A stretch of DNA of 64,000 bases. Origin: Kineosporia sp. A_224. Its GTDB lineage: Bacteria; Actinomycetota; Actinomycetes; Actinomycetales; Kineosporiaceae. The stretch covers positions 1 to 64,000 of the forward strand of contig NZ_MWLN01000202.1 in NCBI RefSeq assembly GCF_002198655.1, given 5' to 3'. The notes below the pieces were generated by a model. That model was given only the letters and a program-made list of their open reading frames with translations, had not been told where the DNA came from and searched no databases. The position numbers and the translations under genes were made by a program. Shown here in pieces: positions 1 through 64,000 of this stretch (positions within the stretch are counted from its first letter, which is position 1; each line of letters starts with the position of its first letter).

Positions 1-58
1 TTGCGGGGTGGGCTCGCGGCTTCGCCGCATTGCGGGGTGGGCTCGCGGCTTCGCCGCA
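1..58. repeat. Two tandem copies of a 29-bp unit at the window edge
   Basis: Positions 1-29 and 30-58 are identical. Each unit ends in a small self-complementary segment (GCGGCTTCGCCGC), and a diverged third relative with the same GCGGCTTCGCCGC core follows at about 83-96. The array is cut by the window start, so its full copy number is unknown. No coding potential is evident. It lies downstream of ssrA. Confidence 0.75.
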
Positions 59-120
59 TTGCAGTTGGTTCTTCGGCCCTTCGCGGCTTCGCCGCGACGT
101 GGAGGTGGCGGGATCCGTCG

Positions 121-159
121 CGCATGCTCTGCGGCTCGTGCCTCGCCGCAGAGCATGCG
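121..159. terminator. 15-bp perfect hairpin downstream of ssrA
   Basis: Arms 121-135 and 145-159 are perfectly complementary with a 9-nt loop. It is the second of two strong hairpins beyond the tmRNA 3' end. There is no T-tract, which is common in high-GC actinobacteria. It could be a back-up terminator or a terminator for a gene left of the window. Confidence 0.5.
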
Positions 160-185
160 CTCCTCCCGATTCCCACGGGCTTCAT

Positions 186-242
186 GAAATGGGTCGAGGC
201 CCCTCGCACGGTGGTGCTGTGCGAGGGGCCTCGACCCATTTC
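186..242 (-). terminator. 24-bp perfect stem-loop abutting the tmRNA 3' end
   Basis: Arms 186-209 and 219-242 are perfectly complementary over 24 bp with a 9-nt loop. The arm nearest ssrA starts 2 nt beyond the predicted tmRNA 3' end at 244. Read in the ssrA direction it is the obvious transcription end signal. Its length and perfection are unusual, and it lacks a strong U-tract. Confidence 0.7.
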
Positions 243-243
243 G

Positions 244-610
244 TGGAGGTGGCGGGAATCGAACCCGCGTCCGTCGGCGGTGAACCAGGTCTTCTCCGGG
301 CGCAGCCTGCTACGGCTTTTCTCAGCCCCGGCGATCCAGCATGCATGTCGCCGAGCCGGGCTCAGTCACTGTTGGTGTCGCCGCAGATCCCGTGACCGGA
401 CCCTTGGCCAGTGGCCTTCTAGCTGACGCCAGCGACCGGGCCGAAGGCGTGCCCGGGCTGACGGACTATCACACTCGCTCAGGCGGCGAGGGCGTAGTCG
501 GCGCTGTTTGTGTTAGCACCTATTGGTTTGCGACGAGGTTTACGAGATCACGTCACCTTCTCGGCCCGCTTCTCCTGGAACGACGTCCAACGTCGAAACC
601 TGTCACCCCC
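244..610 (-). ncRNA. ssrA: Transfer-messenger RNA (tmRNA)
   Basis: tmRNA rescues stalled ribosomes with SmpB by adding a degradation tag. The 3' tRNA-like part (T-arm GGTTCGATTCC followed by CGCCACCTCC) pairs with the 5' end GGGGGTG to give a 7-bp acceptor stem that includes one G-U pair; the CCA end is not encoded. The internal reading frame at 517-482 encodes ANTNSADYALAA and ends with TGA at 481-479; DYALAA is the usual actinobacterial tag ending. About 367 nt is a normal length. A TACAGT -10-like element lies at 658-653 on the same strand (weak evidence). Its partner smpB is 2.8 kb away, separated by a GGDEF-EAL gene on the opposite strand. Confidence 0.96.
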
Positions 611-787
611 TGTGCAGTTGTCAACCACGGGCCCCGAAGGCCCCGCACCGACACTGTAGCCGCCGCGCCGGACAGGCCGCGACGTCCTCTCGGTCCAACA
701 GCCGGCGCCCGGCGCCTGTTCCCGGCGGCGCGCGGGGACGCCACGCGGGGCGATACCGTCCCGTGCCATGTCCGCAGTAGCCCGGAC

Positions 788-806
788 GGGTGATCCAGGA
801 TCACCC
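788..806. promoter_or_regulatory. 19-bp perfect palindrome upstream of the GGDEF-EAL gene
   Basis: GGGTGATCC-A-GGATCACCC: two 9-bp arms around a single central base. It lies between the ssrA 5' end and the PAS-GGDEF-EAL gene and overlaps the most upstream possible GTG start (790). The one-base centre suits a dimeric DNA-binding protein better than an RNA hairpin. No regulator can be named. Confidence 0.5.
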
Positions 807-828
807 GGGGCGGGCCGAGACCACACAT

Positions 829-3351
829 GTGACGACATCCGCCGCGCGCGACAGCCCCATGCCGCCGACGCCGCGCGCCGGTGACGCCGCCATGACCCCG
901 CGCACGGCCGCCGGCCGCGTGCCGGTCCCGCACGGCCCGGCAGGCCCCGGGACGAGGCCGTCCCGACCCGGCCCTGCCGCGCTCGACGACACCCGGGGCG
1001 ACGACGCCGCCCAGCTCGGCCTGCTCTTCGACCGGCTCGCGCAGGGCATGCTGCTGCTCTCGGCAGACGGCGTCGTCCTCGACGCCAACCCGACCGCCGC
1101 GGTTCTCCTCGACGTCCCCCGTGACGCGCTGCTCGGGTCGCACCCCCCGTTCGACCTGCCCGCCGACCCCCTCGGCCACCGCCGGCTCGTCCCGGTCACG
1201 ACGTCCGCCGGGCCCCGCTGGCTCTCCGCCGCGACCACCGCCGTGACCCCTCGGATGCACGCCGCCGCCGCGTCCGTCGTCACCCTCGTCGACGTCACCG
1301 AGGACGTCGCCGTCGCCGGTGACGCGTCCGAGGCGCAGCGCCACCTCGCCGTCGCCCGCAAGCTCACCGGGATCGCGATCTGGGAGTGGGACCTGCGCAA
1401 CGACACGATCCACTGGTCGCCGCAGATGTTCGCGCTCGTCGGTCTCGACCCGGGCACCCCCGTCGACCTCGACGCCTGGAGCACCTGGCTCGACCCGCAG
1501 GACCGGGAGCGCACCCGGCTCCAGGAGGAGGCGTGCCTCGCCGCCGGGGTCGGCTGGCGCAACGAGTTCCGGACGACGCCCCCCGACGGCCGGCCCCGGA
1601 CCCTGCGCGCCTGGACCGAACCGGTCCACGACGGCGAGGGGAACATCGTCGGCATCATCGGCGCGACCCTCGACGTCACCCAGGAGGCCGAGCACGTCGC
1701 CGTCCTCGAGCTGAGCCGGGAGAAGTTCCGCCTCGCCTTCGACGAGGCCCCGATCGGGATGGTCATGTTCGACGTCGCCCCGGACGGCACCCGGTCCGCG
1801 CACCGGATCAACCGGGCCATGAGCGACCTCCTCGGGCGTGACCTGCCGGAGCAGCCCACGGGGCTCGCGGCCGGGGTGATCCACCCCGAGGACCGCGCCG
1901 CCGTCGCGGCCTTCCTCGGCAGCCTCACCGGTCCCGCCCCGCAGAGCTCGCTCGAGGTCCGTGCCGTCCGCGACGACGGGCGCGACATCCCCGTGTGGGT
2001 GCACGCCGCGGTCGCCGACGTCCGCCGGGACGGCACGACCCGGGTGCTGCTCCACATCACCGACATGACCGCCAAGCGGGCGGCCGAGGAGGAGCTCCAG
2101 CGGCTCGCCCTGACGGACCCCGTCACCGGCCTCGGCAACCGGACCTGCCTGGAGCAGCAGCTCGAGCAGGCGCTCGCCGTCGCCTCGCCCGCGCACCCGG
2201 TCGGGCTGCTGCTCCTCGACCTCGACCGCTTCAAGGTCGTCAACGACTCCCTCGGCCACGTCGCCGGCGACGCCCTGCTCGTCGAGGTCGGCCGCCGCCT
2301 CGTCGGGCTCGCACCGAGCGGCGCGACCGTGTGCCGGCTCGGCGGCGACGAGTTCGCCGTCCTGCTCGACCCGGCCCCCGGGGACGCCGCCCTCCTCGTC
2401 GTCGCGACGAGCGTGCGGGAGCGGCTCTCCGAGCCCTTCGTGCTCGCGGACGGCGCGTCGCTCGTGACGACGGCGAGCGTCGGCGTCACCGGGTGCGCCG
2501 AGCCGGGCCGGTCCGTCGTCGACCTCTACCGGCAGGCCGACCTCGCGCTCTACCAGGCCAAGGACGCCGGCCGGGACCTGTGCGCCGTCTTCGACGACGC
2601 GCTGCGGGCCCGCGCGGACGCCCGGATCGAGTCCGAGCTCCGGCTGCGGACGGCGCTCGCGCACGACGGCGTCCGGCTGCACCTGCAGCCCGTCGTCGAC
2701 CTCGGCAGCCGGGACCAGGTCGCGGGTGAGGCCCTCGCCCGCCTCGAGCACCCGGAGCACGGGCTCATGCAGCCCGGCGAGTTCATCTCGGTCGCCGAGG
2801 ACACCGGCCTCGTCGTCGAGATCGACAGCCGGATCACCGAGCTCGCCGTCGCCTACCTCGCCCGGCCCGACGTCCCCGGGCACCTGCGCGTCGCCGTCAA
2901 CGTGTCGGCGCGCACGCTCGACGACCCGACCTACCTGCGACGGCTCTCGGCCGCGCTCGCGGCGCACGACGTCCCCGCCGACCGGGTGCTCGTCGAGCTC
3001 ACCGAGTCCAGCCTCCTCGACGCGACCGGGCGGCGGGCCCGCGAGGTGCGCCGGCTCAAGGACCTGGGCGTCCACGTCGGCCTCGACGACTTCGGCACCG
3101 GCTACTCGGCCCTGGCCTACCTCGACCGCTTCCCGCTGGACTTCCTGAAGATCGACCGGTCGTTCGTCAACCGGCTCGGCACGAGCGCCCGGGCGGACGC
3201 CGTCGTGTCCGCGATCGTGTCCCTCGCGCACGCGCACGGGCTCGTCGTCACCGCCGAGGGCGTGGAGACCGAGGAGCAGGCGGACGCCCTGCGCCGCTAC
3301 GGCTGCGACCGCGGCCAGGGCTGGCTGTTCGGCCGCCCGCAGCCGATCTGA
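829..3351 (+). CDS. PAS-PAS-PAS-GGDEF-EAL cyclic-di-GMP turnover protein
   Basis: Predicted soluble bifunctional signalling protein of about 840 aa. Three PAS-like sensor segments (about residues 60-130, 170-285 and 297-413) precede a GGDEF domain (about 427-590) and an EAL domain (about 604-838). The diguanylate cyclase signature LGGDEF is intact near residue 504, but no RxxD inhibitory site precedes it. The EAL domain keeps EALAR, NVSAR, ELTES, DDFGTGYS, LKID and AEGVE, so phosphodiesterase activity is also plausible. No membrane segment or signal peptide is seen. The start is uncertain: GTG 790 lies inside a palindrome, GTG 829 is used here, and ATG 859 is also possible. It is divergent from ssrA and convergent with smpB. 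What the PAS domains sense is unknown. Confidence 0.9.
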   Translation: MTTSAARDSPMPPTPRAGDAAMTPRTAAGRVPVPHGPAGPGTRPSRPGPAALDDTRGDDAAQLGLLFDRLAQGMLLLSADGVVLDANPTAAVLLDVPRDALLGSHPPFDLPADPLGHRRLVPVTTSAGPRWLSAATTAVTPRMHAAAASVVTLVDVTEDVAVAGDASEAQRHLAVARKLTGIAIWEWDLRNDTIHWSPQMFALVGLDPGTPVDLDAWSTWLDPQDRERTRLQEEACLAAGVGWRNEFRTTPPDGRPRTLRAWTEPVHDGEGNIVGIIGATLDVTQEAEHVAVLELSREKFRLAFDEAPIGMVMFDVAPDGTRSAHRINRAMSDLLGRDLPEQPTGLAAGVIHPEDRAAVAAFLGSLTGPAPQSSLEVRAVRDDGRDIPVWVHAAVADVRRDGTTRVLLHITDMTAKRAAEEELQRLALTDPVTGLGNRTCLEQQLEQALAVASPAHPVGLLLLDLDRFKVVNDSLGHVAGDALLVEVGRRLVGLAPSGATVCRLGGDEFAVLLDPAPGDAALLVVATSVRERLSEPFVLADGASLVTTASVGVTGCAEPGRSVVDLYRQADLALYQAKDAGRDLCAVFDDALRARADARIESELRLRTALAHDGVRLHLQPVVDLGSRDQVAGEALARLEHPEHGLMQPGEFISVAEDTGLVVEIDSRITELAVAYLARPDVPGHLRVAVNVSARTLDDPTYLRRLSAALAAHDVPADRVLVELTESSLLDATGRRAREVRRLKDLGVHVGLDDFGTGYSALAYLDRFPLDFLKIDRSFVNRLGTSARADAVVSAIVSLAHAHGLVVTAEGVETEEQADALRRYGCDRGQGWLFGRPQPI

Positions 3352-3374
3352 CGAACGAACCCCCGGGAGCGGGG

Positions 3375-3893
3375 TCAGCGGTCGGCGCGCGTCGACATCG
3401 CGCGGTCGGCCTCGCGGCGGTCCTGACGCTCGCGGAGCGTCTGCCGCTTGTCGTACTCCTTCTTGCCCCGGGCCAGGGCGATCTCGACCTTGGCCCGGCC
3501 GTTGAGGAAGTACAGCTGCAGCGGGATGAGCGTGAAGCCCTTCTCCTTGGACTGCGAGGCGAGCTTGTCGATCTCGAGGCGGTGGAGCAGGAGCTTGCGC
3601 TTGCGGCGCGGCGCGTGGTTGGTCCACGTGCCCTGCGCGTACTCGGGGATGTGCACGCCCTCGAGCCAGATCTCGCCGTTGTCGACCGACGCGTACCCGT
3701 CGACGAGGGACGCCCGCCCGGCGCGCAGCGCCTTGACCTCGGTCCCCATGAGGACGATGCCCGCCTCGTAGGTGTCGTCGATGTGGTAGTCGTGCCGGGC
3801 CTTGCGGTTGCTCGCCACGAGGACGCGCCCCGCGCCGTCCTTGATGCTCGCCTTCTTGGCCTTGCGGGCCTTCTGGTCTGCTGCCCTGCCCAC
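3375..3893 (-). CDS. smpB: SsrA-binding protein SmpB
   Basis: A 172-aa protein that binds tmRNA and delivers it to stalled ribosomes. It has the family order: an N-terminal core beginning [12 protein letters not shown], then [17 protein letters not shown]-type segment [23 protein letters not shown] and the basic C-terminal tail (not more than normal length). The N-terminus carries a lysine-rich extension (about residues 1-20). The start is GTG at 3893, preceded by GGAGGG. It is downstream of the M23 gene but separated from it by a hairpin at 3972-3996. The tmRNA partner ssrA is further downstream on the same strand. Confidence 0.97.
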
Positions 3894-3971
3894 GGCTGCG
3901 CCCTCCCTCCGGCGTCACGCGGCCCGCGCGGTACGGGCCGACGGACGAGTCTACGAGCCGGGCGCCGTCCA

Positions 3972-3996
3972 CGTCGTCCGGGATTCCCGGACGACG
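3972..3996 (-). terminator. 11-bp hairpin after the M23 peptidase gene
   Basis: Arms 3972-3982 and 3986-3996 are perfectly complementary (CGTCGTCCGGG and its complement) with a 3-nt loop. It begins 13 nt after the M23 stop codon. It probably ends or attenuates the ftsEX-M23 transcript before smpB. Confidence 0.6.
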
Positions 3997-4008
3997 CGGC
4001 CCCGCGGC

Positions 4009-5412
4009 TCAGAGCCAGCGCATCGGGTTGACCCGGGAGCCGTTCTGGTAGACCTCGAAGTGCAGGTGGCAGCCCGTCGACAGACCGGTCGTGCCCGTGA
4101 GGCCGATGACCTGCCCGCGCCGGACCCGGCCGCTGTGGACGTAGATCCGCGACAGGTGGTTCATCGAGGACGAGAGGTCGACGCCGCGGACGTACCCGTG
4201 GTCGACGACGATCTGGTTGCCGAAGCCGCCCGCCCAGCCGGCCCGGACGATCGTGCCGTCCGCCGGCGCACGCAGCGGGGTGCCGCACGCGGCACCGAAG
4301 TCGGTGCCGCCGTGCAGGCGCCAGTAGTGCAGGATCGGGTGGTAGCGCATGCCGTAGCCGGAGGTCACCCGGGCGTTGACCGGGTACGACAGGTACCCGC
4401 CGCGGTTGGTCTGCGACCCGCCGGACCCGGCGCTCGTGCCGCCGCCCGAGCCGCCTCGCGAGCTGCCGCCGGAGCTGCCCCCGGACTTGCCCCGGTCCCG
4501 CCGCTCACGGGCCTCGCGGGCCTCGCGCTCCTTGCGGGCCTTCTCGGCACGGGCGCGCAGGATCTTCTCGAGCTGGTCCTGCTCGGACTGGGCCTTCGCG
4601 AGGCGGGCCTTCTCCTGCGCCTGCTTGTCCTTGATGACCCCGAGCGCCGCGGTCTGCGCGTCGACGAGGCGGGTCTGCTCGGCCTCGGCCGCGGCGGCCC
4701 GGGACTGCGCCGCCTCCCGCTCCACGACGACCTGCGCCGCGAGCTTCTTGAGCTCGGCGGTACGGGCCCGCAGCGCGGTGAGCTTCGCCGTCCGCGCCCG
4801 CATCTCCGACCGGGCGACGACGAGCCGGTCGACCTCGCTGTTCTCGCTGCGCATGACGGCCCCGGCGACGGCCATCCGCTCGGCGAACTGGTCCGGGCTG
4901 TCGGCCTGGAGAGCGATCGAGAGGCCGGTCATCCCGGAACCCGAGTACGCCTCGCGGGCCAGGCGCCCGAGCTGGGCCCGGGTCTGCGCCTCGGCCTTCG
5001 CCTGCTCGTCGAGCGCCTTGACGGCCTTGGCCTCCTCCTCGCGGGCGACGGCCAGCTCGGTCGCCAGCTCGGCGTCCCACCTCTCGGCCGCGGCCAGCGC
5101 GGCCTGGGCCGCCGCGAGCTCGGCCCGCACGGTGACCAGGCCCGCCTCGGACCGCTTGAGGGCGACCGCGGCGTCGACGAGGTCGGCGGAGGTGCCCTCG
5201 AGGGTCTCCCGGATGTCGTCGATCTGCTTGTCGAGGTCGTTCTTGCGCTCGGTGACGCGGTCCGACCTGGCCGGACCGCCCGCGGCGGCCACGGCCGGTG
5301 CGGCCGCTCCGGCCGGGGCGGCCGACGCGGTCGAGGACGTCAGACCCGTGACGACCAGGGACGTCGCGGCGAGCACGACGACAGCACGCAGCCCGGTCGG
5401 GCGCATGGGCAC
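4009..5412 (-). CDS. Secreted coiled-coil M23 peptidase (murein hydrolase/activator)
   Basis: A 467-aa exported protein. A signal peptide (about residues 1-32, ending ASA) is followed by a long Ala/Glu/Arg-rich coiled coil (about 45-300), a Gly/Ser-rich linker, and a C-terminal M23 domain. The zinc and catalytic residues look intact: HGGTDF near residue 367 and HLHFEV near 448. The architecture matches EnvC/RipC-type proteins. In E. coli and mycobacteria such proteins are controlled by FtsEX, whose genes lie directly upstream here (97 bp). It probably cleaves, or activates cleavage of, septal peptidoglycan. The start ATG at 5412 is preceded by GGAGGAG-like bases and a clear signal peptide. 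Confidence 0.92.
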   Translation of the reverse strand: MPMRPTGLRAVVVLAATSLVVTGLTSSTASAAPAGAAAPAVAAAGGPARSDRVTERKNDLDKQIDDIRETLEGTSADLVDAAVALKRSEAGLVTVRAELAAAQAALAAAERWDAELATELAVAREEEAKAVKALDEQAKAEAQTRAQLGRLAREAYSGSGMTGLSIALQADSPDQFAERMAVAGAVMRSENSEVDRLVVARSEMRARTAKLTALRARTAELKKLAAQVVVEREAAQSRAAAAEAEQTRLVDAQTAALGVIKDKQAQEKARLAKAQSEQDQLEKILRARAEKARKEREAREARERRDRGKSGGSSGGSSRGGSGGGTSAGSGGSQTNRGGYLSYPVNARVTSGYGMRYHPILHYWRLHGGTDFGAACGTPLRAPADGTIVRAGWAGGFGNQIVVDHGYVRGVDLSSSMNHLSRIYVHSGRVRRGQVIGLTGTTGLSTGCHLHFEVYQNGSRVNPMRWL

Positions 5413-5486
5413 TCCTCCACCGGCGTCCGCGAACGACGCCGCACACCTCGCCGTCCGACGTGGTGCTGGGGAAGTCGCCGTCGGGC

Positions 5487-5511
5487 AAGTCTCGACAACT
5501 TGTCGAGACTT
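5487..5511. promoter_or_regulatory. 25-bp perfect palindrome across the ftsX stop codon
   Basis: Two 12-bp arms (5487-5498 and 5500-5511; AAGTCTCGACAA and its complement) around one central base. It overlaps the ftsX TAA stop and lies 75 bp upstream of the M23 start. It is less GC-rich than its surroundings. It could be an operator for the M23 gene or a compact terminator of ftsEX. The single-base centre favours protein binding. Confidence 0.55.
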
Positions 5512-6427
5512 ACACCTTGAGGTATCGCCGCAGCGAGAGGAACGACGACACGCCAGCGATCAGCAAACCGACCACGAAAAGGAAGGGGACGATCGACAGC
5601 GCGTCGCCGACGGTGACGTAGTTCTCGACGAACCGCAGCGAGTTCTTCAACCAGCCCTGCACCGCGAAGTGCGTGAACGCGACGAGCACGCCCGAGGCGA
5701 GGACGGCACCCAGGAAGGCCGCGATCATCCCCTCGAGGACGAACGGCAGCTGGATGACGAGGTTCGAGGCGCCGACGAGCCGCATGATGCCGGTCTCCCG
5801 GCGCCGGGTGAACGCCGTGAGCCGGATCGTCGTCGCCACGAGCAGGACCGTGCAGAGCAGGGTCAGGCCGGCGACGAACCAGGCACCCCACTTGAGGCCG
5901 TTGAGGAGGGCGAAGAGCCGGTCGAGGAGCTGGTTCTGGTCCTGCACCCGTTCGACGCCGGGCTTGTCCCGGAAGGCGTCCGAGACGACCTGGTACTGCT
6001 GCGGGTCCTTGAGCTTGACCCGGAAGGACTCGGGGAGCTGGTCCGCGACGACGTTGTCCGCGAGGACGCTGCCCTTGAACTGCTCCTTGAAGTGCGCGTA
6101 CGCCTCTTCCTTCGACTCGTAGTACACGGTGTCGATGTAGGGCTTGAGCGCAGGCGAGCCGAGGTCGGCGCGGATGGCGGCGGTCTGGTCCTGGGTGACC
6201 TCGCCGTCGGCGCAGCTCGTCGAGTCGGAGTCCTTGCCGCACAGGAAGATCGAGACCTGGACCCGGTCGTACCAGTAGCTCTTCATCGCCGAGACCTGCT
6301 TCTGGGCGAGGATCCCGACGCCGAGCAGCAGGAGCGACACGGTCGTCACGAGGATGACCGAGATCGTCATGGACAGGTTGCGCCGCAGGCCGATCCCGAT
6401 CTCGGACAGCATGAACTGGAACCGCAT
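5510..6427 (-). CDS. ftsX: Cell division ABC transporter permease FtsX
   Basis: A 305-aa membrane protein that pairs with FtsE to transmit ATP-driven signals to periplasmic or cell-wall hydrolases. It has a cytoplasmic N-terminus (MRFQFMLSEIGIGLRRN), TM1 at about 20-42, a large extracellular loop with a cysteine pair (LCGKDSDSTSC), and three more membrane segments near 175-200, 225-250 and 275-297. The family motif RRRETGIMRLVGAS precedes TM3. It starts 16 bp after ftsE. The stop codon lies within the 25-bp palindrome. Confidence 0.97.
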   Translation of the reverse strand: MRFQFMLSEIGIGLRRNLSMTISVILVTTVSLLLLGVGILAQKQVSAMKSYWYDRVQVSIFLCGKDSDSTSCADGEVTQDQTAAIRADLGSPALKPYIDTVYYESKEEAYAHFKEQFKGSVLADNVVADQLPESFRVKLKDPQQYQVVSDAFRDKPGVERVQDQNQLLDRLFALLNGLKWGAWFVAGLTLLCTVLLVATTIRLTAFTRRRETGIMRLVGASNLVIQLPFVLEGMIAAFLGAVLASGVLVAFTHFAVQGWLKNSLRFVENYVTVGDALSIVPFLFVVGLLIAGVSSFLSLRRYLKV

Positions 6428-6443
6428 GGTCTGTTCGCCTCTC

Positions 6444-7133
<690 letters not shown>

Positions 7134-7468
7134 GGAAGGTCGTCCTCGGCCGGTCTCGGGGTCAGGTCCGTCGTCACGGAACGTATCCGCAGCGACACTG
7201 TGTAGCAGGCGTACGTCGTCCGGCCTGATCAACTCTATGCACACGGAGCGGGCCGGGCGGTCCGCCACGCACGCGGCGGACCGGGGTCCAGTGTCACACG
7301 CCCGTAAAACCAGTTGCGCGCACCGGGCCGCGCGCGTCACGCTCACGACGTCCGCGTCGAGGACAACCGCGCCCTCCCCCGGGTGCGCACCGATCGGAAG
7401 GAGACACGTCATGGCGCCTGTCAAGGGCTGTGCCCTGCCCCTGTCCTTCCGACCGAGGAGTTCCTCCG
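7134..7468. other. Divergent promoter region between ftsE and the RIO kinase gene
   Basis: No gene is recognised. An 8-bp hairpin (arms 7259-7266 and 7275-7282, GGTCCGCC and complement) sits in what would be the ftsE 5' leader, about 125 bp before the ftsE start. Possible promoter hexamers are too weak to name. Confidence 0.5.
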
Positions 7469-8503
7469 TTGACCACGTACGACCTCTCGCACGACCTGGA
7501 CGACCTGTCCGACGACCCGTCTGACGACGGCAGCCACATCCCCGCGCGCCGCAGGCGCGCCGGCAAGAACGGACGCCGGGTCACGGCGTCCGACCTCGAA
7601 GGCCCGGCCCCGGGCGAGCCGCCGGGGCGCGGCCGCCCGGACGACCGATCCGACGGCTTCGACGACCCGTCCGGGCTCCCACCGGACGGGCTCACCGAGG
7701 ACGACCTGCCGGACGGCGTCACGTACTCCTCGTGGTTCGGGTCCGAGCACGGCCCCACGCCACGCCCGGAGTGGGTCATCACCGACCACAACGCGCTCGA
7801 CGTCGAGCGGGGCGTCGTCAAGACGGGCAAGGAGGCCGACGTCCACCTCGTGGAGCGCTGGCTGCCCGGCACGGACGCCGTGACCCTGCTCGCCGCCAAG
7901 CGCTACCGGTCGAACGAGCACCGCCAGTTCCACCGCGACGCCGGCTACCTCGAGGGCCGCCGGGTGCGCCGGTCCCGCGAGATGCGGGCGATGCAGCGGC
8001 GCACCGAGTTCGGCCGCGAGGTCATCGCCGGGCAGTGGGCGCGCGCCGAGTTCGGCGCCCTCTCCCGGCTGTGGTCGATCGGCTTCGCCGGCGGCCGCGC
8101 GCTCGTGCCCTACCCGGTGCAGCTCGACGGCACCGAGATCCTCATGGAGTTCATGGGGACGCCGGACGGCGTGGCCGCACCCCGGCTCGCCGCCCTGCGG
8201 CCGGACGTGGCGCTGCTCGCCGACCTCTGGGAGCAGATGCTCGACGCGCTCGGGACGCTGGCGCTCGCTGGGTACGCGCACGGCGACCTGTCGGCGTACA
8301 ACCTGCTCGTCCACGAGGAGCGGCTCGTCCTCATCGACCTGCCGCAGGTCGTGGACGTCGTGGGCAACCCGCAGGGCCCGGCGTTCCTCGCCCGTGACGT
8401 GCAGAACGTCGCGACGTGGTTCGTCGGCCACGGGCTGCCGGAGCACCTCGCGGACGTCGGGGAGATCACCGCGCGGCTGCTCGGCGACGCCGGGCTGCGC
8501 TGA
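7469..8503 (+). CDS. RIO1-family atypical serine protein kinase
   Basis: About 344 aa. An acidic, Asp/Ser-rich N-terminus (about residues 1-110) precedes a RIO kinase domain. Visible features are the nucleotide loop [10 protein letters not shown], the catalytic loop [11 protein letters not shown] and the metal-binding segment [11 protein letters not shown] kinases in archaea and eukaryotes act in small-subunit ribosome maturation; the role of bacterial members is unclear. The TTG start at 7469 was chosen because GAGGAG lies 8 nt upstream (7455-7460); an in-frame ATG at 7430 lacks such a site. The gene is divergent from ftsE and convergent with the AIM24 gene, with a strong terminator between. 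Confidence 0.88.
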
Positions 8504-8533
8504 CCGGGCAAGAGCCCCGCGTCGCCGGGCACG

Positions 8534-8575
8534 ACGGACGGCGACCGGCAGCAGGTGCTGCCGGTCGCCGTCCGT
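8534..8575. terminator. Bidirectional terminator between RIO kinase and AIM24 genes
   Basis: A 19-bp perfect stem with a 4-nt loop lies between two convergent genes. It starts about 30 bp after the RIO kinase stop and ends 27 bp from the AIM24-family stop. Confidence 0.75.
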
Positions 8576-8602
8576 GCTGCGCCGTGCGGGCCGTGCGGAG
8601 GG

Positions 8603-9316
8603 TCAGCTGAAGAGCTGGCCGAGCCCGCCGGCCTGCTGCTGCTGGCCGCCGCCCGGGCCGCCGAGGGGCTGGCCCTCGCTCGGCTGGACGACGACGAAGC
8701 CCGGGCCGTGGAAGGCGAACTGGAACGCCTCGCCGGAGCCGCCGCGCAGGAGCGACTTCATGTTCATGCTCGACACGACCTGCGGGGAGAGGTTCGCCGA
8801 CCAGGCGACGGCGGCCTGCATGTCGACGAACGTCGGCTGCTGCGAGCAGTCGAGGATCATCGGCGGGCCGTCGCTCGTGATGGCGACGTTGCCCTGGCCC
8901 TGGATGATCGTGTTGAACGACCCGCCGGAGAGCATCCCCGCGCCCTGGACGCGGTGGACGTCCCAGGAGAGGTTCGCGTCGAACGCCAGCAGGTTGGTGC
9001 CGTTGATCGAGATGCCGTCACCCTCGAGCTGGATGAAGAAGATGTCCTCCGCCATCCGCGCGAAGAAGACCTCGCCCTGGCCGGCGACCCGCATGAGCGG
9101 GGTGTCCTCGTTGGTGAGCGCCCGGCGGATGAATTTGCCGACGCTGCCGGAGCCCTCGTGGTTGAAGGTCACCTGCCCCTGGTAGGCGACCATCGCGCCC
9201 TTCACGGCCAGGACGTCCTGGCCGAGACTCACCTTGACCATCTTGCTGTTCTGCTTGACCCACCGCTCCTGGGTCTGGACCTCGGCGTTCGCCGTGTCGA
9301 ACAACTGGCTGCGCAC
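8603..9316 (-). CDS. AIM24 family protein
   Basis: About 237 aa. A beta-rich domain with many Gly residues matches the AIM24/TIGR00266 family (segments such as VKGAMVAYQGQV, FFARMAEDIFFIQLEGDGISING, SSMNMKSLLRGGSGEAFQ). The C-terminal end is Gly/Gln-rich (GGPGGGQQQQAGG). No signal peptide is seen. The function in bacteria is not established; the yeast homologue is mitochondrial and bacterial members are sometimes linked to membrane or stress functions. The GTG start at 9316 follows GAGAGGAG at good spacing; an ATG 60 nt upstream is less likely. It lies 115 bp downstream of prfB. Confidence 0.82.
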   Translation of the reverse strand: MRSQLFDTANAEVQTQERWVKQNSKMVKVSLGQDVLAVKGAMVAYQGQVTFNHEGSGSVGKFIRRALTNEDTPLMRVAGQGEVFFARMAEDIFFIQLEGDGISINGTNLLAFDANLSWDVHRVQGAGMLSGGSFNTIIQGQGNVAITSDGPPMILDCSQQPTFVDMQAAVAWSANLSPQVVSSMNMKSLLRGGSGEAFQFAFHGPGFVVVQPSEGQPLGGPGGGQQQQAGGLGQLFS

Positions 9317-9431
9317 CCTGCGCTCCTCTCGGACGGGCCCGGACCCCTGGGCCCTGCGAACTGTCGCCGGGATCATCCCAGCGTCACGCGGGTACCGACG
9401 ACCAGTTGGCCGAACCGGTTCCGTGCCGTCG

Positions 9432-10544
9432 TCAGCCGGCGGCCTTCTCCGAGTTGAGCCGCCAGCGGATCCCGGACTCGAGGAAGGCGTCGATGTCGCC
9501 GTCGAAGACCGCGGTCGGGTTGCCGGTCTCCTCCTCGGTCCGCAGGTCCTTGACCATCTGGTACGGGTGGAGCACGTAGGACCGCATCTGGTTGCCCCAC
9601 GAGCTGCCGCCGTCGCCCTTGAGCGAGTCGAGCTCGGCCTGGCGCTCCTGGCGGGCCCGCTCGAGGAGCTTGGCCTGGAGCACGCGCAGCGCGGACGCCT
9701 TGTTCTGCAGCTGCGACTTCTCGTTCTGGCAGGTGACGACGACGCCGGTCGGCAGGTGGGTGAGGCGGACGGCGGAGTCGGTCGTGTTGACCGACTGGCC
9801 GCCGGGGCCGGACGAGCGGTAGACGTCGACCTTGATGTCGTTCTCGGGGATGTCGATGTGGTCGGTCTCGGCGACGACCGGAAGCACCTCGACGCCGGCG
9901 AACGACGTCTGCCGGCGGCCCTGGTTGTCGAAGGGGCTGATCCGGACGAGCCGGTGGGTGCCCTGCTCGACGGAGAGCGTGCCGTAGGCGTACGGCGCGG
10001 CGACCTTGAACGTCGCCGACTTGATGCCCGCCTCCTCGGCGTACGAGGTGTCGAAGACCTCGGTCTTGTAGCCGTGCCGCTCCGCCCAGCGCAGGTACAT
10101 CCGCAGGAGCATCTCGGCGAAGTCGGCGGCGTCGACGCCGCCGGCCTCGGAGCGGATCGTCACGAGCGCCTCGCGCTCGTCGTACTCGCCGGAGAGCAGG
10201 GTGCGGACCTCGAGCCGGCCGAGCGCCTCCTTGACCTTGACGAGCTCGGTCTCGGCCTCGGCCAGGGTGTCGGCGTCGCTCTCCTCGGTCGCCATCTCGA
10301 CGAGGGTCTCGAGGTCCTCGATCTGGCTGACCATGGCGCTGAGCCGGTCGAGCTCGGCCTGGACGTGCGACATCTTGCTCGTCACCTGCTGGGCGTGCTC
10401 GGGGTCGTCCCAGAGGTCGGGGGCGGACGCCTGCTCGGAGAGCTCGGCGACCTGCTTCTCGAGCGCGCGGACGTCGCTCACCTCGAGGATCGAGCCGAGG
10501 GTCTGGCGGAGCTCACGCAGTTCTGCGGGGAAGTCGACGGCCAC
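9432..10544 (-). CDS. prfB: Peptide chain release factor 2
   Basis: A 370-aa class I release factor recognising UGA and UAA. The RF2 anticodon-like tripeptide SPF is present (RISPFDNQ) and the catalytic GGQ lies in [10 protein letters not shown]. The coding frame is continuous, so there is no programmed frameshift of the E. coli type. The start ATG at 10544 gives a normal N-terminus. In actinobacteria prfB usually precedes ftsE directly; here an AIM24 gene and an oppositely oriented RIO kinase gene intervene. Confidence 0.97.
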
Positions 10545-10643
10545 AACCGGTCAGGTTACGCGGAGGGCGGCCCGGGGCACGAACCAGATGCCGCCCAGCC
10601 CGCTCCCAGCGACTTCCCAGCCGGGTACCCCCAGACTGGTCCC

Positions 10644-10931
10644 ATGGAGGAGCGAGAGGCACAGCGCATCGCCGACGGCCTGCGCAAGCACGGGATCATG
10701 GCGGCGGTGGCCCGGCCGGCGGCGTTCCGGTTCGGCATCCGGGTGCCGCTCGGTGACGGGCGCGAGGCGCTGTGGGACGTCGACGGCGCCGCCGGGCTCG
10801 AGGCGCAGGTCATGGCGAACGGGGTGCTCGTCGGGTTCGTCCCGCAGATCCCCGGTTCGGACCGGTTCACCGAGGAGCAGACCGTCGAGGCCATCGCCCG
10901 CGCCGACTACGGCAAGCCCCCCGGCACCTGA
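10644..10931 (+). CDS. Small hypothetical protein
   Basis: A 95-aa soluble protein beginning MEEREAQRIADGLRKHG. It has a mixed composition with an N-terminal helix-like segment and a central part (GIRVPLGDGREALWDVDG) suggestive of a small alpha-beta fold. No catalytic motif is recognised. The start ATG 10644 was chosen because the open frame upstream runs antisense through prfB. It is divergent from prfB (about 100 bp) and followed 9 bp later by a very strong hairpin, which supports it being a real transcription unit. Confidence 0.7.
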   Translation: MEEREAQRIADGLRKHGIMAAVARPAAFRFGIRVPLGDGREALWDVDGAAGLEAQVMANGVLVGFVPQIPGSDRFTEEQTVEAIARADYGKPPGT

Positions 10932-10939
10932 CCCCCCTC

Positions 10940-10998
10940 CCCCGAGTTACTAGCCCGTATGACCCCTTTGCTGGGTCATACGGGCTAGTAACTCGGGG
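10940..10998. terminator. 26-bp perfect bidirectional terminator hairpin
   Basis: Arms 10940-10965 and 10973-10998 are perfectly complementary with a 7-nt loop. It separates the small plus-strand gene (stop 10931) from the minus-strand SDR gene (stop 11010), so it can end both transcripts. Confidence 0.8.
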
Positions 10999-11009
10999 AT
11001 CGCGCGGGG

Positions 11010-11711
11010 TCAGAAGGCGGACGAGGGGACGTCGCGCTCGTCGTCGACGATCGCCGCGAGGAGGCGGGCCACGACCTCGTCGGGGGTCTTGCCCTGCGGC
11101 AGCGTCGGCGATCGGCCCGCGATCGGGCGGGTCGCGAGGCCGGTCTCGGTGTGCGGCGGGCGGGCGTCGACGAGCCGGATCCGGCTGCGCCGCAGCTCGC
11201 GGCCGGCCGCGGCGTCGAACGCCGCGAGCCCGGCCTTGGTCGCCGTGTAGGCGGCCATCCCGGCCATCGGCTGCTCGGCGACGACCGCCGAGACGTTGAG
11301 GACGAACGGCGTCCGGCCCTCGGCGGCGCTCACGTGCAGGTGCGGGTAGGCGGCCCGGACGAGCCGGATCGGAGCGAGCAGGTTCGTCGCGACGAGCCGT
11401 TCGAGGGTCTCGTCGTCGGTCTCGACGGCCGGCCCGAACGCGACGACGCCGGCCACGTAGACGACACCGTCGAGCCGCCCCCAGGCCGCGACGGCGGCGT
11501 CGACGCACGCCTGCGGGGCACCCGGTGCGGTGAGGTCGACGGCGTGCGCGGCGGCCTTCTCGACCCCGACCGCGGCGAGCCGCCCGGCGTCCCGGCCGAC
11601 GAGGGTGAGGTTCGCGCCCCGGTCGGCGAGCAAGCGGCTCAGCGGGGCGCCGAGGCCGCCGCTCGCTCCGGCGACGAGGACGCTGGCTCCATCGAGGGGG
11701 GTCAGGCGCAC
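11010..11711 (-). CDS. Short-chain dehydrogenase/reductase
   Basis: A 233-aa Rossmann-fold oxidoreductase. The cofactor loop is GASGGLG (about residue 14), the catalytic serine is in LNVSAVVAEQ, and the Tyr-Lys pair is in AYTATK. The usual NAG motif reads VAG. The substrate is unknown. The GTG start at 11711 puts the nucleotide loop close to the N-terminus, as usual; no strong ribosome site is visible. It follows the Tad operon by 57 bp on the same strand and may be read through from it, but it has no obvious link to pili. Confidence 0.88.
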   Translation of the reverse strand: MRLTPLDGASVLVAGASGGLGAPLSRLLADRGANLTLVGRDAGRLAAVGVEKAAAHAVDLTAPGAPQACVDAAVAAWGRLDGVVYVAGVVAFGPAVETDDETLERLVATNLLAPIRLVRAAYPHLHVSAAEGRTPFVLNVSAVVAEQPMAGMAAYTATKAGLAAFDAAAGRELRRSRIRLVDARPPHTETGLATRPIAGRSPTLPQGKTPDEVVARLLAAIVDDERDVPSSAF

Positions 11712-11767
11712 GACGCTGCCACGGGTCGGTGGTCTCGGCACGTCGGAGCCTTCGGCCGGGGGCGCCC

Positions 11768-12304
11768 TCAGCCGGCGCGGGCGCGGGCCCGGGCGGTGAC
11801 GGTGACCCGGACGCCGTCCGCCCATGGCCGCAGCACCGAGGAGACGAGCGGGATCCGGGCCGTCGTGGTGAGGGTGACCTCGGCGGTGACGCCGTCCGGG
11901 GTGCCGGTGCCGGTACCGACCTGCGGCGCCGGGAAGGGCTGCAGCGGGGCGGCGACGGCGAGGTAGCCGGTGACGCTCGCGCGGACGCTCGCGTCGCTCA
12001 GCGGGACGGGGTCGGGTGCGGTCTGCTGTTCCGACCCGCCCGGTGCCGGCCCGCCCGCGCCGGCGCCGCTGGTGTAGAACCGCTCGGTGTCGATCGCGTC
12101 GGCGGCGTCGAGGGCCGCGGCGTCGGCCAGGCCCATGAGCCGGTGCCGGGTCAGGTGCACCGACGTCGCCGCCGCGACGACCGTCACGAGGAGCAGGACG
12201 ACCACCGCGTAGCCGAGGATCAGCAGCGTCACCTGGCCCTCGTCGTCCGCCCGCCGGCGCCGCGGGCCGGCCCACGACCTGGCGCTCGTCACGGCGCGAG
12301 TCAC
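11768..12304 (-). CDS. TadG/Rv3654c-like pilus-assembly pseudopilin
   Basis: About 178 aa. A basic N-terminus followed by DDEGQVTLLILGYAVVVLLLVTVVAAATSVHL, one membrane helix of the pseudopilin type, then an extracellular beta-rich region. The position at the end of a Tad operon and the segment RLMGLADAAALDAADA fit the Rv3654c/TadG-like group. It starts at GTG 12304, overlapping the previous stop by 4 bp (GTGA), so translation is coupled. It is probably a minor pilin or secreted component. Confidence 0.78.
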   Translation of the reverse strand: MTRAVTSARSWAGPRRRRADDEGQVTLLILGYAVVVLLLVTVVAAATSVHLTRHRLMGLADAAALDAADAIDTERFYTSGAGAGGPAPGGSEQQTAPDPVPLSDASVRASVTGYLAVAAPLQPFPAPQVGTGTGTPDGVTAEVTLTTTARIPLVSSVLRPWADGVRVTVTARARARAG

Positions 12305-12804
12305 GGCGCGACCGCCCGGAACGCGTCGACGGTCGCCACCTGGGTGCTGCGGATCGTCACGTGCGTCGGCACGACCGCGTCGAGCGCCGCCGGGACCCCC
12401 GGCAGCACGACGTCCACGGACACCCGGACGACGACCCGCCCGCCCGGGGTCAGGCACGGCTGCTCCGAGCACTCGACGGCCAACGCGTCCGGACCCGCTC
12501 CGAACCCCTGGTCGAGCAGGGCCAGCCGGACCGCCGCCTCCGCGGACGCCGACGCCGTCGCTGCGTCGGGGGCCGCGACGAACGCGCGCGCCGCGGCCCG
12601 GGCCCCGCCGTCCGTCGCGAACGACGCCGCCTGGATCCGGCCGAGCGTCACGACGAGGTAGACCACCGGCAGCAGCACGAGCACCCCGAGCGTCACGAAC
12701 TCGACCAGGGCACTGCCCTCGTCGCGGTGCGCCCGGCCGCCCCGACCGCCCACGCCCCGACGGCCCACGCCCCGACCGTTCCCGTCGGCCCGCACGCCCC
12801 TCAC
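12301..12804 (-). CDS. TadE-like minor pseudopilin (second copy)
   Basis: A 167-aa protein. A Gly/Arg-rich leader is followed by DEGSALVEFVTLGVLVLLPVVYLVV, a TadE-like hydrophobic helix with the conserved Glu, and an extracellular domain with two cysteines (VECSEQPCL) that may form a disulfide. It starts at GTG 12804 with a GTGA overlap on the first TadE gene and ends with a GTGA overlap on the next. It differs enough from the neighbouring TadE-like gene that they are old paralogues. Confidence 0.85.
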   Translation of the reverse strand: MRGVRADGNGRGVGRRGVGGRGGRAHRDEGSALVEFVTLGVLVLLPVVYLVVTLGRIQAASFATDGGARAAARAFVAAPDAATASASAEAAVRLALLDQGFGAGPDALAVECSEQPCLTPGGRVVVRVSVDVVLPGVPAALDAVVPTHVTIRSTQVATVDAFRAVAP

Positions 12805-13286
12805 GGCGCCTCCGCGACGGCATGCCCGTGCACCGTGAGCACCTGCCCCGCGCCGAGCAGCCCGACGAGCGGCAGCGGCGCCCGCACCGTCACGACGACG
12901 GTGTCCAGCCCGCCGAACCGCTCCCGCCCGGCCGTCACCGACCGCGCGTACGCCGGGGACAGGTCCGCCGCGATGAGCTCACGCGCCCGCGCCGCACCGG
13001 CGTCCGGGTCCCGGTCCGCGAGCGCCCCGAACCGGGCCCCGTCGCTCGCGCAGTCGACGAGCGTGTTCCGGACGTGCAGCACGACGGCGAGCTGGACGAC
13101 CGCGACGAACACGAGCGTGACGAACGCACCGACAAGCGCGAAGTCCACGACCGCCGTCCCGCTCTCCCGGCCCGCGCCGCTCTCCCGGCCTGTGCCGCTC
13201 TCCCGGCCTGTGCCGCTCTCCCGGCCCGCGGCGCTCTCCCGGCCTGGGCCCGGGCGCCGGCCCGCGGCACGGCCGCGACGGCGCAC
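12801..13286 (-). CDS. TadE-like minor pseudopilin with hexapeptide-repeat leader
   Basis: A 161-aa protein. Its cytoplasmic leader contains five GRESxx hexapeptides (about residues 15-45) encoded by 18-bp tandem repeats. Then comes TAVVDFALVGAFVTLVFVAVV, a TadE-type helix (here Asp in place of the usual Glu), and a short extracellular domain. The start is GTG 13286, 2 bp after the upstream pilin-like stop. The repeat number could change without breaking the frame, altering leader length. It is probably a minor pilin of the Tad system. Confidence 0.85.
   Translation of the reverse strand: MRRRGRAAGRRPGPGRESAAGRESGTGRESGTGRESGAGRESGTAVVDFALVGAFVTLVFVAVVQLAVVLHVRNTLVDCASDGARFGALADRDPDAGAARARELIAADLSPAYARSVTAGRERFGGLDTVVVTVRAPLPLVGLLGAGQVLTVHGHAVAEAP
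13161..13250. repeat. Five 18-bp tandem repeats inside a tadE-like gene
   Basis: The core GCTCTCCCGG recurs at 13161, 13179, 13197, 13215 and 13233, exactly every 18 bp. Each unit encodes GRES plus two small residues on the minus strand. The unit length is a multiple of three. Confidence 0.9.
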
Positions 13287-13287
13287 C

Positions 13288-13500
13288 TCAGCCGCCGGTG
13301 ACGCTGCTGACCGCCTGCTCGAACAGGGTCGTGAGCCGGTCCTGGGCGACCTGCCAGATCGCGAACACGAGCCCGGCGGTCATGAGGGTCACGAAGACCC
13401 AGCCCTGGATCTCGCCCGCGTCGTCGTGCCGCCGCCGCCCCGCCCGAGCCCGGAGCGCCCGCGCCCCGCGCGACAGCACCGCCGTCAACGTCCTCACCAT
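13288..13500 (-). CDS. Small Flp/pilin-like protein of the Tad locus
   Basis: A 70-aa protein with a basic leader, then DDAG followed by EIQGWVFVTLMTAGLVFAIW, a single hydrophobic helix, and a short polar end. The Gly before the helix could be a prepilin peptidase site. Position between tadC and tadE matches that of the flp pilin gene in other actinobacteria, but the classic Flp motif with Glu-Tyr is not obvious, so identification rests on context. The ATG at 13500 was chosen because GGGAG lies 5 nt upstream. Confidence 0.7.
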   Translation of the reverse strand: MVRTLTAVLSRGARALRARAGRRRHDDAGEIQGWVFVTLMTAGLVFAIWQVAQDRLTTLFEQAVSSVTGG

Positions 13501-13603
13501 GTCTCCCATCCGTAGGAACAAGTGCATCCATACATCCGTGCCGCCATGCATCCGTACTGTCGTGCGCCCGTCCGCCACCCGGGTACCGCTGCTGCTCACC
13601 GCG

Positions 13604-14596
13604 TCACCGGCCGAGGTCGAGGATCGCCAGCCCCGGGTACGCCGCGAAGAGCACCGTCACGGGCAGCACGAGGAAGACGACGGGGATCATCATGAGGATC
13701 TCCTTCTTGCCGCCCTCCTCGATGAGCCCGCGCCGGGTCAGCTCCCGGACGTCCTGCGCCTGCGCCCGCAGCACGTCGGCGAGCGGTGTGCCCCGTTCCA
13801 ACGCAACGGCGATGCCGTCGACGAAGCGCGCGAGCACCGGCAGGCTCGTCCGGTCCGCGAGGCCCTCGAGCGCCTGGACGAGCGACGCCCCGGCCCGGGC
13901 GTCGGCCAGGGTGCGCCGCAGCTCGTCGGTCAGCTCGCCGTGGCACGTCCGCGCGACCCGCTCGAGTGCGCCGACGGCGCCCTCCCCCGCCACGACCGAC
14001 AGCGCGAGCAGCTCGGCGACGGTCGGGAACTCCGCGAGCATCCGGCGCTCCCGGCGGCGGACCTGGGTCGTCAGCGCCTGGTCGCGGCCGAGCGCACCGC
14101 ACAGACCGCCGACGACGAGGAGCGCGACGACGGGCACCGCGGACAGCCCGCGCCCGGCGGCCGACGACACCGCCCCCAGCGCGCCACCGGCCGCGGCGCC
14201 GGCGACGGCCCACACGACCTGCTCGGCCCGGAACTGCTCGAGCGTGCGCCCCGGCGCGAGCTGGTCGAGCCGGCGGCGCACGCTCGCCGACCCGCCGAGG
14301 AGCCGCTCGACCCATGCGACGGCGTCCGTCATGACCGGTGCGAGGAGCCGTTCGAGCGGCGCGAGCGGACCCCGCTGGTCCGGACGGGCAGCGGACGGCG
14401 CCCCGAGCAGCCGGGACGGCGGTGCGGCGTCGCGCAGGTACGGCGCGAGCCGGTCGTCGAGGACCGGCCGGCGCAGCCACGGCACCCGGGTCACGACGAG
14501 GAGCAGCCCGATGCCCGCGACGAGCCCGAGCAGGGCCCCCGTCGGCGACAGGTCACCGAAGGCGGCGTGCACGACGGCGCCGACCACGCCGGTCAC
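13604..14596 (-). CDS. tadC: Tad secretion system inner-membrane protein TadC
   Basis: About 330 aa with a T2SSF (GspF-like) domain. Membrane segments lie near the N-terminus (about 15-35), the middle (about 120-165) and the C-terminus (EILMMIPVVFLVLPVTVLFAAYPG). The cytoplasmic part contains EFPTVAELLALSVVAGEG and LADVLRAQAQDVRELTRR, typical of TadC. It forms the platform on which the CpaF ATPase works. The start GTG 14596 overlaps the tadB stop by 4 bp (GTGA). Confidence 0.9.
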   Translation of the reverse strand: MTGVVGAVVHAAFGDLSPTGALLGLVAGIGLLLVVTRVPWLRRPVLDDRLAPYLRDAAPPSRLLGAPSAARPDQRGPLAPLERLLAPVMTDAVAWVERLLGGSASVRRRLDQLAPGRTLEQFRAEQVVWAVAGAAAGGALGAVSSAAGRGLSAVPVVALLVVGGLCGALGRDQALTTQVRRRERRMLAEFPTVAELLALSVVAGEGAVGALERVARTCHGELTDELRRTLADARAGASLVQALEGLADRTSLPVLARFVDGIAVALERGTPLADVLRAQAQDVRELTRRGLIEEGGKKEILMMIPVVFLVLPVTVLFAAYPGLAILDLGR

Positions 14597-15468
14597 CGGA
14601 GCACCCGTTCCTCGTCGGGCAGCCGACCGAGCCGCAGCATGAGCCGGTAGGCGCCGAGGCAGACGGCGCCACCGGCCGCGAGCACGCCGGCCCCCGTCGC
14701 GGAGTCGTACGCCGCGACGGCCTGCGGCCGCGACGACAGCATCGCGAGCACGAGCCACGGGGCGGCGACGGCGAGCCGGGCCCCGTTGACGGTCCACGTC
14801 TGGCGGGCCAGCAGCTCGCCCCGGGTCCGGGCGTCCTCGCGCAGGAACGTCGACAGGCTTCGCAGCAGCCGCCCGAGGTCGGACCCGCCGACCTCGCGCG
14901 TCACGCGCAGCGCCTCGCAGATCCGGTCCGCGACCGGGTCGCACAGCCGGTCCTTGAGCGCGTCGAGGCTGTCGCCGAACCGCCCCGACGCTCGGTAGTC
15001 GCGGGCGAAGGCGGCGAACGGCTCCCGCAGCTGCTCCGGGCCGCGCTCCTCCAGCTGGCCCAGGGCTTCCGGCAACGACAGCCCCGCTCGGACGGCCGAC
15101 GTGAGGTTGTCGACGACCTCCGGCCACAGGTCCCGCAGGACCGTGCGCCGCCGCCGGGCCCTGGCCCGCACGTACCCGATGGGCCCCCAGCCGGCGATGA
15201 GCGCGAAGGCCGACCCGACGACCACGGACCGGCTCACCCCGACCGCGAGGAGGAACGCCGTGGCGGCCGCCCCGAGGCAGCACGCGACGAGCGCCGCCGG
15301 CGACACGGCCTCGATCCCGGCCTGCAGCAACGTCTCCCGGAGCCGGGCCGAGGGTCCGCGGGAGCCGGGCGGGGCGTCGTCCGCCGCGCCCGCGTCGTCC
15401 GGCACCCAGCACGACCACCAGACGAGGAACAGCCCTGCCCCGAGGAGCAGCCCGACGACGACACCCAT
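14593..15468 (-). CDS. tadB: Tad secretion system inner-membrane protein TadB
   Basis: A 291-aa platform protein. An N-terminal helix (GVVVGLLLGAGLFLVWW), two central helices, the T2SSF cytoplasmic domain with DLWPEVVDNLTSAVRAGLSLPEAL and VTREVGGSDLGRLLRSLSTFLRED, and two C-terminal helices. It starts 7 bp after cpaF and overlaps tadC, so the three genes are one operon. Confidence 0.92.
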   Translation of the reverse strand: MGVVVGLLLGAGLFLVWWSCWVPDDAGAADDAPPGSRGPSARLRETLLQAGIEAVSPAALVACCLGAAATAFLLAVGVSRSVVVGSAFALIAGWGPIGYVRARARRRRTVLRDLWPEVVDNLTSAVRAGLSLPEALGQLEERGPEQLREPFAAFARDYRASGRFGDSLDALKDRLCDPVADRICEALRVTREVGGSDLGRLLRSLSTFLREDARTRGELLARQTWTVNGARLAVAAPWLVLAMLSSRPQAVAAYDSATGAGVLAAGGAVCLGAYRLMLRLGRLPDEERVLR

Positions 15469-15475
15469 GCCGGTC

Positions 15476-16699
15476 TCACGCCGCCAGGAGCGTCGCGAGG
15501 TCGAGCCCGACCCGCGCGAACCGGTCGGGGTGCGGCGGGTACCCGTCCGCCCGGACGAGGTCCGCGCCGCCGCGGCGGGTGAAGACGTCGGCCGTCTCCA
15601 CGACGTCCGACTCGACCCGCCCGGGGACCGCGACGATCTCCTCGACCCGCCGCACGCCGTCCGGGTCGAGCGCGACGTGGACGACGAGGTCGACGCTGCT
15701 CGCCACGGTCGGGACGACGAACCGCGAGCCGACGTTCTCCCCGGCGAGCAACGGCAACGTGCACATCTTGACGATCGCCTCGCGCGCCGAGTTCGCGTGC
15801 AGGGTGCACATCCCGGGCAGACCCGAGTTCAGGGCGATGAGCAGGTCGAGACTCTCCTCCTGGCGCACCTCCCCGACGACGAGCCGGTTCGGCCGCATCC
15901 GCAGCGCCTCCTTGACCAGGCGCCGCAACGGGACGTCACCGGTGCCCTCGAGACTCGGCTGGCGGCACTGCATCCCGACGACGTCCCGCAACGGGACGCG
16001 TAGCTCGAAGACCTCTTCGCACGTGACGACCCGCTCCCGGGGCGGGATCGCGGCTGCGAGACAGTTGAGCAGGGTCGTCTTGCCGGCCTGGGTGCCGCCC
16101 GAGACGAGGATGTTCAGCCCGGCGGCGACGGCCCCGGTGAGGAAGCGCGCGGCGTGCGGGGTGAGGGTCCGCAGGGTGACGAGGTCCTCGAGCCGGGTGG
16201 CCCGCACGGTGAACTTGCGGATGTTCACCGCGACGTGGCGCCGGGTGATGTCGGGGACGACCACGTGCAGCCGCGAGCCGTCGGGGAGCATCGCGTCGAC
16301 GAAGGGCGAGGACAGGTCGACCCGGCGCCCGCTCGTCTTGAGCATCCGCTCGACGAGGTCGCGGACCTCCTCCTCGGTGAGGATCGTCGTCGTCAGCTCG
16401 CTGACCCCGCCGCGTGCGACGAAGACCTTGCCCGGCTCGTTGATCCAGACCTCCTCGACGTCCGGGTCGTCGAGGTACGGCTGCAACGGACCGAACCCGG
16501 CGACGTCGTCGAGCACCCGCTTCACCGCACCCGCGGCGTCCGCGAGCGGCGGCAGCGCACCGGACACCGACCGGTCGTCGTAGTCGGCGACGACGTCCTC
16601 GACGAGACGACGCACGCCGCCCGGGTCCCGGGCCGGGTCGAGCCCGCGCCGGCGGATCAGCTCGCGCACCTCGTCGGCGACGATCGCCACCGCGTCCAC
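15476..16699 (-). CDS. cpaF: Tad/CpaF secretion ATPase (TadA)
   Basis: A 407-aa hexameric ATPase that powers pilus assembly or secretion. Walker A is GGTQAGKTT (about residue 210), followed by the acidic box and VVGEVRQEESLDLL (Walker B region) and the histidine segment MCTLHANSARE. The N-terminal domain before residue 130 is typical of CpaF. The GTG start at 16699 was chosen because GGGAGG precedes it at good spacing; a GTG at 16744 has none. It is the first gene of the minus-strand Tad operon. No cpaE/ssd-like gene lies upstream, in contrast to mycobacteria. Confidence 0.94.
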   Translation of the reverse strand: MDAVAIVADEVRELIRRRGLDPARDPGGVRRLVEDVVADYDDRSVSGALPPLADAAGAVKRVLDDVAGFGPLQPYLDDPDVEEVWINEPGKVFVARGGVSELTTTILTEEEVRDLVERMLKTSGRRVDLSSPFVDAMLPDGSRLHVVVPDITRRHVAVNIRKFTVRATRLEDLVTLRTLTPHAARFLTGAVAAGLNILVSGGTQAGKTTLLNCLAAAIPPRERVVTCEEVFELRVPLRDVVGMQCRQPSLEGTGDVPLRRLVKEALRMRPNRLVVGEVRQEESLDLLIALNSGLPGMCTLHANSAREAIVKMCTLPLLAGENVGSRFVVPTVASSVDLVVHVALDPDGVRRVEEIVAVPGRVESDVVETADVFTRRGGADLVRADGYPPHPDRFARVGLDLATLLAA

Positions 16700-16737
16700 G
16701 CCACCTCCCGGGGCTCGCCGGGGCCCTCGCCCGGCGG

Positions 16738-16762
16738 AGATCACGCAACCTATAGGTGATCT
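16738..16762. promoter_or_regulatory. Inverted repeat in the cpaF/EssC-like divergent promoter region
   Basis: AGATCAC (16738-16744) and GTGATCT (16756-16762) flank an 11-bp centre containing CCTATAG. A TATAGG -10-like element for cpaF overlaps the centre. The site lies 40-60 bp before the cpaF start and could bind a regulator of both divergent genes. Confidence 0.4.
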
Positions 16763-16778
16763 TCGAACTCGTCATCGG

Positions 16779-16828
16779 CTGTCCACAGGTCCGTGACGAA
16801 CGGCATGACAACGGGGCGGTTATCCACA
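16779..16828. promoter_or_regulatory. Two DnaA-box-like sequences
   Basis: A perfect match to the E. coli DnaA box TTATCCACA lies at 16820-16828, and a close relative CTGTCCACA at 16779-16787 in the same direction, 41 bp apart. They sit between the divergent Tad operon and the EssC-like gene. Too few boxes are present for a chromosomal origin; DnaA-dependent transcription control is possible. Confidence 0.4.
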
Positions 16829-16882
16829 GGCCGGCGGCCGCGGGACGCGGATCGTCGGTCCCCCGGCGCAGACTCCCCGGCC

Positions 16883-21256
<4,374 letters not shown>

Positions 21257-21288
21257 TCAGGCAGCAGCATCACCGACAGGAGGCCGAC

Positions 21289-21912
21289 GTGACGACGAGG
21301 ACCCGGGTCCGGGCCGCCCGCCCCGAGGACGTCCCGGCGATCCTCGGCCTGGTCCGCGAGCTCGCGGAGTACGAGCGCGAACCGGACGCCGTCGAGGCCG
21401 ACGAGGGCGACTTCCGCACCGCGCTCTTCGGCCCCGCCCCGCGCGTGCACGCCTTCGTCGCCGAGGTGCTGCCCGACGACGACACGGCCGGCGGCAGCAC
21501 CGGCCCCGGCACGGCCGGCGACACCGACGCCGCCCGGTGGGAGACGCACGCCCGGATCGCCGGGACGGCCGTCTGGTTCGTCAGCTTCTCGACCTGGCGC
21601 GGCCGGCACGGCATCTGGCTCGAGGACCTCTTCGTCCGCCCTGTGTACCGCGGCCTCGGGCTCGGGCAGGCCCTCCTCGCCGAGCTCGCGGCGGAGTGCG
21701 AGCGACGGGGCTACGCCCGGCTGGAGTGGAACGTCCTCGACTGGAACGAGCCCGCGCTCGGCTTCTACCGGCGGCTCGGGGCCGAGCCGCTCGAGGAGTG
21801 GACGGTCCACCGGCTCACCGGCGACCCCCTGCGAGCGCTCGCCCGGCAGACCCCCGACGCAGCCGGGACGGCGGGATCACCTGGAACGTCGCCGGCCCAG
21901 GATCGCCGGTAG
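21289..21912 (+). CDS. GNAT-family N-acetyltransferase
   Basis: About 207 aa. The N-terminal VRAARPEDVPAILGLVRELAEYE, the acetyl-CoA-binding segment VRPVYRGLGLGQALLAELA and WNEPALGFYRRLGA are typical of GNAT enzymes, close to the diamine acetyltransferase-like group. A Gly/Thr/Asp-rich insert (about residues 65-85) interrupts the central sheet. The substrate is unknown. The GTG start at 21289 has an excellent CAGGAGG upstream. It begins 32 bp after the EssC-like gene and is probably co-transcribed with it. Confidence 0.88.
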   Translation: MTTRTRVRAARPEDVPAILGLVRELAEYEREPDAVEADEGDFRTALFGPAPRVHAFVAEVLPDDDTAGGSTGPGTAGDTDAARWETHARIAGTAVWFVSFSTWRGRHGIWLEDLFVRPVYRGLGLGQALLAELAAECERRGYARLEWNVLDWNEPALGFYRRLGAEPLEEWTVHRLTGDPLRALARQTPDAAGTAGSPGTSPAQDRR

Positions 21913-22046
21913 CGTCGGATCGACTCAGCCCGTTACAGGCACGGGACGTGGTCGGTCGTACGGTCTGTGTAACACCCCCGGCCGCTCGGCCGATGTGCAG
22001 CCAAGGGCACGCAACGGGTCGCACGGGGCAGCGAGGGGTAGATTCC

Positions 22047-22454
22047 ATGATCACAGTCGTCGGGCAGAGCGGGAAGACCAACGTGACGGATGTCGTCGAG
22101 CTCCGCGTGCCCGCAGATCCTGCCTACCTCACGGTCATCCGGACGGCGAGCGCAGGCCTCGCGGCGCGGCTCGACCTGACCCTCGACGAGATCGAGGACC
22201 TGCGGATCGCCGTCGACGAGGCCTGCGCGCTGCTGCTCGGCCACACGACGCACCCCGACGCGCACCTCTACACGGAGTTCACGATCCGTCCCGGCGCCCT
22301 CGACGTGCACGTCCGTGGCCCGGCCCGGACGCTCCCCGACCGGTCGAGCTTCGCCTGGTCCGTCCTCGAGGCACTCGTGGGGCGGGTTGAGACCGGGGCC
22401 ACCGAGGAGGGATGCTGGATCCGGTTGAGCCACACCGGGGGTCGGAGGGCGTAG
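22047..22454 (+). CDS. Anti-sigma factor of the RsbW/UsfX type
   Basis: A 135-aa histidine-kinase-like ATPase domain protein. The N-box-like helix LDEIEDLRIAVDEACALLL is clear; the C-terminal glycine boxes are weak, as in many actinobacterial anti-SigF factors. It presumably binds and inhibits the sigma factor encoded next. The stop codon overlaps the sigma gene start by one base (TAGTG), so production is coupled. GAGGGGT precedes the ATG, and GGGTAG directly upstream also resembles the -10 of SigF/SigB promoters, so autoregulation is possible (inference). Confidence 0.85.
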   Translation: MITVVGQSGKTNVTDVVELRVPADPAYLTVIRTASAGLAARLDLTLDEIEDLRIAVDEACALLLGHTTHPDAHLYTEFTIRPGALDVHVRGPARTLPDRSSFAWSVLEALVGRVETGATEEGCWIRLSHTGGRRA

Positions 22455-23245
22455 TGACGAGGGACGGCAGCGCGGCACGCGCGGCGACCGAGCCGTCCCC
22501 GCAGCTCCATCCTGCGGACGCCGCGGTGGTCCCGTTGCTGCGGCGGCTGTCGACGATCGACGCCGACGACCCGGCGCACGCGGTGCTCCGTGAGCAGATC
22601 GTGGAGAGCCAGCTCGCCCTGGTCCACCACCTCGCCCAGCGCTTCCGCGGGCGGGGCGAGCCCTACGACGACCTCGTGCAGGTCGGCACGATCGGGCTGC
22701 TCAACGCCGTCGACCGGTTCGACGCGAGCCGCGACTCGTTCACCGCCTTCGCCGTCCCGACGATCCTGGGCGAGATCCGCCGGCACTTCCGGGACCGGGG
22801 CTGGGCCCTGCGGGTGCCGCGCCGGCTCCAGGACCTCAGCCGCCGGGTCGCCGAGGCGCGCGAGACGCTGACCCACTCGCTCGGCCGCTCCCCGACCGTC
22901 CCGGAGCTGGCCCGCCACCTCGACGCCGACGCCGACCTCGTGCTCGAGGCGATCGACACCGGCTCCGCCTACGCGACCGTCCCGCTGCCGAGCGTCCCCG
23001 ACGACACCCAGCCGACGCTGGGCGAGGTCGACTCCGGGATGGAGCTCGTCGAGAACCGCGAGACGCTGCGCCCGCTCCTCGAACGGCTCCCGGCCCGCGA
23101 GCGCACGATCCTCGCGCTGCGCTTCGGCCGCGGGATGTCTCAGTCCCAGATCGCCGCCGAGGTGGGCGTCTCGCAGATGCACGTCTCCCGGCTCCTCGCG
23201 CGCAGCCTGTCCACGCTGCGGGAGAACCTCTCCGACGAGGCCTGA
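22454..23245 (+). CDS. sigF: RNA polymerase sigma factor SigF/SigB family
   Basis: A 263-aa group 3 sigma factor. Region 2 contains YDDLVQVGTIGLLNAVDRFD and FTAFAVPTILGEIRRHFRD, region 3 GRSPTVPELARHL, and region 4 LPARERTILALRFGRGMSQSQIA with a helix-turn-helix (AAEVGVSQMHVSRLLARSL). The family controls general stress or developmental genes. The GTG start at 22454 has GGAGGG upstream. It is preceded by its likely anti-sigma factor; no anti-anti-sigma gene is adjacent. Confidence 0.93.
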   Translation: MTRDGSAARAATEPSPQLHPADAAVVPLLRRLSTIDADDPAHAVLREQIVESQLALVHHLAQRFRGRGEPYDDLVQVGTIGLLNAVDRFDASRDSFTAFAVPTILGEIRRHFRDRGWALRVPRRLQDLSRRVAEARETLTHSLGRSPTVPELARHLDADADLVLEAIDTGSAYATVPLPSVPDDTQPTLGEVDSGMELVENRETLRPLLERLPARERTILALRFGRGMSQSQIAAEVGVSQMHVSRLLARSLSTLRENLSDEA

Positions 23246-23282
23246 CCGGTCGGTCCCGGTCGAACATCGCTCCGGTCGGGCG

Positions 23283-23702
23283 TCAGTCCCGGTCGAGCGG
23301 GGTCCGTCCGTCCGCCGGCTCCTCGACGACGCCGGGCGTGAAGGCACCCACGGCCACGAGGACCGCGGCGACCAGGAGCGGTACACCGATCTGCGGCCGC
23401 GAGCCGAGCGCAGGCACCGCCACCGAGGCCTGCAGCACCTGCCAGACGAGCGCCGGCGAGCGGGACCAGCGCTGCCCCCGCCACAGCCCGACGGACACCG
23501 AGGCAACCCCCGCGCCCAGCAGCACGACCAGGAGCGCGAGGAACGCGGAGCCGACAAAACTGGCGGGTCGGTCCACGAGTGTTTCAATCCCCAGGACGAA
23601 TCCGTAAACGACGACGACAATGGATTCAGCACAAACGATCGCAGCGACGATCTGACGGACACGGTGAGTCTCGTGACCGTCACCGGTCCGCTCGCGAGTC
23701 AT
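23283..23702 (-). CDS. Hypothetical integral membrane protein
   Basis: A 139-aa protein with about four hydrophobic helices (IVAAIVCAESIVVVVYGFVLG; SAFLALLVVLLGAGVASVSVG; a weaker central one; IGVPLLVAAVLVAVGAF). The N-terminus is charged and the C-terminus is Pro/Asp-rich. No known family is recognised. It is convergent with the sigma factor gene and divergent from the whiB1 region. Its function is unknown. Confidence 0.75.
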   Translation of the reverse strand: MTRERTGDGHETHRVRQIVAAIVCAESIVVVVYGFVLGIETLVDRPASFVGSAFLALLVVLLGAGVASVSVGLWRGQRWSRSPALVWQVLQASVAVPALGSRPQIGVPLLVAAVLVAVGAFTPGVVEEPADGRTPLDRD

Positions 23703-24090
23703 GATTCGTCACATCCTGTCACCGTCAGGAGACGTTCACCACGTCTCAGGGCCACCGTACAGGGCTCGGACCCGCACCCAGGACCCCGGTCGCAGGGCAT
23801 CTGAGCAGCAGTCATCACAACAAGTGCATGAACGAACACAGTTCCTCGCGCTCAGCGAATTCACAGCGGACGGTGACGAAAAGTTGTCCCGTATCCCTTG
23901 TGAAAGCGGGCACAAGGATGTGAGGCTTGGCGTTGGATACAGGGAAGCGCGAAGAGGCGCCTTCCACGACCGAGGCGACAGGCGCGAACGGATGCCGTTG
24001 CGGACGTCGGGACACCAGCACTCACTGCAATCGCGCAGACACCGAAAGCGACGAGGCCCCCCGCACGGGGCTGGAGGAGTGGAACACCTG
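23703..24090. other. Long whiB1 upstream region (no gene seen)
   Basis: About 390 bp between the membrane protein start and whiB1. It is less GC-rich than its surroundings and contains a CRP-like site (23899-23914), followed by possible promoter elements around 23925-23945. The leader before the whiB1 ATG is probably more than 100 nt long. No small open frame with a convincing ribosome site was found. Confidence 0.5.
23899..23914. promoter_or_regulatory. CRP-like binding site upstream of whiB1
   Basis: TGTGA-N6-GCACA matches the CRP consensus TGTGA-N6-TCACA with one mismatch and lies inside the larger inverted repeat CCTTGTG...CACAAGG (23896-23917). In M. tuberculosis whiB1 is directly controlled by the cAMP receptor protein. 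The match and the shared gene suggest the same control here. Confidence 0.55.
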
Positions 24091-24342
24091 ATGGCGGATT
24101 GGCGGCACAAGTCAGCGTGCCTTGACGAGGACCCTGAGCTGTTCTTCCCGATCGGGAACACGGGTCCTGCCCTGCTGCAGATCGAAGAGGCGAAGGCCGT
24201 CTGCCGGCGTTGCGACGTCGTCGAGACGTGCCTGCGCTGGGCAATCGACTCCGGCCAGGACGCCGGCGTCTGGGGCGGTCTCTCGGAGGACGAGCGTCGC
24301 GCTCTCAAGCGCCGCAACGCCCGCGCACGTCGCGCGAGCTGA
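24091..24342 (+). CDS. whiB1: Iron-sulfur redox-sensing regulator WhiB1
   Basis: An 83-aa WhiB-family protein. Four cysteines in the family pattern (Cys9, then CRRC and a fourth six residues later) hold a 4Fe-4S cluster that senses nitric oxide and redox state. The GVWGG turn and the basic tail (RRALKRRNARARR) bind DNA or the sigma factor. It is very similar to mycobacterial WhiB1 (DWRHK, DEDPELFFP, GNxGPAL, GVWGGLSEDERRALKRRNAR), which is essential. GGAGGAG precedes the ATG. It is followed by a terminator and then convergent pdtaS, the same neighbour as in M. tuberculosis. Confidence 0.95.
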   Translation: MADWRHKSACLDEDPELFFPIGNTGPALLQIEEAKAVCRRCDVVETCLRWAIDSGQDAGVWGGLSEDERRALKRRNARARRAS

Positions 24343-24431
24343 CCTTCCCGAACGACAGCACCTGCACCGACGAACGGCCCGCACGAACGATCGACCTGCA
24401 CGATCGAACCAACCACCGAGACCCCTGGTAG

Positions 24432-24457
24432 GCCGGGGCGGCAGCGTCCGCCCCGGC
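24432..24457. terminator. Terminator between whiB1 and pdtaS
   Basis: A 10-bp GC stem (arms 24432-24441 and 24448-24457) with a 6-nt loop in the gap between the two convergent genes. The remaining 120 bp to the pdtaS stop show nothing further of note. Confidence 0.65.
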
Positions 24458-24577
24458 TCGTGATCCCGGGACCGGTATGCAGACCAACGACGAACACCGG
24501 CGGCAGACAACGGCCGTCGGTGCTTTCGTCGCGCCCGGCGCCGAGCGACATGGCGGGTCCCCGACGCGCCGGTACGG

Positions 24578-26113
24578 CTAGACGCCGGCCGGCACACCGT
24601 CCCCGGCACCGCCCGACACGGTTCCCCCGGAGTCCGGCTCGTCGTCGCCGTCCACCCGGTGCACGGTCACCTCGACGCTCACCTCGGTGCCGCCCTCGGG
24701 CGGCGTCGTCCAGATGATCCGGCCGCGCATCTCTCCGCCGACGAGCGCCTGGACGATCTGCGTCCCCAGCCCGTCGACCCCGGCGCTGAACCCCTCGGGC
24801 AGCCCCGCACCGTCGTCCTTGACGACCGCCCGAAGACTGCGGCCCTCGCGGTGGGCGATGACCGTGACCGTCCCGCCACCGGCCGCGAGCCCGTGCTCGA
24901 CGGCGTTCGTCACGAGCTCGGTGAGCACGAGCGCCAGCGGTGTGGCGTTCTCGGCGCGCAGCTCGCCGAACCGGCCCTCCCGCTTCACGGCCACCGGGGC
25001 CTGGGCCCCGGCGAGCTCGACGGCGAGCTTGACGACCCGGGCGACGACGTCGTCGAAGTCGACCGTCTCGCCGAGCCCCTCGGAGAGCGTCTCGTGGACG
25101 AGCGCGATCGTCGCGACCCGGCGCATCGCCTCCTGGAGCGCGGCGCGCCCCTCCTCCGACGGGATCCGCCGGGCCTGCAGCCGCAGCAGCGCGGCGACGG
25201 TCTGGAGGTTGTTCTTGACCCGGTGGTGCACCTCGCGGATCGTCGCGTCCTTCGTGAGCAGCTCCCGCTCGCGGCGGCGCAGCTCCGAGACGTCGCGCAG
25301 GAGCACGAGCGCGCCGATCCGGTGCGCCGCGGCCGCGAGCGGGATCGCCCGCAGCGACAGCGTCGTCCCCCGGGCCTCGACCTCGCTGCGCCACGGCGCC
25401 CGGCCGGACAGGACCAGGGGCAGCGACTCATCGACGGGCCCGCTCTGGTCGAGCAGCGGCGTCACGATCTCCGCGAGCGACCGGTCGAGGACGTCCCCGA
25501 CGTACCCGAGCCGGTGGACGGCGGACAGCGCGTTCGGGCTCGCGTAGCTGATCCGGCCGTCCCGGTCGAGCCGGATGAGGCCGTCCCCGACCCGGGGCGC
25601 ACCCCGCCGGGAGCCGGTCGGGGCGCCCGCGACCGGGAACTCCCCCGTCGAGATCATCCGGGCCAGGTCGTCGGCGCACTGCAGGTACGTCAGCTCGAGC
25701 CGGCTCGGGGTGCGCGCCGCGGCGAGGTTCGTGTGCCGGGCGACGACCGCGATGACCCGGTCCCGCCGGACGACGGGCACCGCCTCCTCACGGACCGGGA
25801 CGTCGTCGTGCCACTCCGGGTCCCGCTCGCGGCAGATCCGGCGCAGGTCCCACGCGCGGTCGACCTGCACGCGGCGCCCGCGCGGCACGTGGGTGCCGAC
25901 GACGTCGTCGTAGTAGACGGTCGGGCCCGTGCTCGGCCGGCAGTGCGCGACGGCGACCCAGCCGTCCGACGCGCGGTCCGGCACCCACAGCACGAGGTCG
26001 GCGAACGAGAGGTCCGAGATCATCTGCCAGTCGCCGACGAGCAGGTGGAGCCACTCGACGTCGGCCGCCTCGAGGTCGGTGTTCGCGGCGACGAGCTCGC
26101 TCAGGGTCGGCAC
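24578..26113 (-). CDS. pdtaS: Two-component sensor histidine kinase PdtaS
   Basis: A 511-aa cytosolic kinase. A GAF-like N-terminal domain (about 1-150), a PAS domain (about 170-290), a HisKA_2 domain with the phosphorylated His in EVHHRVKNNLQTVAALL, and an HATPase domain with ELVTNAVEHG and KDDGAGLPEG. No membrane helix is present. The M. tuberculosis homologue acts with PdtaR, an RNA-binding antiterminator regulator; no pdtaR gene is in the window. Its place next to whiB1 is conserved. The C-terminal 25 residues are an acidic Gly-rich tail. Confidence 0.94.
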   Translation of the reverse strand: MPTLSELVAANTDLEAADVEWLHLLVGDWQMISDLSFADLVLWVPDRASDGWVAVAHCRPSTGPTVYYDDVVGTHVPRGRRVQVDRAWDLRRICRERDPEWHDDVPVREEAVPVVRRDRVIAVVARHTNLAAARTPSRLELTYLQCADDLARMISTGEFPVAGAPTGSRRGAPRVGDGLIRLDRDGRISYASPNALSAVHRLGYVGDVLDRSLAEIVTPLLDQSGPVDESLPLVLSGRAPWRSEVEARGTTLSLRAIPLAAAAHRIGALVLLRDVSELRRRERELLTKDATIREVHHRVKNNLQTVAALLRLQARRIPSEEGRAALQEAMRRVATIALVHETLSEGLGETVDFDDVVARVVKLAVELAGAQAPVAVKREGRFGELRAENATPLALVLTELVTNAVEHGLAAGGGTVTVIAHREGRSLRAVVKDDGAGLPEGFSAGVDGLGTQIVQALVGGEMRGRIIWTTPPEGGTEVSVEVTVHRVDGDDEPDSGGTVSGGAGDGVPAGV

Positions 26114-26199
26114 GACTCAACAGTAGACGGCGGCACAGCAGGCCAGCGCCCGCCGCCGGGGTGGCGACGGGCCGCCGGCCCGCCGCCGCCCGGCGTGCG

Positions 26200-29100
26200 T
26201 CAGGCCGTCGTCCGCACCACCCCGCGCAGGGTCCGCAGCGCGACGGACAGCGACGCGAGGTCGCCCTTCTCGAGCCGGCGCACCTCCTCGAGCGTCTGCG
26301 TGGCCCGGGCGACGGCCGCGGCGTTCTCCCGCTCCCAGCGCTCGATCCGCGCGACCGGCTCGGCCCCGGGCGGCGTCGAGCCGAGCACCGCGAGGGTCAG
26401 CGACTCGAGGGCCGCGTACAGGTCGTAACGCAGCGCCGCCCGGGCGAGGGACTGCCAGCGGTCCTGCCGCTCGAGGCCGCTGATCCGGGTGAGCATCGCG
26501 TCGACCGCGTACCGCTCGGACAGCGTGAGGTACACCCGCGCCACCTCCTCGGCGGGCAGCTGCGCCTGCTCGGCGATCTGCGCGACGTCGAGGAGCTGGA
26601 ACACGTTGAGCAGGCACGCGCCCGACAGCGCGAGCTCGACGGGGACGCCGACCTTCTCCAGGCGGGCGGCCTGCTCGACGAGCGCCTTGTGCTCGGCACC
26701 GACGATCATGTCCTGCAGCTTCGGCCCCAGCTCGGCGACGACCGGCGCGAACCGCGCGACCTCGGCGCCGATGTCGAGCTGGCCCGGCCGGGCCTGGAGG
26801 AACCAGCGGACCGAGCGGTCGAGGAGCCGGCGGAACTCCAGGTAGAGCACCGTCTGCGCCTCGGTCGGCACGACGTTGTCGAGCGCCTCGACGGCGGCGA
26901 CGAACTCGCGCAGCCCGAACACCTCGCGGCAGACCGTGTACGCCCGAGCGACCTGCTCGGGGCTGGCGCCCGTCTCCTCCTGGACCCGGAAGGCGAACGT
27001 GATGCCGCCCCGGTTGACCATCTCGTTGACCAGGCAGGTCGTGATGAGCTCGCGCCGCAGGGGGTGCTGGGCGAGCCGGTCGGTGTACCGCTCGACGAGC
27101 GCCGGCGGGAAGTAGTCGCGCAGGGTCCGCGCGAACCACGGGTCGTCGGGCAGCCCGGACGCGACGACGTCCTCGGTGAGCGCGATCTTCGCGTACGCCA
27201 CGAGGACGGCGAACTCGGGCGAGGTGAGCCCGCGCTCGTCGTCGTCCCGCTCGGCAAGCGTCGCGTCGTCCGGGAGGAACTCCAGCGCCCGGTCGAGCGC
27301 ACCGCGCGACTCGAGCGACCGGATGAACCGCTGGTGCACGGTGAGCATCGAGTGCGACTGCTTGCGCGCGTTGCCGAGCAGCACGTTCTGCTCGTAGTTG
27401 TCGCGCAGCACCATCCGGCCGACGTCGTCGGTCATCTCTGCGAGAAGAGTGTTGCGCTGCTTCTCCGTGAGGTCCCCCGCCGCGACGACGCGGTCGAGGA
27501 GGATCTTGATGTTGACCTCGTGGTCGGAGCAGTCGACACCCGCGGAGTTGTCGATGGCGTCGGTGTTCACCCGCACGCCGTGCAGCGCCGCCTCGACCCG
27601 GCCGAGCTGGGTGAGGCCGAGGTTGCCGCCCTCGCCGACGACGCGCACCCGCAGGTCGCGGCCGTCGACCCGGATCGCGTCGTTCGCCTTGTCGCCGACA
27701 TCGCCGTGCGACTCCGCCGACGCCTTCACGTACGTGCCGATCCCGCCGTTCCACAACAGGTCGACGGGGGCTTTGAGGATCGCCCGCATGAGCTCGGCCG
27801 GGGTGAGCGCCGAGGTCGATGCCGGCAGGCCGAGCCGGACCGCCACCTCGGGCGACACCGGGACGGACTTCGCCGTCCGCGGGTAGATCCCGCCGCCGGC
27901 GGACAGCAGCGAGGTGTCGTAGTCCGCCCACGACGAGCGCGGGAGGCCGAAGAGCCGCTGCCGCTCGACGAACGACGCCTCGGCGTCCGGGTCGGGGTCG
28001 AGGAACAGGTGCCGGTGGTCGAAGGCCGCGACGAGCCGGATGTGCCGGGACAGGAGCATCCCGTTGCCGAACACGTCACCGCTCATGTCACCGACGCCGA
28101 CGACGGTGACCTCCTCGGTCTGGGTGTCCCGGGCCAGCTCGCGGAAGTGCCGCTTGACCGACTCCCACGCACCCTTGGCCGTGATGCCCATCGCCTTGTG
28201 GTCGTAGCCGACGGACCCGCCGGACGCGAAGGCGTCCCCGAGCCAGAACCCGTACTCCTTCGCGACGCCGTTGGCGATGTCGGAGAAGGTCGCCGTCCCC
28301 TTGTCGGCCGCGACGACGAGGTAGGTGTCGTCCTCGTCGTGCCGCACGACCTGCGGCGGCGGCGACACCACCTGGGCGACGACGGCCCCGGCGCCGTCCG
28401 ACTGCGCGGGCGCCGTCGTCGGGTCGGTGACGAGGTTGTCCGTGATGTCGAGGAGCCCGCGGACGAACGTCTTGTAGCAGGCGACGCCCTCGGCGAGCCA
28501 GGCCTCCCGGTCCACGCCCGGGTCGGGGAGGTTCTTGCAGACGAAGCCGCCCTTGGCGCCGGTCGGCACGATGACGGCGTTCTTCACCATCTGCGCCTTG
28601 ACGAGCCCGAGGATCTCGGTGCGGAAGTCCTCGCGCCGGTCGCTCCACCGCAGACCGCCGCGGGCGACCTTGCCGAAGCGCAGGTGCACGCCCTCGACGC
28701 GCGGCGAGTAGACGAAGATCTCGAACTCCGGCCGCGGCTGCGGCAGCTCCGGGACGGCCTGCGGGTCCAGCTTGAACGACACGTACGGCGTGGGCTCGCC
28801 GCCGGTGGTCTGGAAGAAGTTCGTCCGCAGCGTCGCGAGCACGAGGCCGAGCAGCGAGCGCAGGATCCGGTCCTGGTCGAGGCTCGCCACCTGGTCGAGC
28901 GCCTCGCGGACCTTCGTCGCGAGCTCGTCGGCCGCGTCGAACCGCTCGACGTCGCGGCTGCCGCTGGTCCCGGTCCCACCGAAGCGGTCGGGGTCGAAGC
29001 GCACCTCGAAGAGCCGCACGAGCATCCGGGCGATGCCGACGTTCGCCGCGAGGCAGCGCTCGATGTAGTCCTGGCTGAACGTCGACCCGGTCTGCCGCAG

Positions 29101-31188
29101 GTACTTCGCGTAGGCGCGCAGGACGACGACCTGGCGCCACGTGAGCCCGGCGAGCATGACGAGCCGGTCGAAGCCGTCGCTCTCGGCGCGGCCGCTCCAG
29201 GCCGCCGAGAAGGCCTCGCTGAACAGCTCGCGCGCCTTCTCGGGCTGGTCGGCGGCGACCCCGGCCGTGGCGTCGTACCGCAGCCCGAAGTCGTAGATGT
29301 AGGCGATCGCGCCGTCGCCGCGGACGATCTCGTACGGCCGCTCGTCGACGACCTCGACCCCGAGGTTGCTCAGGTACGGCAGGACGGCGGTGAGCGAGAG
29401 CGGTGCGAGCCGGTAGAGCTTGAACCGGCGCTCCCCCGCCGGTGCGCCGACGGGCTCGTAGAGGTTCATCCCCAGCGTGGCGTCGGCCGCGGCCCCGGCC
29501 GGGGCAGCGGGGACGTCGTCCGGTGCCGGCAGCGCCTCGATCCGGCGCAGGTCCGCGACCCCGACCCGCGCCGGGAAGTCCTCCTTGTACGCCTCGGGGA
29601 AGCCGCGCGCCCAGGTGCGCAGCAGCCGGGCCGCCTCCTCCTCGCCGGCCTCGATCCGCAGCGCGTCCGCGAGGTCCTCGTCCCAGGACCGGGTCGCCTC
29701 GACGAGCCTGGCCTCGACCTCGGCGGCGTCGACCTCCGGCAGCGGGACCCCGGGGTCGACCCGGATGACGAAGTGCAGGCGGGCGAGGACGGACTCGCTG
29801 ACCCGCGTCGTGTAGTCGACGTGCGAGCCGCCGAACGCGTCCCGCAGGATCGCCTCCATCTTCAGCCGCACGGACGTCGTGTAGCGGTCCCGCGGCAGGA
29901 AGACGAGGCACGAGACGAAGCGGCCGTACTCGTCGTACCGCATGAAGAGCCGGGTCCGGCGACGCTCCTGCAGGTGCATGACGGAGACCGCGATGTTCGT
30001 GAGGTCGTCGGCACCGATCTCGAAGAGCTCGTCACGCGGGTACGTCTCGAGGATCTGCAGGAGGTCCTTGCCGGAGTGGCTGTCGACCGAGAAGCCGGTG
30101 CGGCTGAGCACCCCGGCGACCTTGCGGCTCACGACGGGGATGCGCCGGACGCTGTCGGTGTACGCGGACGACGCGAACAGGCCCAGGAAGCGGCGCTCGC
30201 CGACGACCTCGCCGGCCGCGTCGAAGGTCTTCACGCCGACGTAGTCGAGGTACGCGGGCCGGTGGACGGTCGCGCGGCTGTTCGCCTTCGTGAGGACGAG
30301 CAGCGTCTTCTCCCGCGCCTTGGCCCGGGCCTGCGGCGTGAGCCGGTCGAAGCTCGAGGACGCCGCGTGCTGGTCGTAGCGCAGGATGCCCAGGCCGCTG
30401 CCGCTCTCGGCGACGAGCACGTCGTGGCCGTCCCGGACGTCGAGCCGGTACTCCCGGTACCCGAGGAAGGTGAAGTGGCCGTCGGCGAGCCAGCGCAGGA
30501 GCTGGGTCGCCTCCTCGACCTCGTCGGCCGGCAGCCCGGCGGGCGGCTCGGCGTCGAGCGCGTCGGCGGTCTCCCGGGCGCGCTGCTGCATCCGCGGCCA
30601 GTCCTCGACCGAGACCCGCACGTCCTCGAGGACGCCGCGCAGCCCGCTCGTGATCTCGTCGATGTGCTCGGGGTCGGTGACCCGGTCGACCTCGACGTGG
30701 ATCCAGGACTCCACGAGGCTGTCCCGCGGGTGGTCGGACGACGCCCAGCCGTTGGAGCCCTGGTCGAGCACCTCGAGCAGGGTGCCGGCGATGTCGCGGC
30801 GGACGACGACCTGCGGGTGCACGACGAGGTGGATCGCGCGGTCCTGCCGGGAGAGCTCGGCCTGCACCGAGTCGACGAGGAAGGGCATGTCGTCGGTGAC
30901 GATCTCGACGACGGTGTGCCCGCACGACCAGGCGTGCTCGTCGACCGTCGGCGTGAAGACGCGGACGTTCGCGGTGCCCTGGGGCCGGTTGGCGGCCAGC
31001 TGCCGCTGCGACAGCGCCGCCCCGGCGAGGTCGACGGGGTCGCGCTCGGCGAGGTCCTCGATCGACACGTGGCGGTAGTAGCGCTCGAGGAGCTGGGAGA
31101 GGTTGGGCTCCCGGCACCCCTGTCGCAGGCCCGCCTCGGTGGCCCGCTCGAGGATCTGCGTCCGTTCAGCGTCCTGGGTGTGCGCCAT
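26200..31188 (-). CDS. gdh: Large NAD-dependent glutamate dehydrogenase
   Basis: A 1,662-aa enzyme of the GDH-180 class, which converts glutamate to 2-oxoglutarate and ammonia. The long N-terminal part carries regulatory ACT-like modules; the catalytic part is near residue 850-900 (GGLRWSDRREDF, PTGAKGGFVCK), followed by the NAD-binding domain and a helical C-terminus. The length fits the Streptomyces and mycobacterial enzymes. The ATG at 31188 was chosen because GTGAGG lies upstream; the open frame extends further without similarity. It is monocistronic, downstream of a divergent region shared with the DUF2505 gene. Confidence 0.95.
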   Translation of the reverse strand: MAHTQDAERTQILERATEAGLRQGCREPNLSQLLERYYRHVSIEDLAERDPVDLAGAALSQRQLAANRPQGTANVRVFTPTVDEHAWSCGHTVVEIVTDDMPFLVDSVQAELSRQDRAIHLVVHPQVVVRRDIAGTLLEVLDQGSNGWASSDHPRDSLVESWIHVEVDRVTDPEHIDEITSGLRGVLEDVRVSVEDWPRMQQRARETADALDAEPPAGLPADEVEEATQLLRWLADGHFTFLGYREYRLDVRDGHDVLVAESGSGLGILRYDQHAASSSFDRLTPQARAKAREKTLLVLTKANSRATVHRPAYLDYVGVKTFDAAGEVVGERRFLGLFASSAYTDSVRRIPVVSRKVAGVLSRTGFSVDSHSGKDLLQILETYPRDELFEIGADDLTNIAVSVMHLQERRRTRLFMRYDEYGRFVSCLVFLPRDRYTTSVRLKMEAILRDAFGGSHVDYTTRVSESVLARLHFVIRVDPGVPLPEVDAAEVEARLVEATRSWDEDLADALRIEAGEEEAARLLRTWARGFPEAYKEDFPARVGVADLRRIEALPAPDDVPAAPAGAAADATLGMNLYEPVGAPAGERRFKLYRLAPLSLTAVLPYLSNLGVEVVDERPYEIVRGDGAIAYIYDFGLRYDATAGVAADQPEKARELFSEAFSAAWSGRAESDGFDRLVMLAGLTWRQVVVLRAYAKYLRQTGSTFSQDYIERCLAANVGIARMLVRLFEVRFDPDRFGGTGTSGSRDVERFDAADELATKVREALDQVASLDQDRILRSLLGLVLATLRTNFFQTTGGEPTPYVSFKLDPQAVPELPQPRPEFEIFVYSPRVEGVHLRFGKVARGGLRWSDRREDFRTEILGLVKAQMVKNAVIVPTGAKGGFVCKNLPDPGVDREAWLAEGVACYKTFVRGLLDITDNLVTDPTTAPAQSDGAGAVVAQVVSPPPQVVRHDEDDTYLVVAADKGTATFSDIANGVAKEYGFWLGDAFASGGSVGYDHKAMGITAKGAWESVKRHFRELARDTQTEEVTVVGVGDMSGDVFGNGMLLSRHIRLVAAFDHRHLFLDPDPDAEASFVERQRLFGLPRSSWADYDTSLLSAGGGIYPRTAKSVPVSPEVAVRLGLPASTSALTPAELMRAILKAPVDLLWNGGIGTYVKASAESHGDVGDKANDAIRVDGRDLRVRVVGEGGNLGLTQLGRVEAALHGVRVNTDAIDNSAGVDCSDHEVNIKILLDRVVAAGDLTEKQRNTLLAEMTDDVGRMVLRDNYEQNVLLGNARKQSHSMLTVHQRFIRSLESRGALDRALEFLPDDATLAERDDDERGLTSPEFAVLVAYAKIALTEDVVASGLPDDPWFARTLRDYFPPALVERYTDRLAQHPLRRELITTCLVNEMVNRGGITFAFRVQEETGASPEQVARAYTVCREVFGLREFVAAVEALDNVVPTEAQTVLYLEFRRLLDRSVRWFLQARPGQLDIGAEVARFAPVVAELGPKLQDMIVGAEHKALVEQAARLEKVGVPVELALSGACLLNVFQLLDVAQIAEQAQLPAEEVARVYLTLSERYAVDAMLTRISGLERQDRWQSLARAALRYDLYAALESLTLAVLGSTPPGAEPVARIERWERENAAAVARATQTLEEVRRLEKGDLASLSVALRTLRGVVRTTA

Positions 31189-31468
31189 CGCGCGCCTCAC
31201 TTCGCACCTCTCGAACGGCGTGCGCCGTTGCACGCCGTGTGTCGACCATACCCACGCTGCGGGACGGCCCCGCGTGGGGATACCGCCCGGCGGGCGGCAA
31301 AGATCGGTCCCTCTCACCCTGTCGGCGGATCGGCCGCCGACCTGGAGCGTTCCGCGCAGTACATCGTCCGCCCGTGACCTGCTGCGCCGGGTCGTCGGGG
31401 CAGGGGCGGCGCACGTCGCTACGCTTCGCGCAGGACCGGCGCGCATGCGCCTGACGGAGGGACCCACC
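31189..31468. other. Divergent region between gdh and the DUF2505 gene
   Basis: No gene is recognised in these 280 bp. A TACGCT -10-like element at 31421-31426 could serve the plus-strand gene. A GGCGC-GCAT-GCGCC palindrome lies shortly before its ribosome site. No clear gdh operator is seen. Confidence 0.4.
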
Positions 31469-31966
31469 GTGCGACTCACCGCCGACATCCGCTACGACGC
31501 GGCCCCGGACGCGGTCTTCGCGATGCTCTGCGACGAGGACTTCCAGGCGCAGCGCTGCATCGCGACGGGCGCCCTGGCGCACGACGTGACCGTCGAGGAG
31601 TTCGACGACGGCGGGGTCGTCGTCACCGCCCACCGCACGATGCCCACCGACCAGGTCCCGGACTTCGTCCGGACCTTCGTCGGCCAGACGCTCGTCGTCT
31701 CCGAGATCCAGGACTGGCAGGCCGCGGACGACCACGGCAGCCGGGAGGGGACCCTGGTGCTCGAGATCAAGGGCGCCCCGATCCGGATGACCGGCACGCT
31801 GAGCCTCGTCGCCGAGGGCACGGGCGCGGTCGAGGTCATCGACTGCGACCTCAAGGCGTCGGTCCCGCTCGTCGGCGGCAAGATCGAGAAGTCCGTCGAA
31901 CCCGCGATCCGGTCCGCGATCCGGGTCGAGGAGCGCGAGGGCCGCGTCTGGCTCGCACGCGGCTGA
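31469..31966 (+). CDS. DUF2505 domain protein (START/SRPBCC-like)
   Basis: A 165-aa protein of a family found mainly in actinobacteria. The sequence alternates beta strands with a C-terminal helix (GGKIEKSVEPAIRSAIRVEE), the pattern of START-like lipid or ligand binding folds. No catalytic residues are recognised and the function is unknown. The GTG start at 31469 has GGAGGG 7 nt upstream; an in-frame ATG 24 nt earlier has none. It is convergent with pruA, with a hairpin after the stop. Confidence 0.85.
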   Translation: MRLTADIRYDAAPDAVFAMLCDEDFQAQRCIATGALAHDVTVEEFDDGGVVVTAHRTMPTDQVPDFVRTFVGQTLVVSEIQDWQAADDHGSREGTLVLEIKGAPIRMTGTLSLVAEGTGAVEVIDCDLKASVPLVGGKIEKSVEPAIRSAIRVEEREGRVWLARG

Positions 31967-31970
31967 CCGC

Positions 31971-31991
31971 CCGCCCGCCCCTGACGGGCGG
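31971..31991. terminator. Short terminator between DUF2505 gene and pruA
   Basis: A 7-bp stem, CCGCCCG and its complement, with a 7-nt loop, directly after the DUF2505 stop and before the convergent pruA stop. Confidence 0.5.
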
Positions 31992-32056
31992 ACGGACGGC
32001 TGCCTCGCCGGCGACGCTGTCGGCGCGCTGCGGCGGGTCATGTCCGGTCGACCGCC

Positions 32057-33685
<1,629 letters not shown>

Positions 33686-33796
33686 GGCAGGCCCTTCGAG
33701 ACGGGAACTCGCGGTTGCTGGCAGCACGATCTCGCGCCTCGGGGCCGAGCGCACGGACGCAGGGCCAGCCGGGCACGGAAATTCATAGGACGAATC

Positions 33797-33807
33797 TTGG
33801 TATACAA
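33797..33807. promoter_or_regulatory. GntR-type operator-like palindrome upstream of pruA
   Basis: TTGTATACCAA on the minus strand, containing the palindrome GTATAC, with a second partial copy (TGTATGC) 13 bp upstream. It lies about 110 bp before the pruA start. FadR-like GntR regulators bind TNGTATACNA-type sites. No such regulator is encoded nearby. Confidence 0.35.
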
Positions 33808-33893
33808 CTCTGCATACAGCAATCCCGCGATCATGTCGGTCCCGTCACACGTGGCCGCACGCCGCACCGGGGGTCGAGATCGTCGGACCTCGG

Positions 33894-34850
33894 GTGTTGG
33901 ATGACCGGGTGGACGACGGGGCGGGCGACAGGGTGGACGGCGGGCAGGACGCTGCGGACGGCCGGGCGGCGCCCGCGGCCGGGGCGGACGACGACCCCGA
34001 GGCCGGCCGGCCGGCGGCCGCCTCCGTCCGCACGGTCCGCACCGCCGACGGCCCGGTCTCCGTGCACGTCTTCCCCGGGGTACCGGTGCCGCGCGGTGTC
34101 CGGCGGCCGGTGCTCGTGGCCTTCCACGGCTGGACGGACTCCGGGGAGTGCTTCGCCCCGCTCGCCGAGGCCCTCGGCCGACGCTGGCCCGTGCTCGCTC
34201 CCGATGCCCCGGCGCACGGCGGCACCCGCTGGGAGCCCGCCGCCGAGTACGTCGTCGCCGACCATGCGCGGGGCGGCGTCGCCGTCGTCGACGCCGCGAT
34301 CCGGCTCGCCGGCAGACGCGGCCCGGTCGTCGTCCTCGGTCACTCGATGGGCGCGCTCACCGCCGCCCGGGTCGCCGCGGCCAGGCCCGGCGTCGTCCGC
34401 CATCTCGTGCTGGAGGACCCGGCCCGGACGACGATGCGACGGCTCCGCTCGTCGGCCGCCCGGCTCGCGGTGCTCGAGCGGCTCCAGGGGATGTCCGACG
34501 ACGCGCTGCGCGCGGAGATCGCCGCCGACGCCCCCGGCTGGCCCGACGACGAGTACGGCCCCTGGGTCGCGTCCAAGCGGCAGGTCGACCTCGCACACGT
34601 CGCCGTGCCGGTGGACTGGGGCGAGCCGCTGGCGGCCCTGCTCGCCGATGTCCGGTGCCCCGTGACGCTCGTCCGCGGCGACCCGGCGCACGGCGGGATC
34701 GTCTCCGCGACCGGCGCCCGGCGCTGCGCCTCGGTCTGTCCTGGTGGCTGCGACGTCGTCGCGCTCCCCACCGGCCACAACCCCCGGCGGGAGGCACGCA
34801 CCCGCTTCGTCGCGACGCTCGCGGCCACCCTCGGACGCCACGAGCGCTGA
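33894..34850 (+). CDS. Alpha/beta hydrolase
   Basis: About 318 aa. A low-complexity Asp/Gly/Ala-rich N-terminus (about 45 residues) precedes an alpha/beta hydrolase fold. Visible are FHGWTDSG (oxyanion region), the nucleophile elbow GHSMGAL, and PTGHNPRREA carrying the likely catalytic His. The substrate is unknown. The start at GTG 33894 is uncertain, since the N-terminal stretch is not part of the fold and no ribosome site stands out. It is divergent from pruA and convergent with a second hydrolase. Confidence 0.82.
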   Translation: MLDDRVDDGAGDRVDGGQDAADGRAAPAAGADDDPEAGRPAAASVRTVRTADGPVSVHVFPGVPVPRGVRRPVLVAFHGWTDSGECFAPLAEALGRRWPVLAPDAPAHGGTRWEPAAEYVVADHARGGVAVVDAAIRLAGRRGPVVVLGHSMGALTAARVAAARPGVVRHLVLEDPARTTMRRLRSSAARLAVLERLQGMSDDALRAEIAADAPGWPDDEYGPWVASKRQVDLAHVAVPVDWGEPLAALLADVRCPVTLVRGDPAHGGIVSATGARRCASVCPGGCDVVALPTGHNPRREARTRFVATLAATLGRHER

Positions 34851-34866
34851 GCCGGGCCGAGCCGTC

Positions 34867-34885
34867 CCGGCCGCCGCACGGCCGG
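34867..34885. terminator. Terminator between the two hydrolase genes
   Basis: A 7-bp GC stem (CCGGCCG and its complement) with a 5-nt loop between the two convergent hydrolase genes. Confidence 0.5.
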
Positions 34886-34910
34886 CAGCGGTCGTCCACG
34901 GGTCACACGG

Positions 34911-35597
34911 TCAGAGACCGTCCGCGACGCCGGCGAGGAGTCCGGCCAGCTCGACGGGCCGGGTGAACATGGGCCAGTGCCCCGAGTCGATGTCGACGAG
35001 GTCCACCCGCTCGGCCTTGGCCAGCTCGGGTCCGTGCCCGCCTGCGATCCACGCGCGGGCCTGGGCAGGCGTGAACTCCGGGCAGACGACGGTGACGGGC
35101 ACGCGGAACCGACGCTCGTCGGTGAGCCTGACAACTCCCCGGGCGACGGGTCCGGGCACCGGCACCGCAGACGCGGCGATCCGCTGCCGCGTCTGCGTGT
35201 CGAGATCGGCAGCGTCCGGCCCCTCGAACGGCTCCCACCCGGGGAAGGGCACGACGCCGTCACGCTCCGGGAAGGAGTCCGCGTAGTGGTCACCGTCGGA
35301 CGCCGGGAAGCCACCGACGAGGACGACGGCCGCCACCGAGCCGGGTCGGGCGTCGGCGGCCTGCCAGGCGAGCGTGCACGCAGCGGAATGCCCCACGACG
35401 ACAAGCTGCCCCGAGCATGCGTCGACAGCCGCGACGACGGCGGCCACCTGGTCGTCCAGCGTCGCCGTGGGCGCCCCGTCACCCTGCCCCGGCAACGTCA
35501 GCGGGCGCGCGCGATGACCGCGACGGTCGAGCTCCGGCACGACGGCGTCCCACGCTGATCCGTCGAGCCAGAGGCCGGCGAGCAACACGATGTCCAT
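34911..35597 (-). CDS. Alpha/beta hydrolase (small, EstC/MhpC-like)
   Basis: A 228-aa hydrolase. LLAGLWLDGSAWDAVV forms the oxyanion strand, GHSAACTLAW the nucleophile elbow and DSGHWPMFTRP the catalytic His loop. It lacks a large lid. It resembles small esterase-type hydrolases, but the substrate is unknown. ATG 35597 has GAGGAG 9 nt upstream. It follows the VOC gene by 125 bp on the same strand. Confidence 0.87.
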   Translation of the reverse strand: MDIVLLAGLWLDGSAWDAVVPELDRRGHRARPLTLPGQGDGAPTATLDDQVAAVVAAVDACSGQLVVVGHSAACTLAWQAADARPGSVAAVVLVGGFPASDGDHYADSFPERDGVVPFPGWEPFEGPDAADLDTQTRQRIAASAVPVPGPVARGVVRLTDERRFRVPVTVVCPEFTPAQARAWIAGGHGPELAKAERVDLVDIDSGHWPMFTRPVELAGLLAGVADGL

Positions 35598-35721
35598 GGT
35601 GGGCGAACTCCTCAGGTGTCGGGTAGGACCGCCTCTGTCGACGCGGCCGGGCGACACCGTACGGAGCATTGCGGACGATCGCCGTCCGGCTATGCACGGA
35701 CCGTTCCGCGCGTCGAGAGCG

Positions 35722-36144
35722 TCACTCTTCGCCGGCGAGCTCGTCGGCGACGTCATCGGCGACGAGCTCGACCTCGAAGCCGGACCCGTCCTCGAGGTAG
35801 GCCGCGTAGTGCTGGGGGCCACCCGCATGCGGGTGTCGGTCAGGGAACATGAGCCGCCACCCGTGGGCACCGCACCCGGTGACGAACCGGTCGACCTGTG
35901 CACGGGTGCCGGCGTGGAATGCCAGGTGGTTCAGGCCAGGTCGGGTGCGCTCGTGACCGCCCTCGCTCACGTCGGGACCGGCCTCGAGCACGAGGTACGT
36001 GTCACCGTGACGCCACGAGCGGCCCGCCGACCACGAGCCGTCCTGCGACCAGCCGAGCTCCGTGAGCAGCCAGCCCCAGGAGCGCACGGCGGCCTCCAGG
36101 TCGTCGACCCAGATCTCGAGGTGGTGGAGGCCGCCTCCGGCCAT
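35722..36144 (-). CDS. VOC/glyoxalase superfamily protein
   Basis: A 140-aa protein with one complete VOC fold (two beta-alpha-beta-beta-beta modules). LHHLEIWVDDLEAAVRSWGWLL opens the first, LNHLAFHAGTRAQVDRFV the second. Candidate metal ligands are the His after LH, His in LNHLAF and the Glu in FEVELVADD. The function could be a dioxygenase, a lyase or antibiotic sequestration; no evidence distinguishes them. GGGGAGG precedes the ATG. It lies downstream of the rRNA operon on the same strand but after a terminator. Confidence 0.85.
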   Translation of the reverse strand: MAGGGLHHLEIWVDDLEAAVRSWGWLLTELGWSQDGSWSAGRSWRHGDTYLVLEAGPDVSEGGHERTRPGLNHLAFHAGTRAQVDRFVTGCGAHGWRLMFPDRHPHAGGPQHYAAYLEDGSGFEVELVADDVADELAGEE

Positions 36145-36192
36145 GAGTCGTTCCTCCCCAGGAGACGGACCTTCGTTGGTGCCAAAATGCGT

Positions 36193-36220
36193 GATGGCCA
36201 CCCCGTGTGGGGTGGCCATC
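36193..36220 (-). terminator. Rho-independent terminator of the rRNA operon
   Basis: A 12-bp perfect stem (arms 36193-36204 and 36209-36220) with a GTGT loop, followed on the minus strand by ATTTT. It lies just beyond the 5S 3' end. Confidence 0.85.
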
Positions 36221-36232
36221 ATGCGGTGGGTG

Positions 36233-36350
36233 TCCGGCGGCGTCCTACTCTCCCACCCAGTCCCCCGGGCAGTACCATCGGCGCAGGCAGGCTTAGCTTC
36301 CGGGTTCGGAATGGGACCGGGCGTTTCCCTGCCGCTATGGCCGCCGTAAC
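36233..36350 (-). rRNA. rrf: 5S ribosomal RNA
   Basis: The 5' end GTTACGGCGGCCATAGCGGC and internal CCCGGTCCCATTCCGAACCC are standard 5S elements, and the 3' end pairs with the 5' end. Length is about 118 nt. Ends are estimated to within a few bases. It is the last gene of the rRNA operon. Confidence 0.95.
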
Positions 36351-36436
36351 TCTGTCGAACTGTCAACACGCGGCCCCGCCGGCAGCAACCTGGAGTCAGG
36401 TTGGCGACACGCGGGGGTGTTGGTGGTTCGGGAACC

Positions 36437-36454
36437 GCACAGTGGACGCGAGCA
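36437..36454 (-). other. 3' arm of the 23S pre-rRNA processing stem
   Basis: GCACAGTGGACGCGAGCA here is perfectly complementary (18 bp) to 39655-39672 on the other side of 23S. In the transcript the two flanks pair to form the RNase III-type stem that frees 23S. Confidence 0.75.
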
Positions 36455-36535
36455 GTGCTTGAGTACCAGATCCCCTCCAAGCATCCCCGCCGGTCGTGGG
36501 CTCGAGAGCCCTCCGGTGTGGGGGTGGTGGGGTGT

Positions 36536-41633
<5,098 letters not shown>

Positions 41634-42087
41634 CTAACCGCTAACACCCCCGAAAGGGCGCCAACACAACTAGACACAATACGAACAAATAATCCCAGCC
41701 GAAACACAGAACGAGCATCTAGCTCAATCTGCAATCAACCAAGCAAACCCAAGACCCACAAGACACCAACCAACCAGACGGCCAGCCAGCACCCCACAAG
41801 CCAAGGCTCTTGGCATCGACTACAAAGCACGCTGTTGAGTTCTCAAGGAACAGACGCACCCGAGTACTTCGACCTCTCGGTCGTTTTCGCGGGGCTTCGT
41901 TTCCAGCCTAGCCTACCCGGTACTCGGTGTCACATCCGGCTACCCAGCGTGACCTCGAGAGAGGGTTCACCCACAGAAGACCCGCGCAGACCTTGCGGCC
42001 GGCGCCGAATCTCTTCCGAGGGGTGGTGCCCCGGGGGACCGTCCACCTCGCGGTGTCCGTTCCTCCCCGTCGGGGCGACGAGGTGAA
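41634..42087 (-). other. rRNA operon leader
   Basis: No coding gene. The minus strand holds a boxA-like antiterminator at about 41830-41860 (CCTTGAGAACTCAACAG) and long T/G-rich leader sequences. A second promoter may lie near 41905-41935 (TGTGAC, 18 bp, TAGGCT). A short hairpin (CGCCCTTTCGGGGG) sits just before 16S. Confidence 0.6.
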
Positions 42088-42116
42088 ACATTAGGCAGGC
42101 ACGGAGCGCGAGTCAA
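42088..42116 (-). promoter_or_regulatory. rRNA operon promoter
   Basis: TTGACT (-35, 42116-42111), a 17-bp spacer and TAATGT (-10, 42093-42088) on the minus strand, in the gap between tyrS and the 16S leader. This is one of the best sigma-70-type promoters in the window and fits a strong stable-RNA promoter. Confidence 0.7.
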
Positions 42117-42166
42117 ATCGGGGTGCGACGACCGTCGTCCGTGTGTGGCAGGGGCCGGCGGAACCG

Positions 42167-42208
42167 CCCCGCAACGACTCGGCAACGAGCCCGAAACCTG
42201 TTGCGGGG
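42167..42208 (-). terminator. Stem-loop after tyrS
   Basis: CCCCGCAAC (42167-42175) and GTTGCGGGG (42200-42208) form a 9-bp stem with a 24-nt loop, just after the tyrS stop and before the rRNA promoter. Confidence 0.5.
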
Positions 42209-42215
42209 CAGGCGA

Positions 42216-43490
42216 TCAGCCCACCTCGACAGCCGCGAGCGAGCGCCGTCCGCGGCGCAGCAGGATCCACCGGCCGTGCAGCAGGTCGGCCCCACCGACG
42301 GTCGCGTCCTCCCCCAGGACCTTGGTGTTGTTCACGTAGGCCCCGCCCTCCGCGATCGCCCGCCGTGCGGCGGACTTGCTCTGGACGAGCCCCGTGGCAG
42401 CGAACAGGTCGACGACGGGGTGCTCCCCGGCCGGTACCGAGGCCGACGGCAGCTCGGCGACCGCGTCCCGCAGCGTCGCGACGTCCAGCAGGGCGAGGTC
42501 CCCCCGCCCGAAGAGCGCCTGGCTCGCCTCCTGCACGCGGCGCGTGGCCTCCGCACCGTGGACGAGCGTCGTGACGTCCTCGGCGAGGGCGCGCTGCGCC
42601 TCCCGGGCCTGCGGCTTCTCCCGCGTCGCCTCCTCGAGCGCCTCGATCTCCTCCCGCGTGCGGAACGAGAAGATCTTCAGGTAGTCGCCCACCTTGGCGT
42701 CCTCGGCGTTGAGCCAGAACTGGTAGAAGGCGTACGGCGACGTCATCTCCGGGGCCAGCCAGATCGCGCCGCCCTCGGTCTTGCCGAACTTCGTGCCGTC
42801 CGCCTTGGTGACCAGCGGCGTCGCGAGGGCGTGAACGCTCACCCCCTCCGCGCGGTGCACGAGGTCCGTCCCCGCGGTGAGGTTGCCCCACTGGTCCGAG
42901 CCTCCGGTCTGCAGCGTGCAGCCGTGCCGCTTCCACAGCTCGTGGAAGTCCATCCCCTGCAGGATCTGGTAGCTGAACTCGGTGAAGCTGATCCCGGCCT
43001 CGGAGCTGAGCCGCGCGCTGACGGCCTCCTTGGCGAGCATCCGGTTCACCCGGAAGTGCTTGCCGACGTCACGGAGGAAGTCGATCGCCGACATCGGCGC
43101 GGTCCAGTCGAGGTTGTTGACGACCTGCGCCGCGTTCTCCCCCTCGAACGACACGAACCGCTGCACCTGGTCGCGGATCCGCTCGACCCAGCCGGCCACC
43201 GTGTCGCGCGAGTTGAGGACGCGTTCCCCGGACATCCTCGGGTCCCCGATGAGCCCGGTCGCCCCTCCGACGAGCACGAGCGGGCGGTGCCCGAACTCCT
43301 GCAGCCGGCGCATCGTGACGAGCTGCACGAGGTTGCCCATGTGCAGGCTCGGCGCGGTGGGGTCGAAGCCGCAGTAGAACGTCACGGGGCCTGCCGCCAA
43401 CGCGGCCCGCAGGGCCTCCTCGTCGGTGGACAGTGCGACGAGCCCGCGCCAGGCGAGCTCGTCGAGGGCGTTGCCCCGGGGGTCACTCAC
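42216..43490 (-). CDS. tyrS: Tyrosyl-tRNA synthetase
   Basis: A 424-aa class I synthetase charging tRNA-Tyr. The HIGH-like motif is in PSLHMGNL, the tyrosine site in YCGFDPTAP and QILQGMDF, and the KMSKS-like loop is KFGKTEGG. An S4 RNA-binding domain forms the C-terminus (SKSAARRAIAEGGAYVNN). It lies directly before the rRNA operon on the same strand, with mpg upstream, as in mycobacteria. No T-box leader was recognised in the 67 bp upstream. Confidence 0.97.
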   Translation of the reverse strand: MSDPRGNALDELAWRGLVALSTDEEALRAALAAGPVTFYCGFDPTAPSLHMGNLVQLVTMRRLQEFGHRPLVLVGGATGLIGDPRMSGERVLNSRDTVAGWVERIRDQVQRFVSFEGENAAQVVNNLDWTAPMSAIDFLRDVGKHFRVNRMLAKEAVSARLSSEAGISFTEFSYQILQGMDFHELWKRHGCTLQTGGSDQWGNLTAGTDLVHRAEGVSVHALATPLVTKADGTKFGKTEGGAIWLAPEMTSPYAFYQFWLNAEDAKVGDYLKIFSFRTREEIEALEEATREKPQAREAQRALAEDVTTLVHGAEATRRVQEASQALFGRGDLALLDVATLRDAVAELPSASVPAGEHPVVDLFAATGLVQSKSAARRAIAEGGAYVNNTKVLGEDATVGGADLLHGRWILLRRGRRSLAAVEVG

Positions 43491-43557
43491 GGCTTCTGCC
43501 GTCCTCTCGGTCGGACGCCGGCGGCACCGGCGCCTCTCGGTGGTCGCTCAGAGCGTC

Positions 43558-44220
43558 TCAGACACCGCCCGCCGAGGGCGACGCGATACCCCGGCGGCGC
43601 GTCACTCCCGGGCGGAACGTCGAGACCGTCGGCTCGTCGTGCAGCCAGAACCGCCAGGGGAAGGCGACCGCGTCACCGCCGGCCCCGGCGACCCCGACCC
43701 GCGGGCCGGTCCGCAGCCGGGCCGGGTCGTACGGCTCCCCCGCGTCCAGCCGCAGGGCGCCGTCCGCCACGCACAGGTCCGCGCCGTCCTCGGCCTTCGC
43801 GATGCCGAGCGCCGTCGCCAGCCGGGCCGGACCGCGCGCGAGGTCGACGTCCTTGCGTGCCGACGGCCGCCGCGACCGCGCGACGTCCAGCCCCTCGACG
43901 ACCTCACCGGCGCGCAGCAGGACGGCGCTCGCCTCGCCGTCCGGGCCGCACACGACGTTGGCGCACCAGTGCATCCCGTACGTGAAGTAGACGTAGAGGT
44001 GCCCTGGCGGGCCGAACATCACGGCGGTGCGCGGCGTCCGGCCGCGGAACGCGTGCGAGCCCGGGTCGTCGCCGCTCGTGTACGCCTCGACCTCGGTGAG
44101 CCGGACGCCGACGCGCCCCTGCGGCGTGGCATGCACGAGCACTGCCCCGAGCAGCGCCGGGGCCAGGTCGAGGGAGACCGCCGAGAGGTCGCGCCGGGTG
44201 AGCCGTCGTCGCCGAGCCAC
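43558..44220 (-). CDS. mpg: 3-methyladenine DNA glycosylase (MPG/AAG family)
   Basis: A 220-aa base-excision repair enzyme removing alkylated purines. The family core is visible: LTEVEAYTSGDDPGSHAFRG (catalytic Glu), MFGPPGHLYVYFTYGMHWCANVV (intercalating Tyr region) and ARGPARLATALGI (binding loop). The length is normal. It lies upstream of tyrS on the same strand (67 bp) and is divergent from alaX with a short shared promoter region. Confidence 0.95.
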   Translation of the reverse strand: MARRRRLTRRDLSAVSLDLAPALLGAVLVHATPQGRVGVRLTEVEAYTSGDDPGSHAFRGRTPRTAVMFGPPGHLYVYFTYGMHWCANVVCGPDGEASAVLLRAGEVVEGLDVARSRRPSARKDVDLARGPARLATALGIAKAEDGADLCVADGALRLDAGEPYDPARLRTGPRVGVAGAGGDAVAFPWRFWLHDEPTVSTFRPGVTRRRGIASPSAGGV

Positions 44221-44259
44221 CCGGCCACCCTACGAGGACAGGGCCTACGCTGACCGGCC

Positions 44260-45009
44260 GTGGCAGCGAACAGCGCGGACCTGCACGGCCGCACGCACCG
44301 GCTCGAGCTCGGCGACCAGACCCTGCGCGCGTGGGACGCCGTCGTCCTCGTGAGCGACCCGGAGACCGGCGTCGTCCTCGACCGGTCGGCGTTCTACCCG
44401 GGCGGCGGCGGGCAGCCGCCCGACCACGGCGTGCTGCTGTGGGGCGGCGTCCAGACCCGCATCGTCGGCGTCCGCAAGGGCGACGACCTCGCCCTGCTCC
44501 CGGCGGACGGCGACCCGCTGCCGCCGGTCGGCACCGCCGTCCGCGGCGCCGTCGAGGACGACCGCCGGACGGCGCTCATGCGCACCCACTCCGGCCTGCA
44601 TCTGCTCTCCGGCGTCGTGTTCCGCGACTTCGGCGCGCTCGTGACCGGCGGGAACATGGAACCCCTCGAGGCCCGGATGGACTTCAACCTGCCCGAGGTG
44701 CCCGAGGGCTTCCGGGACGCGGTCGCCGCGGCGTGCGCGGCCGAGGTCGGTGCCGACCGCGCGATCACGACGACGACGCTCCCCCGCGACGTCGCGTTCT
44801 CGACCTACCCGGACCTCATCCGTACGGCGACGAACCTGCTGCCCGACGACCTCGAGATCGTCCGCGTCGTCGACATCGCCGGGCTCGACACCCAGGCGGA
44901 CGCCGGCACGCACGTCGCCTCGACGCGACAGATCGGCGGCCTCGAGATCGTCAAGATCGAGAACAAGGGCAAGGGGTTCCGCCGGCTGCGGGTGCGCATC
45001 GTCGACTGA
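44260..45009 (+). CDS. alaX: Alanyl-tRNA editing protein AlaX-like
   Basis: A 249-aa stand-alone editing domain that removes wrongly attached Ser or Gly from tRNA-Ala. The N-terminal part has FYPGGGGQPPDHG; the editing core has THSGLHLLSG, giving the first two His ligands, and DAGTHVAST. In most AlaX proteins a Cys stands two or three residues before GTH; here the stretch is TQADAGTH, so one expected zinc ligand is replaced, probably by Asp. The GTG start at 44260 is 7 nt after a TACGCT -10-like element, so the mRNA may be leaderless. It is divergent from mpg. Confidence 0.9.
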   Translation: MAANSADLHGRTHRLELGDQTLRAWDAVVLVSDPETGVVLDRSAFYPGGGGQPPDHGVLLWGGVQTRIVGVRKGDDLALLPADGDPLPPVGTAVRGAVEDDRRTALMRTHSGLHLLSGVVFRDFGALVTGGNMEPLEARMDFNLPEVPEGFRDAVAAACAAEVGADRAITTTTLPRDVAFSTYPDLIRTATNLLPDDLEIVRVVDIAGLDTQADAGTHVASTRQIGGLEIVKIENKGKGFRRLRVRIVD

Positions 45010-45081
45010 CGATGCTCGCGCCCGGTACCGGAACCCGGCGCCGGAGCGGCCAGGAACGGTACCGACCGCGGGCACGAGCGG

Positions 45082-48151
<3,070 letters not shown>

Positions 48152-49408
48152 TCACAGGGCCGCGGCAGCGGCGTCGAGGGCGGCGGGCAGGGCGGCGACG
48201 AACGTGTCGGCCTGCTCCGCGGTGAGGATGAGGGGCGGGGCGAGGCGCAGCGCGTCCGGGCCGACGGCGTTGACGACGAGACCGGCCTGCAGCAACGCGT
48301 TCGCGGTCGCGGCGGCGACCGGTGCGCCGAGCTGGACGGCGACGAGCAGGCCCTCGCCGCGGGTGCCGGTGACGAGCGGGTGCCCCAGCCCCTCGACGCC
48401 GGAACGGATCCGGGCGCCGACGGTGCGGGCGTTCTCGAGCAGGCCGTCGCGCTCGACGACGTGCAGGGTCGCGAGCGCGGCCGCCGCGGCGACCGGGTTG
48501 CCGCCGAACGTCGTCCCGTGCTGGCCGGGGCCGAGCAGGCTGCCCGCGCGCTGGCCCAGGCCGACGACGGCGCCGACCGGGATGCCGCTGCCGAGGCCCT
48601 TGGCGAGGGTGACGACGTCCGGAACGACGACCGGCCCGGTGCCGGCGACGTCCGCGCCGAGGTGCGGGTGCTGGTGGGCGAACCAGCGCCCGGTGCGGCC
48701 GACCCCGGTCTGCACCTCGTCGAGGACGAGCAGGGCGCCGGCCGCCGACGTGATCTCCCGGGCCGCCGCGAGGTAGCCCGCCGGTGCGGGCCGGACGCCG
48801 GCCTCGCCCTGGACGGGCTCGAGGACGACGGCCGCCGTCCCCGGACCCACCGCAGCACCGAGCGCGGCGACGTCCCCGAACGGCACGTGGACGACGTCCC
48901 CGGGCAGCGGCTCGAACGGCTCGCGGTACGCGGGCTTGTGGGTCAGCGCGAGGGCGCCCATGGTGCGGCCGTGGAACGCGCCCTCGGCGGCGACCATGCC
49001 GCTGCGGCCGGTGCGGCGTGCGAGCTTGAACGCGCCCTCGTTGGCCTCGGTGCCGGAGTTCGTGAAGAACACCCGCGAACCGGCGGGCGCGTCGAGCAGC
49101 TCGAGGATCCGCTCGGCGAGGGCCACCTGCGGGGCCGTCGCGAAGAAGTTCGAGACGTGCCCGAGCGTGGCCAGCTGGGCGGTGACCGCGGACGTGAGGA
49201 ACGGGTGCGCGTGACCGAGGACGTTGACGGCGATGCCGCCGAGCAGGTCGAGGTAGCGGGTGCCGTCGGCGTCCCAGACGTAGCAGCCCTCGCCACGGAC
49301 GAGGACGCGCTGGGGCGTGCCGAAGGTGTTCATGACCGCCGAGGAGTACCGGCGCGTCCAGGCCTCGCCGCTGAGGCCGGCGGCGGACTGCTGCAGGTCG
49401 GCGGTCAT
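48152..49408 (-). CDS. argD: Acetylornithine aminotransferase
   Basis: A 418-aa PLP enzyme converting N-acetylglutamate semialdehyde to N-acetylornithine. The PLP lysine is in [14 protein letters not shown], and [15 protein letters not shown] and [12 protein letters not shown] are class III aminotransferase motifs. It starts at ATG 49408 with an ATGA overlap on argB. Confidence 0.96.
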
Positions 49409-50394
49409 GCGGTGGCTCCTGGGAGATCGGGGCTGTGCAGATCGGGCGGCAGATCGGGCGGCAGATCGGACCGGGGGTCGGGCAGCACCATCGTGCCGAC
49501 GCCCTCGGGCGTGAAGACCTCGAGCAGGACGCTGTGCGGCACGCGGCCGTCGATGACCGTCGCCTCCGGGACGCCGCCCTGCACGGCGCGCAGGCAGGCC
49601 TCCATCTTCGGGACCATCCCGGACTCCAGGGACGGCAGCAGCTTCTCCAGCTCGGTGGTCGTGATGCTCGACAGGAGCGAGGAGCGGTCCGGCCAGTCGG
49701 CGTAGACACCCTCGACGTCGGTGAGGACGACGAGCTTCACCGCGCGCAGCGCCACCGCGAGGGCCGCGGCGGCGGTGTCCGCGTTGACGTTGAGCACCTG
49801 GCCGTCGTCGTCCGGCGCGACCGTCGAGACGACGGGGACGCGGCCGGCCTCGATGAGGTCGAGCACCGCGGCCGGGTCGACCTCGACGACGTCCCCGACG
49901 AGACCGACGTCGACGACCTCGCCGTCGACGACCGCCCCGCGGCGCTCGGCGCGGAACAGCCCGGCGTCCTCGCCCGACAGCCCGACGCCCCGACCGCCGT
50001 TCGCGTTGACGAGGCCGACGAGCTCGCGGCCGACCTGCCCGACGAGCACCATCCGGACGACGTCCATCGCCTCGGGCGTCGTGACCCGCAGCCCGCCGCG
50101 GAACTCGCTCGCGATCCCGAGCCGGCCGAGCATCGACGAGATCTGCGGCCCGCCGCCGTGGACGACGACCGGCTTGAGGCCGACGGACCGCAGGAAGACC
50201 ATGTCTTGCGCGAAGGCGTGCTTCAGGGTGTCGTCGACCATGGCGTTGCCGCCGTACTTGACGACGACGATCTCGCCCGCGAACCGCTGCAGCCAGGGCA
50301 GCGCCTCGACGAGGACCTGCGCCTTGGCGCCCGGCGGCAGGGCCGCGACGGCGGCGGTGTGGTCGGCGGTGTTGTCGGTGGCCCGGTCGGTCAT
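49405..50394 (-). CDS. argB: Acetylglutamate kinase
   Basis: A 329-aa enzyme phosphorylating N-acetylglutamate; in arginine producers it is the feedback-controlled step. [16 protein letters not shown] and [17 protein letters not shown] are typical. The C-terminus has an extra Pro/Asp-rich tail (about 25 residues) encoded by short imperfect GGCAGATCGG repeats, beyond the normal family end. ATGA overlaps couple it to argJ and argD. Confidence 0.96.
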
Positions 50395-51575
50395 GTCGAG
50401 TAGGCGCTGTTCTCGTGGACGTAGTCGTGGGTGAGGTCGTTCGTCCAGACCGTCGCCTCGGCGGCACCGGCGTGGAGGTCGACGACGACGTGCACCTCAC
50501 GGGCCGCCGCCATGTCGACCTTCGTGCGGTCCTCGCCGACGCCGCAGGCCCGGCAGACCTGGACGCCGTTGATGCTCACGTCGAGGGCGAGCGGGTCGAA
50601 CTGCGCGGACGTCGTCCCGACCGCGGAGAGCACCCGGCCCCAGTTCGGGTCGTTGCCGAACACCGCGGCCTTGAAGAGGTTGCTGCGGGTCACGGCGCGC
50701 GCGACCTCGACGGCCTCGCCCTCGGTGGCCGCGTTGACGACCCGGACGGCGATGTCGTGGCTCGCGCCCTCGGCGTCCCCGACGAGCATCCGGGCGAGCG
50801 CGGCGCAGGCCTCCTCCACGGCGGCCGCGAAGTCCTCGGCGTCCGGGGCGACCCCGGACGCGCCGCTCGACAGCAGCAGCACGGTGTCGTTCGTCGACAT
50901 GCACCCGTCGGAGTCGACGCGGTCGAAGGTGCGGGCGGTCGCGGCGCGCAGGACGGCGTCGAGGGCGTCCGGGTCGGCGACGGCGTCCGTCGTGAGGACG
51001 ACGAGCATCGTCGCCAGCCCGGGGGCGAGCATCCCCGCGCCCTTGGCCATGCCGCCGACGCTCCAGCCGTTTCGGACGACGTGGACCGTCTTCGGGACGG
51101 TGTCGGTGGTCATGATCGCGACCGCTGCGGCCGGGCCACCGGTCACGGACAGCGTCGCCGCGGCCGCGTCGACGCCGGGCAGCAGCCGCTCCATCGGGAG
51201 CCGTTCGCCGATGAGGCCCGTCGAGCAGACGGCGACGTCCCCGGCGGAGACCCCGAGGACCCCGGCGACGTGCTCCGCCGTCCGATGGGTGTCGAGGAAG
51301 CCCTCGCTGCCGGTGCACGCGTTGGCCCCGCCGGAGTTGAGGACGACGGCGTCGACGCGGCCGTCCGCGAGGACCTGCCGGCTCCAGACGACCGGGGCGG
51401 CCTGCACCCGGTTGCTCGTGAAGACACCGGCCGCGGCGCGGGCCGGGCCGTCGTTGACGACGAGCGCGAGGTCCGGGCGGCCGCTCGCCTTGAGCCCCGC
51501 CGTGACCCCGGCCGCCCGGAAGCCCGCCGGGCCGGTCACCCCCGCTGGGGTGCCGGCTGCTGCCGACGCGCTCAC
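50391..51575 (-). CDS. argJ: Bifunctional ornithine acetyltransferase/N-acetylglutamate synthase
   Basis: A 394-aa enzyme that recycles the acetyl group from acetylornithine to glutamate. It is made as a precursor cleaved before the conserved Thr; the segment [21 protein letters not shown] holds the KGxGM-ATML cleavage site. The C-terminus (NSAYST) is typical. It starts at GTG 51575, overlapping the upstream ACT-protein stop by 4 bp. Confidence 0.96.
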
Positions 51576-52045
51576 GACAGCTCCGCGGCCTCGTCGCCGG
51601 GGACGACGACCGCAGGGACCCGCTCGGGGTGGCTCGAGTCGCCGGGGGCACCGGGGTGGTTGGAGCGGTCCTCGACGTCGTGCCCGGCCGCGTGCCAGAC
51701 CGACGCCGCCGCCGCGGCCTTCGCCGCGGGCAGGAGCACCCAGTCGGTGTCGAACGTCGACACGGTGAGGACCGGGATCCCCGCGTCGGCGAGCGGCTTG
51801 AGCAGGGCGACGAGGATGCCGACCTGGCTGAACTCGAGCACCTCGTCGACGGTGACGGCGACGAGCGGACCCTCGACCGGGCCCGGGACGTCGTCCGGCA
51901 CGCACGAGGTCGCGCAGACGACGGACGTCTCGTCCGCGGTTCGGGTGATGCTCACGAGCGGCGGCCCGACGGCCCAGTCGGGGTGGGGCGCGCCCGCCGG
52001 GAGGCGGACGACAGCAACAGCCTGGGGGTTGACGACGAGACGCAC
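51572..52045 (-). CDS. ACT-domain (CASTOR/ACT_7-like) protein within the arg operon
   Basis: About 157 aa. The sequence contains an ACT-like core (SITRTADETSVVCATSCVP, EGPLVAVTVDEVLEFSQVGILVALLKPLADAGIPVLTVSTFDTDWVLLP); the wording resembles ACT_7 proteins, the family that includes the CASTOR arginine sensors of animals. It has no catalytic domain, so a ligand-sensing role is likely, with an amino acid as ligand (inference). The start was set at GTG 52045, which has GGAGGAG 5 nt upstream; an ATG at 52234 overlapping argC would add 63 low-complexity residues. It ends with a GTGA overlap on argJ. It is not part of the standard arg pathway. The C-terminal tail is polar. Confidence 0.8.
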   Translation of the reverse strand: MRLVVNPQAVAVVRLPAGAPHPDWAVGPPLVSITRTADETSVVCATSCVPDDVPGPVEGPLVAVTVDEVLEFSQVGILVALLKPLADAGIPVLTVSTFDTDWVLLPAAKAAAAASVWHAAGHDVEDRSNHPGAPGDSSHPERVPAVVVPGDEAAELS

Positions 52046-52108
52046 TCGATCTCCTCCGAGCACCGTGGCCGCAGGACGAGGGTGGCCCGTCGGCGCGGCG
52101 TTGTCGAG

Positions 52109-52127
52109 GGACGTCGGTCCGACGTCC
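52109..52127. promoter_or_regulatory. 19-bp palindrome between argC and the ACT gene
   Basis: GGACGTCGG-T-CCGACGTCC, two perfect 9-bp arms around one base. It lies 60-80 bp before the ACT gene GTG start. It could be an internal operator or a folded mRNA element controlling the genes after argC. Confidence 0.45.
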
Positions 52128-52230
52128 CCGGCCGGGACTTGCGTTGCAGGGCCTCGCACGTCGTCGCGCGAGGTCGTGCGGGGTGCCGCCGCCGGACGGG
52201 CCGCGCCGGGAGGCAGTCCAGTGAGGGTAC

Positions 52231-53280
52231 TCATGGTGCGAGCCCGCTGACCGGCAGCCCCCTGGCCTCGGCCAGGTCGAGGGCGAGGTTCGCGGACTGG
52301 ATCGCGCCGCCGGCGGTGCCCTTCGTGAGGTTGTCCTCGCAGGCCACGACGACGACCCGGCCCGTCCGGGCGTCGACGGCGACCTGGAGCAGGACCGTGT
52401 TCGCGCCGAGCGTGTCGGCCGTCCGCGGCCAGCGGCCCTCGGGCAGGACGTGGACGAACGGCTCGTCGGCGTACTGCTCGACCCAGGCCGCGCGGACGGC
52501 GGCCGGGTCGGACGGCGCCCCGGCGGCGAGCCGCGCCGTGCAGGTCGCGATGATCCCGCGGGCCATCGGCGCGAGCGTCGGGGTGAAGGAGACCGAGACC
52601 GGGGCACCTGCGGCGAGGCCGAGGTTCTGCTCCATCTCGGGGGTGTGCCTGTGGACGCCGCCGACCCCGTAGGGGCTCATCGACCCCATCACCTCGCTGC
52701 CGAGGAGGTTCGCCTTCACGGCCCGCCCGGCGCCCGAGGTGCCGCTCGCGGCGACGACGACGACGTCCGGCTCGAGGAGCCCGGCGGCGAAGCCGGGCGC
52801 GAGGGCCAGGCTCACCGCCGTCGGGTAGCAGCCGGGGACGGCGACCCGCCGGGCCCCGGCGAGGGTCTCGCGCTGGGTGGAGCCGTCGGCCCGGACCAGC
52901 TCGGGCAGGCCGTAGGGCCAGGTGCCGGCGTGGTCGCTGCCGTAGAACTCCTTCCACGCGAGCGGGTCGGAGAGCCGGTGGTCCGCGCCGCAGTCGACCA
53001 CGACGACGTCCGGCGGGAGCTCGGCGGCGATCGGGCCGCTGGCACCGTGCGGCAGCGCCAGGAAGACGAGGTCGTGACCCGCGAGCTGCTCGGCGTCGGT
53101 CGGCACGAGGACCCGGTCGGCGAGCTGCGGAAGGTGCGGCTGGTGGTCGCCGAGCAGGCTGCCGGCGCTCGACGCAGCGGTGAGGGCACCGATCTCGATG
53201 TCGGGGTGGCCGAGCAGGAGCCGGAGCAGCTCACCGCCTGCGTAGCCGCTCGCCCCTGCTACTGCCGCCCGGATGACCAT
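52231..53280 (-). CDS. argC: N-acetyl-gamma-glutamyl-phosphate reductase
   Basis: A 349-aa NADPH enzyme, third step of arginine synthesis. The nucleotide loop is [15 protein letters not shown], the active-site Cys is in [12 protein letters not shown] and the binding His in [11 protein letters not shown]. It is the first gene of the arg operon. The ATG at 53280 lies about 8 nt after the -10 hexamer and no ribosome site fits, so the mRNA is probably leaderless or nearly so. Confidence 0.97.
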
Positions 53281-53282
53281 GA

Positions 53283-53316
53283 CGCATGACTATACATCGC
53301 AACGCATGTTCATGCA
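53283..53316 (-). promoter_or_regulatory. ARG-box pair and argC promoter
   Basis: Minus strand: TGCAT-N4-ATGCG (53316-53303) and TGTAT-N4-ATGCG (53296-53283), with centres 20 bp apart, the spacing expected for hexameric ArgR. A TATAGT -10 hexamer (53294-53289) lies inside the second box, so ArgR binding would block transcription. The -35 region is weak. Confidence 0.75.
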
Positions 53317-53363
53317 CGTAGCCGGACCCCGGGCACACTCCGGGACCAGCGTAGCCCGGCCGT

Positions 53364-54923
53364 TCAGGCGTCCCGCAGGACGTACCGGCCGGTCCCGAGC
53401 CGTTTCGCCTCGTACATCGCGAGGTCGGCGCGGTGCAGCAGGTCCCCCGGCCCGGCGAGCCGCGCCGGGTGCGCCGCGACGACACCGCCGACGCTCGCAC
53501 CGACCTGCACCGAGACGGCGGCGCGGTCGTCGGCCCTGCCGTCGAGCCGCACCGGCTCGGCGACGGCGTCGACGACCCGCTGCGCGACGAGGTCCGCGTC
53601 GGCCGCGCGACCGTGGACGACGAGCGCGAACTCGTCGCCGCCGATCCGCGCGACGAGGTCGCCCTCCCGGACGCAGGCACTGAGGCGCCGCGCGACGACC
53701 TCGAGGACCCGGTCCCCCGTCGCGTGCCCGTAGGCGTCGTTGACGGGCTTGAACCCGTCGAGGTCGAGGACGAGGAGCACGAGCCGGTCGTCCTCGCCCG
53801 CGGTGCCGATGGCCGCCTCGAGCACCTCCTCGAAGCGGGCCCGGTTCGCCAGACCGGTCAACGGGTCGTGGAACGCCTGGTGCCGGAGCCTCCCCGCGAG
53901 CCGGTCGCGGTCGCGCAGCGCGCGGTCCAGCTCGACGACCACGACGACCTGGCGGGCGACGACGAGCGCGGTGACGCAGACCGCCCCCACCGCGGCGACC
54001 CACCCGGGCCCGTCGAGCCCCCGGACGGCGAGCGCCTGGACGAGCAGCGCGTTCGAGATCACGACGGCCAGGAACGGCACGAGCGACAGCCGGCGCGGAC
54101 CGGCGCGCCCGTCCCCCGCCCCGGTCCGGACGTGCACGAGCTGGACGGTGGCCGCGGCCGCCAGCAGCCCGTTGGCCACGACGTGCAGGAGGAGCACCGC
54201 GGACAGCAGGTCGCGGGCCACCAGGCCGGGACCGATCACCTGGAGGACGGTCTCGGCCCCCGCTGCGGCGACGAGCAGGAGACCCGCCGGCAGCGAGAAC
54301 GGCCGGACCTGGCCGAGCGCGACCTTGGCGACGGCGAAGGTGGCGACGAGGAAGAGGCCCGGCCCGGTGAGGACGGCGAGCAGGGTGTCCGTCCGGCTCG
54401 AGCCGACGGTGACCCCCATGAGGTACGCGCCACCGGTCGCCGCCACCGCCAGGACGATCCCGAGGTCGAGGCAGAACCGCACCGCAGCCCGCCGCGACCC
54501 CAGCCGCAGCGGTTCGAGGAGGAAGGTGACGATGACGACGCCGGTGCCGGCGAGGACGAGCAGCCCCTGCACCGGGACGCCCACGGCCACGGCGAGCGTC
54601 ACCTCCGGGCGGGTCGCGACGACGACCAGCTGGACGACGTCCCCGGCGAGGAAGGCCAGGCCGGAGACCGCGGCACCGCGCCAGACCCGGCGGGTCGCCG
54701 GCCCGGCGGTCGGCGTCCGGACGACCTGGTACGACCGGACGACGAGGGCGAGGTGGACCGCGGCGAGCAGGACCCAGACGAGGGCCACCCGGGCTCGCAG
54801 CGGGCCGAGACCGGCGAGGACCGCGACGGCCGCGCCGACGGCCACGGCGGCGGCGAGCAGGGCGGGCGGTCCGCCTGCCCGGGGCCGCGCCGCAGCGCGC
54901 AGCGTCGTCGCCGACAGGTTCAC
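53364..54923 (-). CDS. Membrane-bound GGDEF diguanylate cyclase
   Basis: A 519-aa protein. About ten hydrophobic segments fill residues 20-345, forming an integral sensor region of unknown ligand. A C-terminal GGDEF domain (about 355-515) has DPLTGLANRARFEEVL, LDLDGFKPVNDAYGHATGD and the intact motif ARIGGDEFALV. RxxD (REGD) lies five residues before GGDEF, the standard product-inhibition site. So it should make c-di-GMP and be feedback inhibited. The GTG start at 54923 has GAGGAG upstream. It is convergent with nothing and lies just upstream of argC on the same strand. Confidence 0.92.
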   Translation of the reverse strand: MNLSATTLRAAARPRAGGPPALLAAAVAVGAAVAVLAGLGPLRARVALVWVLLAAVHLALVVRSYQVVRTPTAGPATRRVWRGAAVSGLAFLAGDVVQLVVVATRPEVTLAVAVGVPVQGLLVLAGTGVVIVTFLLEPLRLGSRRAAVRFCLDLGIVLAVAATGGAYLMGVTVGSSRTDTLLAVLTGPGLFLVATFAVAKVALGQVRPFSLPAGLLLVAAAGAETVLQVIGPGLVARDLLSAVLLLHVVANGLLAAAATVQLVHVRTGAGDGRAGPRRLSLVPFLAVVISNALLVQALAVRGLDGPGWVAAVGAVCVTALVVARQVVVVVELDRALRDRDRLAGRLRHQAFHDPLTGLANRARFEEVLEAAIGTAGEDDRLVLLVLDLDGFKPVNDAYGHATGDRVLEVVARRLSACVREGDLVARIGGDEFALVVHGRAADADLVAQRVVDAVAEPVRLDGRADDRAAVSVQVGASVGGVVAAHPARLAGPGDLLHRADLAMYEAKRLGTGRYVLRDA

Positions 54924-55020
54924 GGTGCTCCTCGCAGGGCAGCCCGATGACCTGGCCGGCGCGGGGCCACGCGCCGGTCACCCAGGACCCTGGCTGTCCC
55001 GGGACCGGGCAATCTAGCCG
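54924..55020 (-). promoter_or_regulatory. Promoter and double-hairpin leader of the GGDEF gene
   Basis: A TAGATT -10-like hexamer lies at 55016-55011 (minus strand). The following leader of about 80 nt folds as two hairpins: 55006-54976 (GGTC and CCGGGAC segments pairing across a short loop) and 54977-54956 (CCGGCGC stem), before the GAGGAG ribosome site. It could be a cis-regulatory RNA; no known riboswitch class is recognised. Confidence 0.4.
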
Positions 55021-55091
55021 GTATCGTTCACATCCGAGGCATCCGGGCCGGATCGCCGCCTCGTGGTCGGCGGCCGGGGCGTTCCGGGACG

Positions 55092-55919
55092 TCAGCGGCC
55101 GACCGGGTCCCCCGGGCCGTACGCGTGGATGCCGAGCGTGCGCGCGTAGCGGCCGCGACCGTCGTGCGCCGCGGCCGCGAGGGTGCCCGGGGTGTCCAGC
55201 CCGGCCCGCAGGAAGCAGCCGGACCAGGCGTCGAGGTCGCCGCGGGCCGCGGCGGCGACGAGGGCGACGAGGTCGGCGGGCTCCGTCCACTCGGTGCGGT
55301 CGGCGTGCATCGCCATCGCGGCCGTCATGTCGGTGCGGACCGTCCCCGGCGAGATCTCGAAGGCGCGCAGGCCGCGGTCGGCACCCGCGAGGTGCAGGTT
55401 GCCCCCGACGCGCATGAGCCCGGCCTTCGCGGCGCAGTAGGCGGAGTAGATCGCGCGGTCCTCGGCACCGGCCCCCGAGCTGAGGTCGACGACCCGGCCG
55501 CCGCCCCGCGCGAGCATCCCGGGGACGACGGCCCGCACGCAGTGGAAGGGGCCGCGCAGGTCGACCTCGACGACCCGCCACCAGTCGTCCGGGTCGGCCT
55601 CCCACACCGGCACCTCGACCGGGTCGATGACGCCGGCGTTGTTGACGAGCAGGTCCGCGGGGCCGAGCGCCGCCTCGAGCACGGCGACGGCCGCGACCAC
55701 CTCGGGGTACACGGTCACGTCGGCGGCGGCGACCGCGACGGTGCCGCCGGTGGCGCGGATCGCGTCGGCCACCGGGGCGGCGCGCGCGGTGTCCCGGACG
55801 AGCAGCCCGACGGCCAGGCCGTCCGCGGCGAGCCCCTCGGCGACCGCCCGGCCGAGGCCCCGGTTGCCCCCGGTCACGAGGGCGACACGGGCGGGCGGCG
55901 GGACGGTCGGGCTCGTCAT
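55092..55919 (-). CDS. Short-chain dehydrogenase/reductase
   Basis: A 275-aa SDR. The cofactor loop is TGGNRGLGRAV, then NNAGVIDP, the catalytic Ser in DLSSGAGAEDR and the YxxxK motif in YCAAKAG. ISPGTVRTDM follows the active site. The substrate is unknown. It has a standard length and an ATG start. It lies between the GGDEF gene and two CapA-like genes on the same strand, without overlap. Confidence 0.92.
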   Translation of the reverse strand: MTSPTVPPPARVALVTGGNRGLGRAVAEGLAADGLAVGLLVRDTARAAPVADAIRATGGTVAVAAADVTVYPEVVAAVAVLEAALGPADLLVNNAGVIDPVEVPVWEADPDDWWRVVEVDLRGPFHCVRAVVPGMLARGGGRVVDLSSGAGAEDRAIYSAYCAAKAGLMRVGGNLHLAGADRGLRAFEISPGTVRTDMTAAMAMHADRTEWTEPADLVALVAAAARGDLDAWSGCFLRAGLDTPGTLAAAAHDGRGRYARTLGIHAYGPGDPVGR

Positions 55920-56007
55920 GGGACCAGCGTGCCAGGGCGCGCGGGCCGGTGCGCCGCGGTGGCCGGGCGGGTGGGGTGCGCGTCCCGGTCCCGGCGCGGC
56001 GGCGTCC

Positions 56008-57054
56008 TCAGCAGCCCGCGCCGCGCGTGCGCTGGGCGGCGAGCGCGGTCGTCCGCGCCGCGCCCGTGAGCAGCTTCGGGCGGCCGGAGACGATGACCGC
56101 CGGGTCCCAGGCGGTGCTCTTGACGCCGCGGGCGGTCACGGTGAGCGAGAGGACGCCGGTCTGCGCACCCGCACCGGGGCGGGCGTAGAAGACGAAGTTC
56201 CCCATCCCGTAGTGGACGACCGCGCCGGCGACCTTCGTCTGCGGCTGCAGGACGTGGGCGTGGCTGCCGACCACCGCGTCGGCACCCGCCGAGGCGAGCG
56301 TGCGGGCCACGTCGGCCTGCCGGGCTGTCGGGCAGGTGCGGCGCTCGACGCCCCAGTGCAGCAGGACGACGACCACCTCGACACCGTCGGCCTTCTCGGC
56401 CCGGACGGCGCGGGCGAGCCGGGCCAGCCCGGTGCCCTTCGTCGTCGCCAGACCCGCGCGGGAGGTGGTCGCCGGCCACGTCGTCGTGGCGAACGAGTCG
56501 AGGACGTCGGTCGCGGCGAAGACCGAGACCCGAACGCCACGGATCGTCCGGCGCAGCGGCGCGAAGGCCGCCGCCGAGTCCGCGCCGGCGCCGAGGACGG
56601 GGAAGGACGCGTCCTTCGCCGCGGCGAGCGAGTCCCGCAGACCGACGCGCCCGTAGTCCATGCCGTGGTTGTTCGCCATGCTCACGGCGTCGACGCCCGC
56701 CGTGCGCAGCGCCGCGAAGGCGCGGGGCGGCGCGCGGAACGTGTACTGCTTCGGCTCCGGGGTGCCGCGTGTCGTGACGGCGGTCTCGAGGTTGACGACC
56801 GCGAGGTCCGCAGCCTTCAGCACCTTCGCCGCGGTCCCGAGGTTGCCGTCCAGGGCCGCCTCGGAGGCGCCCTCGAAGTGGACGTCACCGGCGAAGGCCA
56901 GAACGACCGGCTTCGGGTCCCGGACCGGGAGCGCGGTGGCGTCTCGGCCGGTCAGCACGAGCACCGAGCCGACGAGGGCGGTGACGAGGAACGCCCCGGC
57001 GGACCGGACCACGGTGGGGGCCGGGCGGCGTCGCAGTGCCGTCGCATGTCTCAC
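56008..57054 (-). CDS. CapA-family protein (first copy)
   Basis: About 348 aa. An N-terminal membrane anchor or signal (VVRSAGAFLVTALVGSVLVLTG) is followed by a metallophosphatase-like CapA domain: FAGDVHFEG, VNLETAVT, MANNHGMDYG, LHWGVERRTCPT, VVGSHAHVLQP and YGMGNFVFY. The family includes PgsA/CapA of poly-gamma-glutamate synthesis, but the cap genes B and C are not present, so the role here may be in cell-envelope phosphate or polymer chemistry. The last residue is Cys. The GTG start at 57054 is likely, a GTG 9 nt upstream is possible. It is a tandem paralogue of the next gene. Confidence 0.87.
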   Translation of the reverse strand: MRHATALRRRPAPTVVRSAGAFLVTALVGSVLVLTGRDATALPVRDPKPVVLAFAGDVHFEGASEAALDGNLGTAAKVLKAADLAVVNLETAVTTRGTPEPKQYTFRAPPRAFAALRTAGVDAVSMANNHGMDYGRVGLRDSLAAAKDASFPVLGAGADSAAAFAPLRRTIRGVRVSVFAATDVLDSFATTTWPATTSRAGLATTKGTGLARLARAVRAEKADGVEVVVVLLHWGVERRTCPTARQADVARTLASAGADAVVGSHAHVLQPQTKVAGAVVHYGMGNFVFYARPGAGAQTGVLSLTVTARGVKSTAWDPAVIVSGRPKLLTGAARTTALAAQRTRGAGC

Positions 57055-57114
57055 GGCGCGCACTGTACGGATCAGGCCGGCGACGCCTGCCGTGCTGCGC
57101 CGGGACACGCCGCC

Positions 57115-57170
57115 CAGCAGGCCCGTCAGCAGGCCCGTCAGCAGGCCCGTCAGCAGGCCCGTCAGCAGGC
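57115..57170. repeat. 12-bp tandem repeats between the two CapA genes
   Basis: Four full units of CAGCAGGCCCGT and a partial fifth. The stop codon of the upstream CapA gene (57164-57162) lies in the last unit. On the minus strand every unit gives TGA in the same frame. Confidence 0.9.
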
Positions 57171-58253
57171 GGTGCCGCGCTCCTCCTGCGCCCGCGCGGC
57201 GGCGGCCTTGTCGGCCCCCGTGAGCAGCACGGGCCGGCCGGCGCGGATGACGGCGGGTGCCCAGGTGCTGCCGCGCACGCCGGCACCGGTGACGGTCACG
57301 GTGAGGACGCCGGACTGCACGGCGGCCCCGCCCTTGGCGTAGAAGACGAAATTGCCCAGTCCGTAGGCGACGAGCGTGCTGCCGACGGTGGTCTGCGGCT
57401 GGAGCACGTGCGCGTGGCTGCCGACGACGGCGTCGGCACCCGCCTCCGCGAGGACGCGGGCCACCTCCTCCTGGCGTGTCGTCGGGCAGGTGCGCCGCTC
57501 GACGCCCCAGTGCGTCATGACGACGACGACGTCGGCCCGGCGGGCCGCGCCGCCGGCCTTCTCGGCCCGGACGGCGTCCGCGAGACGGGCCAGCCCGGCG
57601 TCCTTCACCGCGGCCAGCCCGGGCCGCTGCGGCGCGGCCGGCCACGAGGTGACGGCGAAGGAGTCGAGGACGTCGGTGGCGGCGAAGACCGACACCTTGA
57701 CGCCCCGGACGGTGCGGCGCAGCGGGGCGAACGCGGCGGCGTCGTCCGCGCCGGCACCGACGACGGCGACCTTCGCGGCGCGGGCCGCGGCGAGGGAGTC
57801 GATGAGGCCGGCCCGGCCGTAGTCCATGCCGTGGTTGTTCGCCATGCTCACGGCGTCGACCCCGGCGTCCGCGAGCGCCGTGAACGCCCGGGCCGGCGCG
57901 CGGAAGGCGTACTGCTTGGGCTGCCGGTTGCCGCCGGTCGTCACCGCCGCCTCGAGGTTGACGACCGCGAGGTCGGCCGCCGCCAGGACCTGCGCGGCCT
58001 GGCCCAGCCCGTCGTCGAGCGCTGCGGCCGACGAGCCCTCGAAGTGGACGTCGCCCGCGAACGCGAGCGTCACCGCGCTCGTCGACGGTGCGGCCGCAGC
58101 GTCCGGTCGCCCGGCGTCGGCCCGCACGACGCCGACCACCGCGACGACGACGACCGCGGACGCGGCGAGCAGCGCCAGGACGTACGGCACCGGCACGCCG
58201 CGCCTGCGCGCAGGCCGCACCGGGCCGCGGGCCGGTCCCCCGTACGTCGCCAT
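57162..58253 (-). CDS. CapA-family protein (second copy)
   Basis: A 363-aa paralogue of the adjacent protein, with the same order: basic N-terminus, one membrane helix (VLALLAASAVVVVAVVGVV), FAGDVHFEG, VNLEAAVT, MANNHGMDYG, THWGVERRTCPT, VVGSHAHVLQP and YGLGNFVFY. It also ends in Cys. The two copies are alike along the full length, so they arose by tandem duplication followed by clear divergence. The ATG start at 58253 is 63 bp after pheT. Confidence 0.88.
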   Translation of the reverse strand: MATYGGPARGPVRPARRRGVPVPYVLALLAASAVVVVAVVGVVRADAGRPDAAAAPSTSAVTLAFAGDVHFEGSSAAALDDGLGQAAQVLAAADLAVVNLEAAVTTGGNRQPKQYAFRAPARAFTALADAGVDAVSMANNHGMDYGRAGLIDSLAAARAAKVAVVGAGADDAAAFAPLRRTVRGVKVSVFAATDVLDSFAVTSWPAAPQRPGLAAVKDAGLARLADAVRAEKAGGAARRADVVVVMTHWGVERRTCPTTRQEEVARVLAEAGADAVVGSHAHVLQPQTTVGSTLVAYGLGNFVFYAKGGAAVQSGVLTVTVTGAGVRGSTWAPAVIRAGRPVLLTGADKAAAARAQEERGTAC

Positions 58254-58316
58254 ACGCCGGACGATACGTACCCGCTGTCCGGTTCGCGCGTCGCGCGGCG
58301 TGACACGCCGGACGGG

Positions 58317-60850
58317 TCAGGCCCCCCGGAGCACCGCCCCGGTGCGCGCACCGGCCTCGGCGACGGCGGCGTCCCGGGCGGCCGCCGCCTCGGCGGCCGT
58401 CAGGGTCCGGTCCGGGGCCCGCAGCCGCAGCGCGAAGGCGAGCGACTTCTTGCCCGCGCCGACCTGGGGGCCGGTGTAGACGTCGAAGAGGCGGACGCTC
58501 TCGAGCAGGCTGCCGGCGCCGGCGCGCAGCGCCGCCTCGACGGCTTCGGCGGGGACGGCCTCGTCGACGACGAGCGCGACGTCCTCCTTCGCGAGCGGGA
58601 ACGTCGGTACCGGGACGGCGCGCCGCAGCTCGCCGGACGCCGCGACGAGCACGTCGAGGTCGACCTCCGCGGCGACGGTCCGGGCGGGCAGCGACAGGGC
58701 CGAGACGACCTTGGGGTGCAGCTCGCCCGCGTGGCCGACGAGGGTGCCGTCGACCTCGAGGCGCGCGCACCGGCCGGGGTGCCACGGCGCGTGGCCGGCG
58801 TCCTGGGTGACCGTCGCGTCGACGCCGAGGGTGCGGGCGACGAGCAGGGCGGCGTCGAGGGCGTCGGTCCAGTCCGCGGGGCGGGCCGGGCCGTACCAGC
58901 CGGGCAGCACCCGGTTGCCGGCCATGACGACCGCCACCCGGCGTGGCTGCGGCGGCACCGCGGCCTGCAGCGCCGCGAGGTCGCCGTCCGCCGGCAGGAC
59001 GCCGACCGGCAGCTGCGGGGCGACGGCGTCGAGCCGCTCGGGCCGGGTCACGAGACCGGTCTCGAAGAGCGCGACGTCCGTGGCGCCGCGGCCGACGTTG
59101 CGGCGCAGCGCGTCGAGCAGCGTCGCGAGCAGCGACGTGCGCATCTCGGGCTGCTCGTCGGAGAGCGGGTTCGCGAGCCGGACGGCCCGGCGGCGGGCGT
59201 CGTCCGCGTCGAGCCCGAAGGCGTCGTGCACCTCCGGCGCGACGAACGGGTACGTGAGCACCTCGACGAGCCCGTGCTCGGCGAGCGCCCGGGACACCGA
59301 GCGGCGTGCCGTCTGGCTGTGGCTGAGGCCGCGGCCGGCCGGGGCGACCGGGAGCACCGACGGGATGACGTCGTAGCCGACGAGCCGCGCGACCTCCTCG
59401 ACGAGGTCGACGGGGATGCGCAGGTCGGGCCGCCAGGACGGCGGCGTCACCGAGAGCGCCGCGTCGCCGGCCGGGGCGACCCGGCAGTCGATGCGCTCGA
59501 GGTGCGCGACGACGTCCTCGCGGGTCAGCGGCACCCCGATGACGCGCTCGGCAAGCCCCACGGGCAGCTCGATCGCGGGCACCGCGGCGCGCTCGTCGAC
59601 GTCCGTCACAGCGGCGGCCTCGCCGCCGCCGTGCTCGACGAGGAGCCGGACCGCGAGCTCCGCGGCCCGGTCGGCGAGGTCGGTGTCGACGCCGCGCTCG
59701 AAGCGCCGGCTCGCCTCGGTGGAGAGCTTGTGCCGGCGTGCAGTGCGGGCGACGGTGATCGGGTCGAAGTGCGCGGCCTCGACGAGCAGGCTCGTCGTGC
59801 TGTCCGTGACCTCGCTGCTCGCGCCGCCCATGACGCCGGCGAGCGCCAGGACGCGGGCGCCGCCGTCGTCGGTGATGAGCAGGTCCTCGGGGTCGAGGGT
59901 GCGCTCGACGTCGTCCAGCGTCGTGAGCTTCTCCCCCGCCGTGGCCCGCCGGACGACGACGGGGGCGATGAGCCGGTCGAGGTCGAAGGCGTGCAGCGGC
60001 TGGCCGACCGCGAGCATGACGTAGTTCGTCACGTCGACGGCGAGCGAGATCGGGCGCATGCCGGCCTGCTCGAGGCGGCGCTGCATCCACGCCGGCGACG
60101 GCCGGGTCGGGTCGACGCCGCGGACGACCCGGGCGACGTAGCGGTCGCAGCCGGGGACACCGTGGATCGGGGCGTCGTCCGCGAGCCGGACCTCGAACCC
60201 GTCGTCCGTCGGCTTCGGGACGTCGACCGCGGCCGGGTCGGTGAACGCGGCGCCGGTGCTCAGCGCGTAGTCGCGGGCGACGCCGCGGACGCTCAGCGCG
60301 TAGCCGCGGTCGGGTGTGACGTTGACCTCGACGGTCTCCTCGCCCAGGCCCAGCAGCGCGATCGCGTCGGTGCCGACGGGGGCGTCGTCCAGGCCCATCT
60401 CGACGAGCCGGATGATCCCGTCGTGGTCGTCGCCGAGCCCGAGCTCGCGGGCCGAGCAGATCATGCCGTCGGAGACGTGGCCGTACGTCTTGCGCGCGGC
60501 GATCGGGAACGGGCCGGGCAGCACGGCGCCGGGCAGGACGACGACGACCTTGTCCCCGACGAGGAAGTTGTGCGCGCCGCAGACGATCCCGCGCGGGCTC
60601 CGGGTGCCGTCAGCGTTCTCGATATTGAGGTCACCGACGTCGAGGGAGCACCAGCGGATGACCTTGCCGTTCTTCTGCGGCTCGTCGACGAACTCGAGGA
60701 CCCGGCCGACGACGAGCGGCCCGGTGACGCCGCCGCCGTGGATGCCCTCCTCCTCGAGGCCGACCCGCACGAGGTCGGCCGCGACCTGCTCGCCGGTGGC
60801 ACCCGCGGGCAGCGCGGCGTACTCCGCGAGCCAGGGAAGCGGAACTCGCA

Positions 60851-60851
<1 letters not shown>
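58317..60851 (-). CDS. pheT: Phenylalanyl-tRNA synthetase beta subunit
   Basis: An 844-aa subunit. The N-terminal tRNA-binding (OB) domain, the B3/4 editing domain (about 215-380), B5 domain and a C-terminal FDX-ACB anticodon domain (PVPTFPLAKEDVALVVDEAV) are in order. The start ATG 60851 overlaps the pheS stop by one base (TGATG). Length is normal. Confidence 0.97.
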
Positions 60852-61966
<1,115 letters not shown>

Positions 61967-62110
61967 TCAGGTTTCGGGTGCCGCGCATCCGCGTCCGCCG
62001 GCCGGACCGACGGCTCGGCGGCGGCTGCCCCGAGTCTCCCAGATGTGCGGGGCTGCTCGCGCACGGGTTATGGGGGCGGGCTGGAGTGGGTGGCGGGCTG
62101 CGTGGCCACC

Positions 62111-62171
62111 GTCCTCTGGAGGGGTACGCACCCTTCCCGGACGTTGTCGCGTCCATCACCCGCCAGAGGAC
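62111..62171. repeat. 61-bp palindrome-ended repeat, copy 1
   Basis: It begins GTCCTCTGG and ends with its complement CCAGAGGAC. Inside, GGAGGGG/CCCTTCC and GGACG/CGTCC can form nested hairpins. It is the same length as the two other copies and nearly the same sequence in the first 30 bp. It lies 165 bp before pheS. Confidence 0.85.
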
Positions 62172-62193
62172 GCCCACTCACCGACGAGGCACC

Positions 62194-62254
62194 GTCCTCT
62201 GGAGGGATACGCACCCTTCCCGGACGTTGTCGTGTCGATATCCCGCCAGAGGAG
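62194..62254. repeat. 61-bp palindrome-ended repeat, copy 2
   Basis: It begins GTCCTCTGG and ends CCAGAGGAG (one change from a perfect complement). It differs from copy 1 at a handful of positions, mostly in the middle, and lies 22 bp from it. Confidence 0.85.
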
Positions 62255-62282
62255 GCCCGGCGCGAGCCAAGGACCCGACGAC

Positions 62283-62362
62283 GTCGATGAATGCGTGGAT
62301 GGTCGGGTCCTCCTGCACGTCCGAGCGTGCGAGCGGGCACAACCATCGACGCATCCATCGAC
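62283..62362. repeat. Long imperfect inverted repeat between repeat copies 2 and 3
   Basis: Arms 62283-62303 and 62342-62362 pair at 19 of 21 positions (GTCGATGAATGCG arm), enclosing a small GCACG/CGTGC hairpin. The whole could form an 80-nt stem-loop. It is unrelated in sequence to the 61-bp units. Confidence 0.7.
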
Positions 62363-62458
62363 GCGCCCGTCGTCGCGAACCTGGGCGGTATCCCCCGGGT
62401 CGCGCGGTCACCATCGGACGCGGGAAACGCACGTCTCGGCCCCGTGCTGCGGGTGCGC

Positions 62459-62519
62459 GTCCTGTGGAGGGATATGCACTCTTCCCGGGCGGTGAAGCGT
62501 GCAGGACCCGCCAGAGGAC
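62459..62519. repeat. 61-bp palindrome-ended repeat, copy 3
   Basis: It begins GTCCTGTGG and ends CCAGAGGAC, again 61 bp. The first 30 bp and the last 15 bp match copies 1 and 2, while the centre differs. It ends 7 bp from the RNA methyltransferase stop and could act as its terminator. Confidence 0.8.
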
Positions 62520-62525
62520 GGTCGG

Positions 62526-63404
62526 TCAGAGCGGGCGGTGGGCGCGGGCGGCCGCGTAGAGGCAGACCGTCGCGGCGGTGCCGAGGTTGAGGCTCTCCGC
62601 CTGGCCGTGGACCGGGACGCGGACGACGGCGTCGGCGAGCGCGCGGTCGGCCTCGGGCAGGCCCCAGGCCTCGTTGCCGAAGACCCAGGCCACCGGGCCG
62701 GCGAGGCCGGCGGGAGCGGCGGCCTCTGTGCCGGCGCCGGCGGGAGCGGCGGCGTCGGTACCGGCGTCGGTACCGGTACCGGTGCCGGCGGCACCGGAGC
62801 GGCGGGCGTCCTCGGCGGCGTCGAGGAGGGCGTCGAGGTCGACGTCCCCGGCGCCGTCCGCCGCGTAGACGGTCAGGCCGGCGGCGCGCAGGGCGGCGAC
62901 CGCGTCGGCGAGCGGGACGCCGGTGACAACAGGGAGGTGGAACAGGCTGCCGGCGGTCGACCGGACGCACTTGGGGTTGTGCACGTCGACGCTGGCGTCG
63001 GTGAGGACGACGGCGTCGGCGCCGGCGGCGTCCGCGGCGCGGATCACCGTGCCGGCGTTGCCGGGGTCGCGGACGTGCGCGAGGACGGCGACGAGCCGCG
63101 GTGCGCGGGCGACGACGTCCGCGAGCGGGACGTCGACGAGCCGGCAGACGGCGAGCAGGCCCTGCGGCGTCACCGTCTCCGTCATCGCCGCCATCACCTC
63201 GTCGGTGACGGGGACCGGCTCGACGCCGCGGGCGCGGGCCGCGTCGAGGATCGCGGTGTGCCGGTCGGCGGCGTCGTCCGTCGCGTAGAGCGCGAGGACC
63301 CCGGGACCGGCGACCGCCTCCCGGACGGCCTGCGGCCCCTCGACGGCGAACCGGCCCTCACGCACACGTGCGGAGCGCCCGGAGAGCCTGCGCACCGCCT
63401 TCAC
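62526..63404 (-). CDS. tsnR: TrmH/SpoU-family RNA 2'-O-methyltransferase
   Basis: About 292 aa or slightly more. An N-terminal substrate-binding domain (REGRFAVEGPQAVREAV) is followed by the knotted SPOUT domain: LAHVRDPGNAGTVIRAADAAGADAVVLTD (motif 1), AWVFGNEAWGLPE (motif 2) and VHGQAESLNLGTAATVCLYAA (motif 3). A Gly/Thr/Ala-rich insert lies between motifs 1 and 2. The start is unclear: GTG 63404 is the only standard start after the rplT stop, but the conserved NPRSDR stretch lies just upstream, so a non-standard start (for example CTG 63473) may be used. The position after rplT is conserved. Confidence 0.9.
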   Translation of the reverse strand: MKAVRRLSGRSARVREGRFAVEGPQAVREAVAGPGVLALYATDDAADRHTAILDAARARGVEPVPVTDEVMAAMTETVTPQGLLAVCRLVDVPLADVVARAPRLVAVLAHVRDPGNAGTVIRAADAAGADAVVLTDASVDVHNPKCVRSTAGSLFHLPVVTGVPLADAVAALRAAGLTVYAADGAGDVDLDALLDAAEDARRSGAAGTGTGTDAGTDAAAPAGAGTEAAAPAGLAGPVAWVFGNEAWGLPEADRALADAVVRVPVHGQAESLNLGTAATVCLYAAARAHRPL

Positions 63405-63504
63405 CCGGTCGGACCGGGGGTTGGCGAGCGACGCAGGCCCCGGGCGCTCCGGGACGTGCTTGCTGCTGTTCAGTGCTGTGCCGTACGGCGCGCGACGACG
63501 GTGC

Positions 63505-63888
63505 TCAGGCCGCGGGCTCGGCGGCCGGCGTCGCCGGCAGGGCCGCCTTCGCCGTCGCGACGAGCACGGTGAAGGCCGCGGCGTCGTTGACCGCGAGCTC
63601 GGCGAGCATGCGGCGGTCGACCTCGACACCCGCGGCCTTGAGGCCCTGGATGAAGCGGTTGTAGGTCATGCCGTTCTGGCGCGCAGCGGCGTTGACGCGC
63701 TGGATCCAGAGCCGGCGGAAGTCGCCCTTGCGGGCGCGGCGGTCGCGGTAGGCGTAGCCGAGGGAGTGGGTGACCTGCTCCTTGGCCTTGCGGTAGAGCC
63801 GGGACCGCTGGCCCCGGTAGCCGCTCGCGAGCTCGAGGGTCTCCCGGCGCTTCTTCTGGGCGTTGACCGCCCGCTTGACGCGTGCCAC
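63505..63888 (-). CDS. rplT: 50S ribosomal protein L20
   Basis: A 127-aa ribosomal protein needed for early 50S assembly. The basic N-terminus ([21 protein letters not shown]), [17 protein letters not shown] and [40 protein letters not shown] are typical. An Ala/Pro-rich extension of about 10 residues ends it. GTG start at 63888 with AAGGAG upstream. The usual upstream partners infC and rpmI lie outside the window. Confidence 0.97.
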
Positions 63889-64000
63889 GTCGATTCTCCT
63901 TGGTACGTCAGCTGCAGTGCTGCAGCGGGGAAGGCTGCTGAGGGCAGGTGTCGGCGCGTCGGGCGGTGGCCGCTGAGGTCGCGGCCACGCCCGGGCGGCT
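63889..64000 (-). other. rplT upstream region with hairpin
   Basis: No gene is seen. An 8-bp stem (GTGGCCGC at 63966-63973 and its complement at 63981-63988) with a 7-nt loop and the palindrome GCTGCAGTGCTGCAGC (63911-63926) are present. These could take part in L20 leader regulation or rpmI termination. Confidence 0.35.

What the first reader, a model, noticed from the sequence alone, without database searches (positions are those of the whole stretch)
62111..62519. Three 61-bp palindrome-ended repeats upstream of pheS
Copies at 62111-62171, 62194-62254 and 62459-62519 have identical length, near-identical first halves and complementary ends (GTCCTCTGG/CCAGAGGAC), with nested inner stems. 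The stem sequences are kept while the centre varies, as expected for a structured RNA, a protein-binding array or a short mobile palindrome. They fill the long gap between the RNA methyltransferase gene and pheST, so attenuation of pheST is one option. I do not recognise the family.
Basis: seen in the sequence. Interest (0 to 1): 0.6.

Follow-up and report, generated by a model that had tools for sequence, protein, structure and literature searches.

The report
Dispersed palindromic repeats after gene ends
The three repeats before pheS belong to a family of about sixty short palindromes scattered through this bacterium's genome, nearly always just after the ends of genes; the family resembles known REP repeats, but its half-units also build large symmetric arrays, and an insertion sequence uses its centre as a landing site.

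Summary
The repeats are real. The unit is 63 bp (62110-62172, 62193-62255, 62458-62520): two inverted, bipartite half-sites CGTCCTCTGGNGGGNNNNGCAC around a variable centre. They are not a pheS leader. A close relative (PheS 99% identical) has none there, and another has one. The own genome carries about 60 loci, and only three genomes of one Kineosporiaceae genus have the family. Copies mostly lie 0-25 nt after stop codons, avoid divergent gaps, and vary in presence between relatives. About a third of loci are symmetric arrays: extra half-sites pointing inwards around one central 63-mer, spaced 28-35, 40-44, 50-54 and 61-62 bp, as if phased to the DNA helix. Conservation follows the half-sites and the strict 63-bp length. 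Pairing is not preferentially repaired, and sense-strand G-U does not exceed A-C. This fits a protein-bound DNA repeat better than a structured RNA. By position, size and IS targeting it is REP/BIME-like. It is not a typical GTAG-REP/RAYT or CGTC-REP: no Y1 transposase is present and the half-unit has no hairpin of its own. All 11 visible ends of an IS30-like element lie in or beside a family member. What spreads or binds the repeats is unknown.

The parts
62110..62172 (.). Copy 1 of the 63-bp inverted repeat; half-sites 62110-62133 (+) and 62149-62172 (-)
62193..62255 (.). Copy 2 of the 63-bp inverted repeat, 20 nt from copy 1
62458..62520 (.). Copy 3 of the 63-bp inverted repeat, 5 nt after the stop codon of the SpoU-type methyltransferase gene (read on the - strand)
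62278..62366 (.). A different, longer palindrome between copies 2 and 3; member of a second low-copy palindromic family
62526..63365 (-). SpoU-family RNA methyltransferase gene, upstream neighbour
61946..62060 (-). pheS-proximal leader, nearly invariant in three relatives; does not contain the repeat
60851..61945 (-). pheS

Best explanation
A lineage-specific, dispersed, REP/BIME-like family of extragenic inverted repeats. Each 63-bp unit is a pair of inverted ~22-bp bipartite half-sites at a fixed distance. It most likely acts as DNA: a dimer or larger assembly of an unidentified DNA-binding protein (a transposase or recombinase that spreads it, or a host protein) binds the pair, and further helix-phased half-sites extend the assembly into arrays. 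The repeats settle or survive behind stop codons, where they harm promoters least. SHOWN: family, copy number, half-site conservation, rigid length, spacing pattern, position, presence/absence differences between relatives. INFERRED: a binding protein, and spread by a transposase. UNKNOWN: its identity.
For: About 60 loci in the own genome; half-site 229 matches vs 1 control in own, 70 vs 3 and 25 vs 4 in two same-genus genomes, control level elsewhere. The inverted pair has exactly the 63-bp spacing in 86 of 91 cases, and none of 124 same-direction spacings falls at 36-39 or 45-49; for the 18 distinct long spacings per array, P = 0.00012 against a uniform null at 10.5 bp. In 18 orthologous pairs there is no length change; changes are 5.6% per base in the outer arms (most at position 11, the free N) against 30% at positions 15-18 and in the loop. 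50 of 63 clusters lie between same-direction or convergent genes and 2 between divergent ones. Tandem solo copies have median distance 11 nt to the upstream stop and 78 nt to the next gene. Presence varies between relatives: 21 of 26 tested loci occupied in G001, 9 of 29 in G002.
Against: No binding protein or mobilising enzyme was found. No clean target-site duplication at empty sites. Arms match slightly more than chance within a locus (z = 2.5 in solo copies), so some pressure or conversion keeping the two arms alike exists. Array spacings share descent, so the phasing statistic is not fully independent.
Confidence: 0.6

Rival explanations
1. RNA hairpins: bidirectional transcription terminators or mRNA-stabilising 3' structures selected for base pairing.
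For: Solo copies mostly sit 0-25 nt after stop codons and between convergent genes; each copy folds better than shuffles on both strands.
Against: No excess of G-U over A-C on the transcribed strand (31 vs 28 in tandem solos; 50 vs 57 overall). Of 10 pairs changed on both sides in orthologs only 3 are paired before and after. No T run follows the hairpins. Orthologous empty sites have strong hairpins no more often than other gene ends (14% vs 16%). Array spacing steps by helical turns.
Confidence: 0.2
2. Attenuator or leader element regulating pheST.
For: Three copies lie between the methyltransferase gene and pheS.
Against: Close relative G002 has no copy there and G001 has one; like units lie behind about 60 unrelated genes; no Rfam match over the gathering score.
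Confidence: 0.02
3. A MITE: deletion derivative of a DNA transposon with terminal inverted repeats, moved in trans by its parent. (This overlaps with the best explanation: it would name the binding protein as a classical transposase.)
For: Short, inverted ends, dispersed, polymorphic between relatives; bipartite ~22-bp half-sites resemble transposase end-binding sites (recalled, not tested).
Against: No parent element with these ends was seen; no recurrent target-site duplication. The one IS30-like IS linked to it has unrelated ends and uses the repeat as target.
Confidence: 0.25
4. Typical REPIN moved by a RAYT (Y1 tyrosine transposase).
For: Inverted doublet, extragenic, after gene ends, IS target - all as in REPs (PMC3116915, PMC3733652, PMC1525189).
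Against: No PF01797 match in any of the three genomes that carry the repeat, while 5 of 14 controls and one other genus of the family ring; no GTAG tag; half-units fold no better than shuffles.
Confidence: 0.05

Closest known systems
REP / BIME extragenic palindromes (general class; PMC1525189, PMC8266576)
   Same: Short dispersed palindromes (21-65 nt) in extragenic space, often in pairs or mosaics; targets of specific insertion sequences that always break them at one point.
   Different: E. coli REPs carry GTAG and each REP is a hairpin. Here the half-unit is not a hairpin, and arrays are mirror-symmetric around one centre.
CGTC-tagged REPs (Di Nocera et al. 2013, PMC3733652)
   Same: Unit begins with CGTC; inverted pairs; between convergent or same-direction genes, mostly within 20 bp of 3' ends; no dedicated transposase.
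   Different: CGTC-REPs have an 8-9 bp stem with a 4-5 nt loop inside each unit and were listed for five phyla that do not include Actinobacteria. The CGTC match may be chance.
REPINs / RAYT (PMC3116915)
   Same: An inverted doublet appears to be the conserved unit.
   Different: No RAYT (PF01797) in these genomes; no GTAG.
ISs that target palindromes: IS30 hot spots (PMC9333248); IS621, ISPpu9 and others in REPs (PMC1525189)
   Same: An IS with HTH_38 and rve domains lands at the palindrome centre.
   Different: Here every visible junction is in or beside this family, with a 3-bp duplication at the one copy where both ends are visible, against 2 bp reported for IS30.

Membership tests
REP (general class) | Palindromic repeat of about 21-65 nt in many dispersed copies | tested here: met
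   63 bp, about 60 loci
REP (general class) | Extragenic, mostly after gene ends and not between divergent genes | tested here: met
   31 same-direction, 19 convergent, 2 divergent, 3 overlapping; gene calls are from a home-made codon-usage caller
REP (tagged REP super-families) | Each unit forms its own stem-loop | tested here: not met
   235 half-units: mean MFE -7.59 vs -7.44 shuffled; only the inverted pair forms a hairpin
CGTC-tagged REP | CGTC at one end of the unit | tested here: met
   positions 1-4 = C 0.97, G 0.94, T 0.95, C 0.96
CGTC-tagged REP | 8-9 bp stem starting with A-T pairs, 4-5 nt loop, tail near CCA | tested here: not met
   No such stem in half-unit consensus or folds
REPIN/RAYT | Y1 (HUH) transposase in the genome, next to repeats | tested here: not met
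   PF01797 absent in G000, G001 and G002; found in 5 of 14 control genomes and in G007
REPIN/RAYT | GTAG (or variant) tag | tested here: not met
   half-site consensus CGTCCTCTGG
MITE | Terminal inverted repeats | tested here: met
MITE | Target-site duplication at insertion | tested here: inconclusive
   Empty sites found in relatives, but the flanking spacer turns over and no consistent duplication is seen
MITE | Parent transposon sharing the ends | tested here: inconclusive
   None found at the loci read; genome is in 242 contigs and whole-genome download was not available
Intrinsic terminator | Stable hairpin followed by a U run | tested here: not met
   Hairpin yes, U run no
Structured RNA (Rfam) | Match above gathering score | tested here: not met
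Structured RNA | Covarying pairs | tested here: not met
   3 of 10 double changes in orthologs keep pairing; paralog alignment close to shuffles on all measures
pheST attenuator | Conserved upstream of pheS in close relatives | tested here: not met

The most novel reading that the evidence does not exclude
The arrays are scaffolds for a lineage-specific nucleoprotein complex: an unknown DNA-binding protein assembles on inward-pointing, helix-phased half-sites that carry a positional code (central, adjacent and outer half-sites have different consensus sequences), so the repeat is a new kind of chromosomal binding array spread by its own or a hijacked recombinase.
Probability: 0.25. Interest if true: 0.7.

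Novelty: new variant of a known kind. Interest (0 to 1): 0.42.

Why it matters
Tagged REPs were catalogued in phyla that did not include Actinobacteria (PMC3733652), and CGTC-type repeats have no known mobiliser. Here is an actinobacterial family, variable in presence between closely related species, with a transparent two-half-site design, symmetric arrays, and an IS that lands in it. It gives a tractable case for asking what binds and spreads RAYT-less palindromic repeats, and whether helix-phased arrays have a role. It also removes a false lead: these repeats are not a phenylalanine-tRNA-synthetase leader.

Tried and rejected
Rfam scan: only sub-threshold chance hits. A first half-site pattern with a wrong gap length gave control-level counts and was discarded (corrected). 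Nested-insertion model (each new copy lands in the centre of an older one): attractive, but in the symmetric arrays the second-level arms sum to about 58 bp and the third-level arms to about 66 bp, and the consensus differs by position, so plain self-insertion does not explain the arrays. A 9-bp overlap at one empty array site looked like a target duplication but lies in GC-rich sequence and does not recur. Insertion into pre-existing terminators: empty sites are no richer in hairpins than other gene ends. A common neighbour gene: none among the ten array neighbours scanned. Phage link: one exact half-site match in 2.9 million viral contigs, chance.

Full report
WHAT IS THERE. The three copies are real and at the stated places. 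Each is 63 bp, CGTCCTCTGGNGGG....GCAC....(variable centre)....GTGC....CCCNCCAGAGGACG. They lie between a SpoU-family methyltransferase gene and pheS, both on the - strand; copy 3 starts 5 nt after the methyltransferase stop codon. Within the window nothing else matches.

A GENOME-WIDE FAMILY. A DNA search of the own genome gave 66 matches and a covariance model from 18 copies gave 123 matches, i.e. about 60 places seen on both strands. The half-site pattern at up to one mismatch occurs 229 times in the own genome against 1 for the reversed pattern, 70 vs 3 in G001 and 25 vs 4 in G002; in nine other genomes of the family and six of the order it is at or below control level. An exact-pattern scan of 84,980 species found several contigs each only for Kineosporia sp. 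R_H_3 and one groundwater actinomycete MAG; all other records had a single hit, as chance allows. I take these two to be G002 and G001 from matching contig lengths and genome sizes.

ANATOMY. I took 53 stretches around the copies and scanned them with a half-site matrix: 235 half-sites in 329 kb, none in shuffled DNA. They fall into 63 clusters: 32 simple inverted pairs and about 20 larger arrays of the type +++++-----, in which extra half-sites on both sides point towards one central 63-mer. The central pair has the same spacing in 86 of 91 cases. Same-direction spacings are 28-35, 40-44, 50-54, 61-62 and 74 bp, with one 24; none falls at 36-39 or 45-49. For the 18 distinct long spacings, the 10.5-bp periodicity has P = 0.00012 against a uniform null. 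Many arrays share spacer words such as GCTACGTCGG, so they have common ancestry and the statistic is not fully independent. Half-sites differ by position in an array: centre TGnnnnAAGCACCCCAAAAC, adjacent TGnCnnACGCAC, outer CGGGTnnCGCAC.

WHERE IT SITS. With a codon-usage gene caller (checked on the known genes of the window locus), 31 clusters lie between same-direction genes, 19 between convergent, 2 between divergent, 3 overlap a predicted gene, and the rest are at contig ends. Convergent gaps of at least 60 nt carry a copy in 18 of 24 cases, divergent ones in 2 of 36 (these loci were chosen because they hold a copy, so only the contrast is informative). Tandem solo copies are 11 nt (median) from the upstream stop and 78 nt from the next gene. 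This is the placement reported for REPs, 'next (<20 bp) to the 3' end' (PMC3733652).

COMPARISON WITH RELATIVES. Before pheS, G002 has no copy and G001 has one, while the ~115 nt adjoining pheS are nearly identical in all three. For other loci, orthologous flanks were located with a chain of gene-end anchors and fetched. G001 holds something at 21 of 26 loci, G002 at 9 of 29. At the empty sites the genes join through unrelated spacer sequence without a recurrent duplication. In 18 orthologous pairs the length never changes; the outer arms and GCAC stay, while positions 15-18 and the loop change at about 30%.

DNA OR RNA? Four tests speak for DNA: double changes in orthologs rarely keep pairing (3 of 10); on the transcribed strand G-U pairs do not exceed A-C (31:28 and 50:57); variable positions of the two arms are only weakly matched (z 2.5 in solo copies, 1.0 in big arrays); and spacing follows helical turns. 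Against: each copy does fold well, and the position after stop codons suits a terminator. I cannot exclude that copies also terminate transcription.

AN IS THAT USES THE CENTRE. Several arrays end at contig ends in the same sequence. It is the end of a ~1.26-kb IS whose transposase has HTH_38 and rve domains, IS30-like by its sequence (my reading). All 11 visible junctions lie in or at a family member: 10 at the 3-nt loop, one just outside a 63-mer. At the one copy with both ends in one contig the loop triplet GCA is duplicated. G001 and G002 lack this IS. IS elements that always land in REPs are known (PMC1525189), and IS30 prefers nearly palindromic hot spots (PMC9333248).

VERDICT. An actinobacterial, RAYT-less, REP/BIME-like repeat family with an unusual array architecture. 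The class assignment is firm as to what it resembles, but the defining stem-loop unit and tag structure of the known super-families are not met, so it is filed as a variant. A protein-bound DNA function is the best-supported mechanism but is inferred; the binder and mobiliser are unknown. The attenuation idea is rejected.

Noticed in passing
L207 (contig C38 of the own genome) 9-1271 and ends at C63, C136, C173, C180, C181, C192, C206, C222, C241: An IS30-like insertion sequence whose 11 visible junctions all lie in or beside the 63-bp repeat, 10 of them at its 3-nt loop; absent from both relatives.
   Followed up: yes
window 62278-62366; also C178:26005-26074, C81:43670-43744 (own), G001 C464:931-1005, G002 C270:7875-7947: A second, low-copy palindromic family (core GATGGTTGTGTCCTCCTGCACG...CGTGCAGGAGGACACAACCATC), several times lying between or next to 63-bp repeats; in G001 it is an extra ~115 nt between two repeats that adjoin in the own genome.
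   Followed up: partly
window 61946-62060 (- strand): The ~115 nt upstream of pheS are almost identical in three species although coding DNA differs by several per cent; this is the likelier place for pheS regulation.
   Followed up: no
orthologous copies, e.g. L109 vs L173: In some orthologous copies the flanks are identical while the centre of the repeat differs at several nearby bases, as if centres were replaced or converted.
   Followed up: no
L097 3000-3096 vs L190 and L150: One copy in the own genome has an extra appended half-site that both relatives lack, possibly a recent array-growth step.
   Followed up: no
L099 vs L184; L106 vs L186: Remnants of a single half-site at orthologous places in G001, suggesting decay or partial loss of copies.
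   Followed up: no
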